In this document: in pieces, positions 1 to 64,000 of the stretch | Numbering within the stretch: the stretch's first letter is position 1 | How the letters are laid out: each line of letters starts with the position of its first letter | Origin: a virus | IMG/VR virus record: IMGVR_UViG_3300009506_000002 | Coordinates: 78,378 to 142,377 of that record | Length of the DNA stretch: 64,000 nucleotides | Strand: one strand, 5' to 3' | Program-made: the position numbers and the translations under genes | Notes under the pieces: generated by a model | Database searches by the model: none | The model's input: only the letters and a program-made list of their open reading frames with translations | What the model was told of the DNA's origin: nothing

Positions 1-500
1 AGCCGGGTGGTAAAGCCACACAGATGTCTAAGACTGGCTCTGTGGTGAAGAAGGGTGCTGGCAAAGCGCTCTCAATTGCAGGTCGAGGTGCAGCGCTACT
101 AGGTCCTGCTGCTGCCGTTGCTGGCGCTGGCTATGCTGGTTGGGAAATCGGATCTTGGCTGAATGATGAACTCAATAGCCTTGTGAAGAACGCAACTGGC
201 GGCAAGTCACAGTCGCTCGGTGAGTGGATTTACGATAAGACTCATGATGACAAGACACAGAATTTGGTCGCGGCCACTTCTGAAAATGTCAAGGCAGTGA
301 ACGGTGCCAAGTCTGGTGCTCTGGTTCAATCACAGCGCGAACTTGAAGCAATGAGACATCCTACTGCAGAAGGCGCAGGTGGCTCAAGCTCTACTGTGGT
401 TCAAACATCTCAGACAACGAATCAGGTCATTGCACCACGCATCGATCCTTCGAACCACGACCCATCATTCCTCAAGGCCTCACTCGCAGGCGCAACATAA
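1..500 (+). CDS. C-terminal part of a structural (probably tail) protein, 5' end outside window
   Basis: The reading frame is open to the left edge, so the Met at position 24 need not be the true start. The visible residues are a small Gly/Ala-rich hydrophobic stretch (roughly residues 25-45 from that Met) followed by a GWEIGSWLND-like segment and a polar Ser/Thr/Gln-rich tail. A hydrophobic Gly/Ala segment followed by a GxWLND-type motif is common near the end of phage tape-measure or hub-type proteins; that assignment is inference. It is the only rightward gene before 38.9 kb and ends in a bidirectional terminator, which fits the end of a late structural operon meeting the early region. Confidence 0.5.
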   Translation, partial: PGGKATQMSKTGSVVKKGAGKALSIAGRGAALLGPAAAVAGAGYAGWEIGSWLNDELNSLVKNATGGKSQSLGEWIYDKTHDDKTQNLVAATSENVKAVNGAKSGALVQSQRELEAMRHPTAEGAGGSSSTVVQTSQTTNQVIAPRIDPSNHDPSFLKASLAGAT

Positions 501-508
501 CGCAAAAT

Positions 509-528
509 GGGGAGCCCGAAGGCTCCCT
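509..528. terminator. bidirectional Rho-independent terminator
   Basis: Seven to eight base-pair GC-rich stem (GGGAGCC / GGCTCCC) with a 4-nt CGAA/TTCG loop, lying between convergent genes. The flank on the leftward reading contains CATTTTGCG and on the rightward reading TATTTCG, so it can serve both directions. Confidence 0.8.
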
Positions 529-552
529 ATTTCGTTTGGCGGAGATGAAGAC

Positions 553-1467
553 TTAGTCTTCTGCTGCCAGCTTACGGAAGTAATCCAGCGCTTCGTCCTC
601 TTCACCAGGTTCAGCGCCAACCACTGGCTCCTCTTTCGGAGTTGCGGTCTTGCTGCCTGCTGAAATACCAGCACCGTGAGGCAGATCATCTTCCTCTTCA
701 GAAAGGTCTGCTGCGGAGCGGGTTGTTGCAGCGCTACCCAGTACGCGGTCAAGACGTGCTGAAAGATCGTCCCATGACTTGAAGCGTTCTGGTGATACGA
801 ACTCCTTCAGCGGGTGAAGCTGCTCGTAGATATCGGTGATGGTCTTGTCGTCATCAGCGATTGGTGATACTTCCTCGAACTTGGACTTGTCGTAGTTGAC
901 GTTGCCCTCGTACTTACGGATTCGCAGCATGAAGTTCGCGCCTTCAGTGAAGTCAAACGGGTTGATAGCCGGACCGTCTTCCTCAAACTCAGGGAACATG
1001 GCGTCCTTGATCTTGTCGAAGATCTTGGCGCCGAACTTGAACAAGAAGACCTTGCCTTCGTTCTCGGGGTTCTTCGGATCCTGAATGACCAGGATGTTTG
1101 CGATGTACTGCGTACGACGCTTGCGCTTACGCGCAATTTCCTTGTCGGATTCGATTCCTGAGTTCCACAGGCGACCGTTGTCCTTACATGCAGGACAGTC
1201 ATTGCCGATGGTAGTTGGGCACTCTTCGATGTACCAGCCACCGGTCTCCTTGAAGCCATGAGAGTAGACTTTCACCCAAGGTGCGTCTTCGCCCTCAGCA
1301 GGCGGCAGGAAGCGGATGACTGCAGAGCCATTCTTGTTTTCGTCGAGTTGTGGGTAGTAGAAGCGGTCGTCAGAATTGCCCGACCTTTTTGATTCGTTCT
1401 CGATTCGCTTGGCGAGATCGCCGAAAGACATGCGAGACTTTTTCCATGCTGGTTGTTTTGCTGCCAT
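553..1467 (-). CDS. 32: single-stranded DNA-binding protein gp32
   Basis: T4-type ssDNA-binding protein that coats single strands at the fork and organises helicase loader, polymerase and recombinase. The 304-aa length matches T4 gp32 (301 aa). A basic N-terminal segment for cooperative binding is followed by the zinc site: His70, Cys83, Cys91 and Cys94, nearly the same spacing as in T4. The C-terminus is strongly acidic (EEDEALDYF), the region used in T4 for protein partners. It is downstream of gp33 and gp59 in the T4 order. In T4, gp32 represses its own mRNA; here the leader (about 1470-1560) has two small hairpins and a late-type motif, so similar control is possible. Confidence 0.96.
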   Translation of the reverse strand: MAAKQPAWKKSRMSFGDLAKRIENESKRSGNSDDRFYYPQLDENKNGSAVIRFLPPAEGEDAPWVKVYSHGFKETGGWYIEECPTTIGNDCPACKDNGRLWNSGIESDKEIARKRKRRTQYIANILVIQDPKNPENEGKVFLFKFGAKIFDKIKDAMFPEFEEDGPAINPFDFTEGANFMLRIRKYEGNVNYDKSKFEEVSPIADDDKTITDIYEQLHPLKEFVSPERFKSWDDLSARLDRVLGSAATTRSAADLSEEEDDLPHGAGISAGSKTATPKEEPVVGAEPGEEDEALDYFRKLAAED

Positions 1468-1482
1468 TGATTTCTCCTGTTC

Positions 1483-1499
1483 TGTACAGCGCGGATTAA
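1483..1499 (-). promoter_or_regulatory. hairpin in gp32 mRNA leader
   Basis: AGCGG...CCGC(G)CT inverted repeat just upstream of the gp32 ribosome site. T4 gp32 autoregulates through a folded leader; a similar role here is inference only. Confidence 0.35.
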
Positions 1500-1548
1500 C
1501 CGCTAGACATTGATATTATTGATTTTTGTGGTTGTTGAGACCACTTAC

Positions 1549-1556
1549 TATTTATG
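1549..1556 (-). promoter_or_regulatory. T4 late-type promoter motif upstream of gene 32
   Basis: CATAAATA on the minus strand, one base from the T4 late -10 consensus TATAAATA, about 85 bases upstream of the gp32 start in the only non-coding stretch here. Confidence 0.5.
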
Positions 1557-1563
1557 CGATCTG

Positions 1564-2175
1564 TCAGGATTTCAGGAAAATTTCTTTAACTTCATCATGG
1601 CATTTCGCTTTGTCAAGATTGAGGAATGGTGCATACTTTTTGATTTTCAGCGACCATTGCTCATAGATGTAATCGTTCTTCAACATGCGGTCAAAGCGTG
1701 CTGAAAAGCCGAGTACGGTATCCATGATGATATAGGTTTCAAGGGTGATGTAGCGTTGAACCAACAACCTAAAGATGATTGGCTGTGATCCTTCCTTGAC
1801 AACGAAGAGATCATTAAAGGTCAGGCTACGGTTTGCAAGAAAGTCCCGGATGTTTTCCATGTCCGATCTTGCAGTTGTGAATAGGCGGGACATACGTTTG
1901 CGCCATGCAAAGTAGATCTCTTCTGACTCTTGGTTGAGGGTCAGATCGCCCACCCACAAATTCTCATTTTCGACAAAATTGGCAACAAGGTACGGTATGA
2001 TGTAGTCCATGTTGCGGTTTGCCAAGCGCTCGAAAAATGCCTTATCGTTGCGCTTTTCATAGGAACTGCGCTTGACCGTGGTCTTTGCGCGGTACTTGAT
2101 ATAGTCGTAGGATGGTGTGTTGAAGTGGCTCTTCAGCGCGACATAATGCTGAAAAACCTCAAATCCTGAAAGCAA
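1564..2175 (-). CDS. 59: helicase loader gp59
   Basis: Loads the gp41 helicase onto gp32-coated forks. The 203-aa protein aligns by eye with T4 gp59 (217 aa): an N-terminal YDYIKY segment, a middle block LVANFVENENLWVGDL and a C-terminal LETYIIMDTVLGF segment match in order. The frame opens with TTG at 2175, preceded by GGGGTAG, and begins just after the stop of the upstream ORF. It lies between gp33 and gp32 exactly as in T4. Confidence 0.93.
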   Translation of the reverse strand: MLSGFEVFQHYVALKSHFNTPSYDYIKYRAKTTVKRSSYEKRNDKAFFERLANRNMDYIIPYLVANFVENENLWVGDLTLNQESEEIYFAWRKRMSRLFTTARSDMENIRDFLANRSLTFNDLFVVKEGSQPIIFRLLVQRYITLETYIIMDTVLGFSARFDRMLKNDYIYEQWSLKIKKYAPFLNLDKAKCHDEVKEIFLKS

Positions 2176-2178
2176 CTT

Positions 2179-2619
2179 CTACCCCAATAAGATTATCGGT
2201 GTGCGTGTAAATATACCACATTCGAGTACTCTTGTCAAGTCTTCATTTGAGACCATCGACACGGTATCGATTATGGCAACGTGGAATGTTGCCAAGGCTG
2301 GCATGTAGAGACGTGGCAAGCGTGAACGGAATGATCTGACATTGAACACACGTTCTTGAGAAATGCCGTACTCACGAATGTACTCGCATCTCCGGCGCTC
2401 ATCGAATGCAAACAGAGCCGCATTGTACTTTTGAGCCAGTGCCACGGCTGCGGTGGTGTGACCAGTACGACGAGACATCTGCAATCGCATGACACGGAAG
2501 TCTGTCTCGAATGCTGGCAGTGTTCTGAGGAATTCTTCAGGCAGAGAGTAGTAGCTGTCGATATGCGCTTCTGCAAGAGCAAGCATCTGATCAGTCAGCG
2601 TTGGGATTGAGAGGTTCAT
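2179..2619 (-). CDS. P-loop-like protein, unknown
   Basis: 146 aa. I do not recognise a family. Residues about 51-58 read RRTGHTTA, a P-loop-like turn, and about 60 residues later ATFHVAIIDT resembles a Walker B strand, so a small or shortened nucleotide-binding fold is possible. It sits between gp33 and gp59 with short overlaps on both sides, so it is translated with the replication set. Function unknown. Confidence 0.65.
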   Translation of the reverse strand: MNLSIPTLTDQMLALAEAHIDSYYSLPEEFLRTLPAFETDFRVMRLQMSRRTGHTTAAVALAQKYNAALFAFDERRRCEYIREYGISQERVFNVRSFRSRLPRLYMPALATFHVAIIDTVSMVSNEDLTRVLECGIFTRTPIILLG

Positions 2620-2852
2620 ATCGGCAGCTCCGCAGTTGTATCTTCGTTGTGTTCTTTCCTGATTAGTTTCAGGCGTCTGGCTTCAATCGTCACTTTCTCG
2701 AGCAACGTGCCAGAGATATATGCCTTTGATGCCTCGACGTCAATGTCGTTTTGCTCACAGACAGCTTGAATGGCGTCCAGATAGGTTGTGCCACGAGCAG
2801 CCAGTTTTTCGACCTGTTCTGCGAAGTGCTGCTTTGAGAACTTAATTGGCAT
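2616..2852 (-). CDS. 33: late transcription co-activator gp33
   Basis: In T4, gp33 bridges RNA polymerase and the gp45 sliding clamp to activate late promoters recognised by gp55. This 78-aa protein carries the same central signature: T4 has YLEATTAFLEENSI...FIPSGIIEKI and this has YLDAIQAVCEQNDI...YISGTLLEKV. It is shorter than T4 gp33 (112 aa) at both ends. Position next to gp59 and gp32 supports it. Late promoter motifs of NATAAATA type elsewhere in the window imply it is used. Confidence 0.85.
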   Translation of the reverse strand: MPIKFSKQHFAEQVEKLAARGTTYLDAIQAVCEQNDIDVEASKAYISGTLLEKVTIEARRLKLIRKEHNEDTTAELPI

Positions 2853-3079
2853 CAGGACTCTTTCTCTTCGAAATACTTACCGTCCAGGCCGCAGATTGAT
2901 CTGCGTGCTTCGTCACAGGTCATGAAGAGACCTTTACCAGTGACAAGGAACTGGATGTGTGCGTCACTGTACGCATCCTTGTGGATGACTTTTGGTGCAA
3001 CGCACACATCCAGCCTCTTGAGGCCGTTCGCCTCTTCTTTATGATGGGTACATTTTCTACAGATTTTTGGTTCACTCAT
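2852..3079 (-). CDS. small Cys-rich protein, probable zinc binder
   Basis: About 75 aa from the ATG at 3079, which overlaps the upstream stop as ATGA; a longer frame to 3112 would overlap more. CRKCTHH near the N-terminus and later Cys residues at CVAP, TCDE and SICG suggest a zinc-ribbon. Function unknown. Confidence 0.6.
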   Translation of the reverse strand: MSEPKICRKCTHHKEEANGLKRLDVCVAPKVIHKDAYSDAHIQFLVTGKGLFMTCDEARRSICGLDGKYFEEKES

Positions 3080-3405
3080 CGTAGTGGTTCTCCGAAATAG
3101 CGCGTTGCGCATTTGATAGTATGATCGACGTTGAAGCCTTCGTCGCGCAGCCCCAGGACAATGGCATAGCGAGCAGCCCGGGCCAGCTCTTCATCATGTG
3201 AGTCGAGGTCACCGAGCCACTTCTCTTCGAAGCGATCTGCCCCAATACTTCCACCATAACCGATCGCCTCACGTGCCTTTTTACCAATGTAGAACCAAGC
3301 TGCAAAGAGCTCTCCCCGAGTGTAGTCACGATAGTTGCGCGGCTCGAAAGCTGTTCCTTCTTTGATGCGTTTGCGCTGGCGCGATGTCATCTTACTGAAA
3401 TCCAT
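3076..3405 (-). CDS. hypothetical protein
   Basis: 109 aa, soluble and mixed-charge, with a conserved-looking RGELFAAWFYIGKKAR segment. No family recognised. Its SD (AGGGAG) lies upstream of the ATG at 3405. It is coupled to the next gene by an ATGA overlap. Confidence 0.65.
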   Translation of the reverse strand: MDFSKMTSRQRKRIKEGTAFEPRNYRDYTRGELFAAWFYIGKKAREAIGYGGSIGADRFEEKWLGDLDSHDEELARAARYAIVLGLRDEGFNVDHTIKCATRYFGEPLR

Positions 3406-3423
3406 AATATACTCCCTTGAGGT

Positions 3424-3963
3424 TTATTCTGCGCCACCCATGAATCGCTGCATGTGCTTAGCCTGTGAGATCGCGTCATCAAGAGCGTTATGGTAGGTAC
3501 CGATGCGCTCGAATACAATATCTTCAGGTGCAAGTGCCTTCAGTGTACGGTAGCAGCGGTCGTTCCAGAACTTCCATGGCTGCTCGAGGCCTACTGCGCG
3601 GTACGCATGAGACATGATTGCGTTGTCGAACGCAGCTCCATTGCCCCACAGATAAACAGCCTTGCGGCGGTTGAACCACTCGGTAAATTGCTGCATGCCT
3701 GATTTCAGGGAGACATTTGAGTTCTTGGCTTCAACCAGTACCTTGCGGGCTTCTGGTGCCTGACCCATCCACCACTCGACAGTCTTCGGGTTGATGCTCA
3801 GGCCAGCTTCAACGCAGGATTCGGTGTTGATGGTAATGTAAAAGGTTTCTCCGATCTTGTCGGAAGTCGGGTCGAACTCGACTGCACCAATTGACAGGAT
3901 CGCCGCAGTGGCAACGGTGTCAAGGGTTTCCAAGTCGACCATGATATGTTTCAATGGTGGCAT
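3424..3963 (-). CDS. dexA: DEDDh 3'-5' exonuclease, DexA/exonuclease VIII-like
   Basis: RNase H-fold exonuclease. Exo I motif is VDLETLDT (acidic pair near residues 9-11), Exo II is WGNGAAFDN, and Exo III is HNALDDA with the DEDDh histidine. In T4, DexA degrades single-stranded DNA ends and relates to cellular RNase T-like enzymes. The 179-aa size fits the compact Rv2179c/exonuclease VIII-type phage enzymes better than T4 DexA (227 aa). It has its own early promoter (3987-4015). Confidence 0.88.
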   Translation of the reverse strand: MPPLKHIMVDLETLDTVATAAILSIGAVEFDPTSDKIGETFYITINTESCVEAGLSINPKTVEWWMGQAPEARKVLVEAKNSNVSLKSGMQQFTEWFNRRKAVYLWGNGAAFDNAIMSHAYRAVGLEQPWKFWNDRCYRTLKALAPEDIVFERIGTYHNALDDAISQAKHMQRFMGGAE

Positions 3964-3986
3964 TGATACTCCTTATTCGTTATGAC

Positions 3987-4015
3987 AGTCTACACGAAAG
4001 AGGTATAACTGTCAA
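3987..4015 (-). promoter_or_regulatory. early sigma-70 promoter for dexA
   Basis: TTGACA (4010-4015), 17-bp spacer, TAGACT (3987-3992). The -35 overlaps the end of the upstream gene. Confidence 0.85.
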
Positions 4016-4239
4016 GTATTTTCTGATACCCACCCGATGGTAGTCCATTGGTGAACTGCGGACAAGAACTCGTTGAACTCAATGCTCCACTTTTGTGGTA
4101 GGAATTTCAACGGGTAGGCTTCATCGTCCACCCTAACGCCATGCTCAACCAAGAAGTCGATTAACTCCTTTTCAGAGTTGAAAATGGCAAACGGCCTGCC
4201 CAAGGTTCTGTGCGGGTAAACGAAAACGTCTTTCGCCAC
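4012..4239 (-). CDS. hypothetical protein
   Basis: 75 aa with an SEKELIDFLVEHG helix and several aromatic residues. No family recognised. Its 3' end overlaps the -35 box of the dexA promoter. Confidence 0.6.
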   Translation of the reverse strand: MAKDVFVYPHRTLGRPFAIFNSEKELIDFLVEHGVRVDDEAYPLKFLPQKWSIEFNEFLSAVHQWTTIGWVSENT

Positions 4240-4263
4240 AGGCCGATGTCGCGGGGATAAAAC

Positions 4264-4521
4264 TTAATCCTGCGCGGTCGGGAAGATTGCATCGTAGTCG
4301 TCGAGCAGGTCGTTGATTTCAGCTTCGACCTCTTCCTTGTTCTGCTCGAAGTAGATCTTCGCCAGTTTGCGCAGACGTGCTGGCTTCATACCAGTTGCAT
4401 CCTTCACGCGGTCGCAGATGCCCTTCTGCAGGTCCTTCTCTGCTGCAACACGAGTCAAGCTCGCATTGAACTCCTGCAGCGCGCGGCCGATGATATCCTT
4501 GTCAGCATTACATAGTGCCAT
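4264..4521 (-). CDS. dsbA: double-stranded DNA-binding protein DsbA
   Basis: T4 DsbA is a small dsDNA-binding protein encoded upstream of gene 33 and associated with late promoters. This 85-aa protein shares the T4 C-terminal pattern: a ...ARLRKLAKIYFEQNKEEVEAEINDLLDDYDAIF-like stretch matches T4 ...LLALYHKDNRDVFEAETEEVVELYDTVF, in the same helix spacing. Location one gene cluster upstream of gp33 supports the call. Confidence 0.82.
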   Translation of the reverse strand: MALCNADKDIIGRALQEFNASLTRVAAEKDLQKGICDRVKDATGMKPARLRKLAKIYFEQNKEEVEAEINDLLDDYDAIFPTAQD

Positions 4522-4911
4522 TTAACACTCCTTTTCTTTGATGAGTTTGTATTCGTATTTGTCAAGCTGTCCTCCCCATCCAGAGAAGCAGGTCAACACC
4601 GGTATGCCGTATGACTCGACAGCTTCAATTGCAGCCCTACGCGGAGGGAGGTCGAAGCCATTTGGTAGTTTTGCAGAAGCCGGGACAACAATTTTGCAAT
4701 CCCATACTCGGAACTCGCTATGATCTATTGGCTCCTCTCCCTCTCGGAGATGTGATGCCAGATAATTGAGGATGCGAGAAGCGGGTTTCAGCCATCGGTC
4801 GAAGTTACGGTCAACAGCATTTTCGAGCCATTCACCATTTGCTCCGGTAGCTTTGTAGTGCTCGTAGGCTAGTTCACGAGCGAGACATTCTTCTTGAGTG
4901 CGATCACACAT
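4522..4911 (-). CDS. hypothetical protein
   Basis: 129 aa from the ATG at 4911, chosen because GGAG sits 8 bases upstream and the start overlaps the previous stop (ATGTGTGA); an earlier Met at 5001 would overlap the neighbour by almost 100 bases. The C-terminal half has a FDLPPRRAAIEAVESYGIPVLTC stretch that looks like an ordered alpha/beta domain. Function unknown. Confidence 0.6.
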   Translation of the reverse strand: MCDRTQEECLARELAYEHYKATGANGEWLENAVDRNFDRWLKPASRILNYLASHLREGEEPIDHSEFRVWDCKIVVPASAKLPNGFDLPPRRAAIEAVESYGIPVLTCFSGWGGQLDKYEYKLIKEKEC

Positions 4912-5329
4912 ATCTAAACTCCAGACCTGGTACCCAGGTTTTCTTGAACGCAAGGCAGCGCTCTTCGTATGGCACAAGTCCTTCTTTGCGAATTCGGACA
5001 ATCACGTCCTTCTCGCCTTCAAAGTTTTCCAGCCAGTCCCAGAAGTCGCTGACTTTGCCATGATACATTGGGAGCAGGTCAACAAACGAACCGGCCTCGC
5101 GCTTGCCAGCATGGAACTCTTCCCAATATTGATCAGTCAGCTCCCAGGCTGTGATTGATGCGCTATTGAGGAACTCGTGATCCTTGTTGTTTTCAGGGTC
5201 GAGGATTTTTGATTCGATCTCGCGCTCGTCATCATTTGAGAACACTGATTTGGTGACAGTGTATCCGTACCAGATCAGGAATGTGAGTAGCGCAAGCGCG
5301 TAGATGTCATAAGGATTAGGTGCGTTCAT
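4904..5329 (-). CDS. membrane-anchored hypothetical protein
   Basis: 141 aa with one N-terminal transmembrane segment (about residues 8-26, YALALLTFLIWYGYTV) and a long acidic/aromatic soluble domain. A perfect sigma-70 promoter lies in the gene upstream and should drive it. Function unknown. Confidence 0.65.
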   Translation of the reverse strand: MNAPNPYDIYALALLTFLIWYGYTVTKSVFSNDDEREIESKILDPENNKDHEFLNSASITAWELTDQYWEEFHAGKREAGSFVDLLPMYHGKVSDFWDWLENFEGEKDVIVRIRKEGLVPYEERCLAFKKTWVPGLEFRYV

Positions 5330-5711
5330 CTTTAACTTGCTCCAAAGGGTAGTACACGCCAGAAGGTCCGGTCATGTAAAAGTCTTTCCGCTGTATGCGT
5401 AAACGAAACGTATTATACAGCATTTCTTCGGCTTTGTCAATAGCCGCCATGTGGTGATCACCTGTCTGACAATGCAGGTCATGGGTTTCATCATCCCACT
5501 CGATCAGGGTCACTGGCATGTTGCACTGCCAGTCCTCACTCCACACCTGGAAGAGTTCTATTTCTGTCCTATTCTGCGCTGTCATTCTGTCCACAGATGC
5601 ATTGTGAGGGAAGGCGCCCACAGTCCCTACAGAAACCAGTAGGAGTTTCTTCGCGTTGTCTATAACCGTATGGCTCTGCACCTCGTGCAATGCGCATCTG
5701 GTTGATTGCAT
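5316..5711 (-). CDS. hypothetical protein
   Basis: 131 aa; the 5' part is less certain. The second half (residues about 65-131) contains an IEWDDETHDLHCQTG segment. It overlaps the next gene by 14 bases. A consensus promoter lies inside it (5412-5440). No family recognised. Confidence 0.55.
   Translation of the reverse strand: MQSTRCALHEVQSHTVIDNAKKLLLVSVGTVGAFPHNASVDRMTAQNRTEIELFQVWSEDWQCNMPVTLIEWDDETHDLHCQTGDHHMAAIDKAEEMLYNTFRLRIQRKDFYMTGPSGVYYPLEQVKDERT
5412..5440 (-). promoter_or_regulatory. perfect-consensus sigma-70 promoter inside a coding region
   Basis: TTGACA (5435-5440), 17-bp spacer, TATAAT (5412-5417): six of six at both boxes. It lies within the 5316-5711 gene and points at 4904-5329. 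Confidence 0.75.
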
Positions 5712-5712
5712 C

Positions 5713-5892
5713 CTAGGTTGCTTCCAGCGCTTCTGGAGGAACGTCGGTCATTGGTTGAACACTTACCAACTCATCTGCTATCATCTGTGGGATAGCTTTT
5801 CGTAGACGTGCGATCTCCTCAGGATCGATTTTGCCGTGAGGATCGAAATGGCTATATCCGCCATTGATACGATCTTCGTGGTTGTCAGCCAT
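5713..5892 (-). CDS. small hypothetical protein
   Basis: 59 aa from the ATG at 5892, which overlaps the upstream stop (ATGGCTGA). Acidic and Pro-rich at the end. An in-frame upstream Met at 5973 would overlap the neighbour by about 90 bases and is less likely. Confidence 0.5.
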   Translation of the reverse strand: MADNHEDRINGGYSHFDPHGKIDPEEIARLRKAIPQMIADELVSVQPMTDVPPEALEAT

Positions 5893-6229
5893 TGAGGATC
5901 TGCACTTCGCCTTCGCGAACGTCTTCTTGATCAGTGACAACTTTCTTGCCATCAGACTCGCCGACAACTTCACGCTCGACCACCGACTTCGGACCCTTGT
6001 AGTCCTTCAGGTCTTTTGTGGTGATGATGCCTGAACCGTGTACCATTGCGTCATCCATGTCTTTCTCCTTTTCCGTAACTTCAATCCTGAATGTTGCTCC
6101 AGGGTGAGGGTGTGGCATTGGCTCAACTCCCTCAATAATCTCCGCAAAGCTGAAAGGTTGCAGAGGAGGCATGACCCATAAATTGACAGGAGGGAAGCGT
6201 AGGTCAGGCCAGTTGATCCTTAATCCCAC
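5885..6229 (-). CDS. hypothetical protein, start uncertain
   Basis: From GTG at 6229 (AAAGGAG 8 bases upstream) the frame is 114 aa. An internal ATG at 6058 also has a strong AAAGGAGAAAGAC ribosome site, so a 57-aa form may be the main or a second product. The C-terminal half is rich in Val/Glu/Lys. Function unknown. Confidence 0.5.
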   Translation of the reverse strand: MGLRINWPDLRFPPVNLWVMPPLQPFSFAEIIEGVEPMPHPHPGATFRIEVTEKEKDMDDAMVHGSGIITTKDLKDYKGPKSVVEREVVGESDGKKVVTDQEDVREGEVQILNG

Positions 6230-6453
6230 CCCTTCTCCTTTGCCAGTTTGTCAACCATATCCTGCAGGTTCTGAACCCACGAGCTTCTCATTGTGAGAAT
6301 CACACCTTGAGTGCAATCCTCGACAACTGGTTCCCATTCGAACTCCAGACCGTCTTGATCATAGCACTCTTTGAGGACTTTTGCAAGTTGTTTCTTGTCG
6401 CGTACTTTGAGCGACAGTTCCCATCTAACCGGGCTTTCAGTGACGGGTGTCAT
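6220..6453 (-). CDS. small hypothetical protein
   Basis: 77 aa from ATG 6453 (upstream GGAGAGG). Reads like a compact alpha/beta domain with WELSLKVRDKKQLAKVLKE. Function unknown. Confidence 0.55.
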   Translation of the reverse strand: MTPVTESPVRWELSLKVRDKKQLAKVLKECYDQDGLEFEWEPVVEDCTQGVILTMRSSWVQNLQDMVDKLAKEKGWD

Positions 6454-6760
6454 ATCCGAACCTCTCCAGAACTGTACGCGCACGCGCACGAACGGAATCG
6501 TCAGCGCTCTTGAGATAATGCGTCCACCACATTTCGTTCTTCATGTACTGCTCGAACTCCTTGGAGTCAATTGGGAACATCATTTGGAGCTTGGTTGGTG
6601 TCAGGTCATGGAGAGTACCCTCACGCGCAATATCCCGAAGCATCTCGACCATTGCGTCATGCTCTTCCAGAATGTCAGAGACGATGCCGTCAAAGTCGTC
6701 TGCGTTTGCAGTCAAACGATCACGGAACTTCTGTGATGGCTTAGTCGTTTGCGATGACAA
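6437..6760 (-). CDS. hypothetical protein, start uncertain
   Basis: The frame is open further upstream but deep inside the neighbour; TTG at 6760, preceded by AAGGGG, is the most economical start, giving 107 aa. The C-terminal FEQYMKNEMWWTHYLKSA region looks helical. Function unknown. Confidence 0.5.
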   Translation of the reverse strand: MSSQTTKPSQKFRDRLTANADDFDGIVSDILEEHDAMVEMLRDIAREGTLHDLTPTKLQMMFPIDSKEFEQYMKNEMWWTHYLKSADDSVRARARTVLERFGYDTRH

Positions 6761-6947
6761 GTTGCACCCCTTCGATCTTTCTGTTCTCTTCGAGACGCCA
6801 AACAATAGCGGTTGAGATGTGGAACTCTTCGAGTAGCTGTATGTATTCATCCTTGGTCAACTCGATGAACTCAAGGTTCTCTGCGCCGTGGCGCTGAATC
6901 AGCTCGATGACGCGATCATAGATGCTGTGCTTAAATCTAACTCTCAT
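6741..6947 (-). CDS. small hypothetical protein
   Basis: 68 aa from ATG 6947 with GGAG 8 bases upstream. Contains an FIELTKDEYIQLLEEFHIS helical segment. Function unknown. Confidence 0.55.
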   Translation of the reverse strand: MRVRFKHSIYDRVIELIQRHGAENLEFIELTKDEYIQLLEEFHISTAIVWRLEENRKIEGVQLVIAND

Positions 6948-7263
6948 CTTGTTCTCCTGCTTTGGCTGGGATAGAAAAGTTGTCAGCATTACGGTACACG
7001 ATGACCTTGGTTATACGAATTTCCTTCTCGCGAGGTGTAAGGTTTATCTCCTCGAGTACGTAGCCATGAAAGGTTTCCATGTCCTCACATCTATGGGCTT
7101 GCGCTTCACAGCTAAAGTCCTTCTCCTGTGGATCGGTACCCAGCAAGTTGGTGACTGTCAGCGTGCCTGGGTTCCAATACTTGACATTGAAGTCGTGCGC
7201 AGTCCTACCGTTGCCATAGCGAATTGGCAACGACAGGAACTCAGAAATATGCAAGCATGGCAT
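6937..7263 (-). CDS. hypothetical protein
   Basis: 108 aa, beta-rich by appearance. Its ATG overlaps the thymidylate synthase stop by one base (TAATG type), so it is probably translated by coupling to td. Function unknown. Confidence 0.55.
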   Translation of the reverse strand: MPCLHISEFLSLPIRYGNGRTAHDFNVKYWNPGTLTVTNLLGTDPQEKDFSCEAQAHRCEDMETFHGYVLEEINLTPREKEIRITKVIVYRNADNFSIPAKAGEQDES

Positions 7264-8108
7264 CAGACGGCCACCTTGCCTGTCAGCTTCGGATGCGAAT
7301 GGTAGTTGATCAGTTGGATGTCGTCGAACTTGAAGTCGTCGATCTCCTTGCAGTCCGGGTTGAGTGCAACCAGAGGGAAGTGGTGCGGCTTTCTGGTCAA
7401 CTGTTCATTGATCTGCTCAATGTGGTTCTCGTAGATGTGAGTATCGCCACCTGTCCAGATCAGCTCGTGTGCTTCCAGTCCTGTAACGTGAGCCACCATC
7501 TGCAGAAGCAGAGCGTAGCTGGCAATGTTGAACGGAAGCCCTAAGAAGCTGTCTACGCTTCGCTGGTACATTTGAAGTGAAAGTTTACCATTGATGTGGA
7601 AAAACTGGTAGAACGCATGACAGGGCGGCAGAGCACACTTTCCGTTGGCGACATTGACCGAGAAGGAATCTTCATCCACTGGCAACACTTTTGGATTCCA
7701 GGCCGAGCAGATCAAACGGCGGTCGTTCGGATTTGTGCGCAGCTTGTCAATGATGTTCTGTAGCTGGTCGATGCCAGAACCATCAAAGTTGCGCCATTGC
7801 GCGCCATACACAGGACCGAGGTCGCCGTTTTCATTGGCCCACTCATTCCAGATGCGGACGCCGTTGTCCTGCAGGTACTTGATGTTCGTATTGCCCGAAA
7901 TGAACCATAGCAGCTCGTGAGCAATCGACGGGAAGTGGGTGAACTTGGTTGTCAGCAGCGGGAATCCCTCTCTGAGGTTAAACCTCATCTGGGTTCCGAA
8001 AATTGCGTAGGTGCCAACGCCAGTGCGGTTGTCTTTGTATTCACCTTCATCAAGAATTCGTCTCACGAGATTGAGGTATTGGTACTCTGGGTGTTCCTTC
8101 TGATGCAT
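7263..8108 (-). CDS. td: thymidylate synthase
   Basis: ThyA-type enzyme converting dUMP and methylene-tetrahydrofolate to dTMP for phage DNA synthesis. 281 aa, close to T4 Td (286) and bacterial ThyA (264). The catalytic cysteine is Cys163 in the [12 protein letters not shown] motif; the folate/phosphate motifs RTGVGT (about 28-33) and the C-terminal [20 protein letters not shown] segment are present. Unlike T4 td there is no intron. Confidence 0.96.
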
Positions 8109-8119
8109 CTAGGCGCTCC

Positions 8120-8443
8120 TTACTTGCAGTCCATTTCGTCTTTGCTGGTTGGCACGAAGCCGATCTTGTCGTATGACGCAATTCGACCCATGCCAAAGAA
8201 GCCCGACACGGAGCCTACTGCATCAGAGTAGACCACATAGCCACCGTCTGCGGTGCGGCAACCAATTTCAACCATCTGGAAGGTCTTGTCGCCGCCGCCG
8301 GTTGAGTATTCACTCGAGACGATCTGCTTGCAGGTTGGTGGCTGGGTGCAGGTCAGTGTGCTGGCGTGGGCCTGTGGTGCAACTGCAACCGCCATGATTG
8401 CAACGATGGAGAATGCGGCTGCTGATATGATCATTTTCTTCAT
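8120..8443 (-). CDS. exported small protein with signal peptide
   Basis: 107 aa from ATG 8443 (AAGGAG upstream). A classical Sec signal peptide (MKKMIISAAAFSIVAIMAVAVA, cleavage after PQAHA-S) is followed by a small Cys-containing domain (Cys residues at TLTC, PTCKQI, EIGC and the last but one residue), suggesting disulphides in the periplasm. Phage-coded exported proteins of this kind can act in superinfection exclusion or lysis timing; here that is only a guess. Confidence 0.7.
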   Translation of the reverse strand: MKKMIISAAAFSIVAIMAVAVAPQAHASTLTCTQPPTCKQIVSSEYSTGGGDKTFQMVEIGCRTADGGYVVYSDAVGSVSGFFGMGRIASYDKIGFVPTSKDEMDCK

Positions 8444-8477
8444 CTTTTCTCTCCTTAGAGTGTGGTTTCGATGGCCT

Positions 8478-8684
8478 TCATGAAAATGTATAAAAGCAAT
8501 CGAGATCTTCATCAACGTAGAACCCTAAGCTGTCAAGCAGGGCAATCTCCTCAGATGAATATTGGTTCGGGTTACCGACGTACATGACATCGTGCTCGAA
8601 GCTGTAATCACACTTGCCTTCTTTCTCGGCGATGATTGCCAGCGCGGCGACAAGTCTTTGAATGAGTGAAAGTTCTGCACTCAT
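8478..8684 (-). CDS. small hypothetical protein
   Basis: 68 aa from ATG 8684, overlapping the RNA ligase stop as ATGA. Contains LIQRLVAALAIIAEKEG and an acidic end. Function unknown. Confidence 0.6.
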   Translation of the reverse strand: MSAELSLIQRLVAALAIIAEKEGKCDYSFEHDVMYVGNPNQYSSEEIALLDSLGFYVDEDLDCFYTFS

Positions 8685-9700
8685 AGCTTGTCGGTCTCCG
8701 CGAACCAAAATACACGCGCAGAGTTGGAGATGTGCTTGCCGACATCAGCCGCTGTAAAGCCATTCTCCTCCATCAGGGCCTGCTCTTCGTCAAGGATGTC
8801 GTTGACAACCCAACGCAGGAAATCACCTGTGTTCTTACGCTCGATCTCGATACCATGCTGGCGCATGACATCAAGACCCTGATTCAGACGATTCTTGGTG
8901 ACAGTAGCAGCCACAAACTCATGGATAGAGTTCATCTTCTCTACGTCAACCGCAGCAAGCGTCTTGACCTTTGAGGAAGAGTGGCGCTCGTCCTTGACCT
9001 TGAACCAGAACTGTGGGTCACGGTAGCCGTAGGACTCACACTTCCAGACGATGCCTTCGCCGGCGCCTTCCTTGTTGAAGTGCGCGCCGACAGGGCACTG
9101 GTCACCGACCTTTTGAGTCAACTCTGCAAGCTGGGCAGTAGCCAGCTCTGGACGATTGAAGTCAATCTCAATCTTGAATGTAGGGAACTGGCGGATGTGG
9201 TAGATGCCCATATCGTTGATCTTCTGAGTCCACTCAGGATCAGAAGTGACATCCTCAATTGAAGGGTTGCTCCAAGTGTCATCATCCAGGTCGCGGTAGG
9301 CGAAGATGACGAACATCTTGTCGAGGCCTGTGATTGCCACACCCTTCTGAATGTTGCCACCGCACCACTCACCGTAGACTGCCGTGCTGTATGATGCGCC
9401 ATCCTTCAGCTCTGCAGGGAGAGCATCAATGAAAGCAGCAAAGCCAGCATTGTCGTCCTCTGGAGTGATGACACGCTCACGCGACTGTGCGTGAAGGTGG
9501 CCGCCAGCATCGAAGACTACCGCAGCGTTCGTGCCGTGCAGCTTGACGCTACCCTCAAAGACGAGAGTAGGATAGTCAGATGTATGTTCGTAGATTGGAT
9601 TACCTGCGGCGTCTTTGCCTTTGAAGTCATGATGGAGCTGAACAGATCTTACAACGTCACGGAACTGACGGATTTTGGGGAATTTAATCATTTGGGTCAT
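8681..9700 (-). CDS. rnlB: RNA ligase, Rnl2-like
   Basis: Covalent nucleotidyltransferase that seals RNA nicks via a ligase-AMP. Motif I is VKLHGTN (Lys about residue 53), as in T4 Rnl2 KIHGTN. Motif IV is EGIVWK and motif V is WFKVKDERHSSS. Length about 339 aa equals T4 Rnl2 (334). Start taken at ATG 9700 because AGAGG lies just upstream. It follows the cREC-domain gene directly, forming an RNA-repair pair. Confidence 0.85.
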   Translation of the reverse strand: MTQMIKFPKIRQFRDVVRSVQLHHDFKGKDAAGNPIYEHTSDYPTLVFEGSVKLHGTNAAVVFDAGGHLHAQSRERVITPEDDNAGFAAFIDALPAELKDGASYSTAVYGEWCGGNIQKGVAITGLDKMFVIFAYRDLDDDTWSNPSIEDVTSDPEWTQKINDMGIYHIRQFPTFKIEIDFNRPELATAQLAELTQKVGDQCPVGAHFNKEGAGEGIVWKCESYGYRDPQFWFKVKDERHSSSKVKTLAAVDVEKMNSIHEFVAATVTKNRLNQGLDVMRQHGIEIERKNTGDFLRWVVNDILDEEQALMEENGFTAADVGKHISNSARVFWFAETDKL

Positions 9701-10001
9701 AATCACCTCTGGTTAAGATAACAGTCAAGTTTTTGGCGATGTTCAATGCGCCAACAGGGTTCGCTGAATGAACACCGAAGCTAAAGCACTTTGGGATGAA
9801 ATTTCCCATTTCGAGATCAGTTTCGATCATCCAGTTTACCACAATCATAGCGGTGTCATCTCCGCCCAGGTCATGGTCAAAACTGATATAGTCAGGGCAG
9901 CCTTCACTAAGCATGTAGGAAATGGCTTCTGCAGAACTACGCAATATAGCGTCGAACACACCCTTTGGGTCACGATCATCGTCAATGTAAATTCGAATCA
10001 T
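9684..10001 (-). CDS. cREC domain protein (cyclic-phosphate processing receiver)
   Basis: About 105 aa from ATG 10001 (GGAGTT upstream). The pattern IYIDDDRDP, then DYISFDHDLGGDDTA and FGVHSANPVGA, matches the response-regulator-like receiver domain that Aravind's group linked to processing of cyclic-phosphate RNA or nucleotide ends in RNA-repair and conflict contexts. The acidic triplet and the HDLGG motif are intact. Its overlap with the RNA ligase gene fits a joint role in RNA end repair; the reaction is inferred. Confidence 0.7.
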   Translation of the reverse strand: MIRIYIDDDRDPKGVFDAILRSSAEAISYMLSEGCPDYISFDHDLGGDDTAMIVVNWMIETDLEMGNFIPKCFSFGVHSANPVGALNIAKNLTVILTRGDYDPND

Positions 10002-10004
10002 GAT

Positions 10005-10047
10005 CAACTCCTGCGTGCTGCAATACTACACGAACACGCAGGAGTTG
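10005..10047. repeat. 13-bp perfect inverted repeat around an early promoter
   Basis: Arms 10005-10017 and 10035-10047 are exact reverse complements with a 17-bp centre holding the -10 box. One arm covers the ribosome site, the other the spacer and edge of the -35. Only one arm would be transcribed, so it acts as DNA, for example an operator, if at all. Confidence 0.7.
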
Positions 10048-10051
10048 TCAA
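10023..10051 (-). promoter_or_regulatory. early sigma-70 promoter for cREC-Rnl2
   Basis: TTGACA (10046-10051), 17-bp spacer, TAGTAT (10023-10028). Confidence 0.8.
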
Positions 10052-10055
10052 GTTT

Positions 10056-10358
10056 TTATTCGTCGTAGATGAACAGAACATCATCTTCAGTGATGACGGT
10101 ACACTCCTTGTCGTCCCACGGTCCTGTCTTGCCAGCGTAGCCAGTGAACAGGATCCGGTCACCAACCTTGACAGACATCTCCTTGCGGGTAGTGCCATCA
10201 GGAAGGAAAGCGCCCGGGCCAACTGCTACGATGGTGCCGGACTTTGGTGGATGCTCATGCTTCGGGGTATCCGGAAGGATGATACCGCCATCAGAGACGG
10301 TCTGCACCGGATCGAGAATCAGAGCAATACGGTCGAGGATGGGTCTTACGCGCGCCAT
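10056..10358 (-). CDS. groES: GroES-type co-chaperonin
   Basis: 100-aa Cpn10 fold: N-terminal VRPILDRIALI, the GroEL-binding mobile loop SDGGIILPD, the GTIVAVGPG segment and C-terminal ITEDDVLFIYD are all in register with bacterial GroES. T4 supplies its own co-chaperonin gp31 to fold the major capsid protein in GroEL; this protein is a plain GroES relative filling the same need. It overlaps the preceding ORF by one base. Confidence 0.88.
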   Translation of the reverse strand: MARVRPILDRIALILDPVQTVSDGGIILPDTPKHEHPPKSGTIVAVGPGAFLPDGTTRKEMSVKVGDRILFTGYAGKTGPWDDKECTVITEDDVLFIYDE

Positions 10359-10645
10359 CAGACAGTAAGTACCTTACCGAAATGCTTGGCATAGGCGTCT
10401 TCGATGAACTTCATCTCATTGATGATCGTTGCATGGAACATCACCTGCGCAGACTTGAGCGGCAGGATGCGGGTTTCGCCCTTGGTCAGGTTGAAGTATG
10501 GCGCATAAGGAACCAGCTCCATTCCGCCCTTGCCATCAGGCATGCCGACAACCGGGTTCTCGATGACTACCTGTTCAGCAGTCTCTTCGACCAGGTACCC
10601 GACGAACTCTTCGCCGGTGATCAGTTTGAAAATTCGAATACTCAT
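10358..10645 (-). CDS. small beta-rich, Sm-like conserved phage protein
   Basis: 95 aa starting MSIRIFKLITGEEFVGYLVEE, with an ENPVV segment and VPYAPYF. This layout is typical of a widespread phage protein thought to have an Sm-like barrel; the fold is inferred. Has its own promoter and precedes groES. Confidence 0.6.
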   Translation of the reverse strand: MSIRIFKLITGEEFVGYLVEETAEQVVIENPVVGMPDGKGGMELVPYAPYFNLTKGETRILPLKSAQVMFHATIINEMKFIEDAYAKHFGKVLTV

Positions 10646-10674
10646 TCGTTCTCCTTGTGGATGTAAAGGTACTA

Positions 10675-10703
10675 ATTGTACAGGTTTTGGGTTAGCTTGT
10701 CAA
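10675..10703 (-). promoter_or_regulatory. early sigma-70 promoter
   Basis: TTGACA (10698-10703), 17-bp spacer, TACAAT (10675-10680), upstream of the Sm-like protein and groES. Confidence 0.85.
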
Positions 10704-10710
10704 GCTCTTT

Positions 10711-10923
10711 TTAGCTGGCAGCAATCCAAGCCCAACCGATAAAGGCAACAATGAACCAGCGCCACGGGCGATAGACTCGCTGATAGCCCTTGCACATATC
10801 GCTGATCTGCTTCGGGCTGCCCTCATAGCCCCAGCCGAGTGTGGAATGAAGCATGAACGCAATAGAGCCGAATACAGCCAAGCCCCAGGCGATGATGTTC
10901 AGAAATGTGTTAAGCGTTTCCAT
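10711..10923 (-). CDS. small membrane protein
   Basis: 70 aa with two hydrophobic segments (about residues 8-27 and 55-70), N-terminal and C-terminal, separated by a basic loop. Function unknown. Confidence 0.6.
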   Translation of the reverse strand: METLNTFLNIIAWGLAVFGSIAFMLHSTLGWGYEGSPKQISDMCKGYQRVYRPWRWFIVAFIGWAWIAAS

Positions 10924-11380
10924 GATAATCCTCCTTCATGATAACAATAGGGTCACCGCCATTGGAATCAAGAATGGCGTCGTTCTGTCCGTCACGCTGA
11001 ATCGGGATACCCGCAGTTTGCAGCATATCGAGTTTGATGATTGCCACGCGATCCTGTTCTGACAGGAGAGGCGCGCCACACTCAGGGCAGCGATCATAGA
11101 GGTGATCAGCCATGTTCGCAAGCGTATCAGTCTGATAGCCGCATCCCTCGGTGTCACAGTAGAGCAATCCCTGCAGTGCCGGCGGCGTGAACAGCTCTTC
11201 GAGATATGAGCCAGTGATGTCGTTATCCCAGCCTAGCTCCTCATCGATCTCTGCGCCAGTTACAGCGTCGAACTTCCATGGGCCACAATAGATGAAGCCG
11301 TTGGCAATTTCAGACACCTTAAGGCGCATCTTTGTGCCAGCCAGGTTTCGTGTTACTTGTTGACCTACTTCGATAGTCAT
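10910..11380 (-). CDS. zinc-ribbon hypothetical protein
   Basis: 156 aa. Central Cys pairs CDTEGC and CPEC about 25 residues apart form a likely zinc ribbon. Acidic surroundings. Overlaps the next gene by 14 bases. Function unknown. Confidence 0.6.
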   Translation of the reverse strand: MTIEVGQQVTRNLAGTKMRLKVSEIANGFIYCGPWKFDAVTGAEIDEELGWDNDITGSYLEELFTPPALQGLLYCDTEGCGYQTDTLANMADHLYDRCPECGAPLLSEQDRVAIIKLDMLQTAGIPIQRDGQNDAILDSNGGDPIVIMKEDYHGNA

Positions 11381-11382
11381 GA

Positions 11383-11607
11383 TTATTTGCTCCTACGCGG
11401 TTGATTGCAATCTGATGATACCCACAGCAAAAAGCCTGGAAGCATGAAACCCCAACCAAACAAGGTATCGGTATGGTAACCTCCGCCAGTGATGGCAGAG
11501 TAGACGGCGTTGGCTCCTGCTATGATGAAGCCAAAGAAACACCACACAAGGAGCAAACGCTCAAAGTATGAGGTCTCGTCATTGTAGCGCTTGAAAGGAT
11601 TCTTCAT
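11383..11607 (-). CDS. small membrane protein
   Basis: 74 aa with two transmembrane helices (about 18-40 and 47-64), basic ends. ATGA overlap with the upstream small ORF. Function unknown. Confidence 0.6.
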   Translation of the reverse strand: MKNPFKRYNDETSYFERLLLVWCFFGFIIAGANAVYSAITGGGYHTDTLFGWGFMLPGFLLWVSSDCNQPRRSK

Positions 11608-11756
11608 GAGAAGGACTTCACAATGATATAGCCTAGAACACCGGAAGTGGTCACGCTAGATGCGAGAAACGATTTCAATGTTGGGGCTCCACTAAACAGA
11701 CACCAGGTTGTGTAACCTGAGCCTGTGAGAATAAATCCTAATGCGACTGCGTCCAT
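11604..11756 (-). CDS. 50-aa hydrophobic peptide
   Basis: ATG at 11756 with AAGGAGTT upstream, first gene after an early promoter. The product, MDAVALGFILTGSGYTTWC then a second hydrophobic helix, looks like a two-helix membrane peptide. ATGA overlap with the following membrane gene. Function unknown. Confidence 0.65.
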   Translation of the reverse strand: MDAVALGFILTGSGYTTWCLFSGAPTLKSFLASSVTTSGVLGYIIVKSFS

Positions 11757-11790
11757 TACTTATAACTCCTTTCACTCACAGATTAACGTA

Positions 11791-11819
11791 AGTCTACACG
11801 AAAACGGGGCCGTTGTCAA
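11791..11819 (-). promoter_or_regulatory. early sigma-70 promoter
   Basis: TTGACA (11814-11819), 17-bp spacer, TAGACT (11791-11796); the palindromic ACGG..CCGT spacer core is present. Confidence 0.88.
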
Positions 11820-12169
11820 GTCCTGTTCCCATCAAGGGCTTTGTCTACAATGTCAGCGATTGCAGCCATGCCGCGCACAGAGTCGCCGTTGTACAGCATC
11901 AGAGTCTCTTCAATGCGGATGAGGGCTCGAAGGTTCTTGTCACGGTTTCTGGTGAAAGCATGTGCCTTCGCGTGCGCTTCAATGATATGCTTGCCCTTAC
12001 GGCGGTCGCTGGTATAGTCGAGTATCTTATCTCCCCACTTCACAGTCCAGTCGCCGTCAACCAGCTCCCCAAACTCCACGGAGACAACGATGTCATCCAC
12101 CACACCAAACAGGTCGATGGTCGAGTTCTGACTTGCCTCTTCCCAGTTTGTCCAGATTACGTTCATCAT
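11816..12169 (-). CDS. hypothetical protein
   Basis: 117 aa, SD GGAGAAG 8 bases upstream of ATG 12169. Mixed alpha/beta with ALIRIEETLMLYNGD near the end. The 3' end overlaps the next promoter's -35. Function unknown. Confidence 0.6.
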   Translation of the reverse strand: MMNVIWTNWEEASQNSTIDLFGVVDDIVVSVEFGELVDGDWTVKWGDKILDYTSDRRKGKHIIEAHAKAHAFTRNRDKNLRALIRIEETLMLYNGDSVRGMAAIADIVDKALDGNRT

Positions 12170-12300
12170 GTTTTCTTCTCCTCTTGTCTGCGCATGGTGT
12201 CAACGTGCGAGAACCACAACCCATATCGATGCCACGTACAAAGCGGGTAAGGTTGCGCGCGTATGTGTTCATCTCGGGCATATACCATGCCTGTTTTGCC

Positions 12301-12417
12301 ATGCGTGAGGCTGCTGCCGCGAGACTAATTAGAGTTTGTCCTTATTGTGGTAAACGCGGCAAAGGTGGCAACATGACTAGGTATCATTTTGAGAACTGCT
12401 CTTTAGTCCAAGTTTAA
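12301..12417 (+). pseudogene. C-terminal zinc-finger relic of a homing endonuclease
   Basis: On the plus strand, opposite to all neighbours, the last 38 codons read ...RVCPYCGKRGKGGNMTRYHFENC then a stop. This CPxCG...GNM.RxHFxxC module is the typical C-terminal zinc finger of phage GIY-YIG/HNH homing endonucleases. No catalytic domain is present; only the tail is left. It abuts the truncated nucleotidyltransferase gene, which suggests an old insertion followed by decay. Confidence 0.65.
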
Positions 12418-12619
12418 TTCGCTTGACTTTGAAGCCACCCTCTTCGAACAGCACAACGAGCTGCTCCATTGGGATGTCAGTCACGACGTCGTAGTCATTA
12501 GGAACCTTGCCACTCAGAAGGTCGCGAACTGCGCCACCGACAATGAAGTTGTTGTCGGAGTGGGCATTCAGCACCATCAAGAAGGGCAGCAATTTGAAAG
12601 GGGCATGGTTTTCGAACAT
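12377..12619 (-). pseudogene. truncated CCA-adding/poly(A) polymerase-type nucleotidyltransferase
   Basis: 80 aa from ATG 12619 (GGAGTT upstream). The head-domain signature FIVGGAVRDLLSGKVPNDYDVVTD is intact, with the catalytic DxD; it then stops soon after FKVKR, where the full enzyme has some 300 more residues. So only the N-terminal core remains. Truncation coincides with the endonuclease relic on the other strand. A catalytically useful mini-protein is unlikely but not excluded. With a complete sequence it would have matured tRNA 3' ends. Confidence 0.75.
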
Positions 12620-12651
12620 AATCAACTCCTGTTCACTCACTCAATAGTGAA

Positions 12652-12680
12652 AGTCTACACGAAACGGAACCTTTTGTCAA
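12652..12680 (-). promoter_or_regulatory. early sigma-70 promoter
   Basis: TTGACA (12675-12680), 17-bp spacer, TAGACT (12652-12657), with the shared leader (ACTCACTCAAT region) downstream. Confidence 0.88.
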
Positions 12681-12880
12681 ACGATTTTTCTCAAATACTG
12701 GTAGGCTTCGAGCAGCTTCTTCTCAGAGAGATCGGTAAGCACTCGCAGGTTCCATTCCCAGCCAGATTTGCTGAAACTGCCAAGATCGCAGATAAGTGGG
12801 TTTATTGATTGGGTATAGGACGGAGAGCACGACTTGACCAGCTTTAGCAGGTCGCCCTTGTCGAGCTCTACCGGCACCAT
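12677..12880 (-). CDS. small hypothetical protein
   Basis: 67 aa, helical C-terminus (LLEAYQYLRKIV). Starts just after the stop of the upstream gene. Function unknown. Confidence 0.5.
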   Translation of the reverse strand: MVPVELDKGDLLKLVKSCSPSYTQSINPLICDLGSFSKSGWEWNLRVLTDLSEKKLLEAYQYLRKIV

Positions 12881-12881
12881 T

Positions 12882-13187
12882 TTACAGTGCGAACTTCTCG
12901 TTCAGGATGGCGATGACTTCTGGAGTAAGATCGCTCTTACCATAGTCACCAACACGATAGCTCGGGGTCTCTGTGCCATAAGAAAGGATGACTGACTTCA
13001 CGACATCATCGATCTGGCGCTTGCCAAACTCTTTGATATAGTCGGTGATCTGGTTGTCATCGAGGTGGCAAACGTCACAGATCAAGAAGACTGCAATGTC
13101 TTCGACAGTGAAATACTGCTCGGGGAAGCGAATTTGGAAGCCCTGCTTCACCTGATCGTTTGCTGTTTTAACTTTAGTTGGTTTCAT
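12882..13187 (-). CDS. hypothetical protein
   Basis: 101 aa from ATG 13187 (GGAGTT upstream); the longer frame beginning MSEQELF merely translates the shared early leader. Contains YFTVEDIAVFLICDVCHLDD, helical. Function unknown. Confidence 0.6.
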   Translation of the reverse strand: MKPTKVKTANDQVKQGFQIRFPEQYFTVEDIAVFLICDVCHLDDNQITDYIKEFGKRQIDDVVKSVILSYGTETPSYRVGDYGKSDLTPEVIAILNEKFAL

Positions 13188-13219
13188 GAATAACTCCTGT
13201 TCACTCACTCAATGGTGAT

Positions 13220-13248
13220 ATTCTAGCACAAAAGGTGCCGTTTGTCAA
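13220..13248 (-). promoter_or_regulatory. early sigma-70 promoter
   Basis: TTGACA (13243-13248), 17-bp spacer, TAGAAT (13220-13225). Confidence 0.88.
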
Positions 13249-13505
13249 GCGGTATCTTTCATCAGCTCCAGGCATTGGTCAATCAGTGCAGGTACGGCAG
13301 CAATAGCAAGAACATCGCCTTCAATGCCCTCATAGCTGTCGGTCACCTGAATCATGCGATCACCTAGTGATGAACACTCGGGCACATAGAAGTACCCGTC
13401 CTCGTCAGGCGTGGTGTCAATAGGTCCTCTATTGCCTACCCACTCCCAGCGCCCTTCCGTAATACCGTCACGTAGGGCTTCGAGCTGCTCGCGCGTGAAT
13501 GTCAC
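13245..13505 (-). CDS. small conserved phage-type protein
   Basis: 86 aa from GTG at 13505, which overlaps the upstream stop as GTGA; this start explains the stop codon of the zinc-finger ORF in a different frame. The pattern EQLEALRDGITEGRWEW ... AIAAVPALIDQCLELM resembles a common class of small phage accessory proteins. Function unknown. Confidence 0.6.
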   Translation of the reverse strand: MTFTREQLEALRDGITEGRWEWVGNRGPIDTTPDEDGYFYVPECSSLGDRMIQVTDSYEGIEGDVLAIAAVPALIDQCLELMKDTA

Positions 13506-13678
13506 TTCTGTTCTGCCTTCCTGCGCGCGCGTGCCATTTTGCGGCGGCAGTGTGAACAGTATCCAGCATCGAAACGTTTCTTGTTGTCCTTGATGTACTG
13601 GCGCAGGATCTCGGTCTCGCAACCTTCAGTCTTGCACATAACGAATCCTGGCATTGGAACGGGAATCTTGTTGATCAT
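13502..13678 (-). CDS. 58-aa zinc-finger peptide
   Basis: ATG 13678 overlaps the previous stop (ATGA) and has AGGAG upstream. Cys pairs CKTEGC and CSHC with a basic tail (RRKMARARRK) suggest a small nucleic-acid-binding zinc finger. Missed by length cut-offs but well framed by neighbours. Confidence 0.65.
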   Translation of the reverse strand: MINKIPVPMPGFVMCKTEGCETEILRQYIKDNKKRFDAGYCSHCRRKMARARRKAEQK

Positions 13679-13833
13679 TCAGAATCTCCTAATACTTGGT
13701 TGACAATGTGGCACGGATTGTCCTTGCCAGCACGAATATCTTTCAGAGCTTGTACGAGCTTTTCGTTGCGCTCATCAAGAGCGACTATCGCACCATTCAG
13801 CGCGCGGATGATGACGTCCTTATCGTATTCCAT
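13675..13833 (-). CDS. 52-aa helical peptide
   Basis: ATG 13833 with GGAGG upstream; the stop overlaps the next start (ATGA). Sequence EYDKDVIIRALNGAIVALDERN then KLVQALKDI suggests a single amphipathic helix or coiled coil. Function unknown. Confidence 0.6.
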   Translation of the reverse strand: MEYDKDVIIRALNGAIVALDERNEKLVQALKDIRAGKDNPCHIVNQVLGDSE

Positions 13834-14060
13834 CAGTCCTCCATGTACTTGAGGAACTGGCGTGGGACCTCGATCATCTTGTTGTCACTTGGGATGTTAC
13901 CGCCTGCACCAATGCGCAGGTCCTGCAGGAACAGGTCAAGGTTTTCACGCAGACGGCTTGCTCCGCCATCGTTTGATGAACCAGAGTATCCTGCGTCTGA
14001 TTCCAGCTTATCCGCTGCACGCAAGACCCTGATCTTTATTCCATATACCGATTGAATCAT
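13833..14060 (-). CDS. hypothetical protein
   Basis: 75 aa from ATG 14060 (AGGAG upstream). Its stop overlaps the next start (TGATG). Gly/Ser-rich centre followed by ENLDLFLQDLRIG. Function unknown. Confidence 0.6.
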   Translation of the reverse strand: MIQSVYGIKIRVLRAADKLESDAGYSGSSNDGGASRLRENLDLFLQDLRIGAGGNIPSDNKMIEVPRQFLKYMED

Positions 14061-14079
14061 AATGTACTCTCCTATTGTT

Positions 14080-14313
14080 CTACTGAATGTTGCTCTCGGG
14101 CAGTCTCTCGATGTCGATGAACTCGATCTGCTCGGGGTTGAATACACGGGTGATGGTGCTATCACCCATCTCAACCTCAAAGGAAATGCTTGGCAGGTCA
14201 CGCATCGAAGCGATCCGAGCCAGGTACTTCTCTTTGTAGTATTTCTCGGACACTGGCGCAACCGTATGAGATTCACCTGCCAGTGTGACGACGGTAATCA
14301 AGATCATGCTCAC
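14080..14313 (-). CDS. small hypothetical protein
   Basis: 77 aa, GTG or the ATG two codons later. Beta-rich, with STITRVFNPEQIEFIDIERL. Function unknown. Confidence 0.55.
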   Translation of the reverse strand: MSMILITVVTLAGESHTVAPVSEKYYKEKYLARIASMRDLPSISFEVEMGDSTITRVFNPEQIEFIDIERLPESNIQ

Positions 14314-14547
14314 TTATTCACCCCACTGCAGGCGACGCTTGCGAACAAGCTCGATTGACGCAATTGATGGGATGTAGAAGATGTAGTTGCTGCCATGCTT
14401 CTGAAAGCGCATGTAGTCCAGTGATCCTGGGTCGAGCATCTTCTGATACATCGCATCTGCGTGATCTTCTTCCTGCAACTGTGAACGGAAAGTCTTTCCG
14501 TCAACTGTGCGAACTACGATTTGAAACTTTTTGACGATACGAACCAT
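14314..14547 (-). CDS. small hypothetical protein
   Basis: 77 aa from ATG 14547 (AAGGAGG upstream), overlapping the upstream stop. Beta-strand-rich, with FQIVVRTVDGKTF. Similar in style to its neighbour at 14080. Function unknown. Confidence 0.6.
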   Translation of the reverse strand: MVRIVKKFQIVVRTVDGKTFRSQLQEEDHADAMYQKMLDPGSLDYMRFQKHGSNYIFYIPSIASIELVRKRRLQWGE

Positions 14548-15098
14548 TATTGGTTGTCCTCCTTCTTGATCAGGTCGTCGACACTTTCCCACTTGCTTTC
14601 AGTCTCATTCCAGACCTGTCGCAGGTACCTTGCGCCGTTTGTGGTGATGTACTCACCTTCACTCCAGGTGTCACCGCGATCGATCAGCTCGATGCCGCGG
14701 ATTGAAGTATTTTCCCCGCTTTCACCTGGGTGCTTGTGTTTGATTTCCAGTACACATCGGATGCGCAGGCCCCCTCGTCCAGTGAATCGGACAATGCTGC
14801 CTACCTTCAGGTTCTCGCGTGCCCAACGTTCACGGCGCTGGTCAGCATCCTGCTTCTTCTGGCGAGTCTCTTTGCGGATACGGTCGTCATCAGGACGAAG
14901 CATTATTGCCAGAGCGCCAACATCGAGGTTGATCTCCAGAATGCGCTTCTCGAGCTTGCGCTTTTCCTCAAGAAGAGTCTTTTGTTGCGCACGCCAATCG
15001 GTTACGTTACGACCAAGTCTGCCAGTGGCAATGACTTCTGCGCAGCGCTCTTCTTTCAGGCGCTTCTCGCGCTCGTATGGTGATTCCCAACGTCTCAT
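14547..15098 (-). CDS. coiled-coil hypothetical protein
   Basis: 183 aa: an N-terminal, highly charged coiled coil (about residues 8-100, many Arg/Lys/Glu) and a C-terminal beta domain with a VGSIVRFTGRGG motif. Possibly nucleic-acid binding. Function unknown. Confidence 0.6.
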   Translation of the reverse strand: MRRWESPYEREKRLKEERCAEVIATGRLGRNVTDWRAQQKTLLEEKRKLEKRILEINLDVGALAIMLRPDDDRIRKETRQKKQDADQRRERWARENLKVGSIVRFTGRGGLRIRCVLEIKHKHPGESGENTSIRGIELIDRGDTWSEGEYITTNGARYLRQVWNETESKWESVDDLIKKEDNQ

Positions 15099-15101
15099 GA
15101 T

Positions 15102-15479
15102 TTACTCTACCTCTCCGGTGTAGAATCCAATGCCTACAATTTTCTGAATCTCGACGACACTGTCGTTCAATTTGCCAATGCTCGAAAGGCCAGTGAACAT
15201 AGACTTGTCGTTTTCAATGATTGATTTAATCAATGCTCCCGCAGGGGTATCGAGAATTTTGATACTTGCGATGATATTGCCATCGTCATCCATGCGCATC
15301 GACTCAACGATGTGAGATGCTCTTGATGGATCATCTGTTAAACCATCAAAGGTGCAGACAGCCGGACCCTTGAACTCTTCGACTGCTTTGCGCAGTGTCT
15401 CCTCAGGATAAATGCGACCATACGTTGACGTTGGAACGCCTGCCTTTGGAAGATCAATATTGTATTCTTTTGTCATCAT
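15102..15479 (-). CDS. hypothetical protein with prohead-protease-like N-terminal pattern
   Basis: 125 aa. The sequence ...TSTYGRIYPEETLRKAVEEF and IASIKILDTPAGALIKS resembles segments of T4 gp21-family prohead proteases, but the catalytic core motif cannot be seen and the protein is about half the usual length. It sits among early genes, so a head-maturation role is doubtful. Resemblance only. Confidence 0.5.
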   Translation of the reverse strand: MMTKEYNIDLPKAGVPTSTYGRIYPEETLRKAVEEFKGPAVCTFDGLTDDPSRASHIVESMRMDDDGNIIASIKILDTPAGALIKSIIENDKSMFTGLSSIGKLNDSVVEIQKIVGIGFYTGEVE

Positions 15480-15916
15480 TTACCCCAGTCGAGTTTCAGT
15501 GGTTCAACATAAACCAGATTTGCTTCCAAAGCAGGAATATTTATTGGCTTGCCATCAGGCCGCCAGTCTCCAACATCGTAACTCAAGGTCACGTGCGGGA
15601 CGAAGTTGTCATACGCATGAGGGTAGCCTCTGCTTAACCATTCCTCATGGCGGCGCTGAATTCCAGGACTATCGAGTACCAGCACAAGGACATTGCCCGA
15701 TTCAGTAGGCCATACCTCAAGATACCACGGCAGCGCAGTGAAATTGACTACTTCCCGGATATGTGGCGCTTCCGTGCGCTCCGTACAGTAAAGTACAGTG
15801 CTATGAAGCATTCCTTTAGGAACCGGGTTAGGAACCTGAATTTCTCGCGCAAAGCGATGTAAGTTACCCATGGATCGGCCATTGTATTTCACTCCTACGT
15901 AGACGCCGTCAGTCAT
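15476..15916 (-). CDS. acb1: Acb1-like anti-CBASS 2H phosphodiesterase
   Basis: 146 aa, same size as T4 Acb1 (gp57B, about 150). Family Acb1 enzymes cut the cyclic nucleotides made by CBASS defence. The two catalytic H-x-T motifs are His38-Ser-Thr40 (MLHSTVLY) and His108-Val-Thr110 (PHVTLSY), 70 residues apart as in T4. The N-terminus GVYVGVKY and VPNPVP also match the family layout. Overlaps the next gene by 4 bases and has its own early promoter, fitting a need for immediate expression. Another 2H phosphoesterase acting on RNA is the main alternative. Confidence 0.75.
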   Translation of the reverse strand: MTDGVYVGVKYNGRSMGNLHRFAREIQVPNPVPKGMLHSTVLYCTERTEAPHIREVVNFTALPWYLEVWPTESGNVLVLVLDSPGIQRRHEEWLSRGYPHAYDNFVPHVTLSYDVGDWRPDGKPINIPALEANLVYVEPLKLDWGK

Positions 15917-15937
15917 GACGCGCTCTCAACATTGTTG

Positions 15938-15966
15938 ATTCTAGCACGAACGGCTCCTTTTGTCAA
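15938..15966 (-). promoter_or_regulatory. early sigma-70 promoter for acb1
   Basis: TTGACA (15961-15966), 17-bp spacer, TAGAAT (15938-15943). Confidence 0.88.
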
Positions 15967-15976
15967 GTCTTTTTCT

Positions 15977-16210
15977 TCATCTGCCAGCTTGTAGCCACCG
16001 ATAACCTGCGCATAACTCACAGAGAGCGGGAGCGGTTTGACCCCATATCAGTCTCACCGCAGAAGTGCCCCATCCACGGATGCGAGCAACAAAAGCATCC
16101 CGATCATCGTCGGCGACCATCTCGTTGTTCGCATCCCAGATGTAGCCACATTCATACCGAAACGGTGGCTTGTAAAGGGCAAGTGCTGCCGCTCGAAGTT
16201 CGTTTGTCAT
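15977..16210 (-). CDS. small hypothetical protein
   Basis: 77 aa; its start overlaps the rnlA stop. Contains GYIWDANNEMVADD, a motif seen in small proteins of many tailed phages. Function unknown. Confidence 0.6.
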   Translation of the reverse strand: MTNELRAAALALYKPPFRYECGYIWDANNEMVADDDRDAFVARIRGWGTSAVRLIWGQTAPALCELCAGYRWLQAGR

Positions 16211-17346
16211 ACCAGCTCTCCTGCTTTAACCTTCCAGTCCTCGAACTTAGACTGCTTGCCGAGGTGGTTCTTCAGTTGGTCAACCACAAAGAGGAACACG
16301 TCCTCATCTGGGCGATCAAACAGACGGAACACGATGTTGCTGAAGGCAGCAGCACGATACTCGGACAGAGCAAAGTCCTTCTTGGTAGAGAACTTGGCCT
16401 TGGTAGCCACAGCCCAGGCACCTACTGCATCAATCAGCACATGCAGGTCACGGGCAAACTCGCCAAAGTAGACACGGTCAGACTCTTCGATGTATGGCAT
16501 GATGTCATCAATCGAAGCAGTCGCGTGGCAGTCAAGAACGAGCTGCGCGGTGATGTGTGGGTGGTTGAACATCTCCTTGATCTTGTGGCGCTTGACGTAC
16601 CACGGAGACTTGATCTTAACCGGGCCAGTCTCAACCAGCTCGACTACGACACCCTCATCGTTAGACATGTTCTCAACAACCTTCATGATGTCAACCAGAG
16701 TGGTAGACGGACCGAAAGCGAAGTGAGGAACAGTCTCTACGCCGTACTCGACGGCCTTGCGGAATACAGAACCCTTCTTGTGCTCGTATGCGCCAGTCTT
16801 GTTATCGCGTACAGCAATCAGACGCAGGAATGCGCGGTCATACTGCACCACGATCTTAGACGGGATGAAGTTCGGGTCGTGGAACTCAAAGATTGGAGTC
16901 AGGCCAGCGAAGATGCACTCCGCAACAAACGCCTTCATGCCAGTGGTCTGAGTCAGTGGGTGATGCTCGAGGTAGCGCTCAAACTCCTCTGCGACACGCT
17001 TAGTGCCCCAGATGATCTTACCATTGCACAGGAATGGTGCAACCATTGCGCCGTCGAGCTTAGTGGTCACAGACACGATGCCCTCGTTGACGAGGTCGCC
17101 AATCTGGGTGTGCTCCTTCTCGTTGACGTTGAAGAACTTGTGCAGCGGACGACGGATGACCTTGCCAGTTACGTTGTCGAAGATGATACCACGGCACTCG
17201 AGCGCCTCTGGTGAATCAAACGTATCTGGGAAGGCAACGTTGTAGGCTACGACAGTGTAACCATCGCGCACGTTGACGCCGATCTCATCCTTGTGAGCGA
17301 CAGCAGCCAGAAACTCGTCTTTGTTAGTGATGTATGGCAGAATCAT
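16207..17346 (-). CDS. rnlA: RNA ligase 1 (Rnl1 family)
   Basis: ATP-dependent ssRNA ligase; T4 Rnl1 reseals host-cleaved tRNA(Lys) together with Pnkp. 379 aa versus 374 in T4. Motif I is TTKLDGAMV with Lys96 (T4 Lys99). The upstream block ECRGIIFD...RRPLHKFFNVNE and IFEFHDPNFIPSKIVVQYD mirror T4 Rnl1. Motif IV/V region: NDEGVVVEL ... VKIKSPWYVKRHK. Preceded by a 38-aa membrane peptide in the same transcript. Confidence 0.9.
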   Translation of the reverse strand: MILPYITNKDEFLAAVAHKDEIGVNVRDGYTVVAYNVAFPDTFDSPEALECRGIIFDNVTGKVIRRPLHKFFNVNEKEHTQIGDLVNEGIVSVTTKLDGAMVAPFLCNGKIIWGTKRVAEEFERYLEHHPLTQTTGMKAFVAECIFAGLTPIFEFHDPNFIPSKIVVQYDRAFLRLIAVRDNKTGAYEHKKGSVFRKAVEYGVETVPHFAFGPSTTLVDIMKVVENMSNDEGVVVELVETGPVKIKSPWYVKRHKIKEMFNHPHITAQLVLDCHATASIDDIMPYIEESDRVYFGEFARDLHVLIDAVGAWAVATKAKFSTKKDFALSEYRAAAFSNIVFRLFDRPDEDVFLFVVDQLKNHLGKQSKFEDWKVKAGELV

Positions 17347-17459
17347 TTAGAAGCCTCCGGGCACAGAACCAGAATAATACCGAACAGAAGCGCGCCACCG
17401 TAGAGGATACCTACTACAGCAAACGTGGAAAGCTTCTTTTTATCTTTGTTGTTTTGCAT
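17343..17459 (-). CDS. 38-aa single-helix membrane peptide
   Basis: ATG 17459 with AAGGAGTT upstream, first after an early promoter. A lysine-rich start (NNKDKKK) then one transmembrane helix (AVVGILYGGALLFGIILVL). Stop overlaps the rnlA start as ATGA. Function unknown. Confidence 0.65.
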   Translation of the reverse strand: MQNNKDKKKLSTFAVVGILYGGALLFGIILVLCPEASK

Positions 17460-17486
17460 CAAAAACTCCTTTCACTCAATAACGCG

Positions 17487-17515
17487 ATTCTACACTAAAA
17501 CGGTGCCGTTGTCAA
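17487..17515 (-). promoter_or_regulatory. early sigma-70 promoter for rnlA
   Basis: TTGACA (17510-17515), 17-bp spacer, TAGAAT (17487-17492); palindromic spacer core present. Confidence 0.88.
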
Positions 17516-17988
17516 GCACTTTCTGGCGCGTCGAGGTTCCAAGGATATTTGACGATCTCGTCGGTGATGACGTTGTGGAAATAGTCAGGAATGAAATCTG
17601 ACTTGGCTCGCAGGTCAATGGTTGCGGTGTATGTTTTGACGCCGTGGCCTTCAAGTGCTTTGACCAGTTGGCAGAGTGTATTGCCAGTGTCTGAGATGTC
17701 GTCGATGATCAACATGCACAGGTCTTCTGGGTTTGGTGCTTTGTCACAGTCAGGCGCGTGGATGTGGAGCTCTTTGGTTGGCATCATCCCACGACCTGCA
17801 GGAGAGGAGTAGAACGTGATTGTCAGTGGGAGGTCGAAGTAGTAGGCGACCATCGTAGCGGGAACAAGGCCACCACGCGCCACACCCAGGACATGAGTGA
17901 TGCCAGAGTAACGGAAGCGGTTAAAGACGTTCCGCGTGAACTTGTCAATATCTTCGTGGGTACGGGATAGGATCGTTCTGCTCGTCAT
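17512..17988 (-). CDS. phosphoribosyltransferase
   Basis: 158 aa from ATG 17988 (GGAG upstream). Type I PRTase: hydrophobic VARGGLVPAT loop near residue 40 and the PRPP-binding signature MLIIDDISDTGNTL near residue 95. Resembles xanthine/hypoxanthine or guanine PRTases; base specificity cannot be read. A paralogue lies at 22706-23197. Role: purine salvage or modification of nucleotide pools. Confidence 0.82.
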   Translation of the reverse strand: MTSRTILSRTHEDIDKFTRNVFNRFRYSGITHVLGVARGGLVPATMVAYYFDLPLTITFYSSPAGRGMMPTKELHIHAPDCDKAPNPEDLCMLIIDDISDTGNTLCQLVKALEGHGVKTYTATIDLRAKSDFIPDYFHNVITDEIVKYPWNLDAPESA

Positions 17989-18271
17989 GTTTTCTCCACC
18001 ATTCATTTATCAGCTCCGCACGTTCGGGCGTGCAGAAGTAGTCATCAAGGCATCCGCCATCTTCACAGACGGGGCAAACTGGCACATCGAAGTAGCCTGT
18101 CTCCCAGTCTCCGTCTTGCTCCATAGGGCAGTCAGCAATCAGGAACTCACCGCCACAGTCAGAGCAGCGCGCCATGTCACATGAAGGTAGACGCTTTGAT
18201 TCCTGAATCTGATCGAAGATCTTCATCAGATCAGGATGACCTGATTCAGTCAACGGCATATCATCCGACAT
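17945..18271 (-). CDS. zinc-finger hypothetical protein
   Basis: 108 aa from ATG 18271. Two Cys clusters, CSDCGG..DCP and CPVCEDGGC, give a likely double zinc ribbon. Overlaps the PRTase start. Function unknown. Confidence 0.55.
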   Translation of the reverse strand: MSDDMPLTESGHPDLMKIFDQIQESKRLPSCDMARCSDCGGEFLIADCPMEQDGDWETGYFDVPVCPVCEDGGCLDDYFCTPERAELINEWWRKHDEQNDPIPYPRRY

Positions 18272-18347
18272 CAGGAACTTCCCAAAGTGAAAGCAGGCGC
18301 AGACCTTCTTTGAAGTCAACCTTGGGTTGTGTCAGTGTCTCCCATTG

Positions 18348-18416
18348 CTAACGACGCTCTTCAGCACATGAAGGAGGGCAGCAAAGGTGACCACAATAAG
18401 GGCATGATTTTGGCAT
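18348..18416 (-). CDS. 22-aa Cys-rich micropeptide (tentative)
   Basis: ATG 18416, with AAGGAG 12 bases upstream, first ORF after the 18445-18473 promoter. SCPYCGHLCCPPSC has five Cys in 14 residues. Real translation is uncertain. Confidence 0.35.
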   Translation of the reverse strand: MPKSCPYCGHLCCPPSCAEERR

Positions 18417-18444
18417 AGGTATAATAAACTCCTTCTGAGTGCTA

Positions 18445-18473
18445 AGTCTACTTGCCTTTCTTGGTCTTGTCAA
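18445..18473 (-). promoter_or_regulatory. sigma-70 promoter inside the end of the HAD gene
   Basis: TTGACA (18468-18473), 17-bp spacer, TAGACT (18445-18450); overlaps the Lys-rich tail codons of the HAD-family gene. Confidence 0.8.
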
Positions 18474-18909
18474 GTTTTTTCTGGGCGCGCTTCTGCGCAT
18501 TGCGGCGCTGCGTCCTACTTGACTGATCGAGTCGAGCTTGCAGATTGACGAGTTGCTTCTGGAGATCCTGCACATACTCCCAGACTGTTTGACCAGTGTT
18601 TGGGATGACTTGCTCGGCTCTGTCATCAAAGCAGGTGACCATCTGGTAGTCTTTGCAGCAGACGACCTTTGGTCTGCCTATCCCGTGGCTTTCACACCAA
18701 TCCTGGATGGCTTTGGTTGCTGCATCTTTCTGCTCTGGCACAGATACGCGCGCAGTAAAGATGCGGATTTCATATCCTTGTTCGATGATAGACTTGGCCT
18801 TGTTAATCATGGCATCAACGGGTTCACCGATGTGGTCAGGTGATACCCAACCATCATATCGGGCAAGCGTGCCGTCAAGGTCAAATCCGTACCAGGGTGT
18901 TCTAGTCAC
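18448..18909 (-). CDS. HAD-superfamily hydrolase
   Basis: 153 aa from GTG 18909. Motif I is FDLDGTLA (nucleophile Asp10), motif II FTAR (about residue 51) and motif III/IV CFDDR (about 93). A short HAD without a large cap, followed by a basic, Lys/Arg-rich tail. Such phage enzymes may dephosphorylate nucleotides or RNA 3' ends; T4 Pnkp has a HAD phosphatase, so a link with RNA repair is possible but unproven. Confidence 0.75.
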   Translation of the reverse strand: MTRTPWYGFDLDGTLARYDGWVSPDHIGEPVDAMINKAKSIIEQGYEIRIFTARVSVPEQKDAATKAIQDWCESHGIGRPKVVCCKDYQMVTCFDDRAEQVIPNTGQTVWEYVQDLQKQLVNLQARLDQSSRTQRRNAQKRAQKKLDKTKKGK

Positions 18910-19106
18910 GGTTATCTTCCCTCTCGAGAATTCTTTTTATTTCCTCAAAGGTCAACTCGTCCCACGTTACGTGAAACCGATTGTCCTCGCACTTCACGCG
19001 CGCGCATGAGACCAAGGATGAAGGTGCATTTTGATTTGTCGATGTAAGGCACTTCGGCACGACCGCCGTTGCCATACTCAAGAATCAGTGGATTTGGTGT
19101 TATCAT
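18902..19106 (-). pseudogene. small gene split by a probable 2-bp frameshift
   Basis: Frame A (18945-19106, from ATG 19106) encodes a protein-like start NPLILEYGNGGRAEVPYIDK...LGLMRAR; frame B (18902-19075) encodes a protein-like end VKCEDNRFHVTWDELTFEE and stops exactly at the GTG start of the next gene. The halves meet at a (CG)4 run near 18997-19004; one more CG would give a single 60-aa frame. This is either a real slippage mutation, a programmed shift or a sequence error. Confidence 0.5.
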
Positions 19107-19377
19107 GTGGATTGAATCGTCCCGTCATCCAAGTCTCATCCATGTGTCCGTTGTCAATGTTGCGCTTGCGCTGATGACGGATAGACATTTTCAGGTTGAA
19201 ATTCGGATACCAGATTTTGTGAAAGATATCGAAGGTGCCGAGCGGTACTTTGCTTAGGTCAAATTTACTCACCCCAGAGCTCCCATTCAATTTCAGCAAC
19301 GGTGACCCGTGATCAAACGCAATATCTGCAAGCGTCTGATCAGCGGCAGCAGCAATCTTTGCATCCAGAGATTTCAT
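19078..19377 (-). CDS. hypothetical protein
   Basis: 99 aa from ATG 19377. KSLDAKIAAAADQTLADIAFD helical start, then a basic middle. Overlaps both neighbours slightly. Function unknown. Confidence 0.55.
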   Translation of the reverse strand: MKSLDAKIAAAADQTLADIAFDHGSPLLKLNGSSGVSKFDLSKVPLGTFDIFHKIWYPNFNLKMSIRHQRKRNIDNGHMDETWMTGRFNPHDNTKSTDS

Positions 19378-19774
19378 GATCAGCCGGGAGGACACCGTAT
19401 GCAAGCTGCCCGAAGCGGTGGTCGTCATCCATGTCGGCCTTCTTTAGGGTCTCCGAGCCATCAATGCAGCGCACGCGCACATCGTCAGCAAGGAACGGGA
19501 ACAGCCACAACGGAATGAGGCGCATCGGGTCATCTTCTGACCAACGACCAAAGCGCAGTGTATCCATCTGCTCGCTGGTCAATTCAGAAGGCTGAATCTG
19601 GTAGTAGTCAGGAGAGTTCTTCTTCTGCTTCTCTACAAACGCCGTCATCTGCTCAAAGCAGAATTCGGGACTCCATGATCCCTTGCCACCATACACGATG
19701 ACCTCAGCCGCACGGTTCATGATAAACTGGCGGATGTTCATACATTTTTCAAAGGTTGAGTTTGATTCACTCAT
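19340..19774 (-). CDS. hypothetical protein
   Basis: 144 aa, AGGAG 7 bases before ATG 19774. Helical N-terminus (NIRQFIMNRAAEVIV), Cys cluster at the very end (CKDCCCR). Function unknown. Confidence 0.6.
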   Translation of the reverse strand: MSESNSTFEKCMNIRQFIMNRAAEVIVYGGKGSWSPEFCFEQMTAFVEKQKKNSPDYYQIQPSELTSEQMDTLRFGRWSEDDPMRLIPLWLFPFLADDVRVRCIDGSETLKKADMDDDHRFGQLAYGVLPADHEISGCKDCCCR

Positions 19775-19783
19775 TATCTACTC

Positions 19784-19882
19784 CTAATATTCGATCTTGC
19801 CGCGCATGATGGCAACCAGACGTGATAGCTCCTGCATTGATGCACAGAATCTGTCCCATAATTCACAGATGAGTTCTGTCAT
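19784..19882 (-). CDS. 32-aa helical peptide
   Basis: ATG 19882 overlaps the ligase stop as ATGA; stop at 19784 precedes the next ribosome site. TELICELWDRFCASMQELSR is an amphipathic helix. Coupling makes translation plausible; function unknown. Confidence 0.45.
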   Translation of the reverse strand: MTELICELWDRFCASMQELSRLVAIMRGKIEY

Positions 19883-21210
19883 GAGTGAGTAAACTTCTCA
19901 ATGATTTCGAGGATTGTTTCAGCTTCATCCTTATCCTCACGGATCTCTACGAAACGTGGTAGGAACAAAGCCTTGGTCTTGCGTCCTTCTGCATCGATCA
20001 CGTCATTCGCTTTGACTGTCACCACTTTGCCAATGATGTCGTCGCCCCAGAATTCGACGCGCTGCTTGTCGGAGAGACCGGAGCCCACGTTGACCCTCAA
20101 CAGTCCATCGCTCGATTCGCAGACCAAGGCTCCCAGTTTTCCCTGGTTCTTACCAGATCCTTCTTCGCGGTCTACAACGAGCAGCTCGACTTCGTTTTCG
20201 ACCTTCATCTTGACCTGCTGCTTGCTGCGAGCATTCTCCCAAGGTGACTTGAGGTTCTTGATGACAGCGCCTTCCTTGCCCTGCTTGAGCATACCGGTGT
20301 AGAAGCGAGCAGCCTCTTTGTAGCCAGAGACGCGCTCGGTTTCAGGCCAGCCGATCATCTCACGAGTGCCAGTATCACGGATGCGTTCCTGCAGGTAGTC
20401 GAATCTCTCGACGTATGGTGTTGCGTAGAAGCCTGTCTTCCATGCTGACACCGGGATGATGTCCCATGCAATGACGCGCACACGACTCGCCTCTTCTGGC
20501 GAGATGGTGCCTTTGTTGGCCTTGTTCAGAATGCCATTTCCTGCTTTGCGCGGAAGGATCTTGCCCGCTTTGTCAACAACGAGCAGCTCGCCATCGATGA
20601 CGACTTCCTGACCACCTGCAATGGCAAACAGTTCCTTCTCAAGCGCTCCGAGCAGCTCGAGTGGCTTGCCATTACGTGAGAACACGTCGATGCGCTTCTT
20701 GCGCACAACGAAGTTTACTCGCATGCCGTCACACTTCTCCTGAATGATGGCAGGATAGTTGATGGCCTGGAGGTTCTTCTCAGAGTAGGACTGGCAAAGC
20801 ATGACAAGGAACTCCGGAAGGAAGTCGTCGCCCCATGCTTTGTTACAGGTTGAAGCGGCTACGCCACAACGCATGTCCTTAAGGACAACGCGCTTGAGGG
20901 TTTCGCGCTCTTCAGGCAGAAGCCCTTCAAGCAAACGCTGAAGGTGTGCCTGCGCCGCGTTGCCAGTGACAACACGCTCGGACAGCTTTGACAGCTCTTT
21001 GAGGGCGGTGTTGAAAGTAATGGTGCCCTTCGCATTCTTTGCGATCTCAGGTACCTTTTTGGTATAGAACTGGAGCTGGTTGTCCAGTGCCATCTTGAAA
21101 ACAAGCTGGAGCAGTGTGTTGCGTCCCTCTCGCTGCAGAATGGCTACTTTGTCATTCTTGCTGGAGGTTGCTGCCAGCTCGTCGATAATTTCATGTACGT
21201 TGCGTTTCAT
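19879..21210 (-). CDS. 30: ATP-dependent DNA ligase gp30
   Basis: Seals Okazaki fragments and repair nicks. The adenylated lysine is Lys159 in QEKCDGMRV, the same residue number as in T4 gp30. Other motifs: III (VVIDGELLV), IIIa, IV (EGAVIKNLKSPWE), V (QQVKMK). 443 aa versus 487 in T4. Own early promoter upstream; RNase H follows on the other side. Confidence 0.95.
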   Translation of the reverse strand: MKRNVHEIIDELAATSSKNDKVAILQREGRNTLLQLVFKMALDNQLQFYTKKVPEIAKNAKGTITFNTALKELSKLSERVVTGNAAQAHLQRLLEGLLPEERETLKRVVLKDMRCGVAASTCNKAWGDDFLPEFLVMLCQSYSEKNLQAINYPAIIQEKCDGMRVNFVVRKKRIDVFSRNGKPLELLGALEKELFAIAGGQEVVIDGELLVVDKAGKILPRKAGNGILNKANKGTISPEEASRVRVIAWDIIPVSAWKTGFYATPYVERFDYLQERIRDTGTREMIGWPETERVSGYKEAARFYTGMLKQGKEGAVIKNLKSPWENARSKQQVKMKVENEVELLVVDREEGSGKNQGKLGALVCESSDGLLRVNVGSGLSDKQRVEFWGDDIIGKVVTVKANDVIDAEGRKTKALFLPRFVEIREDKDEAETILEIIEKFTHS

Positions 21211-21229
21211 ATATCTCCTCTGTGACGCA

Positions 21230-21258
21230 AGTCTAACTTATTTTTGGCCGTTTGTCAA
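21230..21258 (-). promoter_or_regulatory. early sigma-70 promoter for DNA ligase
   Basis: TTGACA (21253-21258), 17-bp spacer, TAGACT (21230-21235). Confidence 0.88.
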
Positions 21259-21262
21259 GAGC

Positions 21263-22120
21263 CTAGAATTCGTGAAGGTACTCTGACAGATGACGCAGCC
21301 GGTGCTTCATGAAATAGGCCATGATCTTGGCACGCGGAGCAACTTCTGCCTCGTCAAACTCGGTGGCGATAGCCTGCTTGATCTCTGACGGAGTACAGGT
21401 AAGGTCAACGAGTTGCTTGTTGAGGTTGTAGCGCTCAATGGTGCATCCTGCATCCTTGCAGATGTCCTCTGGCTTCATGCCAAGCCAACGCTCGAGCTTC
21501 TTCGATAATACGCTCTTCTGCTTCTTGTCAGCCACCATGAAGGTGTCCTCGTCAGACAGAATGTTTGGCACGCCATCGCCAGCATCTCCTCTGATTGTGT
21601 GCTCTTTCAGGTAAAGCATTGGGTCAGCACATTTCAGAAGCTTCTTGGTTTTTGGTGAGAACTGCATGACGCCGGGATAGCGCTGCAATTGCTGAAAGTC
21701 TTTGTCCGCGCTGACGATCATGATCGGCTCGTGTGCAGCGTACTTGGCAGCAAGGAATCCGATAACGTCATCAGCTTCCGCGCCCTTGACTTCAATCACC
21801 TTGTAAGGGAAGTTCTCGCGCAGATCGTCCTTGATCTGGTTGATCCATCCGTAGATCATATCCCAATCGAGCGCTGACTTTTCACGTCCCTCTTTGCGCT
21901 TGCCCTTGTAGTGTTTGAAGATGTTCTTGCGCCAGTAACCGCGACCGTCACAGCAGAGAACCACCTCACCATATTCGTCCTTGAACTTGGTGCGGTAGCC
22001 ACGGATTGAATTGAGAACCATGTGGCGGAAGAAGTCCTCTGTGAACTCTCCTCGGCGCATGTGGTTTACATCTGCGTGGATGTTTGAGATTACGATCTGT
22101 GAAAAGTCAATTAGAATCAA
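21263..22120 (-). CDS. rnh: RNase H / 5'-3' exonuclease (T4 Rnh, FEN family)
   Basis: Removes RNA primers and flaps. 285 aa versus 305 in T4. Acidic motifs of the PIN-like/FEN fold are present: MILIDFSQIV at the N-terminus, VVLCCDGRGYWR, VKGAEADDVIGFLA and VSADKDFQQL, then an IRGDAGDGVPNI helix-hairpin-helix region. Overlaps the next gene by 4 bases. Confidence 0.93.
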   Translation of the reverse strand: MILIDFSQIVISNIHADVNHMRRGEFTEDFFRHMVLNSIRGYRTKFKDEYGEVVLCCDGRGYWRKNIFKHYKGKRKEGREKSALDWDMIYGWINQIKDDLRENFPYKVIEVKGAEADDVIGFLAAKYAAHEPIMIVSADKDFQQLQRYPGVMQFSPKTKKLLKCADPMLYLKEHTIRGDAGDGVPNILSDEDTFMVADKKQKSVLSKKLERWLGMKPEDICKDAGCTIERYNLNKQLVDLTCTPSEIKQAIATEFDEAEVAPRAKIMAYFMKHRLRHLSEYLHEF

Positions 22121-22521
22121 ATTCTTGCTCCTTCAATTTCAGGCATGCCGGCATCCGTTGCCATTTCGTGGGTGACGAAGTTGAATTGCTCTTCTTCGCA
22201 GAGTTGATCATTCAGCATTTCCTGCCTCATGACTTCATCGAGCTCTTCAGGAGTCATGACTTTTATCTCGCCAGCTTTGACCAGCTCCACAAAGTCGTTC
22301 CATGTGATATACTTATCGTTGTGGTAGGTCATCAGGTTCTTGACCCAAGGCGCTACGTCCTCACCGCACGTTTCATAGGTGAAGATGAACATACCGAGAT
22401 CATCAGCACCAACGCGCAGGCAGGTTTCACAGTAGGCGAAGCTGATAGCGCCCAGAATGCTTGACGCTACTCCGAGTGCTTTGTTCTTCTTGCATACTTG
22501 GCAGGTTAGTTCTTCACTCAT
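22117..22521 (-). CDS. zinc-finger protein (paralogue of 55971-56222)
   Basis: 134 aa. N-terminal CQVC ... ASSILGAISFAYCETCLR; the same CxxC-(ASxLGxxSxAxC)-xxC layout recurs in the gene at 55971-56222. Acidic, Met-rich C-terminus. Function unknown. Confidence 0.65.
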   Translation of the reverse strand: MSEELTCQVCKKNKALGVASSILGAISFAYCETCLRVGADDLGMFIFTYETCGEDVAPWVKNLMTYHNDKYITWNDFVELVKAGEIKVMTPEELDEVMRQEMLNDQLCEEEQFNFVTHEMATDAGMPEIEGARI

Positions 22522-22709
22522 GCGATGTACGGCCCTCCGGTTTTTCTTGTTTTGAAGAAGTGGTCTCTAAGTGCTTCCACATTTTTCAGAATTTGCTTTG
22601 CCAACAGTTCTGCCGCATCAGGATCGAGCGTGGCGGTGATAGACGCAATACCAGATTGTGCTCGTACGAATATCTGTTCCTTTTCGAGGTCGATGCCTGA
22701 TTCAATCAT
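22518..22709 (-). CDS. small hypothetical protein
   Basis: 63 aa; ATITATLDPDAAELLAKQILKNVEALRD helical core. ATGA-type overlaps on both sides. Function unknown. Confidence 0.6.
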   Translation of the reverse strand: MIESGIDLEKEQIFVRAQSGIASITATLDPDAAELLAKQILKNVEALRDHFFKTRKTGGPYIA

Positions 22710-23197
22710 ACTTCCACCTGTACGTGATCAGCTTCCCACGGATAGACAACCCATGGGTCATCTTTGGTGAGGTGAACAGCATAAAAGTCGGGCTCGTAGC
22801 TTGATCCGTTACGATAATGGAGAGCAGCAGTGTAGACGCTTTCTACTTGGTGCGTGAGGTGCCCTACAGCAGCCCTGAGCGTGCTTCCAGTGTCGGAAAT
22901 GTCATCAACTATCAAAACGCGCGAATTGATGTCTATGCTCGAATGCTTGTCATCAATCCAATTCATGTAGGATTCATGATGCCCGTATGCGATGTCTCTC
23001 GCGCTTGGTGTGCGCACTTGCGCCACTGCCAACGGGAGATGCAGGAAGTGAGAAATGTAGACAGCAGGAACAAGCCCGCCGCGTGAAATACCCATGATAT
23101 GGGTGAATGGGATATTTGAGTCATCAATCTGCTTGAGGAGATTCTCCATCTCCACAGAGTTGATTTCAACTTTCGGGCCGCCTTCAAACGTCGTCAT
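22706..23197 (-). CDS. phosphoribosyltransferase, second copy
   Basis: 163 aa. ISRGGLVPAVYIS loop and PRPP motif VLIVDDISDTGSTL. Clearly paralogous to 17512-17988 (shared RGGLVPA and DDISDTG blocks) but diverged elsewhere, so the two probably act on different bases or one is regulatory. Coupled to the next small gene. Confidence 0.82.
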   Translation of the reverse strand: MTTFEGGPKVEINSVEMENLLKQIDDSNIPFTHIMGISRGGLVPAVYISHFLHLPLAVAQVRTPSARDIAYGHHESYMNWIDDKHSSIDINSRVLIVDDISDTGSTLRAAVGHLTHQVESVYTAALHYRNGSSYEPDFYAVHLTKDDPWVVYPWEADHVQVEV

Positions 23198-23199
23198 GT

Positions 23200-23610
23200 T
23201 TATACTCCTGAATCTTCCAGAGGAACGTATTTGATGCCATAGTTCTGGCCTTTCTTCACAAAGGTAAAGTGGCCTTTCAGCATAAGAGGACCTTGGCTGG
23301 TAACTGCAGACTCACCGAGGTAGTTCTGCAGGATGCCTGTCATATCCGACATGAACATCTGTACCTGTGCGTTGAACTTGTTTGAATGGAAATAGAACAC
23401 AGCAGATGAGCGACCGCGACCATAGCCCTTGAATGTCAGCACATCTGAGAACACGGTGTTCTTGAAGATGACAACTTCACGCTCTCTGGGCGCGCTCCAC
23501 CAGTAGGTATTCCAGTAGTCTTGGAACTGGCCGTCAAGGAAAACCACGTTGCCAATGCCGCCCTTCCAGGTCATATCAATGGCTTTGATTTGTTCAGGCG
23601 TCATTTTCAT
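23200..23610 (-). CDS. hypothetical protein
   Basis: 136 aa, aromatic and beta-rich, with YWNTYWWSAPREREVVIFK. Overlaps the gp52 stop by 4 bases, so co-expressed with topoisomerase. Function unknown. Confidence 0.65.
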   Translation of the reverse strand: MKMTPEQIKAIDMTWKGGIGNVVFLDGQFQDYWNTYWWSAPREREVVIFKNTVFSDVLTFKGYGRGRSSAVFYFHSNKFNAQVQMFMSDMTGILQNYLGESAVTSQGPLMLKGHFTFVKKGQNYGIKYVPLEDSGV

Positions 23611-24917
23611 AGATCAGCGAGTTCCTCTGTATATTGTTTTCTGTGGTTGATATTCTGCCACATTTCGATCGCCTTGTCAAGCTCGTAGATTTCAGCCTTC
23701 AGCTTGGCAGAATACTCCTGCGTGACGTTGTAGATCGGCATCTCGAGCAATGAGTTCTGATGCTCACGGCTGAACTTCAAACGACGCATGTCTGCCTGAA
23801 TGTCAGCCTTGTTCTTGCGTCCTTGCAAGTCAAGCTCGCCATCAAGAACAGCCTCAACGAAGCGGCGCTTCTCTGACAGGTTGTGCATCTTGTCCTTGTC
23901 ACGCTTTGTCCATGACTTGTAGCGGACATTGTACATGCTCAGACGATAGTCACAGAACTGCGCAATCAGGTCGCCTACGTTGTCAAACGTCTTCAGCTTT
24001 CCTGTCTCGTCAATCAGTGTGAGGTTCTCGGTACGGCGTTTGACCAGCTTCAACTTCTTCAGCAGTTCTGCCTCATCGCTATCTTTCAGCTTGCGCGGCA
24101 GTGTGACTTCGAAGTGGAAGCCATCCTTTGAGCATTTGTCGATGTAGTTGACCAGCGTACCCGCATCTACCATCTTGTCCAGCTCTTTGATGTAGCCTGC
24201 GCGGTCATAGCCAATTGGCAGCTCTACAATGCTGGCCTTAGTCGGGCTCTTGCGCGTGACTTTGCCATAGATGACCCAGCTATCTCCATCAGCCACAACC
24301 TTGCCCTTGAAGTCAGGGAACGTAGGCTTGATTGACTTAGGTTTCTTGCCAGATACCAGATAGCGGCAGCAGTGATCAGCCACATCTGATGGGTCACGCG
24401 GCAGAATGTCAGTTGCAAAGCCTGTCGCAATGCCCTTTGCACCGTTGACCAGTACCCACGGAATGAGCGGCAGATAGAACAGCGGCTCAGGGTTCTCTGG
24501 GTCTGGGTGTGACGGTAGGATGTCCTGATCAGGGAAGAACTTCTCAAAGTTCTTGCTCAGGGAGATGTCCGTGTATCGTGGTGATGCAGCAGACGTGACC
24601 ATGCGGGTACCGAAAGTACCGTCACCCTCGAGCAATGGGATGTTATTGTCAAACGTGCGCGCGAGGCGGATGATCGTGTCGACCATCGAGCTATCGCCGT
24701 GGTGATACTTGGCAATCGGGAAGGTGTAACCCATCAGCGCCAGCGTCTTGATGAACTTGTTCTTGGCTTCCTTCGTAGCAGTGAAGATGGCCTTACGCTG
24801 GCCTGGCTTCAATCCGTCAATCAGTGAAGGGATGGCTCGATTGTAGATTGTGTAGAGCGCATAGTCGCGTAGGTCGGTGTTAGTATGTTGGGAAACTGTG
24901 ATTGTTCCTTTTTTCAC
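23607..24917 (-). CDS. 52: type II topoisomerase medium subunit gp52
   Basis: DNA-cleaving subunit. Catalytic Tyr115 lies in AASPRYTDIS, with KPGQRKAIF and the HHGDSSM / LLEGDGTFGTR blocks typical of GyrA/ParC-type winged-helix domain. 436 aa, like T4 gp52 (442). Starts at GTG 24917 (GGAGATTAA upstream). Lies downstream of gp39 with a tiny membrane peptide between. Confidence 0.95.
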   Translation of the reverse strand: MKKGTITVSQHTNTDLRDYALYTIYNRAIPSLIDGLKPGQRKAIFTATKEAKNKFIKTLALMGYTFPIAKYHHGDSSMVDTIIRLARTFDNNIPLLEGDGTFGTRMVTSAASPRYTDISLSKNFEKFFPDQDILPSHPDPENPEPLFYLPLIPWVLVNGAKGIATGFATDILPRDPSDVADHCCRYLVSGKKPKSIKPTFPDFKGKVVADGDSWVIYGKVTRKSPTKASIVELPIGYDRAGYIKELDKMVDAGTLVNYIDKCSKDGFHFEVTLPRKLKDSDEAELLKKLKLVKRRTENLTLIDETGKLKTFDNVGDLIAQFCDYRLSMYNVRYKSWTKRDKDKMHNLSEKRRFVEAVLDGELDLQGRKNKADIQADMRRLKFSREHQNSLLEMPIYNVTQEYSAKLKAEIYELDKAIEMWQNINHRKQYTEELADL

Positions 24918-25031
24918 TTAATCTCCTATTGCAGATGTCAGCGCAAGGCTAACACAGATACAGATAATTGTCAAGATAATGTAGAATCGAGTCTGTGCGC
25001 GCCTGCGCACGCGATCAAGAAACATACTCAT
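24918..25031 (-). CDS. 37-aa membrane peptide between topoisomerase genes
   Basis: ATG 25031 overlaps the gp39 stop (ATGA). Basic start (DRVRRRAQTRF) then one transmembrane helix (YIILTIICICVSLALTSA). Its helix codons also contain a promoter for gp52. Membrane attachment of the topoisomerase complex is a speculative role. Confidence 0.55.
   Translation of the reverse strand: MSMFLDRVRRRAQTRFYIILTIICICVSLALTSAIGD
24946..24974 (-). promoter_or_regulatory. sigma-70 promoter within the 37-aa peptide gene
   Basis: TTGACA (24969-24974), 17-bp spacer, TAGCCT (24946-24951); weak -10. Would drive gp52. Confidence 0.55.
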
Positions 25032-26860
25032 GACAGCCACTTCTTACGCTTTGAGACATCGTCACCAAAGGCCATCTCGAGTGCTGCCTGACCATGATCA
25101 TCCATAATAACCGTGTCGATAACAGGGTCATTGATCATCTGGTCGTAGACGTCATCTTTCAGTGAGCCGAGACCCTTGGCATACGTGAAGCGCCAAGAAG
25201 AATATTGGTCAGAGACCTTGTTCCACTCCTCAAGTGAGTAGAAGCCCTTAACGTCCTTGCCCTTGCGTACCACGATGATCGGGCTGCGCAAGATTTCAAT
25301 ACGCTTCTCCTCGAACAACTCAGGCCACATTGAGAACAGGTTCAGCAGTAGACCCTGAATGTTCGCGCCGTCAGTATCCGCGTCGGTGGTGATACGGATT
25401 TTGCCGTAGTTGAGGTTTTTGGCTGGCTTGCCAAACTCAAGGCCAACAATCGCCATGATGTCAGATACGATGACGTTGTTCGCAACCTTACTTAGCTCGT
25501 CCTTGTTTCTCCAGTTGAGGGGCTTACCAGTGAGCGGATAGGCACCGTGGAAGTTGTTGTCACGGACATTGATGAAGTTATTGATCGCTGAATCTCCCTC
25601 CATCAGATGCAGGATGCACTTGTCACGCGCGCGGCTATTGGCCTTGATCTCGTCAGCAACCTTCTTGTTCTTGTTCGCTTTCTGTGCAGCGCGAACCTTC
25701 GCCAATTCAGCCTGTCGCTGCTTGGCTTCAACCCAGTCGACCACTGACTGCACGACCCCACTCTTCAGAACGCCAGCAACCATCTTGTCGCTGACTGTGA
25801 AGCAGGTACCGTAGTCACGGACTTCTGTGATCAGGTTGTCCTTGGTCTGTGAGTCATAACGCGGGTTCATGATTCGCGCATTGATGAAGAGCATCATGTG
25901 ACTACGGATGACCGCTGGCTTCACGTCGATCTTGTTCTTCTTCTTGATGTGCGCCCTGATCTTGTCAATAAGCTGCCACGCGATGTAGTCGATGTGTGAA
26001 CCACCAACCGATGTCTGATTACTGTTCACGAAGGATACGTGCTGGAAGCCGTCATCTGATGCAGCAACAGCAATCTTCCAGTCCTCATTTTCATCGTACA
26101 CGAACTCCTCGCAGTACATTTCGATGTACCTCTTGAAGTTGGCAAAGCGGACACGGCATCCGTTCAGGTAGATTTTCAGGTGAGGGTTACATGCTGCCAC
26201 GTCGGTGACGCGCTTTGTCAGCATCTCGATATCACCTGGAGTAAACTTAGTACGACCGAAACGCTTGTAGTCAGGCAACCAAGATACCTCGGTGAAGTTC
26301 TGGTGTGACTTTTTGGTCTTGCCGCCAGAGGTCTCGCCCATATTGTCAGACCATGTCTGTGTGAACTGCATCTTGCCGTCAGCCGTGGTGACTGTGAACT
26401 CCTTAGAGAAGATGTTCGTCAGTGATGCACCCTCACCGTTCTGTCCGGTGAGGTCATTGGTATCCTCGTCGTCGAAGTTCGACCCAGCCTTCAGCTCTGA
26501 GAAGATCATCTCAGGAATCCATTGCTGGTGCTCTTTGTGAACAGCAACCGGGATGCCGCCATTGTCGAACACGGTGATCTGTCCTGTTTGGTGATCAAAG
26601 TTGACCTTGATTGTATCCAGATGCTGTCCCTCAGGACGTTTGGAATGGTCAACAGAGTTGTCGAGAATCTCCTCAAACATCTTGAGTAGTGCAGGGTTCC
26701 AGGTTACTTCCTTTTTGACCATCTGCATCTTGTGATCATGTACGATACACCAGGTGATTGCAGTGTGGTCAACAATGGAACCAAGGTAGCGTCCAGGGCG
26801 CTTAAGGACGTGCTCGACGTCCGAAAGCTTCTGATACTTTTCCTCAAGTGCAACTGTCAT
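25028..26860 (-). CDS. 39: type II topoisomerase large subunit gp39 (unsplit)
   Basis: ATPase and TOPRIM subunit; 610 aa, covering what T4 divides into genes 39 and 60. GHKL motifs: EILDNSVDHS (N box), FDNGGIPV (G1), GQNGEGASLTN (G2). TOPRIM: LMEGDSAINNF and TDADTDGANI. Works with gp52 at replication forks. Confidence 0.95.
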   Translation of the reverse strand: MTVALEEKYQKLSDVEHVLKRPGRYLGSIVDHTAITWCIVHDHKMQMVKKEVTWNPALLKMFEEILDNSVDHSKRPEGQHLDTIKVNFDHQTGQITVFDNGGIPVAVHKEHQQWIPEMIFSELKAGSNFDDEDTNDLTGQNGEGASLTNIFSKEFTVTTADGKMQFTQTWSDNMGETSGGKTKKSHQNFTEVSWLPDYKRFGRTKFTPGDIEMLTKRVTDVAACNPHLKIYLNGCRVRFANFKRYIEMYCEEFVYDENEDWKIAVAASDDGFQHVSFVNSNQTSVGGSHIDYIAWQLIDKIRAHIKKKNKIDVKPAVIRSHMMLFINARIMNPRYDSQTKDNLITEVRDYGTCFTVSDKMVAGVLKSGVVQSVVDWVEAKQRQAELAKVRAAQKANKNKKVADEIKANSRARDKCILHLMEGDSAINNFINVRDNNFHGAYPLTGKPLNWRNKDELSKVANNVIVSDIMAIVGLEFGKPAKNLNYGKIRITTDADTDGANIQGLLLNLFSMWPELFEEKRIEILRSPIIVVRKGKDVKGFYSLEEWNKVSDQYSSWRFTYAKGLGSLKDDVYDQMINDPVIDTVIMDDHGQAALEMAFGDDVSKRKKWLS

Positions 26861-26862
26861 GC

Positions 26863-27504
26863 TTACCTCGTAATTACGTTATAGAGATTGTCGTGGCGAT
26901 AGACGCGCTTACCAAACCCGTTGATCTGCAGAGCAACGCTCTCCTCAACCAGTATTGAGCGAGGCTTCTCGGAGACCGGACGCTCATACTCATCTGGTGC
27001 AGATGATCCGTATTGAGAATTCATCCTGCGCCAGTAGGATGCGATGTACTTGGCAGCGTCATCTTTCGTCTTATGTATGGAGATTCCATCAGGGCGAGTT
27101 CCCCAGCCACGCTCTGACTCTTCCCACGCAATGACAAAGACCTCTACCTTTGTCTTGGTGAACAGCTCAGGGAAGTCCTCTTGCAGCTTGGCGAGAGTGC
27201 GCTTTGCGTCTTCAGTCACTCGCTCTGTGCGCTTGCGCTCCTGCTCCTGCTCTCGTAGCGCTTCTGCGTTCTCCATCTCATAGAAGATCTGGTCAAGTGA
27301 CTTGGCAGGACGAACCTCTTGCAGCTCGTAGCCAACAATCTCACAGCCTTCATAGGCTTTGCGCGGGTTGCGTACCTGACCGAGGTGGCATTTTACGTGT
27401 GAAAGCTGCTTCCACATCTTGCCCTTTTTGGTGAAGTCGGGATCCATGTCACCTGTAGAGAACAGGCCATCAGTGTTTTTGATTTTGAAGATTGTGTCTG
27501 TCAT
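26863..27504 (-). CDS. hypothetical protein upstream of gene 39
   Basis: 213 aa. N-terminal beta region (FKIKNTDGLFSTGD), a charged coiled coil about 75-115, then an alpha/beta end with ISIHKTKDDAAKYIASYW. Function unknown. Confidence 0.65.
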   Translation of the reverse strand: MTDTIFKIKNTDGLFSTGDMDPDFTKKGKMWKQLSHVKCHLGQVRNPRKAYEGCEIVGYELQEVRPAKSLDQIFYEMENAEALREQEQERKRTERVTEDAKRTLAKLQEDFPELFTKTKVEVFVIAWEESERGWGTRPDGISIHKTKDDAAKYIASYWRRMNSQYGSSAPDEYERPVSEKPRSILVEESVALQINGFGKRVYRHDNLYNVITR

Positions 27505-27540
27505 AGCGAACCTCTCATGATGAAATATTGAAAAGGATGC

Positions 27541-27610
27541 GGCAGGACTGTGAAAGTCCCGCCGCGTAGTGTGCCGCTTTTGGAGGTGAGTGATGAGGAG
27601 AGCGGCACGT
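27541..27610 (-). promoter_or_regulatory. two tandem hairpins in an intergenic leader
   Basis: On the minus strand an 8-bp stem (27603-27610 with 27573-27580) with a 22-nt loop containing CACCTCC, then an 11-bp stem (27557-27567 with 27541-27551, one G-U) with a 5-nt loop. No strong T run follows, so attenuation or RNA processing is as likely as termination. Confidence 0.55.
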
Positions 27611-27615
27611 GTAAC

Positions 27616-27852
27616 TTACCCGATCTTGGTGACTCGACCTTCGTAGTCAGTGAAGCCGATATCGAACGGCACGTAAATCTTTGTACGCGCACCCTTAGGA
27701 TACAGGGTGTCTTCAGTCACCAGAATCATAAAACCATTTTCCAGCTTGTCGACGACCTCACCAACGACGTACTTGTCATCCCTACCCTCACATGGCATGA
27801 AATCAAGTGCCTTGATGCTATCGCCGATATTTGCAACTTTCTCGAAACTCAT
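27616..27852 (-). CDS. small hypothetical protein
   Basis: 78 aa, beta-rich (YVVGEVVDKLENGFMILVTED), possibly an SH3/OB-like barrel. First gene after an early promoter. Function unknown. Confidence 0.6.
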   Translation of the reverse strand: MSFEKVANIGDSIKALDFMPCEGRDDKYVVGEVVDKLENGFMILVTEDTLYPKGARTKIYVPFDIGFTDYEGRVTKIG

Positions 27853-27882
27853 AATTAACTCCTTTGCTCACTCAATAATGAA

Positions 27883-27911
27883 AGTCTACACGAAGCAGGA
27901 GGGGATGTCAA
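27883..27911 (-). promoter_or_regulatory. early sigma-70 promoter
   Basis: TTGACA (27906-27911), 17-bp spacer, TAGACT (27883-27888). Confidence 0.88.
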
Positions 27912-27920
27912 GAACTATTT

Positions 27921-29036
27921 CTAGCCCTCGACATTCACAACCATGTCTACTTCGTCAAGAGTAGGCCAGACGAATCCGCCCATCTTCTCAACCAGCAGGT
28001 GTGACAGGTCCTTACCTTCTTCAGCGCGACCACGGTTACGCTCGAAGATAGTTGGTGCGCCAGTGTGGAACACAGTAGCCACAACCTTGTAGCCCTTACG
28101 GCGTGCTGGGTTGATGAAAGCACGGCGGGCCTTCTTGCTCAGGTTCATCATGTCGATGATGACGCTCTTGCCAGTGTTCAGGGACAACTGGAACAGGTCA
28201 TTCATCATCTTGTTGATAACGTCCTGATCAACGGTCTTCCAGTTCTTGCCGTAGTCCTTGTAACCGCCAGCCTTACGAACCAGCTCGTCACGGGACAGAA
28301 CGATGTCACACTTCACGTTCAGGTCGTTGACCAAAACTTTCTCGCCTGGGTCTGCCAGACGGTTCTGAATGAAGGTTGACTTGCCACAACCCATCGGGCC
28401 AACCAACAGGATCAGCCAAGGCTCATCGTCACTAACTTCTGGCTCAGAGAGAGTCACGAAGTCCATGTAGCGGGTGTAGTCGCCCTTTGAGCCAGCGTGC
28501 TCGGCAGCGTAGATGCGGCCTTCAACGTCAGCAGCGGCAGTCTGTGCCAGCAGGTTGAGGAAGTCTGACTCGCCAGCGAATGCAGCAGCAACGCCAGCAT
28601 CCTTCTGCTCCTGAGTCTGGTTCCGGTTGCCCTGCCAGGTGTAGAGCGCCGAGTGCTGTGCGCACAGACGTGCAACAGTGAACATCTGATCCTGGGTAAG
28701 CAGGTCGCTGTACGCTTTGCGCAGAATCTCTACAGCGTAGTAGAAAGACACACCATCATGACCACGGAACGAAACGTAGTTTGTCTCAAGGTTAACCCGG
28801 CGAGTGAACGCTTTGCCTACGTCATGCAGCAGAGCGGCCAACTGTACTTCGATCGGAGAGCCATTGATGCGCGCCTGATTGACGACCATCATGGTATGCG
28901 TCCAGACGTCGCCTTCCGTGTGATACGGATTGGTGTCGAGGTCTGAGAAGTTATGGTCAGCATTCTTCATCGCCATTACGAGCTCTGGGAAGTTGCGCAT
29001 AAAGCGCGCGATCAAATCTTGTGTGTCTACAGTCAT
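27921..29036 (-). CDS. HD-Pnk RNA/DNA end-healing enzyme (HD phosphoesterase + 5'-kinase)
   Basis: 371-aa fusion. N-terminal HD domain (about 30-190): YHTEGDVWTHTMMVV ... ALLHDVGKA, with His39, His47 and His71-Asp72 as metal ligands. C-terminal P-loop kinase (about 205-371): GPMGCGKST at 213-221, with DMMN and a lid FERNRGRAEEG. This is the layout of Runella HD-Pnk, which removes 2',3'-cyclic phosphate and phosphorylates 5'-OH ends. T4 uses a kinase-HAD fusion (Pnkp) for the same healing step before Rnl1 sealing; here the HD domain replaces the HAD. A nucleotidase-kinase on other substrates is the alternative. Confidence 0.82.
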   Translation of the reverse strand: MTVDTQDLIARFMRNFPELVMAMKNADHNFSDLDTNPYHTEGDVWTHTMMVVNQARINGSPIEVQLAALLHDVGKAFTRRVNLETNYVSFRGHDGVSFYYAVEILRKAYSDLLTQDQMFTVARLCAQHSALYTWQGNRNQTQEQKDAGVAAAFAGESDFLNLLAQTAAADVEGRIYAAEHAGSKGDYTRYMDFVTLSEPEVSDDEPWLILLVGPMGCGKSTFIQNRLADPGEKVLVNDLNVKCDIVLSRDELVRKAGGYKDYGKNWKTVDQDVINKMMNDLFQLSLNTGKSVIIDMMNLSKKARRAFINPARRKGYKVVATVFHTGAPTIFERNRGRAEEGKDLSHLLVEKMGGFVWPTLDEVDMVVNVEG

Positions 29037-29038
29037 TC

Positions 29039-29227
29039 TTACATTACCTTCGTTGAATATGCAGCGCCAGCAGCGGCAAGCGCATCAGTCAGTTCGCCAG
29101 CGTCACGCGAGTTAACGGAAATAGCCAGCTCTTGGTCATCGGCCTCCCAGTTGATGCCGAGGTCGCCGGTGGCCGGGCCAACCTTTTCAGCGTCACTTGC
29201 AGTAGGGAAACTAATTTTGATTCTCAT
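29039..29227 (-). CDS. small hypothetical protein
   Basis: 62 aa; two beta strands and an Ala-rich helix (ELTDALAAAGAAYS). Precedes HD-Pnk in the same transcript. Function unknown. Confidence 0.6.
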   Translation of the reverse strand: MRIKISFPTASDAEKVGPATGDLGINWEADDQELAISVNSRDAGELTDALAAAGAAYSTKVM

Positions 29228-29241
29228 GATAAACTCCTTTG

Positions 29242-29288
29242 CTCACTCAATAAGTGAAGTCTACACGAAACGGAACCGTTTGTCAAGA
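29242..29288. repeat. 47-bp early promoter/leader repeat, copy 1
   Basis: Identical to 31642-31688; contains the whole TTGACA-N17-TAGACT promoter and the start of its leader. Confidence 0.9.
29258..29286 (-). promoter_or_regulatory. early sigma-70 promoter for HD-Pnk operon
   Basis: TTGACA (29281-29286), 17-bp spacer with the palindrome AAACGGTTCCGTTT, TAGACT (29258-29263). Confidence 0.9.
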
Positions 29289-29500
29289 CTTTTTCTGCAT
29301 CGTTGCGTAGATCTCATAGAAGCCTTCAGTCACACCCGGCCATTCCTCCTGTTGCGATGCCGCAGTTGCCTTTTTTATCTTCGGAGCGCATCTGTGACAA
29401 TAGATTGGCTTGTGAATATACTCCTCTGATATCTTGCGGGATGGAGCATGGTGTTGCCAACATCGAGCATTTCCTTTAGTTGTTCGAGTGTGTGGTTCAT
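29283..29500 (-). pseudogene. small gene with an apparent frameshift
   Basis: The strong ribosome site AAGGAGG and ATG 29500 open a frame that stops at 29375 (41 aa, MNHTLEQLKEMLDVGNTML...). In the -1 frame a protein-like sequence with a CHRC motif (EEYIHKPIYCHRCAPKIKK) runs to 29283 but has no start codon. Joined near 29435 they make a normal 72-aa zinc-type protein. Could be a decayed gene or a recoding event. Confidence 0.4.
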
Positions 29501-29512
29501 CTCACTTCCTCC

Positions 29513-30298
29513 TTAATCTAATCCCATTTCTGCCAGTACATCCATGAACATAGTGGCTGCCCCTGCTGCCCCTGCTGCTGCCTCTGCTGCCTCTGCTGCT
29601 GCCCTTGCTGCCCTTGCTGCTGCCCATGCTTCTGCCCTTTCTGCTGGCCCTGCTGCCCATGCTGCTGCCCCTGCTGCCCATGCTGCTGCCTCTACTGCTG
29701 CCCCTGCTGCCCCTGCTGCTGCCCCTGCTGCAGTCCCTGCTGCTGCCCATGCTTCTGCTGCCCATGCTTCTGCCCCTGCTGACCTTGCTGCTGCCCATGC
29801 TTCTGCCCTTTCGGATCGATCTGACCCGTCAAGCCACCCGGTTGCCCAAGTGGTAAACGCATCATCCTTGTAGACGCGCATGGTCACCCTGATAGCAAAC
29901 TCGACCCGCTGCTCGGTAGTGATAGCCGGCAATGGCATCTCGCGGACAAGCCTTTGTTTTTTCGTACCAGCTTTTAACCCGTCAAAAGCAACCTCCCCAC
30001 TATGCTCTATTTCCCACAACTTCGGATTTATGAAACGTGCGTGTATCAGGTTAAAGATCACCGCAAGCACTGGGTGGCGATACTGGTGCAGTACCCCATC
30101 GGTGCATAATTTGTTGCCCTTACCCTTTGCGACCCGCCAGCGATTCATGCGGAACTTAAAGCCGCCATGTGTTGTCATCTTCTGCGTGGTCAGTTTGTAA
30201 GCAATCATCTCACTTCCTCCTTTCGTATAACCAATCATCTCACTTCCTCCTTTCGTATAACCAATCATCTCACTTCCTCCTTTCGTATAACCAATCAT
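29513..30298 (-). CDS. phage protein with Ala/Trp-rich repetitive C-terminus
   Basis: 231 aa from ATG 30208, or up to 261 aa from in-frame repeats of the same start (30238, 30268, 30298). The N-terminal domain (KGNKLCTDGVLHQYRHP, LWEIEHSGEVAFDGLKAGTKK, ITTEQRVEFAIRVTMRVY) is found in many phages, always followed by an Ala-rich repetitive tail such as AEAWAAARSAG here. The DNA of the tail is a GCTGCC-type low-complexity repeat. Function unknown. Confidence 0.7.
   Translation of the reverse strand: MIGYTKGGSEMIGYTKGGSEMIGYTKGGSEMIAYKLTTQKMTTHGGFKFRMNRWRVAKGKGNKLCTDGVLHQYRHPVLAVIFNLIHARFINPKLWEIEHSGEVAFDGLKAGTKKQRLVREMPLPAITTEQRVEFAIRVTMRVYKDDAFTTWATGWLDGSDRSERAEAWAAARSAGAEAWAAEAWAAAGTAAGAAAGAAGAAVEAAAWAAGAAAWAAGPAERAEAWAAARAARAAAEAAEAAAGAAGAATMFMDVLAEMGLD
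29555..29815. repeat. low-complexity CTGCC/GCTGCC repeat tract
   Basis: Degenerate 3-15-base units (GCTGCCCCT, GCCCATGCT) repeat across about 260 bases inside the Ala-rich gene; all six frames are low-complexity, so length polymorphism is expected. Confidence 0.8.
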
Positions 30299-30321
30299 CT
30301 CACTTCCTCCTTTCGTATAAC
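30203..30321. repeat. four tandem 30-bp repeats, each holding a ribosome site and ATG
   Basis: Units 30203-30232, 30233-30262, 30263-30292 and 30293-30321 (last one 29 bases). On the minus strand each contains AAAGGAGG, seven bases, then ATG ATT. Unit length is ten codons, so all ATGs are in one frame, giving MIGYTKGGSE repeats if read through. The most upstream copy also encodes the stop of the previous gene. Confidence 0.95.
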
Positions 30322-30863
30322 GCCGCAGGCATGGTCGGCATGCGCATGGCTTCTCGATGTGCAATCCTATCATGATTAGACGCCGTTGTCAAGTAATTTC
30401 CTGACCAAGGTCGAACAAGACCCTTGTCCTCAATGATGACTGTGCCGAGGAACGGTTTGTCGATGACGCCTTCCTCAATGCCACCCCAGCCAGTTGGTGC
30501 AACACGGATCTTCCGAATCACCTTGCGCGCGTTAGGATACACCGCAGCCCACAAGAACATGCGGCCATCCTGCATACCAACGGACAGAATCTTCGCGTCA
30601 AGTGCCATCTCGATGTTCGGTGCGACTTCGTACTTGAAAATCTTCATGCCTTCTTCTAGACGAACCACCTTATAGTCACCGTTGAGCAGGCCACCCATTA
30701 CGTGGGAGAGGTTCCAGCCCTCGCGCCATGAATCACCATTCTGGCCTGTGACTTCAACCTGCACGTTGTTCTCCTCGTCCTCGATGATCAGGACGGTGGC
30801 GTACAGATAGCCAGGTGATCCGAAGTGTAGGTGAATCTGGTCACCTGATTGTAGAATGCTCAT
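30300..30863 (-). CDS. hypothetical protein
   Basis: 187 aa from ATG 30863 (GGAGG upstream). Beta-rich, with IHLHFGSPGYLYATVLIIEDEE. The last codons (YERRK stop) lie in the first 30-bp repeat, and the promoter of the next gene lies inside its 3' end, so the true C-terminus may once have been shorter. Confidence 0.6.
   Translation of the reverse strand: MSILQSGDQIHLHFGSPGYLYATVLIIEDEENNVQVEVTGQNGDSWREGWNLSHVMGGLLNGDYKVVRLEEGMKIFKYEVAPNIEMALDAKILSVGMQDGRMFLWAAVYPNARKVIRKIRVAPTGWGGIEEGVIDKPFLGTVIIEDKGLVRPWSGNYLTTASNHDRIAHREAMRMPTMPAALYERRK
30364..30392 (-). promoter_or_regulatory. early sigma-70 promoter for the Ala-rich protein
   Basis: TTGACA (30387-30392), 17-bp spacer, TAGGAT (30364-30369), within the upstream coding region. 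Confidence 0.75.
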
Positions 30864-31192
30864 GAAAGGTCCTCCATAACAAGATATCTGCATCCAGCTT
30901 CCTGGGCAAATTCGATTGCTTCCCAGCGGAAGAAGTCTTCACGCGAGCGAGCGTAGTAGAACACGCCGAACTTCTTGCACCATGCCTGGAAGTACTCGTA
31001 TGATCCATCATCGTAGGGACCCATGCCCTCTGGGTAGATCTTTGAGTTGTCAAGCAGGCCGACGTCGATCGAAATCAGGGAAGTCCCTTCAATGGCTTGC
31101 GGATTCTTTGGCCCGAAGTCCATTGGATACCCGTTCTGCTTTTCATACTGCTCCGGGTCAGTTATCAGGTAGGAATAGATGGATTCGGACAT
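30860..31192 (-). CDS. hypothetical protein
   Basis: 110 aa from ATG 31192, overlapping the upstream stop by one base. Aromatic and acidic, with EYFQAWCKKFGVFYYARS. Function unknown. Confidence 0.6.
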   Translation of the reverse strand: MSESIYSYLITDPEQYEKQNGYPMDFGPKNPQAIEGTSLISIDVGLLDNSKIYPEGMGPYDDGSYEYFQAWCKKFGVFYYARSREDFFRWEAIEFAQEAGCRYLVMEDLS

Positions 31193-31620
31193 TATGCAGT
31201 CACCTCGTAAGGCTTGTCCCACTGGCCGACGTTGATGTCGATGTACCAACCAACGTGGAAGTAGTCAGACTGGATGTCGGAGTGGTCGAAGTTCTCGATG
31301 TCCGAGCCCTTGCCATTCATGGCATCTTTCAGCTCTTCCAGGAACTGGCGAACAACACCCGAGTAGCTGTCATGAATCCAGTAGGTGTTCACGTCGATGT
31401 AGGTAAGGTCGCTAAAGTCACGCGGGTTGCCATCAAAGCTAGGCTTGTCTGCGTTGGTCTTGGCATAGTTGCCGATGATGTCGAGCTTGCCGCTCTTGAT
31501 GTTGACAACAAGGGATGAATGATGGCGCACGGCGATAGACGCCTTCATGCCATACTTCTTGAGGACCGCCTTGATCTGCGGTGCCAGTTCTTTCTTCTTC
31601 TCTTGGTTCATGTAAGCCAT
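31192..31620 (-). CDS. conserved phage protein, LPD29-like start
   Basis: 142 aa. MNQEKKKELAPQIKAVLKKYGMKASIAVRHHSSLVVNI resembles the small domain (LPD29-type) found in many phage and polyvalent proteins. Preceded by the shared early promoter and leader. Function unknown. Confidence 0.6.
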   Translation of the reverse strand: MAYMNQEKKKELAPQIKAVLKKYGMKASIAVRHHSSLVVNIKSGKLDIIGNYAKTNADKPSFDGNPRDFSDLTYIDVNTYWIHDSYSGVVRQFLEELKDAMNGKGSDIENFDHSDIQSDYFHVGWYIDINVGQWDKPYEVTA

Positions 31621-31641
31621 AATAAATCTCCTCTTTGTTCA

Positions 31642-31688
31642 CTCACTCAATAAGTGAAGTCTACACGAAACGGAACCGTTTGTCAAGA
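31642..31688. repeat. 47-bp early promoter/leader repeat, copy 2
   Basis: Identical to 29242-29288. Confidence 0.9.
31658..31686 (-). promoter_or_regulatory. early sigma-70 promoter
   Basis: TTGACA (31681-31686), 17-bp palindromic spacer, TAGACT (31658-31663). Confidence 0.9.
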
Positions 31689-31691
31689 AAA

Positions 31692-31725
31692 AGATTGCAC
31701 GAGAAAGGCGCCCGTAAGGACGCCC
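31692..31725 (-). terminator. terminator-like hairpin before an early promoter
   Basis: Stem AAGGGCG / CGCCTTT (one G-U) with a 10-nt loop, then CTTTTTC nearby; separates the 31745 gene from the next transcription unit. Confidence 0.6.
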
Positions 31726-31744
31726 TTCAATGTGGATGTGTGGA

Positions 31745-32095
31745 TTACTTGCCGAGGTTGAACGCCACTTCTGCGACGTCTTTTGCGCTTGGCTTTTCAT
31801 CGCCGAACTTGTCAACAATTGCTTCGTTGACGTCCTGCACAGAAAGCTCGCTGGCATCATTGCCTGCTTTGAGGGCTTTTGCGATCAGCGTCTTACGTGA
31901 AACGTCTTTCTTGACGATCTTCAGACCAACTGTCTCCCACCACTCTTCGAAGCTGCCGGCTTCAACAGCAACCTTTTCCTCAACCTGAGTTTCATCGTTG
32001 GTTTCAGTCTCCACCTGTTCGGTTTCTACGACCTCGGTTACTGCCTCTTCGACGACTTCATCCTTTTTCTTCTTGCCACGCTTCAATAGAGCCAT
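31745..32095 (-). CDS. acidic hypothetical protein, probably late
   Basis: 116 aa: a Lys-rich start (LLKRGKKKKDE), a long Val/Glu/Thr acidic linker, then a helical domain from about 48 (SFEEWWETVGLKIVKK). A late-type CATAAATA motif 30 bases upstream suggests late expression. Function unknown. Confidence 0.65.
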   Translation of the reverse strand: MALLKRGKKKKDEVVEEAVTEVVETEQVETETNDETQVEEKVAVEAGSFEEWWETVGLKIVKKDVSRKTLIAKALKAGNDASELSVQDVNEAIVDKFGDEKPSAKDVAEVAFNLGK

Positions 32096-32111
32096 TTTCG
32101 TCTCCTGGAAC

Positions 32112-32690
32112 TTATTGTGTTTTATTTATGCTTTCGTGAAGGTACTTCGCGATGTAGTACGCATCAATGAGGTCGTCTACTGGCGAAGGAAGCTTCTTGG
32201 TATGCTTCAATCCCATTTCATCGATGAGGTTGATGCCAGTCTCTACCACGAATGCAGCAAAGATCTCGTCCTTATCAGCGCGACCGTTGCCAGTGGCGAA
32301 CTTCTTTGCGGTTGGTGGCGCAATGGTGTCAATTTGGATATTCTGACGGTAGAGCTTGTGTTTGAGCAATCCGCAGTTTTCGCCAAGATGAAACACGCGC
32401 CCGCGCGCTGCAAAAGCATAGTCTTCGATAAGTACATGCTCGACGTTGTACTGAATGGCGAAGTTCTCAAAGTTCTGAGATAGCTTGTCAAAGCGCTCCT
32501 CAGGTGAAGAGCAAGTTGGTGCTGGGTTTTGGAATATGGCGATTCGACCATTGAGGTAATATTGGTCGAGCTTCTTATTGTTTGGTACTGCCAAGAAGTA
32601 GCAGTTCTCAATGCTGAAAGGCTTGTCCGCGTCACATACGCACATTGCCGGACTGGTCAGCGAATAGTCAATACCTGCGATCAGCTTCAT
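32112..32690 (-). CDS. RuvC-like Holliday-junction resolvase fold protein
   Basis: 192 aa, RNase H fold: AGIDYSLTSPA (first acidic strand), VLIEDYAFAARGR (second Glu), GNGRADKDEI and DDLIDAYYIAKY (final acidic pair). This pattern fits RuvC-type resolvases of phages; T4 instead uses gp49. Likely role: resolving recombination and packaging branches. Confidence 0.75.
   Translation of the reverse strand: MKLIAGIDYSLTSPAMCVCDADKPFSIENCYFLAVPNNKKLDQYYLNGRIAIFQNPAPTCSSPEERFDKLSQNFENFAIQYNVEHVLIEDYAFAARGRVFHLGENCGLLKHKLYRQNIQIDTIAPPTAKKFATGNGRADKDEIFAAFVVETGINLIDEMGLKHTKKLPSPVDDLIDAYYIAKYLHESINKTQ
32123..32130 (-). promoter_or_regulatory. T4 late-type promoter motif
   Basis: CATAAATA on the minus strand, 28 bases before the 31745-32095 start. 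Confidence 0.55.
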
Positions 32691-32845
32691 TATTCAGTGG
32701 CTTCCTCTTCGTAGGTCTCTATGTCATCTGAGCCACAAAGAGAGCAGTATTCGACCGAGTAACGGTCATCGTCCAAGTTGTTGAAGACTGAATAGGCTCC
32801 TCCGCAATCTACGCACTCAACTCTGGTAAATTGTTCTACAAACAT
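32690..32845 (-). CDS. 51-aa zinc-ribbon peptide
   Basis: ATG 32845 (AGGAG upstream); stop overlaps the next start (TAATG). Cys pairs CVDC and CSLC 23 residues apart and an acidic tail. A small transcription- or RNA-related zinc ribbon is likely in form; function unknown. Confidence 0.65.
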   Translation of the reverse strand: MFVEQFTRVECVDCGGAYSVFNNLDDDRYSVEYCSLCGSDDIETYEEEATE

Positions 32846-32901
32846 TCGAACTCCTAGTGGTGTTGTTTGCAGTATTTAGCAGAGGAGCCTATTTGATCAG
32901 C

Positions 32902-33171
32902 TTACTCCCAGTTGATGTTCTGGACGCTTGAAACTCGGAAGCGGCGCCATCCGTTTACGTCCAGGTCATAGACAGGGACGATGTTTGGATTTGGCTTGCG
33001 ACCAGAGATTTCAGCGACCTCGTTGACGACATCAACAGGCTCTGGAAGCAGTTCGGCTTTCAGTGTGCAGCGCATGACGCGCTCTGAACCGTCAACCTTG
33101 GTGAACGTTACTTCCGCCACGCCCTCTTGGAGCTTGGCAATCAGGTCTTCGCGTTTTAGTGGTGTATTCAT
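32902..33171 (-). CDS. DUF2693-like small protein
   Basis: 89 aa from ATG 33171 (AGGAGTTCTA upstream). EDLIAKLQEGVAEVTFTKVDGSERVMRCTL and WRRFRVSSV match the SH3-like family common in T4-type phages. Function unknown. Confidence 0.7.
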   Translation of the reverse strand: MNTPLKREDLIAKLQEGVAEVTFTKVDGSERVMRCTLKAELLPEPVDVVNEVAEISGRKPNPNIVPVYDLDVNGWRRFRVSSVQNINWE

Positions 33172-33202
33172 TAGAACTCCTGTTCGATCAATAGAGATAT
33201 GA

Positions 33203-33231
33203 AGTCTACCACACGAAGACCTTCTTGTCAA
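33203..33231 (-). promoter_or_regulatory. early sigma-70 promoter
   Basis: TTGACA (33226-33231), 17-bp spacer, TAGACT (33203-33208). Confidence 0.88.
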
Positions 33232-33647
33232 GACATCTTTGCTCGAGCATAGTCGAATGTGATGGTGAACGTAATCTCGTCGTCATCCATGCTTCTGCTT
33301 GAACGATAGCCCGACGTGAACGCACCCACAATCTCAATATCGATGAGTAGCGCGAACGGTACATGAAGAACCGGATAGTAGCGCAGTGATGCAGAGAACT
33401 TCCAGTCAGTCATGACCTTGGCATTCTCAAATGAGCGTACCAGTGCCTCAGACAGAAGCGATCCCTTCTTGGCTTTCAGCTCGAGAGTCGTATTGTCGAG
33501 GAATCTTGCCACGACCATTTCTGACTGTCCGATCTTGTCACCAAAAAGACACTTCTCCCATGGGCGATCTTTCAGCTCGAGCTCTTTGCTCAGGCTTTCA
33601 AGTTTCTTGGATATTTCGCCAAGCTCTTCAGATACTTTGATGGTCAT
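33228..33647 (-). CDS. hypothetical protein
   Basis: 139 aa from ATG 33647. Heptad-like N-terminus (ISKKLESLSKELELK) then a beta-rich domain. Function unknown. Confidence 0.6.
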   Translation of the reverse strand: MTIKVSEELGEISKKLESLSKELELKDRPWEKCLFGDKIGQSEMVVARFLDNTTLELKAKKGSLLSEALVRSFENAKVMTDWKFSASLRYYPVLHVPFALLIDIEIVGAFTSGYRSSRSMDDDEITFTITFDYARAKMS

Positions 33648-33658
33648 ATATTCTCCTG

Positions 33659-33937
33659 TCAATCATTCCACTTCACAAAGAAGTCTGTGTCCGGATCTTC
33701 TATTGTTTCAACATCGAGATTTTCGATCGTGCATGAGAAGTCATCGTCGGTGGCCTCAATGTTGAGGGTTTCAGGCGTCTGGCTGTGCTCCGGGTGATCG
33801 AGTTCAATGTGTGCGGTCAAGAACGTAACGTTTGCTCCACAGATAGGACACTTCGTGCAGCATGGAACGCAGTGAATAGCGCCTGATCGATGACAGTCAC
33901 AGGTGCATTCGAATGACCGTGTTGCGCAATTCAACAT
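33659..33937 (-). CDS. zinc-finger hypothetical protein
   Basis: 92 aa from ATG 33937 inside the end of the upstream gene. CTCDCHRSG, CVPCCTKCPICG and HIELDHPEH form a Cys/His-rich cluster, then an acidic tail. The extended frame further upstream is a shadow of the neighbour. Function unknown. Confidence 0.55.
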   Translation of the reverse strand: MLNCATRSFECTCDCHRSGAIHCVPCCTKCPICGANVTFLTAHIELDHPEHSQTPETLNIEATDDDFSCTIENLDVETIEDPDTDFFVKWND

Positions 33938-34341
33938 ACGACGATCGGGTATCCTGGGAACCAGCGGTCGCCAGTGTTCGGCTCTCTCCATAACGGGACT
34001 ACAGGCGAACCCGGGAACGGAGATGGTTGCCAAGGATTGATTGTGTCCTTTGGCAGATCTTCGATCAGTTTGCGAATATGCTCTTCTGCATCCTTCTCGT
34101 CATCCTGCTCTTCTGCATCAGGCTCAATTTCGTCCTCGACAAGAATCTCTTGCGTCTCGTCGTTTGTGGTGGTCAGTGTATAGTCCGGGGTCAGCTTCAT
34201 GAATACCAGCCCAAGGTGTTCTTTGATCATACGAACTTGCTTCTTTGACAAGCTGTCCGCATCTGTCATCTCAAAGAACCCTTGCAGCCAGTAAACAAAC
34301 TGCTCCGGAGACATTCTCGGTAATTTAGTTTGAATCATCAT
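33931..34341 (-). CDS. conserved phage hypothetical protein
   Basis: 136 aa; starts with the SPEQFVYWLQGFFEM motif common in phage proteins of unknown function. An acidic linker follows, then a Pro-rich end with a repeated PGSP/PGYP turn. Function unknown. Confidence 0.65.
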   Translation of the reverse strand: MMIQTKLPRMSPEQFVYWLQGFFEMTDADSLSKKQVRMIKEHLGLVFMKLTPDYTLTTTNDETQEILVEDEIEPDAEEQDDEKDAEEHIRKLIEDLPKDTINPWQPSPFPGSPVVPLWREPNTGDRWFPGYPIVVC

Positions 34342-34347
34342 CTCTCC

Positions 34348-35007
34348 TTAGATTTCACATACTCCGTTGGTGCAGGCAAGTGTCTGCATACCTTCGGTGT
34401 TGTCTTCGAACTCGTAGTCCTTCAGTGCTTCCCAATTGATCTTTGGGAACTCTCTGACGAGGCGCTTGTATGTTGCCTCATCGATATCTTGGTACGGGGC
34501 CTGCTGGTAGCTGTGCTCGCTGAACGGCAGGAATGATACGCCGGAGACCTTGTCAAAGTTATCCCATACCCATGCACCAACTTCCATCCACTCGTGATCT
34601 TTCACGTAGACGGTGATTGATGGCTTATGCTCGCACCAATGGGTCTGGTAGATCATCCACATCTCAAGCTGCTCGATGGCTGTGCGATCAGTTCTCATGA
34701 CTGCACCTTCTGGTGACTTCATTGGGAACGAGAACACGGTTGTCGAGTCAGGCTTGGTGATGTCTGGCTCATGCGGGATACCCTGATCCTTCATGAACTG
34801 GGTCATCGGATCCTTGTTGTCAGCGCGCACGGTACGAACGTAGTGTGGCGCGAAGCGGTCGTGCATACCAGACGCAGAGTCGACAAGCTGAGATACTGTG
34901 TTGTGTGACACTATACCATTCGACAGTTGGTATGAGTGTGTATTTTCAACCTCAATATCAACAGTGAATTGCGGCTCTTCTAATTTTGTTATTCTTTTTA
35001 ATTTCAT
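34348..35007 (-). CDS. nrdJ: class II ribonucleotide reductase, C-terminal half with C-intein
   Basis: 219 aa. Residues 1-36 are a split-intein C-fragment ending VSHN (blocks F and G), followed by extein TVSQLVDSASGM; Thr is the +1 nucleophile. The remaining 183 residues finish the cobalamin-dependent reductase, ending ACTNGVCEI with the redox Cys pair. AAAGGAG lies upstream of the ATG. It must be ligated to the 35132-37051 product by trans-splicing to make the 713-aa enzyme. Confidence 0.88.
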   Translation of the reverse strand: MKLKRITKLEEPQFTVDIEVENTHSYQLSNGIVSHNTVSQLVDSASGMHDRFAPHYVRTVRADNKDPMTQFMKDQGIPHEPDITKPDSTTVFSFPMKSPEGAVMRTDRTAIEQLEMWMIYQTHWCEHKPSITVYVKDHEWMEVGAWVWDNFDKVSGVSFLPFSEHSYQQAPYQDIDEATYKRLVREFPKINWEALKDYEFEDNTEGMQTLACTNGVCEI

Positions 35008-35139
35008 TTAGACTCCTTTATTACAGCGGTCGAAGTGATGTCTTTTCATTGCTGGAAGAGACTTTCCGTTTTTACCGCACTTTGGACAAATTATATTTGT
35101 TCTGGGTATTCTTCCCGACTTAAATATATAATCAGAAAT
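35008..35139 (-). pseudogene. endonuclease zinc-finger relic between the nrdJ halves
   Basis: An open frame without start codon ends ...IICPKCGKNGKSLPAMKRHHFDRC then stop, immediately before the C-half start. This is the C-terminal zinc finger of phage homing endonucleases. The catalytic part is gone, so this appears to be what is left of the free-standing endonuclease that commonly sits between halves of fractured genes. Confidence 0.75.
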
Positions 35140-37051
35140 TTACAATTTCGTCATCCGGCGTAAGCTCGTCTACACGCACGTAGCCGTTTGTGGTTTTGAG
35201 TTTGTGATTGCCGGTGAAACGATAAATTTTACCGTCGTCGGACTCAATCTCATACACGTCTTCGATACCATTGACAAACAGCTTAGTTACGCGCTGCAAT
35301 TCATCATTCTCGTCATAGACGCGCAATTCGTCATTTGGTTCAATCCACGTACCTGGCGCACACTCGAATATGTTCAAGTCCTCAGGAGCAAGTCTTGAGA
35401 ATATTTCAGACATCGACATTACACCAGAATCCGTTTTCACTTCTGTTTCCATTGTTGTGCAACCAGATGGCTTGACGCAGGTAATCGAGCGTGATACGTT
35501 CACGCCAATCTTGTTCGCCCATTCGACGTTGGTTTCAATCGCTGTGCGACGCAGGATTTTCAGGATGGTTGGCAAGCGCAGTGCCTTGTTGCCTTCACCA
35601 CAGAACTCTGCCAGCTCTTCAGCGGACACCTTCTGGGCACCCATGATCGGGTGATCCATGATGCCAGTGAGGGACACGCCCAGCAGGCACTCTTCCTCTG
35701 TGTTGAACTGCCACACCTCATCCAGGTAGCGGAAGTTAGACAGTGATGACTGCAACGTTCCCAGGATGGTAGCAATGCGCACCTTGTCCTTCAGTGTGTC
35801 GAGTGTATCGTTACGACGAACAACAACTTCTGACAGGTTACAGAACTGCTTCGGACGCAGGATGATTTCAGAGCACGGGTTTGTGCCAAACGGATGACGG
35901 TGGTCACGGCGCGGAATGTCGAGGCCAGACCAATGTGGTTTGTTGCGCATCTCTTCGCGGAACTTGCCAGCATTGAGAACCTGTGTCTCAGAAGCTACGC
36001 GGCTGAAAATACCACGCTCGCCCGACTGTGACTGATAGAGCGCCATCCACTCTTCCATGAACGCACCCATGTCTGGCTTTTCAGTGTAGCAGACAGAGTT
36101 GTTTGCCAGCGCGCGCTGACCTTCGTTGATCCACCATTGACCCATCTTCGCTCTGCGCATACGGTCATCTGTCAGGTTTGACAGTGAGATCAGGGCTGAA
36201 CGACGTACGCCGCCAACTACAACGATCTCGGCGATCTTGCACATGAGGTCATGGCACTCGATTGATGTCAGCTTGCGGCCATCAGCGTTCTTGAAGATCT
36301 CTACGCTGAATCGGAACAGGTTCTCCAGAGGATCTGGGCCTGATGCACGACCACCAAACGTCTTGAGGCGAGCGCCAGCAGGACGAATCTTTGACAGGTC
36401 CCACTTGACACCGAAGTTGCGGTTGTACAACTCGACCAACAGGATACGGTAAGCAGAAGCCCAGCCGATCTTTGAGTCAGTCACGTGGATGGTGTTGGTC
36501 TTGGTGTTGATGGTTGAGATTTCTTCAACCGGGCAGTTGACGAACGCTTCTGGCAAGCATGACTCGCGCAGTTCTGGGTTCGATTGAATCAGTGGCAGCA
36601 ATTCAGGGTCTGACTCTGCCAGCAACTCCTTGAGGATTGAAACGTTTTCTTCATCCGTCTTTACTTCGGGTAGACGCGTGATGTCCTGACGTTCAACAGA
36701 GAATCCAAAGCCAGTTCCGCACATGAGAATGTACATGGCTTGGTCGAAGAATGTGATGTCATCGCAACGGTTGTAAGAACAGTTGAACGCTGCCACATTG
36801 TCACGACTAAGCGCTTCACCTGCCGTCATCAGACAGCGCATTGAAGGCATCGCTTTCAGCGTCTCGATGTACGAACGGACTGTCGTATCGAGGTAACTCA
36901 GGTCAGCCTCAGATAGCTTGCCTGCAGGGTACTCCTTTTCCATGAAGAAACGGATGTAGCGATCCACGGTCTCAGGGAACGTTTCGCGTCGATCGCCATT
37001 CCATCTCGCATAACGCGAAAGCGCTATGTAATTCTGATAGTCATTGAGCAT
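35132..37051 (-). CDS. nrdJ: class II ribonucleotide reductase, N-terminal half with N-intein
   Basis: 639 aa from ATG 37051 (AAGGAAAAAC upstream). Extein of 530 aa: FNCSYNRC first redox Cys, NPCSEI active site with the thiyl Cys and Glu, CVKPSG just before the intein. The last 109 residues are the N-intein, beginning with Cys (CTTMETEV), with block B FTGNHKLK (TxxH) and ending DDEIVNF. Product: adenosylcobalamin-dependent reduction of ribonucleotides, so the phage depends on host B12. No class I subunits seen in the window. Confidence 0.9.
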   Translation of the reverse strand: MLNDYQNYIALSRYARWNGDRRETFPETVDRYIRFFMEKEYPAGKLSEADLSYLDTTVRSYIETLKAMPSMRCLMTAGEALSRDNVAAFNCSYNRCDDITFFDQAMYILMCGTGFGFSVERQDITRLPEVKTDEENVSILKELLAESDPELLPLIQSNPELRESCLPEAFVNCPVEEISTINTKTNTIHVTDSKIGWASAYRILLVELYNRNFGVKWDLSKIRPAGARLKTFGGRASGPDPLENLFRFSVEIFKNADGRKLTSIECHDLMCKIAEIVVVGGVRRSALISLSNLTDDRMRRAKMGQWWINEGQRALANNSVCYTEKPDMGAFMEEWMALYQSQSGERGIFSRVASETQVLNAGKFREEMRNKPHWSGLDIPRRDHRHPFGTNPCSEIILRPKQFCNLSEVVVRRNDTLDTLKDKVRIATILGTLQSSLSNFRYLDEVWQFNTEEECLLGVSLTGIMDHPIMGAQKVSAEELAEFCGEGNKALRLPTILKILRRTAIETNVEWANKIGVNVSRSITCVKPSGCTTMETEVKTDSGVMSMSEIFSRLAPEDLNIFECAPGTWIEPNDELRVYDENDELQRVTKLFVNGIEDVYEIESDDGKIYRFTGNHKLKTTNGYVRVDELTPDDEIVNF

Positions 37052-37068
37052 GTTTTTCCTTTTCCTTT

Positions 37069-38100
37069 TTAGCATTTTGCCCACCTGGTCATTGCCATCT
37101 TTGCCGCTAAGCCTTCATAGACATTTTCGGAAATCACATGCTGAACATCTAGTCCGGCAATAACCATATCATTGATATCTTTCTTTTTGATCGAGGACGG
37201 GAATATTACGACAGATTTCCCTGCCTCAATTGCTTTATTCATCTTGTCAACGGTTTGTGGTGAACGTGGCTCGTTGTCAAAGGCGAATATTTCTTTCTTG
37301 GGTCTGACTCTTCCTGAGATTGCCAGTAGATCGCCACCGGAAGCGGCGAGACAGTTCTGTAGGAATAACGAATCAACCGGACCCTCTACTATGTAAATTG
37401 GTTTGTTTCTATCGACTCTATCAAGTCCGAACACTTTTGGTGCATCGCCGTCTAACTTGATGGTGATGTATTTAGCGCCGGAGTTACGTCCTGGGAGCTC
37501 TCGCCCTTGGAACGCGAAGATCTTTCCTTCTTCATCATAGAATGGAATGATGAAACGCGGATGATCATAGCGCAGCGCTTGTTCCTTGAACACCTTTTTC
37601 TTTGCCACGAGGTTTGAGAAAGCGTAGAACGCAGGTGTGTAGAAGATGTACTTGCGCGCGCTGGCTGGCAACTTGCGAGAGCCCCAATAGTTCTGGTGTT
37701 CAATTGGCATGTCCTCAAAGCGCTTGAGGTAGCCAGTGACCTGCACGTTGTCCTTCACTGATTTGATAGAGCTAAGGTCGAACTTCATCTTGGTAGGATC
37801 TGGCTCATCCGACTTGTTCTTGTTGCCAAACTTTGAGCCAATGCGCTCTGCCAGATATTCTTTGTACAGGTTAGGATCAAACTTCTTGAGGAAGTTCTGG
37901 AATGATGTGGCTTCGCCGCAGTTGTGGCACTTGTACCACAGACGTTCCTTGTGAGCGAAGAAGTAGCCGCGCGCTTTGCGTGAGTCCTTCTGGCTATCGC
38001 CACAGAGCGGACATGAACAGTTCCACAGCCTATTTGACTTCTTGGTATAGTTGCGCAGTCTAAGACTGATCAACCCCAGGTACTTGGTGTCAATTATCAT
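37069..38100 (-). CDS. 61: DNA primase gp61
   Basis: Makes pentameric primers with helicase gp41. 343 aa like T4 (342). N-terminal zinc site: Cys28/30, Cys33, Cys58 and Cys61 (NCSCPLCGD, YKCHNCG). TOPRIM core: FIIPFYDEEGKIFAFQGRE, PIYIVEGPVDSLF and IFAFDNEPRS acidic motifs. Overlaps the next small gene by 11 bases. Confidence 0.94.
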   Translation of the reverse strand: MIIDTKYLGLISLRLRNYTKKSNRLWNCSCPLCGDSQKDSRKARGYFFAHKERLWYKCHNCGEATSFQNFLKKFDPNLYKEYLAERIGSKFGNKNKSDEPDPTKMKFDLSSIKSVKDNVQVTGYLKRFEDMPIEHQNYWGSRKLPASARKYIFYTPAFYAFSNLVAKKKVFKEQALRYDHPRFIIPFYDEEGKIFAFQGRELPGRNSGAKYITIKLDGDAPKVFGLDRVDRNKPIYIVEGPVDSLFLQNCLAASGGDLLAISGRVRPKKEIFAFDNEPRSPQTVDKMNKAIEAGKSVVIFPSSIKKKDINDMVIAGLDVQHVISENVYEGLAAKMAMTRWAKC

Positions 38101-38308
38101 TCTTCAGTTTATCTTTATGCCTCTGGGACTTAACTCGGAAAGCCCACTTAGAATGCTTTGTGCTGAAATAGATAGACGAACGCGCCTTACCTATTGAGTC
38201 AGCCAATTTCTCAAGATGATGTCGATGGTCACAGATGGCATAGACGTTTCCGCCAATGCCAGTTAGTACGATAGGGCGTTCTGCTTCAAGCGCCTTTATT
38301 CTCGTCAT
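38090..38308 (-). CDS. small basic hypothetical protein
   Basis: 72 aa from ATG 38308. Basic, with HRHHLEKLADSIGKARSSIYFS; nucleic-acid binding is possible. Overlaps both the primase start and the HD gene. Function unknown. Confidence 0.55.
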   Translation of the reverse strand: MTRIKALEAERPIVLTGIGGNVYAICDHRHHLEKLADSIGKARSSIYFSTKHSKWAFRVKSQRHKDKLKNDN

Positions 38309-38903
38309 GGATGCTCTCAAGTTCGCGCGTCATATTTGCGCGCGCTTTCTCCTCGTACTTGAATTGGAAGTACGGCGTCAGGAAGATCTTGCCACGGTTC
38401 AGCATATCACATAAGAACCGTGAGCGACCTGCATCCCAATACTGGCGCTCGAAGTAGAATGTGTACTCATGACGGATGCCAGCCGTGCAGAGACTATAGA
38501 CGTCCCAATCAGTGCCCAAGTAGGCACAATCGAGATCGTAGATGTAGTTGTATGCAACCACGTCGGATTCATTGTGACTTTCCGTCCCGATTATTCCGCG
38601 TACTACATATTCAATGTCGTCACGCCCATAGCCAGCGGTTTCCATGTACTGCTCGGCCAGCGTTGCAGATTCATCTTCATTGAAGTCTCTGTTCGCTTCG
38701 TAGACGGCATCATGGAACAGAATGATCAGTATGTCGAGTTCGTTGTACGGAAGGTGTTGGTTGTCAACCAAACGGTTATACCCTTCAATCATTTTGTAGA
38801 CGTGGTGCATCGTGTGATACAGGCGCACGCCTCTCGAATAGCACGTTGCACAAAGATCGATTGCATCTAGGTGCTTTCTATAAAACTCAGGACGTATCAA
38901 CAC
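38286..38903 (-). CDS. HD-domain phosphohydrolase
   Basis: 205 aa. YHTMHHVYKMI, then LFHDAVYEAN and NEDESATLAEQY give H...HD...D metal ligands of the COG4339-type predicted HD phosphohydrolases. Substrate unknown; nucleotides are likely. First gene of the leftward block, facing away from 38921. Confidence 0.78.
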   Translation of the reverse strand: MLIRPEFYRKHLDAIDLCATCYSRGVRLYHTMHHVYKMIEGYNRLVDNQHLPYNELDILIILFHDAVYEANRDFNEDESATLAEQYMETAGYGRDDIEYVVRGIIGTESHNESDVVAYNYIYDLDCAYLGTDWDVYSLCTAGIRHEYTFYFERQYWDAGRSRFLCDMLNRGKIFLTPYFQFKYEEKARANMTRELESIHDENKGA

Positions 38904-38920
38904 ACTAAATACCTACACGT

Positions 38921-39301
38921 ATGGAATTCATCAAACTTACCCCAAAGAACTTTACACTTTACGCGACAAAGATGTACGAAAATCCTCAATGCTCATCCAT
39001 GGACGAGTTCAATGAGGACTTGCGCCGTTTTTCATCAGTGAAGCGCCTACTGCTAAGGCTATCACGAAAAGATGATTCTGTCAACATAAGAATGCTCCTC
39101 AATCACATTATCATCCTGGACAACCTTTTTGGGAATGAAGCTGCCACGCGCATGTTGTTCTTTTACTGTGACGAATGCACATATCCCTATCTTAAGAGCT
39201 TCCTTCTGTTCCTCAACATTCTACCACAATACATTGCCGAAGTCAACATCCAAGAATTGCCCGCTGATCAGGCGACCATAAATAAGTTAAAGAACCTATA
39301 A
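38921..39301 (+). CDS. conserved T4-like hypothetical protein
   Basis: 126 aa, rightward. KLTPKNFTLYATKMYENPQC ... LNHIIILDNLFGNEAATRMLFFYC matches a protein conserved across T4-like and cyanophage genomes, all without known function. Divergent from the HD gene with only 17 bases between; ACTAAATA at 38904-38911 may be a weak late motif. Confidence 0.7.
   Translation: MEFIKLTPKNFTLYATKMYENPQCSSMDEFNEDLRRFSSVKRLLLRLSRKDDSVNIRMLLNHIIILDNLFGNEAATRMLFFYCDECTYPYLKSFLLFLNILPQYIAEVNIQELPADQATINKLKNL
39277..39284 (+). promoter_or_regulatory. T4 late-type promoter motif, rightward
   Basis: CATAAATA on the plus strand, 32 bases before the 39316 start. Confidence 0.55.
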
Positions 39302-39315
39302 CGATTGAGGGTACC

Positions 39316-39849
39316 GTGGCTTCACCATTAGAGCTGTTCCTTGCATACAAATTTGTCCGCATCATGTCTACTCCGTTTGAAGAGTGGGACGCGTACAAGC
39401 TCGGACTGATCGACAAGAAGGGAACTAAGCTGAAAGCTGCCAGCACGTCGGATGAGAAGAACGCAATGTCACTCGTCCACATTTTGGCGCGCAACTTGAA
39501 GCGCGTGCTCCAGAAGCTTCCGTTTGGTCAGTCAAAACTTGCGAGCTTTTCTGCCGCACTTTTCCTCCTAAAAGAAGCTCAGGAGCTCGGCGACCCAGAA
39601 AAGCTGCTGGAAGGGCTTGTGGGGCCATCAGACATGGTTTCTGAAAGCATCTCTACCCTACCACCAGGACTGTACAAGACAGACCCCTCAATATTTGAGG
39701 ATCTAATTATATCATCAGGCGCGTTCATTGTCAAGGAAGAACTTTTGCCAGTGCGCACCATGTTCGGTGAGAACATCTTTGAAGTGCGCGACCTCGTACA
39801 TCGCACAACCGTCCTGATGCCAGCATCTCTATTGGAGCCACTACAATGA
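39316..39849 (+). CDS. conserved myovirus hypothetical protein
   Basis: 177 aa from GTG 39316. SPLELFLAYKFVRIMSTPFEEWDAYKLGLID...TSDEKNA is a block widespread in T4-like marine phages, usually near head genes. Overlaps the next gene by 4 bases. Probably a virion or head-assembly protein. Confidence 0.65.
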   Translation: MASPLELFLAYKFVRIMSTPFEEWDAYKLGLIDKKGTKLKAASTSDEKNAMSLVHILARNLKRVLQKLPFGQSKLASFSAALFLLKEAQELGDPEKLLEGLVGPSDMVSESISTLPPGLYKTDPSIFEDLIISSGAFIVKEELLPVRTMFGENIFEVRDLVHRTTVLMPASLLEPLQ

Positions 39850-40865
39850 AAGAAAAGATTGATGAAATGGTAACGACTGGCGGAGCACTTGCCAGCCATT
39901 CACCTACCGATGCGCGCCGCAAGGCACAGGTACTGCCAGATGGTAACTTTGGCGGTAAGCCATATTTCGACTGCTCTCCAGACATTTTTGCCAAGTGCTA
40001 CAAAGGACGCAAGAAAGGCCAGCGCTGGTCAACCTATCTCGAGGCTGACAATGAATGGGCGCGCGGCGTGCGTACATGGGCTCGTCAAACTGGCAACCCT
40101 GACTTTTTGTTCCGCAATACCGCGGACAACTCGTTCATGTATGCCCAGTATGGTATCATGAAGGAAGAGACGCAGATCGATGAGGCGACTATTAAGGGCT
40201 GGCTCAAGACGTTCATGAAGAAAGGTCAGAACCGCTCTCCGATGGAGCAGGAATACGTGAAGGCTCAGAAGGCCCTGAAGAAGGAGAACCCGAAGGCTAA
40301 GATTGGCGCGATTGGCGTTGATCAGAATGGCGATATTCGCTTCATGACACTGACCGGAGACGAGTTTGTGTTGCGTAAGGACGGTAGCCTTGAGTTGATG
40401 AATGAATCACTCGATGAGGCAATGAACATGAAGACCGTCAAGATCGGTTTTCCAAGCAATGAATTGGCAGCAGAAGTGGCCGCTAACCTCAAGAGAGAAA
40501 ACTTCCTCGAGCTGAAAGTATCTGGGAAGGTGGTGGAAATCACATACAGACAGGGCACCGCTTATGGTGCGTGGTCGCTCAAGGACCTAAAGCACGCGGT
40601 CAAGATGGCCGGAAGAGCCGCTGGCATGAATGAGAGTGTGGAGATTGATGAGGCAATGAGAATGTCTCTGGCTCCTGCCATTGCCAAAGACTTGAAGGCG
40701 AAGGGCGTCACCAAAACAAAGAACTCTGAGAAGGAAATCATCTCAATGATCTTCCAGGAGCTCGAGAACTATCCTGCGTTCAAGGGTAACAAGAAGAGAA
40801 AGCAGGCCCAGATGCAAGATGATGACTTCATCATGGACGTACTAGCAGAGCTTCCAGTTCGTTAA
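39846..40865 (+). CDS. virion-associated hypothetical protein
   Basis: 339 aa. First about 100 residues are an ordered domain (GKPYFDCSPDIFAKCYKGRKKGQRWSTY); the rest has several acidic ...IDEA / LDEA motifs (QIDEATIK, SLDEAMNM, EIDEAMRM) that resemble prohead-protease cleavage neighbourhoods. Ends at a strong terminator. Role in the head interior is inference. Confidence 0.6.
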   Translation: MKEKIDEMVTTGGALASHSPTDARRKAQVLPDGNFGGKPYFDCSPDIFAKCYKGRKKGQRWSTYLEADNEWARGVRTWARQTGNPDFLFRNTADNSFMYAQYGIMKEETQIDEATIKGWLKTFMKKGQNRSPMEQEYVKAQKALKKENPKAKIGAIGVDQNGDIRFMTLTGDEFVLRKDGSLELMNESLDEAMNMKTVKIGFPSNELAAEVAANLKRENFLELKVSGKVVEITYRQGTAYGAWSLKDLKHAVKMAGRAAGMNESVEIDEAMRMSLAPAIAKDLKAKGVTKTKNSEKEIISMIFQELENYPAFKGNKKRKQAQMQDDDFIMDVLAELPVR

Positions 40866-41104
40866 CAGTCCATCCCGTCAATCAACTGAAAAGAACCACC
40901 TAATTCAACGTAGGTGGTTTTTTCTTTTGTTGCGTTGTCAACCACTTTCACAGATGAAAACTTGCCAATCTTGTCCTTGAGCCAAGCATCGAGATCAGCC
41001 TTGTTGATCTGCTCCTCCGGACCAAGACCACCTACGCCGCGTTTCAATTCCGCGACAGTCAGTTCCTTGCGCTTGAGGAATGTGGTGAAGCGAGGGATTG
41101 CCAT
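40862..41104 (-). CDS. small hypothetical protein
   Basis: 80 aa, convergent with the rightward gene; its last codons overlap the terminator stem. Basic N-terminus, then DKIGKFSSVKVVDN. Function unknown. Confidence 0.55.
   Translation of the reverse strand: MAIPRFTTFLKRKELTVAELKRGVGGLGPEEQINKADLDAWLKDKIGKFSSVKVVDNATKEKTTYVELGGSFQLIDGMDC
40894..40925 (+). terminator. Rho-independent terminator
   Basis: Nine-bp stem AACCACCTA / TAGGTGGTT, 8-nt loop, then TTTTTTCTTTT. Serves the rightward block and lies within the end of the leftward small gene. Confidence 0.88.
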
Positions 41105-41658
41105 TAGGCTTTCAACTTCTTCTGTAGGAATCCGAACTCACTGTGGAGCTCTTTTGGCATCAGCTTCTTGAAAGCTGCTTCGTCACCTGCTCTGATCAGT
41201 TCACGGACTTTGGTTGCGCTGGTAAAGCGTTCTGTCATCTTAAAGCGGGTCTTGAATTGCTTGGCAGTGTCGAGCTTCTTGTTCACGCCATCGATCTGAG
41301 CCTTGTAGCCTTTGATGCGATCTTCACCTGCATAGATTGCACCGATCTCGAGACCGAGCAATCGAAGGTTTGCCATGATCTCTGGCAAGTATCCCGGAGC
41401 CACCTCAACAACCTTCAGGCCAGGCATTGCTTTTTGCAGCAAGCGCATCTGATCAGATGAGGATAGCGGATTGCGGTTCTTATCGAGCGAGCTCTTTGCT
41501 CCCTTGACCAGTGCCACAACAGGATTCTTCATCTTCTTGATGATCTTCAGGTGACCCAGATGAATTGGCTGCATACGTCCAAGGAATAGCTCGGCAGGCT
41601 TGCTTGCCTTGTTAGGCACCTGCTCAATGTCAAATGCTTCTTCGAGCTCGATTGTCAT
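41104..41658 (-). CDS. NMNAT/cytidylyltransferase-type nucleotidyltransferase
   Basis: 184 aa with the HxGH-family signature GRMQPIHLGHLKII (ATP site) and a C-terminal TSATKVRELIRAGDEAAFKKLMP, the ISxTxxR region. Closest in form to NadM/NadR-type nicotinamide-mononucleotide adenylyltransferases. Possible NAD-metabolism role, but its place among head-module genes leaves the substrate open. Confidence 0.72.
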   Translation of the reverse strand: MTIELEEAFDIEQVPNKASKPAELFLGRMQPIHLGHLKIIKKMKNPVVALVKGAKSSLDKNRNPLSSSDQMRLLQKAMPGLKVVEVAPGYLPEIMANLRLLGLEIGAIYAGEDRIKGYKAQIDGVNKKLDTAKQFKTRFKMTERFTSATKVRELIRAGDEAAFKKLMPKELHSEFGFLQKKLKA

Positions 41659-42110
41659 ACCTTTAACTCCGGGTTGGGTGTTTTGAAGTCAGCTTTTCGC
41701 ATGACCGTTTTTGCGACCAATTCGATCATGCCCTTCTTGTTGAGGTTGAGGACGAATGGCACGTTGATATTCGAGGATACGCTCTTAATCACCGCCTGAA
41801 AGTCATCTGGCTTTGTGGTCAGTGTGCGGCCATGCAGAGAGTATGCTTTGCGGAACAGTTCCTCAAGCTCTGCAACAGTGATGTCCTTCTTGTTGCGCGC
41901 ATCATTCACACGATCAAGGAAGTGGCGCGTGAACTCAATGTCGATGTTCAATCCCTTGAACAGGTTGTCGAGCATCTTCTCGAGATGATTCAAGTCCTGC
42001 TGGGTTACCTTCTTGGCAGCTTCGGGATTGTTCTTCGCGCACAGAGCCATCAGCTTTGCTTGTGCGTTGACCGACTCATCGAGCCACTGTAGGAAACGCA
42101 TTACCTTCAT
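41655..42110 (-). CDS. hypothetical protein with capsid-targeting-like N-terminus
   Basis: 151 aa. N-terminus VMRFLQWLDESVNAQ fits F-x-x-[YW]-L-x-E, like the T4 internal-protein targeting peptide. The rest is helical and basic. May be packaged in the head. Inference from motif. Confidence 0.55.
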   Translation of the reverse strand: MKVMRFLQWLDESVNAQAKLMALCAKNNPEAAKKVTQQDLNHLEKMLDNLFKGLNIDIEFTRHFLDRVNDARNKKDITVAELEELFRKAYSLHGRTLTTKPDDFQAVIKSVSSNINVPFVLNLNKKGMIELVAKTVMRKADFKTPNPELKV

Positions 42111-42439
42111 GCGTCAAATCCGTACCACGTAATGCCGCCAGCACGAGCAGGTGAATAGATCTCCTGGATCTTCTTCATCTTGTGCTTTTTCAGCACAGCA
42201 ACCACCTTGTCCTTGTCCTCTTTCGACATGATCTTCGTAGGCATTGTGACTGATACGCGCAGGATGTCTCCAGGCATACCGTGGTAGATCACATAAGGAC
42301 GGGTTGAAATGCTACGTCGCAGCGAGCGAAGTGCCTGTGAGACAGCGTCGTCACCTTTGATCTCCTTCTCAGGGAAAGCGGCGAGCATGTCTTTCTTGAT
42401 TGCTTCGTACTTTGCGAGTTGCTTGTTTGATAGTGCCAT
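42107..42439 (-). CDS. hypothetical protein
   Basis: 110 aa, Lys-rich, alpha/beta, ends SPARAGGITWYGFDA. ATGA-type overlap with the next gene. Possibly head-associated by context. Confidence 0.6.
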   Translation of the reverse strand: MALSNKQLAKYEAIKKDMLAAFPEKEIKGDDAVSQALRSLRRSISTRPYVIYHGMPGDILRVSVTMPTKIMSKEDKDKVVAVLKKHKMKKIQEIYSPARAGGITWYGFDA

Positions 42440-42441
42440 TC

Positions 42442-42726
42442 TTATTTCCTCTTCATCATCGTAAGTTTACGCTTCGTCGCAGGTTTGTCAAGCAATTCTT
42501 CTGCATCCAGTAGCGCACGCGCGAGGAACCAGTCGTTGCGACCAAACTCGTATTTCAGATTGGCAGAATTACCACTCTTCACCTGATCAGCGATGGTCGA
42601 CAGCTTGCGCGCAACCATTGAGCGGAGACCCTTGAGAGTGAGAACACCGTAGCCAGTGATCGCTAGTGTCGGATCATCGGGGTTGAAGTTCTCATACTCA
42701 TAATAGACAGATACTCTTGATGTCAT
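42442..42726 (-). CDS. hypothetical protein
   Basis: 94 aa. YYEYENFNPDDPTLAITGYGV start, basic end (KRKLTMMKRK). 53 bases upstream of it are non-coding. Function unknown. Confidence 0.58.
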   Translation of the reverse strand: MTSRVSVYYEYENFNPDDPTLAITGYGVLTLKGLRSMVARKLSTIADQVKSGNSANLKYEFGRNDWFLARALLDAEELLDKPATKRKLTMMKRK

Positions 42727-42779
42727 ACGCCCGCCTTCAGTCGGTTAAAGATGTTGCCTTCGTTGATCATGTGGACGAC

Positions 42780-43502
42780 TTAGCCGAGCTGACTTACGGC
42801 AAAGCTAACGATTTGTGGTGAGTATCCCAGTTTCTTACCAAAGGCCTGCATGTTCTTCTTGACCTTGGCGACATCCCACTTGGCAATATCCTTTCCATAC
42901 TCCATCTCGAAGTCAGAAATCAACTGCGCAGCATCGCTCATCTTGCCCTCATCGAGCATGATTTCAGCTTCTGCTTCGGTCAGCTTCTTCTGGAATGCAT
43001 CGAGCTTCCAGTAGCTTGTGGTCTTGCCATTGATCATTGAGGATGTCTTGATTGGCTTGCCATTGTTGAGGTCACTCAGATACAGGTTGGCATCCTTCAG
43101 GAACTTGCTCACCTGAGGGCCGAGCTTGGCAGCATCCTTCTCACTGGCAAACGTGATGCCAACGGATACAAGACCGAACTTGTTCTTTGGTCCGAGCGTT
43201 ACGCGGGTACCTGGGAACTTGCTGGCGACAGTCTTGGCAATGCCAGCCAGTGGGTGACCTGATGGTGTACCCTCATCCAGCCGATCTGCGAGGTATTCAG
43301 AGAAGCCGATCACATCGCCCTCGTCAACACCGGCCATCTTCTTGAAGATAGTCATGACGATTGCGTAGAATCGGTCACTCTCGTGATCCATATCGGGATA
43401 TTGTTTTGCTGCGGCAGCTTTGGCATCTTGCCACTTCTTTTCGAGTGTGGCAACAGAGCCCTTGCCCATGTCAGCGAGCTTCTTAACGTATGCGGTAGGC
43501 AT
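42780..43502 (-). CDS. hypothetical protein with short phage helical module
   Basis: 240 aa. Residues 1-55 (PTAYVKKLADMGKGSVATLEKKW...YAIVMTIFKKM) form a small module found in many phage virion proteins. It is followed by IGFSEYLADRLDEG, a targeting-like F-x-x-Y-L motif, and a C-terminal domain. Likely virion protein. Confidence 0.6.
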   Translation of the reverse strand: MPTAYVKKLADMGKGSVATLEKKWQDAKAAAAKQYPDMDHESDRFYAIVMTIFKKMAGVDEGDVIGFSEYLADRLDEGTPSGHPLAGIAKTVASKFPGTRVTLGPKNKFGLVSVGITFASEKDAAKLGPQVSKFLKDANLYLSDLNNGKPIKTSSMINGKTTSYWKLDAFQKKLTEAEAEIMLDEGKMSDAAQLISDFEMEYGKDIAKWDVAKVKKNMQAFGKKLGYSPQIVSFAVSQLG

Positions 43503-43539
43503 GGTGATCTCCTTAGAAACGCTTTTTACTATTTAGTTT

Positions 43540-43863
43540 CTAGGAAACTGTGACCTTGACCACTTTGCCAGTGTCGGTGACTGATACAGACGCGCCGCCC
43601 ATTGGCATTGAATACGCGCCAGACAGATTGCCCTTCTTGAATTCGGTCACCTTTTCACCACGATTCTTCGCGATGTCAGACAGCGCCTTCATTGCTTCTT
43701 CAGCAACGCCCTTGCCTGAGTCCTTCATAGCGATAGCACCGCCAGAATTTGAAACGTCCCAGCCCTTGTTGCCCAGACGGCGCTTCAATGCCATGAACAG
43801 TGAGCGCGACAAATCCTTTGCAGCTTCCTCGGTGAGGTATTCAGAAAACTTCTTTACTTCCAC
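43540..43863 (-). CDS. hypothetical protein with capsid-targeting-like N-terminus
   Basis: 107 aa. MEVKKFSEYLTEEAAKD closely resembles T4 internal-protein leaders (MKTYQEFIAEA). The remainder is a small alpha/beta domain. Candidate internal head protein. Confidence 0.58.
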   Translation of the reverse strand: MEVKKFSEYLTEEAAKDLSRSLFMALKRRLGNKGWDVSNSGGAIAMKDSGKGVAEEAMKALSDIAKNRGEKVTEFKKGNLSGAYSMPMGGASVSVTDTGKVVKVTVS

Positions 43864-43874
43864 TTCTTTCTCCT

Positions 43875-45122
43875 TTACATGAACGTCAGACCGACTTTGT
43901 CTGCCGCTCTGCTATATCCATTCTTTGTTCTTAGTACCACTTTCGGTATCTTTGCAGCTTTGCCCGATATCGGCTTGATGTCGAAATTTGGTGCGCCATC
44001 AGGTCTGAATCGGTTCATAATCAAATAATGAACTCTGCTAATGATAGCAGCTTTGAACATGCTTGTAAAGTCCAAAGTTCCATTCTTTGACTGTTCAACG
44101 AGCAGCTTCTCAAGCTCGTATCTAATATAGCCGTAGTCGGTGATTCCTTCCTTCTTTGGCTTGACCTTGTTCTTGTTGATCAGGTCGGTGAACAGGTGGA
44201 GCTGTGACCACCCGTCGATATCTCTTGATGACTTCACGCCAGCGATTGAGTCGAGGTGCTTCTTGGTAAAGCCAGGTACCTTTGCTGCCATTGCGGCATA
44301 GAACGCGCCAGTGTTGACGCTGTTATCGGTTAGTGCCTGCAGGACTTCATACTCTTGGGTCTTCTTGTAGTGTTGCAGCATCTTATCTGTGCCAATGATC
44401 TTGATCAGGTCAGAACCCTTGACGGTGTTCGATGCTGATCCACCAGCCTTTGACGACACGCGCACAACTGACTTCTCATCCTTTGAGTAGACGTAGAAGT
44501 CAACCAGTGGCTCGTTACCTGACACAGGGAAGAATGCTTTCCAAGACATGTCAATCATGCCAATGTGCAGCAAGTAGAACGGGCCTAGCAGTTCACCAAA
44601 GTTCTTCTGGATTTCGTTGATTGGCATGGTCTTGACTTCAACACTCTTTGGGAGCATCTTTGTGCCTCCCATGTAGTAATCAGTCAAAAGGTGTAGGAAA
44701 TCACGGATTGACTCTGACAGATCAGTTCGCTTATCAATCGCAACTTTCACTGCCTTGTGATAGTCCTTAAGGCCATATTTCTTACCAACGAGGTTGTAGA
44801 AATCTTGAGGCTTCAACTTATGTGCTTTTGCGCCCTTAGCCCACGAAAGTCCATACTGTGCAGGGCTTACCATACTTGCAACAGGAGCACCATACTTGAG
44901 AAATTGAAGAGTCTTGCTGCCTGCTTGGATAACTGCAAAGTGGCCTCTATTTTCAAGTTTACCTTTGACCACGCCAGTTCCATTAACCTTATACGGCTTG
45001 AGGTCTTTCTCTAGGTCGCGTGAGTAGCCAATTCCCAAGACCTCGTAGACACCTCCCTTGTACTTGACAAGGTCGCCGATGTGAGACGGGTCAAACAGTC
45101 CGCCGACGCTACGCGCTGACAC
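43875..45122 (-). CDS. hypothetical protein, probably virion-associated
   Basis: 415 aa. N-terminal SH3-like part (HIGDLVKYKGGVYEVLGIG), then a large mixed domain without motifs I recognise. Abuts the ligase-like gene. Function unknown. Confidence 0.6.
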   Translation of the reverse strand: MSARSVGGLFDPSHIGDLVKYKGGVYEVLGIGYSRDLEKDLKPYKVNGTGVVKGKLENRGHFAVIQAGSKTLQFLKYGAPVASMVSPAQYGLSWAKGAKAHKLKPQDFYNLVGKKYGLKDYHKAVKVAIDKRTDLSESIRDFLHLLTDYYMGGTKMLPKSVEVKTMPINEIQKNFGELLGPFYLLHIGMIDMSWKAFFPVSGNEPLVDFYVYSKDEKSVVRVSSKAGGSASNTVKGSDLIKIIGTDKMLQHYKKTQEYEVLQALTDNSVNTGAFYAAMAAKVPGFTKKHLDSIAGVKSSRDIDGWSQLHLFTDLINKNKVKPKKEGITDYGYIRYELEKLLVEQSKNGTLDFTSMFKAAIISRVHYLIMNRFRPDGAPNFDIKPISGKAAKIPKVVLRTKNGYSRAADKVGLTFM

Positions 45123-46385
45123 TTAGAGTCTCCAGAGCATGCCTGAGATTTGGTTGAGAGGAGCGAACAGGCCAGTGAGTTTCAGCAACTCGCCCTTATA
45201 GAAGAACGTGATGCCTTCGGTCGGAACCAGCTTTTCAATGCCGCCAATCTTGTTGATGCGGTCGAGCTCCAGACGCAGCTTGGCAATGACATCTGGGTCA
45301 GTTGACTTCTCAAGCGTCTTGACTGTAGAGTGGAACTTCTGTCGCATGTTGTCAAGGGTGTGATCAGGGTTGACTGCAATCAAGGTATCGATTCCCTGTA
45401 GCACTTCAACACCTACGCGCAGGAACAGAACCTCGAATGGCAAGTGCATTCGCTTGCTCTCGTTCTTGGCTTCTCTCTTGTCGAAGTTCTTGACCTTCTG
45501 CGCCAGTGCTTTGTCGAGACCCTTGGCGATAGTATTGATATTTGGGGTTTTGATGCCATGCGCCCAACGATTGACCAGTGCCTTCTTGGTTGCTTCATCA
45601 ACTGCTGCAAAGTTCTTCGCCACGTAAGATGTCCAGTATGAGGTTGTGTAGTCCTTGATCGTGTTGTTCCAGCTTAGACGCTGGCCCTTCATGATCTTGC
45701 CAAGCTCTGCAATGTGCTTCGCGCGTAGGGTATCGTAGTTTGGCATCTTCTGCAGACGCAGCTTATCGATCTCCTTGATTGTGAAGGTTGACTGTTTGTG
45801 AGCCTGCACTTTTTGGAGCATTTTTGCCAGCGCTGCACCATCGGCCTTGTTTAGCTGGCTGATAGGCTCGCCCGCTTCATTGTACTCGAGTGTACCGTGG
45901 AAGCGCAGTTCATCGACGCCGTAGTGAATGACGTTTGGGTTAGATGAGTACAACACCTCAACAGACATGAAGCGCTTGCCGTTCATGAAAATCTTGTCGC
46001 GTTGATCAGCAGACAGTTCCTTGACCGCAGTCTCTAGGTCGCGTGCAGCTTCAACAAAGGCTGTTTCGATTGTGCCACGTCCTGCGAACATTGCCTTGAC
46101 ACCATCAACACCCATTGCATTTTCGCCTGCGTTCTTGAGGTGACTCTTGTTGCGTGCAGCAATCAGTCGTCCGCCACGCCATGAAACCAGAAGGTTCTGG
46201 CCGTCAGTCTTTTCGCGTGACCATTCAAGTTCGCCCGAGAGTGACTTGTCGATGATGTCGCGTAGATCTTTGAAAGTGAAGGTCTCGATGTCAAATGGAT
46301 GAGCGAGGTGACCGAAGCCACCACCCTCATCTAGACGTTCTGATTCCTTGAGATAGGTCGAAAATCGCTTAATTGCAGGAGATGC
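45123..46385 (-). CDS. ligase-like nucleotidyltransferase with targeting-like N-terminus
   Basis: 420 aa from ATG 46385 (GAGG upstream). The N-terminus KRFSTYLKESERLDEG carries the targeting-like motif. Then REKTDGQNLLVSW (motif I, K-x-D-G), FMSVEVLYSS (motif III-like) and TEGITFFYKGELLKLTG (motif IV/V) give the covalent nucleotidyltransferase layout of RNA/DNA ligases. If it travels in the head, it could repair nucleic acid right after injection. Enzyme activity is inferred. Confidence 0.68.
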   Translation of the reverse strand, partial: ASPAIKRFSTYLKESERLDEGGGFGHLAHPFDIETFTFKDLRDIIDKSLSGELEWSREKTDGQNLLVSWRGGRLIAARNKSHLKNAGENAMGVDGVKAMFAGRGTIETAFVEAARDLETAVKELSADQRDKIFMNGKRFMSVEVLYSSNPNVIHYGVDELRFHGTLEYNEAGEPISQLNKADGAALAKMLQKVQAHKQSTFTIKEIDKLRLQKMPNYDTLRAKHIAELGKIMKGQRLSWNNTIKDYTTSYWTSYVAKNFAAVDEATKKALVNRWAHGIKTPNINTIAKGLDKALAQKVKNFDKREAKNESKRMHLPFEVLFLRVGVEVLQGIDTLIAVNPDHTLDNMRQKFHSTVKTLEKSTDPDVIAKLRLELDRINKIGGIEKLVPTEGITFFYKGELLKLTGLFAPLNQISGMLWRL

Positions 46386-46416
46386 CATGTATTCCTCATA
46401 GTTGAAAGATATACCA

Positions 46417-46596
46417 CTATTTATTAGATGACTCGCCACGTATCAAATTGACTGCGGGCGACATCGTCATGTGGAAAATATCATCTCCTTCGGCTTCACT
46501 GGCAGGCAGCCCCACCAGATCATTGCCGCGTCTGGCAATCACGACGTAATCGTCAGGCACTTCATACAGTTTTCCTTCATATTCAAGAACAATCAT
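46417..46596 (-). CDS. 59-aa hypothetical protein
   Basis: ATG 46596 with GAGGTG upstream, directly after the helicase stop. IVLEYEGKLYEVPDDYVVIARRG beta-rich core. The longer frame upstream is a shadow of gp41. Function unknown. Confidence 0.6.
   Translation of the reverse strand: MIVLEYEGKLYEVPDDYVVIARRGNDLVGLPASEAEGDDIFHMTMSPAVNLIRGESSNK
46418..46425 (-). promoter_or_regulatory. T4 late-type promoter motif
   Basis: AATAAATA on the minus strand, 33 bases before the start of the ligase-like head-module gene. Confidence 0.5.
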
Positions 46597-46597
46597 G

Positions 46598-48028
46598 TTA
46601 CACCTCAAATCCTGCAAATGGGTCTGCGCTGTACTTGCCTGGAGCATCCTTCGTTGGGTGAGGGAAGCCCTTTGGCAGTTCTCCTGCTGGCTCATGTGTC
46701 TGACCAGCACCTGGGTGGGTCTTGGTAGGATCCTCACATTCTGACAAGCGCATCTGTGCTCGGTCAATATTGAGGATTTCTGCAACGTTGCGCGTAACAT
46801 CAGAGAATCTGTTCTTCAGTTGCTTCAACTTCATCTGACCCATCTGCGTAAGCTGATCGGTTACAATGATACCGATCATAAGGTCAGCCGTTGCTGGCAA
46901 GCCTGCTGATTCAGAAGTGTTGCTCAATTCAAGGTCAGAGCTTCCCCAACCGTCTCTGTTCGTCTGAGTAGATGAAATGATTGCAACATCCTGCTCTACA
47001 GCCAAGCCGCGCAGTTCTTCTGCAATTGACTTGACCAGCACGTAGGTGTTCTCACCATTTCTGATTCTGCTTGACGCGCAGATGTTCAGGTAGTCGATGA
47101 AGATGACATCTGGAATAAAGCGCTTCTTGATACGAAGCTCGCGCAGCAGGTGTCGGATATGGCCTACGTGCGCGCTGGCAGTAGGATACTCCTTTACCAT
47201 CAGTTTGCCTGTGGTCTTTGCTCTTATTTGCTCCAGGCGACTGTCAAACGTTTCCTTAGGCAAACTCCTCAGATCAGCAATGTCAACACCCATAAGGTTT
47301 GCGTCGATACGCTCAGAGATGCGCTCTTCCGCCATTTCCATCGTGATATACAGGACATTCTTGCCCTGCATGAGGAAGTCTGCTGCCAGATGACACTTGA
47401 CCAGTGTCTTACCTGCGTTGGTTGGCGCAAGCAGGATTGTCAGCGTTTTCTTTGGCAGTCCGCCGCCAGTGATCAGGTTGAGCCACTCAATCAGGAAGCG
47501 TAGGCGCTTCTCTTTCTTGTGGTAGAATTCCCAACGTGCGTCTGCGTTGTCAAGGTAGTCGTGACCGATGTTTGAATCGAACGAGACAGAGAGTGCATCT
47601 GCCAGCAACTCTGGAATCATGTTCTTGGTGCGCTTTTTGTCCTCACCTTGAATGATGCCAATTGAGTCCATGACCGCCAGATACACTGCCCTGTCCGAAC
47701 AATAGGTCTCGGTTGTATCAATCAACCACTGAAAATCTGGCTTCTCACGTTTCGCAAACTGGGCAATCTCACCGACCTTGTTGATGATGCCCTTCATCTC
47801 GTCCTCAGTTACGTCAGAGCGAGTCTCGAGTTCCAGTACAAGCGCTTCCTTGGTTGGTGGGTTGCTGTACTTTTTGACAAAGATATCGTACTCGTCAAAG
47901 ATGATACCGTTGACACGGGACTCGAAATATTCGCGCTTGAGATATGGCGCAACAGTACGAGCATAGGGCTCGTTGTAGATCAGTTGAGTGAGGATCTCGT
48001 CCTCAATCGAAACGTGTTCCAAATCCAT
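46598..48028 (-). CDS. 41: replicative DNA helicase gp41 (DnaB family)
   Basis: 476 aa, same as T4 gp41 (475). Walker A LLAPTNAGKTL, Walker B IFIDYLNIC, and the KQLKNRFSD arginine-finger region are in place. Works with primase gp61 and loader gp59. No intein, although this protein is a known split-intein site in other phages. Confidence 0.95.
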   Translation of the reverse strand: MDLEHVSIEDEILTQLIYNEPYARTVAPYLKREYFESRVNGIIFDEYDIFVKKYSNPPTKEALVLELETRSDVTEDEMKGIINKVGEIAQFAKREKPDFQWLIDTTETYCSDRAVYLAVMDSIGIIQGEDKKRTKNMIPELLADALSVSFDSNIGHDYLDNADARWEFYHKKEKRLRFLIEWLNLITGGGLPKKTLTILLAPTNAGKTLVKCHLAADFLMQGKNVLYITMEMAEERISERIDANLMGVDIADLRSLPKETFDSRLEQIRAKTTGKLMVKEYPTASAHVGHIRHLLRELRIKKRFIPDVIFIDYLNICASSRIRNGENTYVLVKSIAEELRGLAVEQDVAIISSTQTNRDGWGSSDLELSNTSESAGLPATADLMIGIIVTDQLTQMGQMKLKQLKNRFSDVTRNVAEILNIDRAQMRLSECEDPTKTHPGAGQTHEPAGELPKGFPHPTKDAPGKYSADPFAGFEV

Positions 48029-48381
48029 TAAATGGCTCCGATGTGGACTTCACCTTGATCGTGAGTTGCTTCCGTTTTTGAAGGCAGTTGCCCTACGTAC
48101 TCATCGATGATATTGATGGCAGCGGCCATTACCTTGCTGTCAAAGTCAGCGGGAATTTCCTGCTCAAAGCCGGCCACGATCTTGTAGTCGACGTCGAGTA
48201 CTGGCATACCTGCAGACTCATCCATCTCGGTGTGGATGTCATCAATCCGTATGGTGATGCCATCGATCAGAATACCCGTGCTGCCAGGATGGCCTTCAAG
48301 CTTCTGATCTTCCTCGAGCTCTACCAGTTGAAAGGTAAAGCCCTCTTCGCCTTGATATGGTTCTACGATTTTTACTGTCAT
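48028..48381 (-). CDS. acidic hypothetical protein between uvsX and gp41
   Basis: 117 aa, acidic, beta-rich (DGITIRIDDIHTEMDE). T4 has gene 40 near here, but this is not similar. Function unknown. Confidence 0.6.
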   Translation of the reverse strand: MTVKIVEPYQGEEGFTFQLVELEEDQKLEGHPGSTGILIDGITIRIDDIHTEMDESAGMPVLDVDYKIVAGFEQEIPADFDSKVMAAAINIIDEYVGQLPSKTEATHDQGEVHIGAI

Positions 48382-48923
48382 TCGGATTCGTCCTCGTCGG
48401 TTAGAATTGCGTTTTCAGCCAGCATGTACTTCTTCTCAATGTCCTTGACGAACGATGTACCTTCAAGGATTGGAGCCCAGAACTCCTTGGTCGAAGTCTG
48501 CTTGCGGTGTGTTTGCTTGTCATCAGGAACACATGGTCTGGTGAAATAGCCGTTTCGTGGCTTGACAACATGACCAAACTCTTCCGCCAGTTCAAGAAGG
48601 CCTGACCACTTATCGACACCACCGTCGAACTTGACAGTGACAATGATCTTGCTCTTTTCCTTGACGTATCGAGACTTCTCGATGTTGATGACGAAGTTGT
48701 AACCAGCCAGATCCGAGCCTTCCTTCTCTTGCTGGCGTCCTACAATCCAGATGGTGTCTGAAGAGTAGATGCCGCCGGTGCCGCCTGATACAACAGCCTT
48801 TGAGAACATCTCCTGGGTATTATGTGAAATTAGTCCGTTTCCAAGAACATACGAATGAGATGGCGTCTCAAAGTCATATACCCGGTCTCTCCTAACATTA
48901 TGTCGTATGTTTTTTATTTTCAC
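48378..48923 (-). CDS. uvsX: recombinase UvsX, C-terminal half with C-intein
   Basis: 181 aa from GTG 48923 (GGAGAG upstream). Residues 1-35 are the C-intein (RVYDFETPSHSYVLGNGLISHN, blocks F and G), followed by extein TQEMFSKAVVSGGTGG, Thr as +1. The 146-residue extein matches T4 UvsX: IVGRQQEKEGSDLAGYNFVINIEKSR and VKFDGGVDKWSGLL. Needs trans-splicing to the 49642-50514 product. Confidence 0.9.
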   Translation of the reverse strand: MKIKNIRHNVRRDRVYDFETPSHSYVLGNGLISHNTQEMFSKAVVSGGTGGIYSSDTIWIVGRQQEKEGSDLAGYNFVINIEKSRYVKEKSKIIVTVKFDGGVDKWSGLLELAEEFGHVVKPRNGYFTRPCVPDDKQTHRKQTSTKEFWAPILEGTSFVKDIEKKYMLAENAILTDEDESE

Positions 48924-49608
48924 CTTTCTCTCCTCTTTTCCATCGCATGCCGTAGACTGGGTTGCCCGGCCCTCGGCGCTCTATGCTCATTTTTCTATTT
49001 CTTTCGGTGTAATCATATGCCTTTGTTGCTGCAATACGCCGAGCTTCTTGCTCTGGTGTAAAGTTTGCTCGAACAATCTTAGATGCATTCGATCTTCGCA
49101 ATCTGCGAGCTTCTCTCAATTTGTCCTCGAGTCCGTTACAAACCGACCAATGACGCAATGATGAATTTACATTGTGCATAGACATTGAGTATTTTTCCGA
49201 TATTTGTTGTACTGTATAATTGCCCATGACATACAAATTCCAAATAACCACACATTGATCGGAATAATCACAAAACCCATACTTTCTTGCCCAAGCATCA
49301 CGAACCACATCAGAATGCCTCGCATTCGTAATCCTTCTCACCCACCCATATAGTTTATTGTTTCTTCCGGGTAGTGAGGTTGACATCATAACACAAGCAA
49401 AAACCAACCCACTCACTTCCGGATGCATCTTCAACAATAGCAGATGCGCCGTATAGTGTTCCTCAGGAAGAAGTTCGACAAGATTTGATTCGTCGTCTGA
49501 TCCTCCCATACATCTGGGTAATATATGGTGCCTTTCTAGATATTCGTTCAGAATATTCCTTTTTCTTGCTCGATCGATAAGTCTCTCGTAGTGTTTGCGA
49601 TAATTCAT
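48898..49608 (-). CDS. HNH homing endonuclease between the uvsX halves
   Basis: 236 aa. HNH domain: ERHHILPRCMGGSDDESNLVELLPEEHYTAHLLL, then a helix-turn-helix-like region (VQQISEKYSMSMHNVNSSLRHW) and a NUMOD3-like RRGPGNPVYGMRW end. It likely cuts intein-less uvsX alleles and spreads the fractured locus. It has a perfect late promoter and overlaps the C-half start by 26 bases. Confidence 0.88.
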   Translation of the reverse strand: MNYRKHYERLIDRARKRNILNEYLERHHILPRCMGGSDDESNLVELLPEEHYTAHLLLLKMHPEVSGLVFACVMMSTSLPGRNNKLYGWVRRITNARHSDVVRDAWARKYGFCDYSDQCVVIWNLYVMGNYTVQQISEKYSMSMHNVNSSLRHWSVCNGLEDKLREARRLRRSNASKIVRANFTPEQEARRIAATKAYDYTERNRKMSIERRGPGNPVYGMRWKRGEKGENKKHTT

Positions 49609-49641
49609 ACGTTCTAAACCCTTTGTTCTATAAGTATGAAT

Positions 49642-50514
49642 TTATTTATACGAATCAATGATTTCACCTTCTCTGAGATCGCACACATATTTCCATTCAC
49701 CTTCCACCATAAACCGATGGCCGTCAGTGAACTCCAAGATCTCACCACTTTCTAACTCAATTTCAGTTATCCATGCGCCATCATGTTCTGTTGTCCACTT
49801 CACCGCTTCTGGTCCGGCAATGGTCATAACTTGATCGCCAGCAACGACATCCTTGATAGACTTTGTCGTTCCATCAGGCAACAAAACCGTCATCTTTTCC
49901 GTTCCGCATTGGTAGGTGTGGTTGATGGCAATGAGAGGAATGTCCTTCAGTGTGAGGTGCGGTGTGACAATACGCCACAAAGACTTCAACTGCTTCGCGC
50001 GCGTCATGTCAGCAACAGCCTTCATGTCGAGTGCGTCTTCGACTTCCTTCTTTGATGCCAGGTTACCGATTGAGTCAATGAACAGGATAACGTCATCCTC
50101 TTCCTCAATGTGATCGAGCTGATTCATGATGTCGAATTTCAGCTCTTCGATGTTGGTGATTGGGGTATGCACTACCCTCTGTGGGTCAATACCAACTGAC
50201 TTGAAATAGGACTGACCTGCGCCGAATTCTGAGTCATAGAACAGACAAACTGCATCAGGTTTAGCCTTCATGTAAGCCGCTGCCATGATCAGTCCGAACA
50301 GCGTCTTGAAGTGCTTAGACGGTCCTGCAATCATGGTCAAGCCACAACCCAGGCCACCCATAGGGCTACCAGACAGACCGATGTTGATAGCAGGAACCAC
50401 TGTAGGAACCAGCTTCTTATTGGAATGTACTTTTGAGTTGTCGAGTGTTTCGGTACGCTTAGTTAGCGTTGAATTTTTGAGTAGTCTTTCAGTCAGACTC
50501 GGTTTCGCTGCCAT
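49642..50514 (-). CDS. uvsX: recombinase UvsX, N-terminal half with N-intein
   Basis: 290 aa. Extein residues 1-202 carry Walker A GPSKHFKT (64-71), Walker B VILFIDSIG and end IAINHTYQ. The N-intein, residues 203-290, starts CGTEKMTVLLPDG, has block B FTDGHRFM (TxxH) and ends IIDSYK. Joined, UvsX is about 348 aa (T4 391). Role: strand exchange in recombination-dependent replication. Confidence 0.92.
   Translation of the reverse strand: MAAKPSLTERLLKNSTLTKRTETLDNSKVHSNKKLVPTVVPAINIGLSGSPMGGLGCGLTMIAGPSKHFKTLFGLIMAAAYMKAKPDAVCLFYDSEFGAGQSYFKSVGIDPQRVVHTPITNIEELKFDIMNQLDHIEEEDDVILFIDSIGNLASKKEVEDALDMKAVADMTRAKQLKSLWRIVTPHLTLKDIPLIAINHTYQCGTEKMTVLLPDGTTKSIKDVVAGDQVMTIAGPEAVKWTTEHDGAWITEIELESGEILEFTDGHRFMVEGEWKYVCDLREGEIIDSYK
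49643..49650 (-). promoter_or_regulatory. perfect T4 late promoter for the HNH gene
   Basis: TATAAATA on the minus strand, eight of eight to the T4 late consensus, 35 bases before the HNH start. Confidence 0.7.
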
Positions 50515-50746
50515 TCTGTTCCTGTTCCTCTACGAGTTTATTGAAATGTCGCATGATAATATCGACGTTCGCAGGTTCCTTGATGAACATAGCAAGCGCG
50601 CCCATCAGTTGCTCGTAGGGCATCAGCGAGACGTCCTCCGGGCGGTCGGGCATTAGTAGTTGAACTCCATATCGTGAGCCTTCCTCATTCTCTCGTGAAA
50701 AGATGAGTACGGCGTCATCCTTGTGGAGTGGTAGATGTTCTGCCAT
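50489..50746 (-). CDS. small acidic hypothetical protein
   Basis: 85 aa, acidic ends, helical middle (YEQLMGALAMFIKEPANVD). Overlaps the uvsX start by 26 bases. Function unknown. Confidence 0.6.
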   Translation of the reverse strand: MAEHLPLHKDDAVLIFSRENEEGSRYGVQLLMPDRPEDVSLMPYEQLMGALAMFIKEPANVDIIMRHFNKLVEEQEQNGSETESD

Positions 50747-50780
50747 TAAAACTCCTGTGTAGTTATGTTTCTACGACAAA

Positions 50781-50809
50781 AGTATATCAGACATGGAGTG
50801 AATTGTCAA
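50781..50809 (-). promoter_or_regulatory. early sigma-70 promoter for the uvsX operon
   Basis: TTGACA (50804-50809), 17-bp spacer, TATACT (50781-50786). Confidence 0.85.
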
Positions 50810-50816
50810 GTGGAAA

Positions 50817-51137
50817 TTAGTTGTTCTTGTCGCGCTCTTTCTTCTTTTCACGGAGAGTCTTCAGGTACTCATCCGCGCGCTTGCGCATAGCTTTTTCTGC
50901 GTTAGTGGCAGTGCCATCCTCGATCTTCAGGTCATACTCGAAGACGACGTCTTCTTGCTGGCGGATCTGATATTCGAGAACGTCATTTTGAACCAGCAGA
51001 ATTTCGGCAGACTGATTGAAGCGTGCCTCGGCAGCCCAGACACTGGTGATCAGCATACCCACGATGCCCAGCACCGCAGCGAGGGACTTCAATGGGTTGT
51101 CTTTGATATACTTCACTGTGTCTTCTGATCCTGCCAT
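50817..51137 (-). CDS. membrane protein with coiled coil, possible spanin or holin
   Basis: 106 aa: one transmembrane helix (about 17-36, LAAVLGIVGMLITSVWA) near the N-terminus then a long charged coiled coil (YQIRQQEDVVFEYDLK...). The shape fits an inner-membrane spanin; location beside the transglycosylase supports a lysis role. Not proven. Confidence 0.55.
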   Translation of the reverse strand: MAGSEDTVKYIKDNPLKSLAAVLGIVGMLITSVWAAEARFNQSAEILLVQNDVLEYQIRQQEDVVFEYDLKIEDGTATNAEKAMRKRADEYLKTLREKKKERDKNN

Positions 51138-51302
51138 TTTCTACCTATAACTAGGGACCCAGAGGCGCGTCAGCGGGGCTACCTACCGCAATGCTGCCAG
51201 TTCCGCATGGGTCGAATTGCACAGTCTTTAGATGCTGCTTCTGCCAATCAGCCATCTGGGCGTAGCTGTGCGCCTGCCCTACACCTGTGGCAAAGTGTAA
51301 AA
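51138..51302 (-). other. non-coding or weakly coding stretch in lysis region
   Basis: Contains a 34-aa frame from ATG 51255 to 51151 (MADWQKQHLKTVQFDPCGTG...) with no ribosome site. The same frame is open upstream to the stop of the 39-aa peptide. Nothing firm can be called. Confidence 0.4.
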
Positions 51303-51322
51303 CTATTTAGCGAACTAAATAG
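51298..51322 (-). terminator. Rho-independent terminator with UUCG loop
   Basis: Eight-bp AT-rich perfect stem (51303-51310 with 51315-51322), TTCG tetraloop, then GTTTTAC. Ends the lysis transcript. Confidence 0.75.
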
Positions 51323-51426
51323 ATGAAAGTCATCAATGCACCCAAGATCAGTAGACCTCGGAAGATGATAATGTGGGTCGGCTTAGCCTCCCCTACATCA
51401 TAGCCACAACTTCTACCGTATTCCAT
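51307..51426 (-). CDS. 39-aa membrane peptide overlapping the endolysin gene
   Basis: ATG 51426 with an excellent GGAGGAG site 6 bases upstream, inside the last codons of the transglycosylase in another frame. C-terminal hydrophobic helix (HIIIFRGLLILGALMTFIYLV). Possible small holin or lysis regulator. Confidence 0.55.
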   Translation of the reverse strand: MEYGRSCGYDVGEAKPTHIIIFRGLLILGALMTFIYLVR

Positions 51427-52034
51427 GCTTGCTCCTCCTCGAAGATGTCAAATACTGCATTGGGATATCTCATGCTACCCTTTGAGCCATTGTAGGCCGC
51501 CAGTGCAACAGCAGGATCCTTGTACAGATCAAGATAATGTTTCAGAATGGTTGTACCGAAGCGAATGTTTGTGCGTGGGTCATAAAGGTTGACGGAGTAG
51601 GACTTGCGTGATGACCACACAATCCGACCTGATTTGTCCTCGCGCCAGTTAGGCATGATCTGCATCAGACCGCGAGCACCAACCTTTGAGCGCGCACGCG
51701 CGTTGAAACTTGACTCTTTGGCGATGACGCTGGCAACGAGCCAAGGGTTCAGGTCCTTTTTGTAGGAGTATTCCAGGATGAGGTCAACGTAATCATACAT
51801 CTCATCCTTGTCCTTCACGTAGTTGCCGACCGCGTCGATCAGTTTGTTGCGTAGAGGATAGTCCTCAATGTAACCTACCACTTCATTCGGAATCCACTCC
51901 TGTACGGTGTGAACCTGATTCTGAAAGGCCTTCTGTCCATAGTGATCAATGGCAGCAAGCGGCATGAATACGAGTGTGAATGTCAGAATGACGACAATAC
52001 TTACTCGCTTGAGGAAGCGATCTAGACGTGACAA
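51393..52034 (-). CDS. membrane-anchored lytic transglycosylase (endolysin)
   Basis: 213 aa. N-terminal signal-anchor (about 9-28, VSIVVILTFTLVFMPLAAI), then an SLT domain: VIAKESSFNARARSKVGARGLMQIMP with the catalytic Glu, and YDPRTNIRFGTTILKHYLD ... AAYNGS. Cuts peptidoglycan glycan strands; the anchor suggests a SAR-type endolysin released on depolarisation. T4 uses a different lysozyme (gpE). Confidence 0.85.
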   Translation of the reverse strand: MSRLDRFLKRVSIVVILTFTLVFMPLAAIDHYGQKAFQNQVHTVQEWIPNEVVGYIEDYPLRNKLIDAVGNYVKDKDEMYDYVDLILEYSYKKDLNPWLVASVIAKESSFNARARSKVGARGLMQIMPNWREDKSGRIVWSSRKSYSVNLYDPRTNIRFGTTILKHYLDLYKDPAVALAAYNGSKGSMRYPNAVFDIFEEEQAWNTVEVVAMM

Positions 52035-52049
52035 ATTTTGCTCCTGTGA

Positions 52050-52424
52050 TTAGCTTCTTTTCTTGAACGCCAGCCATCCAAACGCGCGCACAGCGTAGTA
52101 GATGACATTGCGGCGCCACTTGGCAACACCCAGAACTTCCATACCTTCAAGGAAGATATCGTCAGCCTCGCGGCGAGTGAAGTTTTCGAATGGTGTGCGG
52201 TAGATGTAGTCATGAACAATTGCAGCCTTGGCGTACTCACCATGAGGCGGCATGATTGCCCAGAACGGACGTGGTATTGAAGCGAGGTCAGTCACGAATC
52301 CCGCATGAACGCGGACGACGACCAGAGAGGGATACTCGCCTACGTGAAACTCAAAGCTCTCATAGACTTCAAAGTTTCTCTCTGGCAGCATCTTAAGAAT
52401 TACTGGTTTGGTAAACTCAGACAT
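52050..52424 (-). CDS. DUF1353-family protein
   Basis: 124 aa. GFVTDLASIPRPFWAIMPPHGEYAKAAIVHDYIYR is the DUF1353 hallmark, usually found in phage lysis or tail-end modules. Next to the transglycosylase, so counted with the lysis cassette. Molecular role unknown. Confidence 0.8.
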   Translation of the reverse strand: MSEFTKPVILKMLPERNFEVYESFEFHVGEYPSLVVVRVHAGFVTDLASIPRPFWAIMPPHGEYAKAAIVHDYIYRTPFENFTRREADDIFLEGMEVLGVAKWRRNVIYYAVRAFGWLAFKKRS

Positions 52425-52439
52425 GTTATATTTAGCTCC

Positions 52440-52727
52440 TTAGATGTACATCTCAAGACGAGGTTCAATGGTGTACAGGTCCTCGTCTACGCCAGCCAGC
52501 TCGTGTGGTGAAACCAGCTCTACCAGAATGCCGAAATGCTTGTTGAACACCCGGAGCAGGTTATTGTAGTCGCCTGACTTCATTTCGGTTATGATGGCTT
52601 TGGCATCCTGTCCTGTCTGGTCAGCAATATCGCCTGCAATGCCAAGAACAACGAATGTGTTGCCTTTTGTACCTGAAATGTCAAGCTTCTTACGGCGTAG
52701 TCCTTTGTAGTTGCTGTAGTTGCTCAT
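52440..52727 (-). CDS. hypothetical protein
   Basis: 95 aa; GIAGDIADQTGQDAKAIITEMKSGDYNNLLRVFNKHFG suggests a helical domain with an early start after its own promoter. Function unknown. Confidence 0.6.
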   Translation of the reverse strand: MSNYSNYKGLRRKKLDISGTKGNTFVVLGIAGDIADQTGQDAKAIITEMKSGDYNNLLRVFNKHFGILVELVSPHELAGVDEDLYTIEPRLEMYI

Positions 52728-52754
52728 AACGATCTCCTTTCACTCAATGTATGA

Positions 52755-52783
52755 AGTCTAGCAGATAAAGAAGGCGCTGTCAA
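52755..52783 (-). promoter_or_regulatory. early sigma-70 promoter inside a terminator palindrome
   Basis: TTGACA (52778-52783), 17-bp spacer, TAGACT (52755-52760); the -35 lies in the 52771-52803 palindrome. Confidence 0.85.
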
Positions 52784-52803
52784 GACTGTCTTGACAGCGC
52801 CTT
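52771..52803. terminator. 16-bp perfect palindrome, terminator of the upstream gene
   Basis: Arms 52771-52786 and 52788-52803 are exact reverse complements with a single central base; it follows the 52833 gene stop and runs into CTTTAT. Both arms contain TTGACA. Confidence 0.75.
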
Positions 52804-52832
52804 CGAGTTATACGTTAAACCTAGGAATAACG

Positions 52833-53357
52833 TTAATTGTGAGTACGACCCTCGTTCTTGCTCTTAACAATGTGGTCTGCGCAATGAGAGCTTGCCCATG
52901 AGTCTGGCTTCAAAACGTGCTTGAAGCCGTAGCCGACGACCATACCAGCCAGAGCCTTTACGTGATCAGATGAAGCGTAGTGGGTGTCTGGGTTTGCGTC
53001 AACGTGGACGAGGATACGCTCACGAATTACGTCACCACGAGCCTCGGTCAGCTCGACAGCCAACTGCAATGAAAGCATAGTCTCATTGTAGAGCTTCTCC
53101 CACAGGTTATTGGTTGGTACGTTGCGGAACTTCAAGTAGAAGACACGAGCACCACGACCGAATGGGTCATGAACAATTACGCAGGTTACGTAGTTGCAGA
53201 GTCCTTTCTTGCTTGCCTTCTGCGCGTCGGTTCCGATGTGGACGATGGTTGATGAAGACGCAAGGAATGGCTCAAGACCTTCGACGAGGTCTACGTTCTT
53301 CTTGTCGATGTTACGCCACTGCTCTTGCAGTAAGTTCTCAAACTTTATCTGTGCCAT
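52833..53357 (-). CDS. YkuK/DUF458 RNase H-like protein
   Basis: 174 aa. HIGTDAQKASKKGLCNYVTCVIVHD and ILVHVDANPDTHYASSDHVKALAGMVVGYGF, ending KPDSWASSHCADHIVK, match the DUF458 RNase H-like family of Bacillus YkuK. Acidic residues Asp/Glu of the fold are retained. May process RNA:DNA hybrids or RNA; lies first beside the tRNA array. Confidence 0.78.
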   Translation of the reverse strand: MAQIKFENLLQEQWRNIDKKNVDLVEGLEPFLASSSTIVHIGTDAQKASKKGLCNYVTCVIVHDPFGRGARVFYLKFRNVPTNNLWEKLYNETMLSLQLAVELTEARGDVIRERILVHVDANPDTHYASSDHVKALAGMVVGYGFKHVLKPDSWASSHCADHIVKSKNEGRTHN

Positions 53358-53389
53358 GATAGCCTCCTTGCGGTATCAATAAATTCTAA

Positions 53390-53465
53390 TGGTGCGCCAC
53401 CCGGGACTCGAACCCGGACTGTTCAGGGTTTAAACCTGTTGCCTCTGCCGTTGCGCTAGTGGCGC
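53390..53465 (-). tRNA. tRNA-Leu(TAA), no long variable arm
   Basis: 76 nt with encoded CCA. Acceptor GCGCCAC/GTGGCGC, loop TTTAAAC gives anticodon TAA. The variable region is only five bases (ACAGT), unlike normal Leu tRNAs. Confidence 0.75.
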
Positions 53466-53472
53466 GCTTGCG

Positions 53473-53676
53473 TCACGCTTCGATCTCTTGAATGATGCGA
53501 TAAACGAACCCTGCATTTACGGGTTCTTTGGCTGACTGCAAACAGAGTAGCAAGAGCTGCTGTTCTGTGAGTCTAGCCCAACGTTCATCGCTCAAAGCGT
53601 TACGAACAATTCTCATTGCCTCAATCGCTGAAGATACCTTCATGAATTGGGGCTGTGAATCATCTCTGTCCTTCAT
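53473..53676 (-). CDS. small hypothetical protein in tRNA array
   Basis: 67 aa; GGAG 6 bases before ATG 53676. Helical, with ALSDERWARLTEQQLLLLCLQ. Function unknown. Confidence 0.6.
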   Translation of the reverse strand: MKDRDDSQPQFMKVSSAIEAMRIVRNALSDERWARLTEQQLLLLCLQSAKEPVNAGFVYRIIQEIEA

Positions 53677-53742
53677 ACGCTCTCCTGATAATATAGCTTA
53701 TCAGAAAAGCTTTCTAGACGCTATGACCCACGTCACATAAAC

Positions 53743-53843
53743 TGGAGCGGGCTTGCGCTGGCGGCGAAACTTGAATTCTAGGCCCAGCCAAACCACTCTT
53801 CTAAGGTACCCTCAAGTGGGACGTTATGGGATCACCAGCCCGC
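53743..53843 (-). ncRNA. CCA-ended tRNA-like RNA of unusual architecture
   Basis: Seven-bp acceptor-like stem (GCGGGCT/AGCCCGC), base T, then CCA, enclosing 83 nt that do not fold as a cloverleaf; an inner GCTGG/CCAGC stem and a TTCAAGT loop resemble a displaced T-arm. Could be a decayed tRNA or a new RNA. Confidence 0.45.
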
Positions 53844-53849
53844 ATTGTA

Positions 53850-53923
53850 TGGATCTCCGGGGAGGGGTCGAACCTCCGTCTCCTGGTTCAGAGCCAGGTA
53901 TCCTGCCATTAGACGACCAGAGA
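53850..53923 (-). tRNA. tRNA-Gln(CTG)
   Basis: 74 nt, CCA encoded. Acceptor TCTCTGG/CCGGAGA; anticodon loop CTCTGAA. Confidence 0.9.
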
Positions 53924-54215
53924 ATAAAAGCCTAAGTACCTTGAAGGGGTTACCACTGAAAGCACGTCCCAACTCATCTAAGGTTGGTCTGACCGCTTGG
54001 GCTTTGTTTTGGCTATTTTGGCCCGGCGGCACCCGGTGTTTTGTTTCTAGGTTCCTGCCTACGGATGGGACGACACACCCTTGTCAGCCCGGCGCATTTG
54101 CGGAATCCGCCGAGAGATACCGTGCTCTTTGCAAGTCATGAAGTTGCCAACCTTCAAATTGGAGACGGGACATGCCCGCACTCTCCGCCACCGCATTTTT
54201 CTAAACGCGGAAAAC
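53924..54215. other. no gene assigned; GC-rich hairpins
   Basis: About 290 bases with open frames that look like shadows; several hairpins (for example near 54040 and 54200). No tRNA T-arm. A 26-aa frame MTCKEHGISRRIPQ... lacks a ribosome site. Confidence 0.4.
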
Positions 54216-54293
54216 TGGTACCCGCCCCGGGATTCGAACCCGGACTGTTCAGCTTTTGAAGCTGCTGCCTCCTGCCAATTGCGCTAGACGGGC
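54216..54293 (-). tRNA. tRNA-Leu(CAA), no long variable arm
   Basis: 78 nt, CCA encoded. Acceptor GCCCGTC/GGCGGGT, loop TTCAAAA. Short variable region; scaffold almost identical to 63773-63850. Confidence 0.75.
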
Positions 54294-54298
54294 ATATT

Positions 54299-54508
54299 GA
54301 AAACACTGACCGATAGCCGGGATTCTGTCTTGGGTGACCATTCGCCTATCTGCCACAACCCGGAATCTCAGGCTAGAACTTGCCTCATCCTGTTTGTGTT
54401 GCACAGCCCCTTGCGGTATATCTGTAGTGAAACGCCAAAGGCTCCTACAGCATGTTCTGGCTGTGTCCCGAGCTTCCTCACCGTAGTGCGGTCACCTGGT
54501 CAGTTTTC
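54299..54508 (-). ncRNA. rnpB: RNase P RNA homologue, compact
   Basis: About 210 nt. P1: GAAAACTGACC (54498-54508) with GGTCAGTGTTTTC (54299-54311). P2: GGTGACC with GGTCACC, perfect. Minimal P3: CAC-TACG-GTG. Conserved region I, GAGGAAGCTCGGGA, pairs with region V, ACAGAATCCCGGCTATCGG, to make P4 as AGC-[U]-CGGGA / UCCCG-GCU, keeping the universally conserved bulged U. Region IV matches as GCGAATGGTCACC. The specificity domain is much reduced: the usual GGTAAGAGCGCACC element is absent. Bacterial RNase P RNAs are about 330-400 nt. It would cut 5' leaders from the surrounding tRNA transcripts, with a host protein subunit. Confidence 0.85.
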
Positions 54509-54694
54509 TCTTATGATGCTGAAACCCTCAACCTTGGTGATATCGGGCAGAACATCAATGTTGTAGATCAAGCGCCATGTACCGTCTGGCAGTTGATCAA
54601 GATGTATCATCCTTTTGTCGGTACGTACCGACGTGACCTTTGAAAGCTCTAGCTCTTCGCCTGTGCCTTCAATGCGTATGGCTCTACGTGTCAA
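54500..54694 (-). CDS. small hypothetical protein
   Basis: 64 aa from TTG 54694, coupled to the previous stop. Beta-rich (IEGTGEELELSKVTSVRTD). Its stop lies 9 bases inside the RNase P RNA 5' end, so both share a transcript. Function unknown. Confidence 0.5.
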   Translation of the reverse strand: MTRRAIRIEGTGEELELSKVTSVRTDKRMIHLDQLPDGTWRLIYNIDVLPDITKVEGFSIIREN

Positions 54695-54948
54695 GCCAGC
54701 GACACCGTGGTCAGGTTGCTCTTGCGTACACGCTGCAGAGCTGCACGCTGGTTGCCGTGCTTGTCGATGTACGGAATCAGGACTTCCTGATGTCCAGGAC
54801 TTACTGGATTGCGCCAGTGATCCTTCTTGTTCTTGGCAGCTTTGGCATCAAACGGAGCAAAGCTCGGGATGACTGCGCGCTTGCCTTTCTTCAGAACCAG
54901 TCGTTTTGTGGTTGGTGCCTCAAGGGCTGATAGATCCACCTTTTTCAT
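54691..54948 (-). CDS. basic hypothetical protein
   Basis: 85 aa, AAGGAG before ATG 54948. Lys/Arg-rich; nucleic-acid binding possible. An accessory partner of the RNase P RNA is a guess from position. Confidence 0.6.
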   Translation of the reverse strand: MKKVDLSALEAPTTKRLVLKKGKRAVIPSFAPFDAKAAKNKKDHWRNPVSPGHQEVLIPYIDKHGNQRAALQRVRKSNLTTVSLA

Positions 54949-54958
54949 TACCCACTCC

Positions 54959-55093
54959 TTACTTGAACAGAAATTCTGTCATACGGAAAACTTCACTCTT
55001 TGAGTAGCCCATGATGCGAAGTTTTCTCTTTGCGCGCTCATAACCAAACTTCTTGATCAGCGCCACAATATCAGGTCCTTTAGCTCTTGCCAA
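54959..55093 (-). CDS. 44-aa basic peptide, TTG start
   Basis: TTG 55093 with AAAGGAG 7 bases upstream. ARAKGPDIVALIKKFGYERAKRKLR is a basic helix. Directly upstream of the 54691 gene. Function unknown. Confidence 0.55.
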   Translation of the reverse strand: MARAKGPDIVALIKKFGYERAKRKLRIMGYSKSEVFRMTEFLFK

Positions 55094-55122
55094 AACACGA
55101 CTCCTTTTTCAATCAAAATAAC

Positions 55123-55194
55123 TGGTAGCGGCGGAAGGAGTCGAACCTTCCCACAGAGCTTATGAGTCTCCAGCCTGCACCACGCAGCGCCGCC
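55123..55194 (-). tRNA. tRNA-Met(CAT)
   Basis: 72 nt, CCA encoded. Acceptor GGCGGCG/CGCCGCT; loop CTCATAA. Anticodon stem has one mismatch. Could be elongator Met or the CAU-type Ile tRNA. Confidence 0.75.
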
Positions 55195-55453
55195 ATATAC
55201 AACCAGCAACTCCCTACAGCGCCAGTTGAAGCCATAACCTGACGGCACAGGGCATAACTAAACGTGGATTGAACCAGATCGTCATGCGTACCCCTTGGTC
55301 AATTTTCGCGCCTGGATGACAGTCTAAGGGAGAACTGTCAGAGCACCTACGCCCACCGTTTTGATTGAGACGTGCCCGCCACTTTCAGGCTGCCAGCTCC
55401 TCCCCTCTCGGGGCGTTCTCTAATAAACCACCGTCTCTTGCTTCAAAGCAATT
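55195..55453. other. no gene assigned; structured-looking stretch
   Basis: About 260 bases without a usable frame. A GACAGT...ACTGTC stem and a CCCCTCTCGGGG hairpin are visible. Possible ncRNA or decayed tRNAs. Confidence 0.35.
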
Positions 55454-55531
55454 TGGATGCTGAAGCCCTGGAGTTGAACCAGGTTTAAAGAGGTTATGAG
55501 CCTCCAGCAGATACCGACCTGCCCGCCAGCA
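55454..55531 (-). tRNA. tRNA(CAT), imperfect acceptor
   Basis: CCA-ended; D-stem GCAG/CTGC, anticodon arm GGAGG-CTCATAA-CCTCT and T-arm CCTGG-TTCAACT-CCAGG are good, but two extra bases follow the T-stem and the acceptor has mismatches. Possibly a CAU-Ile tRNA or a decaying copy. Confidence 0.55.
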
Positions 55532-55536
55532 ATAAT

Positions 55537-55614
55537 TGGTTGCGGAGGTCGGATTCGAACCGACGACCTCTAGGTTATGAGCCTAGCGAGCTAAACCGCT
55601 GCTACCACTCCGCA
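55537..55614 (-). tRNA. initiator tRNA-fMet(CAT)
   Basis: 78 nt, CCA encoded. Acceptor TGCGGAG/CTCCGCA; AGGCTCATAACCT anticodon arm and GTCGTCGGTTCGAAT T-region follow bacterial initiator tRNA closely. Base pair 1-72 is T-A rather than the usual C-A mismatch, and the G-C triplet is two pairs. Confidence 0.85.
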
Positions 55615-55619
55615 ATAAT

Positions 55620-55704
55620 TGGTGCCCTTGGAGGGATTCGAACCCTCACGCCCTAAGACACTGGCCTCTGATGCCAGCGCGTCTACCAATTCCACCACAA
55701 GGGC
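55620..55704 (-). tRNA. tRNA-Leu(CAG), normal long variable arm
   Basis: 85 nt, CCA encoded. Acceptor GCCCTTG/CAAGGGC; loop ATCAGAG; class II variable arm. Its 46-base middle is duplicated at 56248-56293. Confidence 0.92.
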
Positions 55705-55709
55705 AGTGA

Positions 55710-55937
55710 TCAGCTAACGACGAAGTTGTAAATCAGATGCTTCATCGTAGCCTTCGGATATTTCTCCTTAATGCTATCAACTCCAGCAAAACGTTCTTTC
55801 GATCCTGTGTAGAGCGTCGATTGCTTGCGGTCCCTGACGAACTCCTTCTGATCTTCATTCCAGAAGCAATTCGGGATCCTTGCATGAGCAATGCGAGCCG
55901 GTGTCGTTTCGGGATTTACCTGAATCTGACCATTCAT
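55710..55937 (-). CDS. small hypothetical protein (paralogue of 56521-56754)
   Basis: 75 aa. IAHARIPNCFWNEDQKEFVRDRKQSTLYTGSKER matches the pattern of the 56521 gene (AHAFLADVFFSEEQKAFVRD...RYVGAKAR). A small tRNA-array-associated family. Function unknown. Confidence 0.6.
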   Translation of the reverse strand: MNGQIQVNPETTPARIAHARIPNCFWNEDQKEFVRDRKQSTLYTGSKERFAGVDSIKEKYPKATMKHLIYNFVVS

Positions 55938-55959
55938 TATATTCTCCTTCGCGTGCTCT

Positions 55960-55988
55960 ACTCTAGCATCTTATGAGGTTGCTGTCAA
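55960..55988 (-). promoter_or_regulatory. early sigma-70 promoter
   Basis: TTGACA (55983-55988), 17-bp spacer, TAGAGT (55960-55965). Confidence 0.82.
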
Positions 55989-56222
55989 TGGCACATATTC
56001 TCCGTCTTTGTAAGACGTGATGTACTCAAGAGACAATCGCGGATTCTTATGCTCGAAGTTTAAGGAACGGGCAACTTCGATGGTAGAATCACGTTCCGCA
56101 TTGTGACGGATACACTCGTCACACTTTGCATGCGAAACCGGACCCAACTGACTTGCGACTACCCAGAGGTGCGTCTTTTTGCCGCACACATCACAAGTAT
56201 CGAACAAATTAGGTTCACGCAT
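55971..56222 (-). CDS. zinc-finger protein (paralogue of 22117-22521)
   Basis: 83 aa. CDVCGKKTHLWVVASQLGPVSHAKCDECIR repeats the fold of 22117-22521. Overlaps the tail of the DUF2442 gene. Function unknown. Confidence 0.6.
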   Translation of the reverse strand: MREPNLFDTCDVCGKKTHLWVVASQLGPVSHAKCDECIRHNAERDSTIEVARSLNFEHKNPRLSLEYITSYKDGEYVPLTATS

Positions 56223-56524
56223 AACAACCTCACAATGGCGCGCCTACAGGGATTCGAACCCTCACGCCCTAAGACACTGGCCTCTGATGCCAGAGTGACC
56301 AGCCTATCCACTCCAATATCGATGCCATTATCCCACTCCACAGAATGGCCCCACAGGCCAACCTGTGCGGTTGCAAATGCCTTGGCGTCTTTCAGTGGGG
56401 CGAAAGCCTTGCTGCTGGAAATGAGCTTGCCGAGGTCGATTTCGTATGCGTTTCCATCATTGCAGTTGATGGAGATGGAGTGCCTTTTGATCACGGCTAC
56501 GTTAGTGATGGTGTTCTTCTTCAT
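56159..56524 (-). CDS. DUF2442-like protein with a tRNA fragment fused to its 3' end
   Basis: 121 aa from ATG 56524 (AGAGG upstream). Residues 1-75 are DUF2442-like (INCNDGNAYEIDLGKL ... VEWDNGIDIGVDRL), where the family normally ends. The remaining about 45 codons are translated from a tRNA-Leu fragment and beyond, so the C-terminus is chimeric. Confidence 0.6.
   Translation of the reverse strand: MKKNTITNVAVIKRHSISINCNDGNAYEIDLGKLISSSKAFAPLKDAKAFATAQVGLWGHSVEWDNGIDIGVDRLVTLASEASVLGREGSNPCRRAIVRLLCVNLICSILVMCAAKRRTSG
56236..56293 (-). pseudogene. 3' fragment of tRNA-Leu(CAG)
   Basis: 46 bases (56248-56293) identical to 55632-55677: part of the anticodon arm, variable arm and T-arm, followed by a CCA-like end. 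No 5' half. It lies within the DUF2442-like frame. Confidence 0.85.
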
Positions 56525-56754
56525 GGGTTCAACCTCTTCCATTCTTTCAGCAACAGCTCTTTGACTTTTTCAAAGCCACTCTCCCGAGCTTTGGCTCCCA
56601 CGTAACGGGTTGCCATGTTGATGTCCCTGACGAATGCTTTCTGCTCTTCACTGAAGAACACATCTGCCAAGAACGCATGAGCCAGCACAGCAGGACACTT
56701 TTCACTTTCAACCACCATGACCTGGTTCTCATTCAACGGAAATTCAATTTGCAT
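56521..56754 (-). CDS. small hypothetical protein (paralogue of 55710-55937)
   Basis: 77 aa from ATG 56754 (GGAGTTGATC upstream). Shares EEQKAFVRD and GAKARESG with the neighbour. Own early promoter. Function unknown. Confidence 0.62.
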   Translation of the reverse strand: MQIEFPLNENQVMVVESEKCPAVLAHAFLADVFFSEEQKAFVRDINMATRYVGAKARESGFEKVKELLLKEWKRLNP

Positions 56755-56777
56755 GATCAACTCCTTTCAATGGTGTA

Positions 56778-56806
56778 ACTCTACACGAATCAGGAGCACT
56801 TGTCAA
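56778..56806 (-). promoter_or_regulatory. early sigma-70 promoter
   Basis: TTGACA (56801-56806), 17-bp spacer, TAGAGT (56778-56783). Confidence 0.88.
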
Positions 56807-56815
56807 GCAAAGAAT

Positions 56816-56901
56816 TGGAGTCGCCAGAGGGAATCGAACCCTACGAGCCTTAGCTAAACGGTTTTGCAGACCGTTCCTAGATCCATCTGGGCACTGACGA
56901 C
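56816..56901 (-). tRNA. tRNA-Cys(GCA) with enlarged variable arm
   Basis: 86 nt, T73, CCA encoded. Acceptor GTCGTCA/TGGCGAC; loop CTGCAAA. The variable region is about 14 bases with an AGC/GCT stem, unusual for Cys. Confidence 0.8.
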
Positions 56902-56902
56902 A

Positions 56903-56977
56903 TGGAGCCCCTGAGAGGAATCGAACCCCTATCCCTGGTTTAGAAGACCTGTATTCTGTCCGTTGAACTACAGGGGC
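56903..56977 (-). tRNA. tRNA-Arg(TCT)
   Basis: 75 nt, CCA encoded. Acceptor GCCCCTG/CAGGGGC; loop CTTCTAA. Confidence 0.9.
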
Positions 56978-56982
56978 ATGTC

Positions 56983-57058
56983 TGGTTCCCAGCAGGAGAA
57001 TCGAACTCCTATTTCATCCATACCAGGGATGTGTAATAGCCTTTATACTAGCCGGGAA
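56983..57058 (-). tRNA. tRNA-Thr(GGT)
   Basis: 76 nt, CCA encoded. Acceptor TCCCGGC/GCTGGGA; loop CTGGTAT. Confidence 0.9.
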
Positions 57059-57115
57059 TATGACGCTGACGACTAGCGTGCAGCGCAACTCTTTCTGCCA
57101 ATGGCAGAAGAGATT

Positions 57116-57190
57116 TGGTACTCCGACGGGGAATCGAACCCCGACCTCGAGATTGAGAGTCTCGTGATCTAACCGTTAATCTACCGGAGC
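57116..57190 (-). tRNA. tRNA-Glu(CTC)
   Basis: 75 nt, CCA encoded. Acceptor GCTCCGG/TCGGAGT; loop CTCTCAA. Its 5' end overlaps the stop of the 57176-57493 gene by 15 bases. Confidence 0.9.
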
Positions 57191-57493
57191 ATGTTTGAGA
57201 ATTACCTCGTCACTGATCTTGTACGCCAACACAGCTTCCTGCTCGTAGTAGGCGATTGTCAAGTCAACAACGCGATCAATCTCTTCACGAGTGGCAATCA
57301 ACCTTACAGGAATCATCCTCTCATGAAATTCAACGCCATCAGGGTTGACCCACTTGCCTTTGGCTGGAGTCAAGATTGTCATGCCACCAGAGATGGCTTT
57401 GACTTTTTCATCCCATACCCTGTGGAATCTGGTTCTGATTGGTCTGCCATCATTCCTGATGGTAGGAACCAAAATTTCCCACATTCCCCTCAT
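57176..57493 (-). CDS. conserved phage hypothetical protein
   Basis: 105 aa. RFHRVWDEKVKAISGGMTILTPAKGKWV ... ERMIPVRLIATREEIDRVVDLTI is a family seen in several phages, function unknown. Stop codon lies within tRNA-Glu. Confidence 0.65.
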   Translation of the reverse strand: MRGMWEILVPTIRNDGRPIRTRFHRVWDEKVKAISGGMTILTPAKGKWVNPDGVEFHERMIPVRLIATREEIDRVVDLTIAYYEQEAVLAYKISDEVILKHAPVD

Positions 57494-57507
57494 TGCGCAA
57501 CCCTCGC

Positions 57508-57675
57508 TTAGCCCATCTCACGGGCAATCTCTTTCCTGTCATCGTTGGCAACGCCCTCGACGAACGGCAAAGTGTTGCGAATGAACACACGAAAATCTGC
57601 ATCGGACAATTTCGCATTGTCAACGTTTGCAGCTATCGTCTGTACAAAATTCTTTGCTCTCACCTTCGCTCTCAT
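57508..57675 (-). CDS. 55-aa helical peptide
   Basis: ATG 57675 after GGAGTTGATC. RAKVRAKNFVQTIAANVDNAKLSD, basic helix then acidic. Function unknown. Confidence 0.55.
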   Translation of the reverse strand: MRAKVRAKNFVQTIAANVDNAKLSDADFRVFIRNTLPFVEGVANDDRKEIAREMG

Positions 57676-57691
57676 GATCAACTCCTTCAAA

Positions 57692-57768
57692 TGGTGCCGC
57701 CCACCGGGCTCGAACCGATAACCTGCGCCTTACGAGTGCGCTGCGCTGCCAGATTGCGCCAGAACGGC
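57692..57768 (-). tRNA. tRNA-Thr(CGT)
   Basis: 77 nt, CCA encoded. Acceptor GCCGTTC/GGGCGGC; loop CTCGTAA, with a mismatch closing the anticodon stem. Confidence 0.82.
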
Positions 57769-57776
57769 ATATAAAT

Positions 57777-57852
57777 TGGAGCGGCTACGGGGACTCGAAC
57801 CCCGACCTTCTGGTTGGAAGCCAGACATGCTGCCATTGAACACCATAGCCGC
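57777..57852 (-). tRNA. tRNA-Gly(TCC)
   Basis: 76 nt, T73, CCA encoded. Acceptor GCGGCTA/TAGCCGC; loop CTTCCAA. Confidence 0.92.
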
Positions 57853-57857
57853 ATTAT

Positions 57858-57919
57858 AGTGGAGCAGCGACTTTGTTACAGACACCATCGCGCGCGGTGC
57901 CTAACGGCATTGCTCCACT
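57858..57919 (-). ncRNA. small multibranched RNA, not a tRNA
   Basis: A 9-bp closing stem (AGTGGAGCA/TGCTCCACT) holds two inner hairpins, GCC-GTTA-GGC and CACC...GGTG. No T-loop, no CCA. Located between tRNAs. Confidence 0.5.
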
Positions 57920-58046
57920 CCCCGTTTGTGACTCAGGTACGACAGGACGACCTTACAATCCGATTCTTTGAGATCGGCTAACTCCCGGCCCTTTTCCGTC
58001 AGCGTGGGGTTGGTACTGCACAGAGGAACGTCAACTCCTCTTGATA
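57920..58046. other. unassigned stretch in tRNA array
   Basis: Minus strand has a frame STNPTLTEKGRELADLKESD...KRGVEQCR that looks protein-like but only a CTG could start it. A CCGAT...ATCGG hairpin is present. Left unassigned. Confidence 0.35.
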
Positions 58047-58117
58047 TGGTGCGGTCCGAGGGAATCGAACCCTCATCTCCTGGCTGGCAACCAAGTGTCC
58101 TTTCCGAACATCAGCGC
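58047..58117 (-). tRNA. tRNA-Gly(GCC), degenerate 5' half
   Basis: CCA-ended, T-arm GAGGG-TTCGATT-CCCTC and anticodon arm CTTGG-TTGCCAG-CCAGG are fine, but the 5' acceptor strand pairs poorly and the D-arm is shortened; the 5' end is also the stop of the 58111 gene. Confidence 0.5.
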
Positions 58118-58275
58118 TGCAATCTTGCAAGCGCGGCCTGAGACTGTTCGTCTCCCGGACAACGCTTCAGGTGACGCGCAATGCGACGAACCTTGTTGGT
58201 CTTCCATCGCATACTGGCATTGTAGTTCGCCTTACAGGGTCTCTTTTTGCGCCCTGGATTGTGCTTTGCGGCCAT
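58111..58275 (-). CDS. 54-aa basic protein
   Basis: ATG 58275 with GGAG upstream. AAKHNPGRKKRPCKANYNASMRWK..., strongly basic, ends LQR. Its stop overlaps the tRNA-Gly. Possibly RNA-binding. Function unknown. Confidence 0.6.
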   Translation of the reverse strand: MAAKHNPGRKKRPCKANYNASMRWKTNKVRRIARHLKRCPGDEQSQAALARLQR

Positions 58276-58375
58276 TTCTCCACTCCTTCACAAGATAATA
58301 TATGACTCCGCCAATGAAGATGATCTTCAAGGCGAATGAAAACAATACCCAGGCTATGATAAAGTCATTGTTCAT
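58232..58375 (-). CDS. 47-aa membrane peptide
   Basis: ATG 58375 (GAGGTAAACGC upstream). One transmembrane helix (FIIAWVLFSFALKIIFIGGVIYYL), basic tail. Overlaps the next gene by 44 bases. A GATAAATA late-type motif precedes it. Confidence 0.6.
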   Translation of the reverse strand: MNNDFIIAWVLFSFALKIIFIGGVIYYLVKEWRNGRKAQSRAQKETL

Positions 58376-58397
58376 GCGTTTACCTCACGTCACGAAG

Positions 58398-58405
58398 TAT
58401 TTATC
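58398..58405 (-). promoter_or_regulatory. T4 late-type promoter motif
   Basis: GATAAATA on the minus strand, 23 bases before the membrane peptide start. Confidence 0.4.
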
Positions 58406-58419
58406 ATGCCTCTTTTATA

Positions 58420-58494
58420 TGGAGCCCCAGCACGGAATCGAACCGCGTTCTCTCGCTTACAAGGCGAGGCATCATCCCTAAATGTTTCAGGGGC
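58420..58494 (-). tRNA. tRNA-Thr(TGT)
   Basis: 75 nt, CCA encoded. Acceptor GCCCCTG/CTGGGGC (one T-T mismatch); loop CTTGTAA. Confidence 0.85.
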
Positions 58495-58552
58495 CTATGT
58501 AACCTCTGATGTGAATTGTACAGCAATCAGAGGTCTTTGTCAACATCTTTTT

Positions 58553-58644
58553 TGGTAGTCGCCCAGGGATTCGAACCCCGTCTAGGCCGCTAATCTGGCG
58601 GCAAAGCGGATATAAGCCGCTCTCGCGTACCAACGCCGACGACC
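58553..58644 (-). tRNA. class II tRNA with anticodon TAT
   Basis: 92 nt, CCA encoded. Acceptor GGTCGTC/GGCGACT; anticodon arm AGCGG-CTTATAT-CCGCT reads TAT (Ile, AUA). A strong variable arm GCCGC...GCGGC is normally confined to Leu, Ser and Tyr. Confidence 0.7.
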
Positions 58645-59238
58645 TTATTGAGCCAGTCGGAACCCACGAATGAAGTCAACCAACTGCGATTCCCACAGTG
58701 TGTACTTACCAACTTCCTTCTCGTGATCAACAAACTCTCGAGCAATGCTGCCGAGGCCTAGCTTCTGCTCAGAGTTCTCTGCCCAATACTGCTCCTCACG
58801 TATGCAGCCAACAAACTCCTCAAAGTTGAGCGGATAGTTGCCATAAGGAGTCTGAAAGTGCTTGAACACTCCGCGCCACTTGTCGAGGGCGCCCCAGATC
58901 TTCTCAGGCACAATGATGGCAACGTTAGTCAGAATGTTGTGAAGTGAATCGTAGTCTTCGAAGAAGTCACTCCACGGATATGGGTTGTTCGCCGAGCTGA
59001 AAAGCTGACGAATCTCCTGCATGGTTTTGTTGTTGCCACCATTCAGGCAGTAAACGATAGGCGATGGTGCCCACTCCCATACCATCTGTGCCGCGCTGTC
59101 ATCGCCCATGCGATACTTGAGCGCAAGAGCAATTCCCGCGTGATGCGCTTGGATGCCCTGCTGAATACTCGACAGATAAAAGTTGCCAAAGTGGTATGCC
59201 CGGAGGCCGTGGTCGTTGTCGCTCAAATTTCCTTTCAT
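58645..59238 (-). CDS. conserved phage protein, possibly peptidyl-tRNA hydrolase-like
   Basis: 197 aa from ATG 59238. The motif YHFGNFYLSSIQQGIQAHHAGIAL resembles phage proteins annotated as PTH2-type aminoacyl/peptidyl-tRNA hydrolases, later VYCLNGGN and NPYPWSDFFEDYDSL. It sits inside the tRNA array, which fits a tRNA-related role. The enzyme call is tentative. Confidence 0.6.
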   Translation of the reverse strand: MKGNLSDNDHGLRAYHFGNFYLSSIQQGIQAHHAGIALALKYRMGDDSAAQMVWEWAPSPIVYCLNGGNNKTMQEIRQLFSSANNPYPWSDFFEDYDSLHNILTNVAIIVPEKIWGALDKWRGVFKHFQTPYGNYPLNFEEFVGCIREEQYWAENSEQKLGLGSIAREFVDHEKEVGKYTLWESQLVDFIRGFRLAQ

Positions 59239-59358
59239 GATCATCTCCTGTTGACGCCCTATACGCCCTTTGAAGTCATTATTAGTCGAATTGCTTTAGT
59301 CAAGTTGCCTTCAGTCTTTCGGAGCGCTTGGAGCGCTTCTACGAAGCTACAGGCGGTT

Positions 59359-59409
59359 CTAAAACGTAGTATCTGAACCTTCTTCTGAAGGTCGCTTCCC
59401 ATTCATCAT
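59359..59409 (-). CDS. 16-aa micro-ORF with a strong ribosome site (tentative)
   Basis: AGGAGGT then ATG 59409, encoding MMNGKRPSEEGSDTTF. The rest of 59245-59425 holds no other gene. Translation uncertain. Confidence 0.3.
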   Translation of the reverse strand: MMNGKRPSEEGSDTTF

Positions 59410-59425
59410 AGTTACCTCCTCATAT

Positions 59426-59502
59426 TGGTACTTCCTGAAGGAATCGAACCTTCTCGCCTCTCCTTGTAAGGGAGCGTCCTTCCCATTCGGACCCAAGGAA
59501 GC
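59426..59502 (-). tRNA. tRNA-Val(TAC)
   Basis: 77 nt, CCA encoded. Acceptor GCTTCCT/AGGAAGT; loop CTTACAA. Confidence 0.92.
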
Positions 59503-59509
59503 ATAGAAC

Positions 59510-59584
59510 TGGCAGCCCGACAGGGACTCGAACCCCGATCTGCGGTTTTGGAGACCGCCATGATAGCCTTTACACCATCGAGCC
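59510..59584 (-). tRNA. tRNA-Trp(CCA)
   Basis: 75 nt, G73, CCA encoded. Acceptor GGCTCGA/TCGGGCT; loop CTCCAAA. Confidence 0.92.
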
Positions 59585-59704
59585 ATATTGAGTGCGCACT
59601 ACTGTCTACGCCTCGGACGGTCGCTCCATCTCTGATAGCAAGCTACCAAAGATGTATCCACAAGAACCCCTACTTGGGATAACTTTCAGGGCTAGTGCCA
59701 CAAC
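59585..59704 (-). ncRNA. unassigned structured stretch with long hairpin
   Basis: About 120 bases between tRNAs, no frame. A 12-13-bp hairpin (59628-59655, with G-U pairs) and a CCC..GGGG stem are visible. Could be a stable RNA like the T4 non-tRNA species. Confidence 0.4.
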
Positions 59705-59781
59705 TGGTGGGACGCCTGGGATTCGAACCCAGATCTCATAGGTTAAAAGCCTAGGATAATTGCCATTTATACTAACGACCC
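59705..59781 (-). tRNA. tRNA-Lys(TTT)
   Basis: 77 nt, CCA encoded. Acceptor GGGTCGT/GCGTCCC (one mismatch); loop CTTTTAA. Confidence 0.88.
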
Positions 59782-59788
59782 ATTGAAC

Positions 59789-59874
59789 TGGTGCGCCCTG
59801 TAAGATTCGAACTTACTCACCCGGAGGGAACAGTTTTACAGACTGCCGCAGCTCTCCCACTCTGCCGAGGACGC
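59789..59874 (-). tRNA. tRNA-Tyr(GTA)
   Basis: 86 nt, CCA encoded. Acceptor GCGTCCT/AGGGCGC; loop CTGTAAA; class II variable arm. Confidence 0.92.
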
Positions 59875-59883
59875 ATGTTTTCT

Positions 59884-59968
59884 TAGGAGCCTACTGGAAT
59901 CGAACCAGTGATCAACGGCTTGTACCGTTCGGGATAACCCAACCCTGCGTTGCAGCTTCGGGAGCCAT
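59884..59968 (-). pseudogene. tRNA-like remnant
   Basis: Good T-arm (ACTGG-TTCGATT-CCAGT) but acceptor strands do not pair, the anticodon loop is six bases and no CCA is encoded. Probably a decayed tRNA. Confidence 0.45.
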
Positions 59969-60033
59969 GCACAGCTCTGATCCTAATCTACGTACAGGAA
60001 GCCTTCCCACCAAATGCTACAGCCCCTAAGAAT

Positions 60034-60107
60034 TGGCTCCGCGAGAGGGGATCGAACCCCCATTTCCAGGTTAACAGCCTAGCGTGATGCCATTACACTA
60101 CCGCGGA
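60034..60107 (-). tRNA. tRNA-Asn(GTT)
   Basis: 74 nt, G73, CCA encoded. Acceptor TCCGCGG/TCGCGGA; loop CTGTTAA. Confidence 0.92.
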
Positions 60108-60115
60108 ATATGAAT

Positions 60116-60191
60116 TGGTGGATCGCCCGGGACTCGAACCCGGATCTGTCAGATTAAGAGTCTGCGATAATAGCCATTATACGAACGATCC
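60116..60191 (-). tRNA. tRNA-Lys(CTT)
   Basis: 76 nt, CCA encoded. Acceptor GGATCGT/GCGATCC; loop CTCTTAA. Confidence 0.92.
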
Positions 60192-60194
60192 GTT

Positions 60195-61149
60195 TTGAAA
60201 CTCACCCTTATTGGTTCATACGAAGAACTGATCAATTCAGCGCATGAACTAATAAAAGTGCAAGCCTTTAGAATTTGCTTGCTTGATGCAGCTTTAGCTC
60301 TTGTACGCTTTGAGGTGCTACCCTCCAGCTTGAGAACCTTTCCACGAAGCGCCATGCTTCGTACTACACCATGACCGCCTTTTATTTTACTGGTCTGGCA
60401 TTTGACCACTAACGCAGGTTTACTCTAGGATCTCTTTCCTTACAACACCGGCCAAAGTGCTGCAAGTGCAGTCGTCCTAAACTCACCGCCGCCTTGCGAG
60501 CTTTGGTAAGTCCTCATTACTCCGAAGAGTTGAGGAATTAGGTCACTTTTCTACCTACGTGGGGCAACGTCTTTGCGTTTTTGATTTAATACAAAGTTGG
60601 AATTGAACCAACACAAGTTCCTTTAAAGGGAACCGACCTACCATTAGTCGATTTGTGAACCTACCACGATGAGCGTTGCCCTGTGACTTCATACCCTTTT
60701 GAGGCACAAAATATCACCCACCGAATGTCTTTTGCCTTGCTATCAGCTACTAAACCATACTCTACGACCCTGGCAGCAAGTGTACTACCAAACCCATATC
60801 ATATTGCTATCTTGCTCTAGGTTGCAACACCTCGAACTCAATAACTACCCTTTGACCATCAGATTTCGCTGGCTTGCATCCTTATGCCGATTTGCGGTCA
60901 GCATCGACTTCACCTTTGGTTATTACGATCAGTCTTTTCAGGTCCAACTTCAAACCTATCTCCCACCGGAGCAGAAGACGAGTGGTCTTGGCTTGCTTGA
61001 ATGAACCATCTCTGGCGGGGCGCTGTAGGAAGCACTTCCCCTTTCCTGGCTTTCACCATTTATTCTTGCGTTAGGACGTCAAGCCGTCCATTAAATTGTA
61101 AAAGCTTTTGTAACTTTCTGCGCTTGCGCGCTGGTCAGTCACTGTCTTG
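60195..61149 (-). ncRNA. giant structured non-coding RNA (GOLLD/ROOL-like candidate)
   Basis: Nearly 1 kb without a convincing gene, starting just after its own promoter and ending before tRNA-Lys. Clear hairpins on the minus strand include GCGC-GCAA-GCGC, a GACG/CGTC stem, CCTCA-ACTC-TTCG-GAGT-(A)ATGAGG, CTGCA/TGCAG, a 7-bp ACGAAGC/GCTTCGT and a GTTCAT.../...ATGAAC stem. A tRNA-like domain sits inside (60590-60657). Size, phage origin, adjacency to tRNAs and an embedded tRNA are the known features of GOLLD RNAs; ROOL is similar. I cannot confirm the family by sequence alone. Confidence 0.7.
60590..60657 (-). tRNA. tRNA-like domain inside the giant RNA, anticodon TTA
   Basis: D-arm GACT...GGTC, anticodon arm GTTCC-CTTTAAA-GGAAC, T-arm GTTGG-TTCAATT-CCAAC. 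Only five acceptor pairs and no CCA. Anticodon TTA would read the UAA stop codon. Confidence 0.5.
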
Positions 61150-61155
61150 ATGTGA

Positions 61156-61184
61156 ACTCTACCACAACTGGGAGTTCTTGTCAA
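61156..61184 (-). promoter_or_regulatory. sigma-70 promoter for the giant RNA
   Basis: TTGACA (61179-61184), 17-bp spacer, TAGAGT (61156-61161); predicted start near 61149. Confidence 0.85.
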
Positions 61185-61191
61185 GCTCTTT

Positions 61192-61428
61192 TTAGCGGTA
61201 CTGCGGGAATGGTGTGAACTCTTTTCCCTTATTGTACGGTTTCGCCATCAGTGCAACGATCGCCTTTTCAGCGGCTGCCTTGTTGGCATAAACATACACG
61301 CCTTCTTTGTTGCTCAGAAGCTTGTTCTTGACTTTGTCGTAGATGTGATAGCGGCCTGTGGCCTTGCCATTACGTTCTCCGCGCAGCTCTTGTGACAGCT
61401 CCTGCTTCTTGGCGTTTGAAAGTGCCAT
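61192..61428 (-). CDS. basic hypothetical protein
   Basis: 78 aa, Lys-rich (SNAKKQELSQELRGERNGK), with a YANKAAAEKAIVALM helix. Own promoter; ends next to the giant-RNA promoter. Could bind that RNA, by position only. Confidence 0.6.
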   Translation of the reverse strand: MALSNAKKQELSQELRGERNGKATGRYHIYDKVKNKLLSNKEGVYVYANKAAAEKAIVALMAKPYNKGKEFTPFPQYR

Positions 61429-61446
61429 GTCTTTCTCCTTATGCGT

Positions 61447-61475
61447 ATTCTAGCACGCTCTGCAGACAAAGTCAA
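61447..61475 (-). promoter_or_regulatory. early sigma-70 promoter
   Basis: TTGACT (61470-61475), 17-bp spacer, TAGAAT (61447-61452). Confidence 0.8.
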
Positions 61476-61504
61476 GCTCTTTCTGCAAACATAAATCGTT
61501 GAAC

Positions 61505-61512
61505 TATTTATG
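61505..61512 (-). promoter_or_regulatory. T4 late-type promoter motif
   Basis: CATAAATA on the minus strand, 77 bases before the 61428 start, upstream of the early promoter. Confidence 0.45.
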
Positions 61513-61521
61513 TCTGCATGA

Positions 61522-61597
61522 TGGTAGGCGACCGGGGAGTCGAACCCACGTTCCCCAGATTAAACGTCTGGTGCTTCACCACTAAAGCTTTCCACCC
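61522..61597 (-). tRNA. tRNA-Lys-like (TTT), atypical
   Basis: CCA encoded. Acceptor GGGTGGA/GTCGCCT is weak, anticodon loop CGTTTAA has G at position 33, and the T-stem has mismatches. Possibly decaying. Confidence 0.5.
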
Positions 61598-61601
61598 ATA
61601 A

Positions 61602-61678
61602 TGGCTCCCTAGGTAGGATTCGAACCTACAACGTCTGGCTTAACAGGCCAGTGCCCCTGCCCTCAGGGCCCCTAGGGA
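61602..61678 (-). tRNA. tRNA-Asn(GTT), second copy
   Basis: 77 nt, G73, CCA encoded. Perfect acceptor TCCCTAG/CTAGGGA; loop CTGTTAA; D-arm is unusually G-rich. Confidence 0.82.
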
Positions 61679-61684
61679 ATAAAC

Positions 61685-61777
61685 TGGAGGAGAGTAGAGG
61701 AATCGAACCCCCAGGATGGTTCTAGCACCCTGCGCTAGTTTTCAAGACTAGTTGCGCTCCATTGCGCCGTACTCTCC
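61685..61777 (-). tRNA. tRNA-Ser(TGA)
   Basis: 93 nt, CCA encoded. Acceptor GGAGAGT/ACTCTCC; loop CTTGAAA; long variable arm. Confidence 0.92.
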
Positions 61778-61853
61778 ATTCTCGCCTGCACTACATCTTG
61801 AGGAATCCTCTTGCGCGCTGCATTCTTGTCTCCGACGAACGAACATGTCATGC

Positions 61854-61943
61854 TGGCGGGTAGTCAGGGAATCGAACCCTGGGAACGCTTTTACACGTTC
61901 TACGGTTTAGCAAACCGCTGCATTACCTCTCTGCCAACTACCC
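61854..61943 (-). tRNA. tRNA-Ser(GCT)
   Basis: 90 nt, G73, CCA encoded. Acceptor GGGTAGT/ACTACCC; loop TTGCTAA; long variable arm. Confidence 0.92.
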
Positions 61944-61950
61944 ATTGAAC

Positions 61951-62030
61951 TGGCGCGCCTGAAGGGATTCGAACCCCCATGTATCCAATTAGCCTTTCAA
62001 CTGGTTCGTAGCCAGAGGGCATACAGGCGC
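61951..62030 (-). tRNA. tRNA-like with ACG (Arg) loop and no D-arm
   Basis: Perfect acceptor GCGCCTG/CAGGCGC, G73, CCA, good T-arm and anticodon arm TCTGG-CTACGAA-CCAGT, but only seven bases lie between acceptor and anticodon arm. A D-loop-like AATTGGATA appears after the anticodon arm instead. Confidence 0.6.
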
Positions 62031-62036
62031 ATTCTT

Positions 62037-62285
62037 TTATTCAGTGAACACCACAACGGCATCCACACGCAGTCCTGATTCGAATACAGACTCGACATCA
62101 GTGCGGCACTTTACGAGCTCGTTTGATCTGCGGTTGATGGCAAAATCTGCAAGCTGCATGAGTTTGTATTCCAAGAACCCAGGACGGATTGAACCATCGG
62201 GTTCCTTACAGCTCTGCATGGCGTTATCTACATGCCTCATTGAGGAATAGTAGTAGGTCATATCTCCACGAACAACTTTGATCAT
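62037..62285 (-). CDS. hypothetical protein
   Basis: 82 aa from ATG 62285. IKVVRGDMTYYYSSMRHVDNAMQ, ends with hydrophobic VDAVVVFTE. Function unknown. Confidence 0.6.
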   Translation of the reverse strand: MIKVVRGDMTYYYSSMRHVDNAMQSCKEPDGSIRPGFLEYKLMQLADFAINRRSNELVKCRTDVESVFESGLRVDAVVVFTE

Positions 62286-62302
62286 CAACAAACTCCTTTC
62301 AA

Positions 62303-62376
62303 TGGATCACCGGGCTGGGGTCGAACCAGCATTGAAGGCTTCAAAGGCCCTTGTCCTGCCATTAGACGACCGGTGA
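62303..62376 (-). tRNA. tRNA-Gln(TTG)
   Basis: 74 nt, CCA encoded. Acceptor TCACCGG/CCGGTGA; loop CTTTGAA. Same scaffold as tRNA-Gln(CTG) at 53850. Confidence 0.9.
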
Positions 62377-62380
62377 ATAA

Positions 62381-62563
62381 TCACTTACACGAGCGAATGT
62401 ACTCATTGTGAAACTTACCTCTCACCTTAATGAAAGGGACGCCAGTAAGTCTCCAATAAATCATCTGACAAAAAGCAAGTGCAGCAGAAATCCAGATAAT
62501 TAGGTAAAAACCTGCGGCCAATAAGCCTACCTTGATTTCATCAGTTACTTCTCTCAAAGTCAT
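62381..62563 (-). CDS. 60-aa membrane protein
   Basis: GGAGCG before ATG 62563. One or two hydrophobic segments (VGLLAAGFYLIIWISAALAF) then a basic tail. Function unknown. Confidence 0.62.
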   Translation of the reverse strand: MTLREVTDEIKVGLLAAGFYLIIWISAALAFCQMIYWRLTGVPFIKVRGKFHNEYIRSCK

Positions 62564-62579
62564 TCATCGCTCCTTCAAA

Positions 62580-62653
62580 TGGTCGGGGTAGGAGGAATCG
62601 AACCTCCGCTACGTGCTCCCAAAGCACGGGTGCTACCTCTATACCATACCCCG
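62580..62653 (-). tRNA. tRNA-Pro(TGG)
   Basis: 74 nt, CCA encoded. Acceptor CGGGGTA/TACCCCG; loop TTTGGGA. Confidence 0.92.
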
Positions 62654-62654
62654 A

Positions 62655-62732
62655 TGGCGGCAAGGGAAGGATTCGAACCCCCATACTATCCTCACGGCGG
62701 CGCCTTGGATGACGGACCGTGAGAGCCTTACC
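62655..62732 (-). tRNA. tRNA-like element with a single long inner stem
   Basis: Acceptor GGTAAGG/CCTTGCC, G73, CCA and a T-arm, but the interior is one 7-bp stem CTCACGG/CCGTGAG with a 19-base loop (holding GTC) instead of D- and anticodon arms. Confidence 0.5.
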
Positions 62733-62770
62733 ATGCTATACTTGTTCGACGACGGAACTTGCAAGCTAAC

Positions 62771-62845
62771 TGGTACTCCGACGGGGAATCGAACCCCGAT
62801 CTTTGCCTTGAAAGGGCAACGATCTAACCGTTAATCTACCGGAGC
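62771..62845 (-). tRNA. tRNA-Glu(TTC)
   Basis: 75 nt, CCA encoded. Acceptor GCTCCGG/TCGGAGT; loop CTTTCAA. Near-identical scaffold to tRNA-Glu(CTC) at 57116. Confidence 0.92.
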
Positions 62846-62915
62846 ATAATGTGACCCCAATGGCTTTCAGTCTCTCCTAGGGTTCGGATTATCAACTGTT
62901 ACACCATACACAATC

Positions 62916-62992
62916 TGGTCGCCTGAGCAGGACTCGAACCTGCGTATGACACCGGTTATCAGCCGATCGCTAAACCCCTCAGCTACCAGGCG
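62916..62992 (-). tRNA. tRNA-Ile(GAT)
   Basis: 77 nt, CCA encoded. Acceptor CGCCTGG/TCAGGCG; loop CTGATAA. Confidence 0.9.
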
Positions 62993-63000
62993 TTGTAAAC

Positions 63001-63078
63001 TGGCGGCCTAGACGAGATTCGAACTCGCAACCTCTCCCGTGACAGGGGAACGCTCTAACCAATTGGAGCTACTAAGCC
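63001..63078 (-). tRNA. tRNA-Asp(GTC)
   Basis: 78 nt, G73, CCA encoded. Acceptor GGCTTAG/CTAGGCC; loop CTGTCAC. Confidence 0.88.
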
Positions 63079-63158
63079 ATGCCTCATTGCATCCTAAGGA
63101 CTCGCTCGCTTTGCAATGTGCTCTCACTTTGCTAGGGTGAGCAGCGTTTATCCGAATA

Positions 63159-63233
63159 TGGCGACCCGACGGGGAATCGAACCCCGATCTCCGGAGAGAC
63201 AGTCCAGTATGATGACCATTACACCACCGGGCC
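63159..63233 (-). tRNA. tRNA-Asp(GTC), second copy
   Basis: 75 nt, G73, CCA encoded. Acceptor GGCCCGG/TCGGGTC; loop CTGTCTC. Differs widely from the first copy. Confidence 0.85.
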
Positions 63234-63240
63234 ATGAATT

Positions 63241-63342
63241 GAGAATACACTAACAGGTTCGAACTGCTCGGGTCGGCTCTCGAGAGGGCCGTCCTTGATC
63301 CATCAACCTCGTCTTTCAGGACGTCCATGAGGCGATATTCTC
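63241..63342 (-). ncRNA. large tRNA-like element without cloverleaf
   Basis: Perfect 7-bp closing stem GAGAATA/TATTCTC and a T-arm-like AGCAG-TTCGAAC-CTGTT, but about 100 nt long with internal hairpins (GGACGTCC, CTCTCGAGAG) and no CCA. Confidence 0.45.
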
Positions 63343-63346
63343 AAAA

Positions 63347-63432
63347 TGGTGGAGCACCGTGGACTCGAACCACGAATGGAAACCATACTACCGGGTTACA
63401 GCCAGGTGCCTTGCCAATTCAGCCAGTGCTCC
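63347..63432 (-). tRNA. tRNA-Tyr(GTA), second copy
   Basis: 86 nt, CCA encoded. Acceptor GGAGCAC/GTGCTCC; loop CTGTAAC; class II variable arm. Confidence 0.85.
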
Positions 63433-63629
63433 AAATGCGTCAAACAAGGACGCTATGTTTTTGTCTGCCTCAGGTCCCGCCAGCGATGTGCCTTTGTGAC
63501 CCTACTCCACCCGCGCAAACTCCGCGATCTGAATCGGCGCGCGGCCAGTGACGGCGGCGATCGAAACCGATTCGTGAAACGCATGGGTGATTGATCATGT
63601 GTTGATTCATCACCCACTCAACAAGTGTA
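63433..63629 (-). other. short transcribed stretch, no clear gene
   Basis: Downstream of the 63630-63658 promoter; frames of 42-43 aa are Arg-rich and lack ribosome sites. An imperfect palindrome GGGTGAT...ATCACCC sits at 63586-63616. Confidence 0.35.
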
Positions 63630-63658
63630 ACTCTACCATGAAGTCAAGCTCTTGTCAA
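63630..63658 (-). promoter_or_regulatory. early sigma-70 promoter within tRNA array
   Basis: TTGACA (63653-63658), 17-bp spacer, TAGAGT (63630-63635). Confidence 0.85.
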
Positions 63659-63683
63659 GTTCTTTTTTTCAACTTGCTTGGGG

Positions 63684-63753
63684 GTGACCGGCGGGAATTG
63701 AACCCGCGTAATCGCGTTCACAGCGCGAGGCCTTACCATTAGGCTACGGCCAC
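63684..63753 (-). tRNA. tRNA-His(GTG)
   Basis: Acceptor GTGGCCG/CGGTCAC, C73, loop CTGTGAA. CCA not encoded (CCCC follows). Confidence 0.88.
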
Positions 63754-63772
63754 ACCGAAGCAAGCTGAAAAT

Positions 63773-63850
63773 TGGTACCCGCCCCGGGATTCGAACCCGG
63801 ACTGTACGGTATCTAAAACCGTCGCCTCCTGCCAATTGCGCTAGACGGGC
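63773..63850 (-). tRNA. tRNA-Leu(TAG), no long variable arm
   Basis: 78 nt, CCA encoded. Acceptor GCCCGTC/GGCGGGT; loop TTTAGAT. Duplicate scaffold of 54216-54293 with another Leu anticodon. Confidence 0.75.
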
Positions 63851-63919
63851 ATAAAGTAGCAAAAATGACGCATAAAACCAGCATTGACGGTTTTAAGCTG
63901 CATTTCTGCAACATTAAAC

Positions 63920-63993
63920 TGGTCTGGATGGGAGGAATCGAACCTCCATACCGTGGTTCCAGGCCACAGCGTTTACCATTAACCTACATCCAG
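63920..63993 (-). tRNA. tRNA-Pro-like (TGG), C at position 33
   Basis: 74 nt, CCA encoded. Perfect acceptor CTGGATG/CATCCAG; anticodon loop CCTGGAA, with C instead of T33. Identity uncertain. Confidence 0.65.
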
Positions 63994-63994
63994 A

Positions 63995-64000
63995 TGGTGC
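63995..64000 (-). tRNA. 3' end of a further tRNA, cut by window edge
   Basis: TGGTGC on the plus strand equals GC-A-CCA, the same 3' end as the neighbouring tRNAs. Confidence 0.4.

What the first reader, a model, noticed from the sequence alone, without database searches (positions are those of the whole stretch)
60195..61149. Nearly 1-kb structured RNA with own promoter and embedded tRNA-like domain
The longest gene-free stretch of the window is full of GNRA/UUCG-capped hairpins, starts at a perfect-spacing promoter, and contains a tRNA-like cloverleaf. These are the published hallmarks of GOLLD RNAs (giant phage RNAs adjacent to or containing tRNAs); ROOL is similar.
Basis: partly seen in the sequence, partly recalled or inferred. 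Interest (0 to 1): 0.92.

Follow-up and report, generated by a model that had tools for sequence, protein, structure and literature searches.

The report
Phage GOLLD RNA with tRNA-like domain
This stretch of a large bacterial virus genome encodes a divergent GOLLD RNA, a known class of giant viral RNA whose one solved member self-assembles into a hollow cage; it carries a built-in tRNA look-alike whose amino-acid-accepting end has been lost, and the same loss is seen in dozens of related viruses.

Summary
The finding holds up. The stretch is a GOLLD RNA on the MINUS strand. Rfam RF02032 matches 60724-60262 over its full length (1-416) at E=3.4e-35, 128.5 bits, just under the 150-bit curated cut-off, so routine annotation would miss it; no ROOL match. 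The upstream 425 nt is a homologous GOLLD 5' domain: in a 17-sequence alignment 70 of 86 consensus pairs have compensatory changes, and the window keeps 62 of 80 pairs (27-38 when slid). The window also keeps two covarying long-range helices outside the Rfam model; one (8 bp) brackets the embedded tRNA. That tRNA (60658-60588) sits in the variable linker, which lies inside the cage of the one solved GOLLD. tRNAs in the GOLLD linker were already reported. My addition: across 51 distinct GOLLDs the embedded 'tRNA' keeps covarying D, anticodon, T and inner acceptor stems but has lost the acceptor tip (complete 7-bp stem 0/51 vs 614/785 free tRNAs), encoded CCA (2/51 vs 695/785) and often a usable anticodon. 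It looks like a fixed tRNA-shaped module that cannot be cut out or charged. Identity is secure; cage assembly and function are inferred.

The parts
61156..61184 (-). sigma-70-like promoter TTGACA-17-TAGAGT with extended TG, about 7 nt before the first base of the 5' domain
   Evidence: Consensus scan, 10 of 12 matches; not tested experimentally
60725..61149 (-). GOLLD 5' (cap) domain, 425 nt
   Evidence: Homologous and covarying with 16 other phage GOLLDs: 70 of 86 pairs with compensatory changes; window keeps 62 of 80; same length as the 420-nt 5' region of GOLLD env-38 (PMC12286853)
60262..60724 (-). GOLLD 3' (ring) domain, 463 nt including the tRNA-like insertion
   Evidence: RF02032 positions 1-416, 128.5 bits, E=3.4e-35
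60588..60658 (-). tRNA-like domain in the GOLLD linker, anticodon loop CUUUAAA (UUA), acceptor stem of 5 bp with 1-72 and 2-71 mismatched, no CCA
   Evidence: RF00005 51.1 bits; ARAGORN tRNA-Stop(tta); parsed
60674..60681 (-). 5' strand (GGGCAACG) of an 8-bp pseudoknot helix that brackets the tRNA-like domain
   Evidence: Covariation; sequence check
60562..60569 (-). 3' strand (CGUUGCCC) of the same pseudoknot helix
   Evidence: Covariation; sequence check
60541..60546 (-). 5' strand (GUGACC) of a long-range covarying helix outside the Rfam nested structure
   Evidence: Pair fraction 0.98-1.0 over 86 GOLLDs
60371..60376 (-). 3' strand (GGUCAU) of the same long-range helix
60208..60255 (-). strong hairpin after the 3' domain, without a U-tract
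   Evidence: MFE and centroid fold; no intrinsic terminator called here
60116..60191 (-). tRNA-Lys(CTT), next gene downstream; RNase P cleavage at 60191 could make the GOLLD 3' end
   Evidence: ARAGORN and RF00005; processing is inference

Best explanation
The stretch encodes a divergent GOLLD RNA of about 890 nt (61149 to about 60262, minus strand) in the tRNA island of a large T4-like phage. It probably starts at the TTGACA/TAGAGT promoter and, with no intrinsic terminator found, reads into tRNA-Lys(CTT), whose 5' processing could form its 3' end. By homology the 5' domain makes the cap and the 3' domain the ring of a homo-oligomeric hollow cage (14-mer in the one solved GOLLD), with the linker inside. 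Here the linker is filled by a tRNA-shaped domain, so each subunit would hold one tRNA-like fold inside the shell. That domain is kept as a fold (covarying D, anticodon, T and inner acceptor stems, bracketed by an 8-bp pseudoknot) but its acceptor tip, CCA and often its decoding loop are gone, so RNase P and tRNA 3' processing should not cut the GOLLD in two there and no aminoacyl-tRNA is made. I think it most likely acts as a tethered tRNA mimic that recruits or holds something that recognises the tRNA elbow or anticodon arm. Shown: the RNA class, strand, covariation, and loss of the acceptor tip and CCA. Inferred: transcription, 3' end formation, resistance to processing, cage assembly, cargo.
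For: RF02032 full-length match E=3.4e-35 and sole copy in the record. 5' domain homologous to phage GOLLDs, 92.4% of cells paired against 31.6-42.9% when slid, covariation score 0.645 against 0.236 shuffled; window keeps 62/80 pairs against 27-38. Two pseudoknot helices kept. Sizes match env-38 (5' region 1-420, 3' region 421-833, disordered linker 497-538 inside the cage; PMC12286853); the tRNA-like domain starts 66 nt into the 3' domain, i.e. in that linker. In 51 GOLLD clusters at 85% identity: complete acceptor stem 0/51 vs 614/785 free tRNAs (p=4e-32); encoded CCA 2/51 vs 695/785 (p=2e-39); pairs 1-72 and 2-71 no better than shuffled, while pairs 3-7, D, anticodon and T stems beat all 1000 shuffles; aberrant anticodon loops 18/51 vs 27/785. 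TAA ends 19 of 41 phage genes, including primase and DnaB, so a working UUA tRNA would be costly.
Against: The score is below Rfam's gathering cut-off (128.5 against 150). No expression, 3'-end or assembly data. The cage is known for one GOLLD only, without a tRNA in its linker. Three of 76 embedded domains keep CCA (L036, L044, L283), so some may still be processed. Of 28 distinct GOLLDs found without selecting for a tRNA, 10 lack one, so it is not essential to the class. Embedded sequences are related and share an insertion site, so p-values overstate independence even after clustering.
Confidence: 0.75

Rival explanations
1. The embedded cloverleaf is a real tRNA gene (ochre suppressor UUA) that is excised from the GOLLD transcript by RNase P and matured, GOLLD being partly a tRNA carrier.
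For: ARAGORN and RF00005 call it a tRNA; D, anticodon and T arms intact; 7-nt loop with U33; it lies in an island of tRNA genes; three of 76 embedded domains keep CCA.
Against: Top two acceptor pairs mismatched and no CCA, while 32 of 34 free tRNAs in the window encode CCA; family-wide 0/51 complete acceptor stems; TAA ends 19 of 41 genes; excision would split the GOLLD within its 3' domain. A pseudo-tRNA inside a mycobacterial GOLLD gave no detectable expression of its own (PMC6582537).
Confidence: 0.06
2. The linker tRNA is a neutral relic: tRNA genes insert or recombine into the tolerant linker and then decay, with no function of their own.
For: The linker is variable; related GOLLDs (L033, L035, L042, L043) carry a different linker at the same place; loss of acceptor tip, CCA and anticodon is what relics show.
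Against: Decay is not uniform: pairs 3-7, D, anticodon and T stems covary strongly (0 of 1000 shuffles) while only the tip is at chance level, and the offset from the domain start is 60-73 nt in 50 of 51 clusters. Recent repeated replacement by free tRNAs could still mimic some of the covariation.
Confidence: 0.25
3. The tRNA-like domain is a decoy or sensor for host anticodon nucleases, working together with the phage's tRNA-repair enzymes (a specific form of the mimic reading).
For: The same phage encodes two RNA ligases (8681-9706 RNA_ligase family; 16207-17346 RNA_lig_T4_1) and a kinase-type AAA protein with an HD domain (27921-29036), a T4-like RNA-repair set; GOLLD rises during lysis (PMC12286853, citing a thesis).
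Against: Anticodons differ widely between GOLLDs, odd for a decoy of one nuclease; I did not test co-occurrence of repair genes with tRNA-bearing GOLLDs.
Confidence: 0.15
4. Not a GOLLD at all: untranslated spacer or short genes with chance structure.
For: Below the curated cut-off; no experimental data.
Against: E=3.4e-35 over the full model and covariation in both domains.
Confidence: 0.01

Closest known systems
GOLLD RNA (Rfam RF02032; [quoted passage not shown]
   Same: Full-length 3' domain match, two-domain layout, sizes, phage tRNA island, tRNA in the linker.
   Different: Scores 128.5 bits against a gathering score of 150; about 39-53% identity to the other GOLLD 3' domains in a MAFFT alignment.
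GOLLD env-38 (cryo-EM 14-mer, PMC12286853)
   Same: 5' region about 420 nt, 3' region, linker at the same place, pseudoknots.
   Different: env-38's 42-nt linker is disordered; here it holds a 71-nt tRNA-like fold. Assembly not tested here.
GOLLD in Mycobacterium tRNA arrays (PMC6582537) and mycobacteriophage Weiss13 (L010)
   Same: A degenerate tRNA inside the GOLLD linker.
   Different: Weiss13's copy has almost no acceptor stem (1 of 7 pairs); here 5 of 7 remain.
Roseophage DSS3_MAL1 GOLLD (L011)
   Same: tRNA-Arg(UCU)-like domain in the linker, homologous 5' domain, lies in a tRNA cluster.
   Different: 160.5 bits; followed by a tmRNA gene instead of tRNA-Lys.
ROOL RNA
   Same: Large phage RNA near tRNAs, cage-forming (PMC12286853).
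   Different: No ROOL match in the cmscan.

Membership tests
GOLLD (RF02032) | Conserved 3' domain matching the covariance model | tested here: met
   Positions 1-416, E=3.4e-35
GOLLD (RF02032) | Score at or above the Rfam gathering threshold (150 bits) | tested here: not met
   128.5 bits. A curation threshold, not a structural feature; other sampled full-length matches also fall below it: L050-L052, L151, L288, L327, L328
GOLLD (RF02032) | Structured, more variable 5' domain | tested here: met
   Homology and covariation
GOLLD (RF02032) | Tertiary or pseudoknot helices beyond the nested structure | tested here: met
   Two covarying helices kept, 8 bp and 6 bp; not matched one by one to the numbered contacts of the cryo-EM structure
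GOLLD (RF02032) | Phage or prophage location, often beside tRNAs | tested here: met
   36 ARAGORN tRNA calls in the window, T4-like phage genes
GOLLD (RF02032) | Variable linker in the 3' domain, sometimes holding a tRNA | tested here: met
   tRNA-like domain 66 nt into the 3' domain
GOLLD (RF02032) | Transcribed as one long RNA, rising during lysis | not testable with these tools
   No expression data
GOLLD (RF02032) | Homo-oligomeric cage (14-mer) | not testable with these tools
   Known for env-38 only (PMC12286853)
ROOL | Match to the ROOL covariance model | tested here: not met
   No ROOL match at E up to 10
Functional tRNA | 7-bp acceptor stem, CCA end, usable anticodon | tested here: not met
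   5 bp, no CCA, anticodon UUA in a phage that uses TAA stops; a CCA could still be added by an enzyme

The most novel reading that the evidence does not exclude
Across phage GOLLD RNAs the linker 'tRNA' is a separate kind of RNA module: a permanently embedded tRNA mimic with a 5-bp acceptor stem and no CCA, bracketed by a conserved pseudoknot, kept to display many tRNA elbows and anticodon arms inside an RNA cage in order to capture a tRNA-binding partner during infection.
Probability: 0.35. Interest if true: 0.8.

Novelty: new member of a known kind. Interest (0 to 1): 0.55.

Why it matters
GOLLD is one of the largest structured RNA classes without a known function, and its cage is empty in the only solved structure. 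A family-wide pattern, in which the linker keeps a tRNA fold but erases exactly the part needed for processing and charging, gives a concrete hypothesis about what the cage interior does and says which members to express and image (tRNA-bearing ones). It also warns that annotation counts these pseudo-tRNAs as real tRNAs: 67 ARAGORN calls in the sampled contigs matched embedded domains, here even as a stop-suppressor.

Tried and rejected
Blastn of the region against cultured phages found only chance pieces. The strict pattern CTAATNCCTC...GCTCGCAAGGC and the 3' end pattern found nothing in viral contigs. The pattern AAAAGCAAAAGNCT...GAAAG was mostly chance: 4 full-length GOLLDs confirmed among 80 records. 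The six genome contigs pattern hits had no GOLLD, consistent with chance. The 78-aa neighbour protein found no relatives, and the topoisomerase found only one 11-kb contig, so the tRNA-island neighbourhood could not be compared with a close relative of this phage. ROOL, a real suppressor tRNA and a coding region were considered and rejected. A first parser misplaced acceptor stems in some free tRNAs; corrected; four embedded copies that had slipped into the free set were removed; the final comparison uses one parser for both sets.

Full report
What was checked. The finding gives 60195-61149 as a structured RNA with a promoter and an embedded tRNA. The window belongs to a 142,377-base virus record (window = bases 78378-142377). 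All tRNA calls in the window are on the minus strand, and so is the RNA. The gap between tRNA-Lys(CTT) at 60191 and the 78-aa ORF at 61192 is 1000 nt. The minus strand folds far better than shuffles (z = -6.6; plus strand -2.6) and has 5 GNRA/UNCG-capped hairpins against 1.0 expected. The promoter-like site at 61184-61156 is a good consensus match but only suggestive.

What it is. Rfam RF02032 (GOLLD) matches 60724-60262 minus over its full length, 128.5 bits, E = 3.4e-35, and is the only GOLLD in the record. The curated threshold is 150 bits, so a default annotation run does not report it (one search did not). The consensus of RF02032 found GOLLDs in Acinetobacter, Mycobacterium, Streptococcus and Roseobacter-type phages and two 635-642-kb uncultured phages. 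A sequence pattern taken from motifs shared by the model and the window's own 3' domain found 20 viral contigs, all 20 confirmed as GOLLD.

5' domain. The 425 nt upstream of the Rfam match share conserved stretches with several of these GOLLDs. In a 17-sequence alignment, RNAalifold gives 86 pairs of which 70 have compensatory changes. Cells paired: 92.4%, against 70.2% in shuffles and 31.6-42.9% when partners are slid; covariation score 0.645 against 0.236. The structure was derived from the same alignment, which favours it in the slide control, but the window alone keeps 62 of 80 pairs against 27-38 when slid, 19 of them compensatory.

Tertiary helices. A covariation scan over 86 GOLLDs (effective number about 52) recovers the Rfam stems and two helices outside the nested model: 60681-60674 with 60569-60562, and 60546-60541 with 60376-60371. 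The window has 8 and 6 consecutive pairs there. The first one closes around the linker that holds the tRNA-like domain.

Anatomy against the solved structure. The window RNA has 425 nt, then 463 nt, with the tRNA-like domain starting 66 nt into the 3' domain, where env-38 has its linker. [quoted passage not shown] The original 2009 description of GOLLD could not be read here, so I cannot exclude that the loss of the acceptor tip was noticed before.

The embedded tRNA. It has intact D, anticodon and T arms but acceptor pairs 1-72 and 2-71 are mismatched and CCA is absent. To see whether this is general, I scanned viral contigs for a T-arm followed by the GOLLD linker flank, a pattern that puts no condition on the acceptor stem or the anticodon, and confirmed GOLLD in 62 of 75 new records. 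This gave 76 embedded domains in 51 clusters at 85% identity. Start offset from the 3' domain: 60-73 nt in 50 of 51 clusters. Compared with 785 free tRNAs from the same loci, parsed with one procedure that does not score the acceptor stem: complete acceptor stem 0/51 against 614/785; both top pairs formed 7/51 against 675/785; encoded CCA 2/51 against 695/785. Pairs 1-72 and 2-71 are formed no more often than in shuffles, while pairs 3-7 and the other three stems beat all 1000 shuffles. Aberrant anticodon loops (wrong length, stop anticodon, A34 outside Arg, no U33) occur in 18/51 against 27/785. ARAGORN selects intact free tRNAs, which biases the control, but 67 of its calls matched embedded domains, so the bias is limited. 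Sequences within the embedded set are related; the p-values are not corrected for ancestry.

Reading. The fold is kept, the ends that matter for a working tRNA are not. The simplest reason for losing the acceptor tip is that a complete tRNA would be cut by RNase P and 3' processing, splitting the GOLLD; this is inference. In the window the anticodon would read UAA, yet TAA ends 19 of 41 genes including primase and DnaB, which speaks against a working suppressor. The next gene downstream is tRNA-Lys, 70 nt after the 3' domain, with a hairpin but no intrinsic terminator between; in three other GOLLDs a tRNA call starts 9 nt after the domain (L008, L009, L012). A 3' end made by processing of the downstream tRNA is plausible and untested.

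Function. The most likely view is a cage-forming RNA that carries tethered tRNA mimics inside. The partner is unknown. The phage's two RNA ligases and a kinase/HD protein make a link with tRNA damage and repair worth testing, but the variety of anticodons argues against a decoy for a single nuclease. A neutral relic remains possible (about 25%).

Verdict. As a locus this is a new, divergent member of a known RNA family. The added value is the family-wide evidence that the linker tRNA is a tRNA mimic that has lost its acceptor end.

Noticed in passing
L012:2074-2151 (Streptococcus prophage Javan636): A tRNA with anticodon UUA and an apparently complete acceptor stem, without CCA, starts 9 nt after the end of the GOLLD 3' domain.
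   Followed up: partly
L053 (G006:167864-168218): A second, very weak GOLLD-like match (40 bits) in a 424-kb phage that also has a full GOLLD at 215867-216331.
   Followed up: no
L011:2117-2525 and L151:2638-3013: A tmRNA gene lies downstream of GOLLD in roseophage DSS3_MAL1 and in a second phage; in MAL1 it starts 83 nt after the GOLLD 3' domain.
   Followed up: no
window 8681-9706, 16207-17346, 27921-29036 (minus): Two RNA ligases (RNA_ligase and RNA_lig_T4_1) and an HD plus AAA_33 kinase-type protein: a T4-like RNA repair set in a phage with over 30 tRNAs.
   Followed up: partly
window 49642-50514 (minus): RecA/UvsX-like protein with a weak Hint (intein-type) match towards its C-terminal end; possible intein or split gene.
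   Followed up: no
window 59426-59502 (minus): tRNA called Cys with anticodon ACA (A34), unusual for bacteria and phages.
   Followed up: no
L017:2835-2913, L016:601-670 and 4003-4077: tRNAs outside GOLLD with anticodon CUA (amber) in phage tRNA islands, possibly linked to stop-codon recoding.
   Followed up: no
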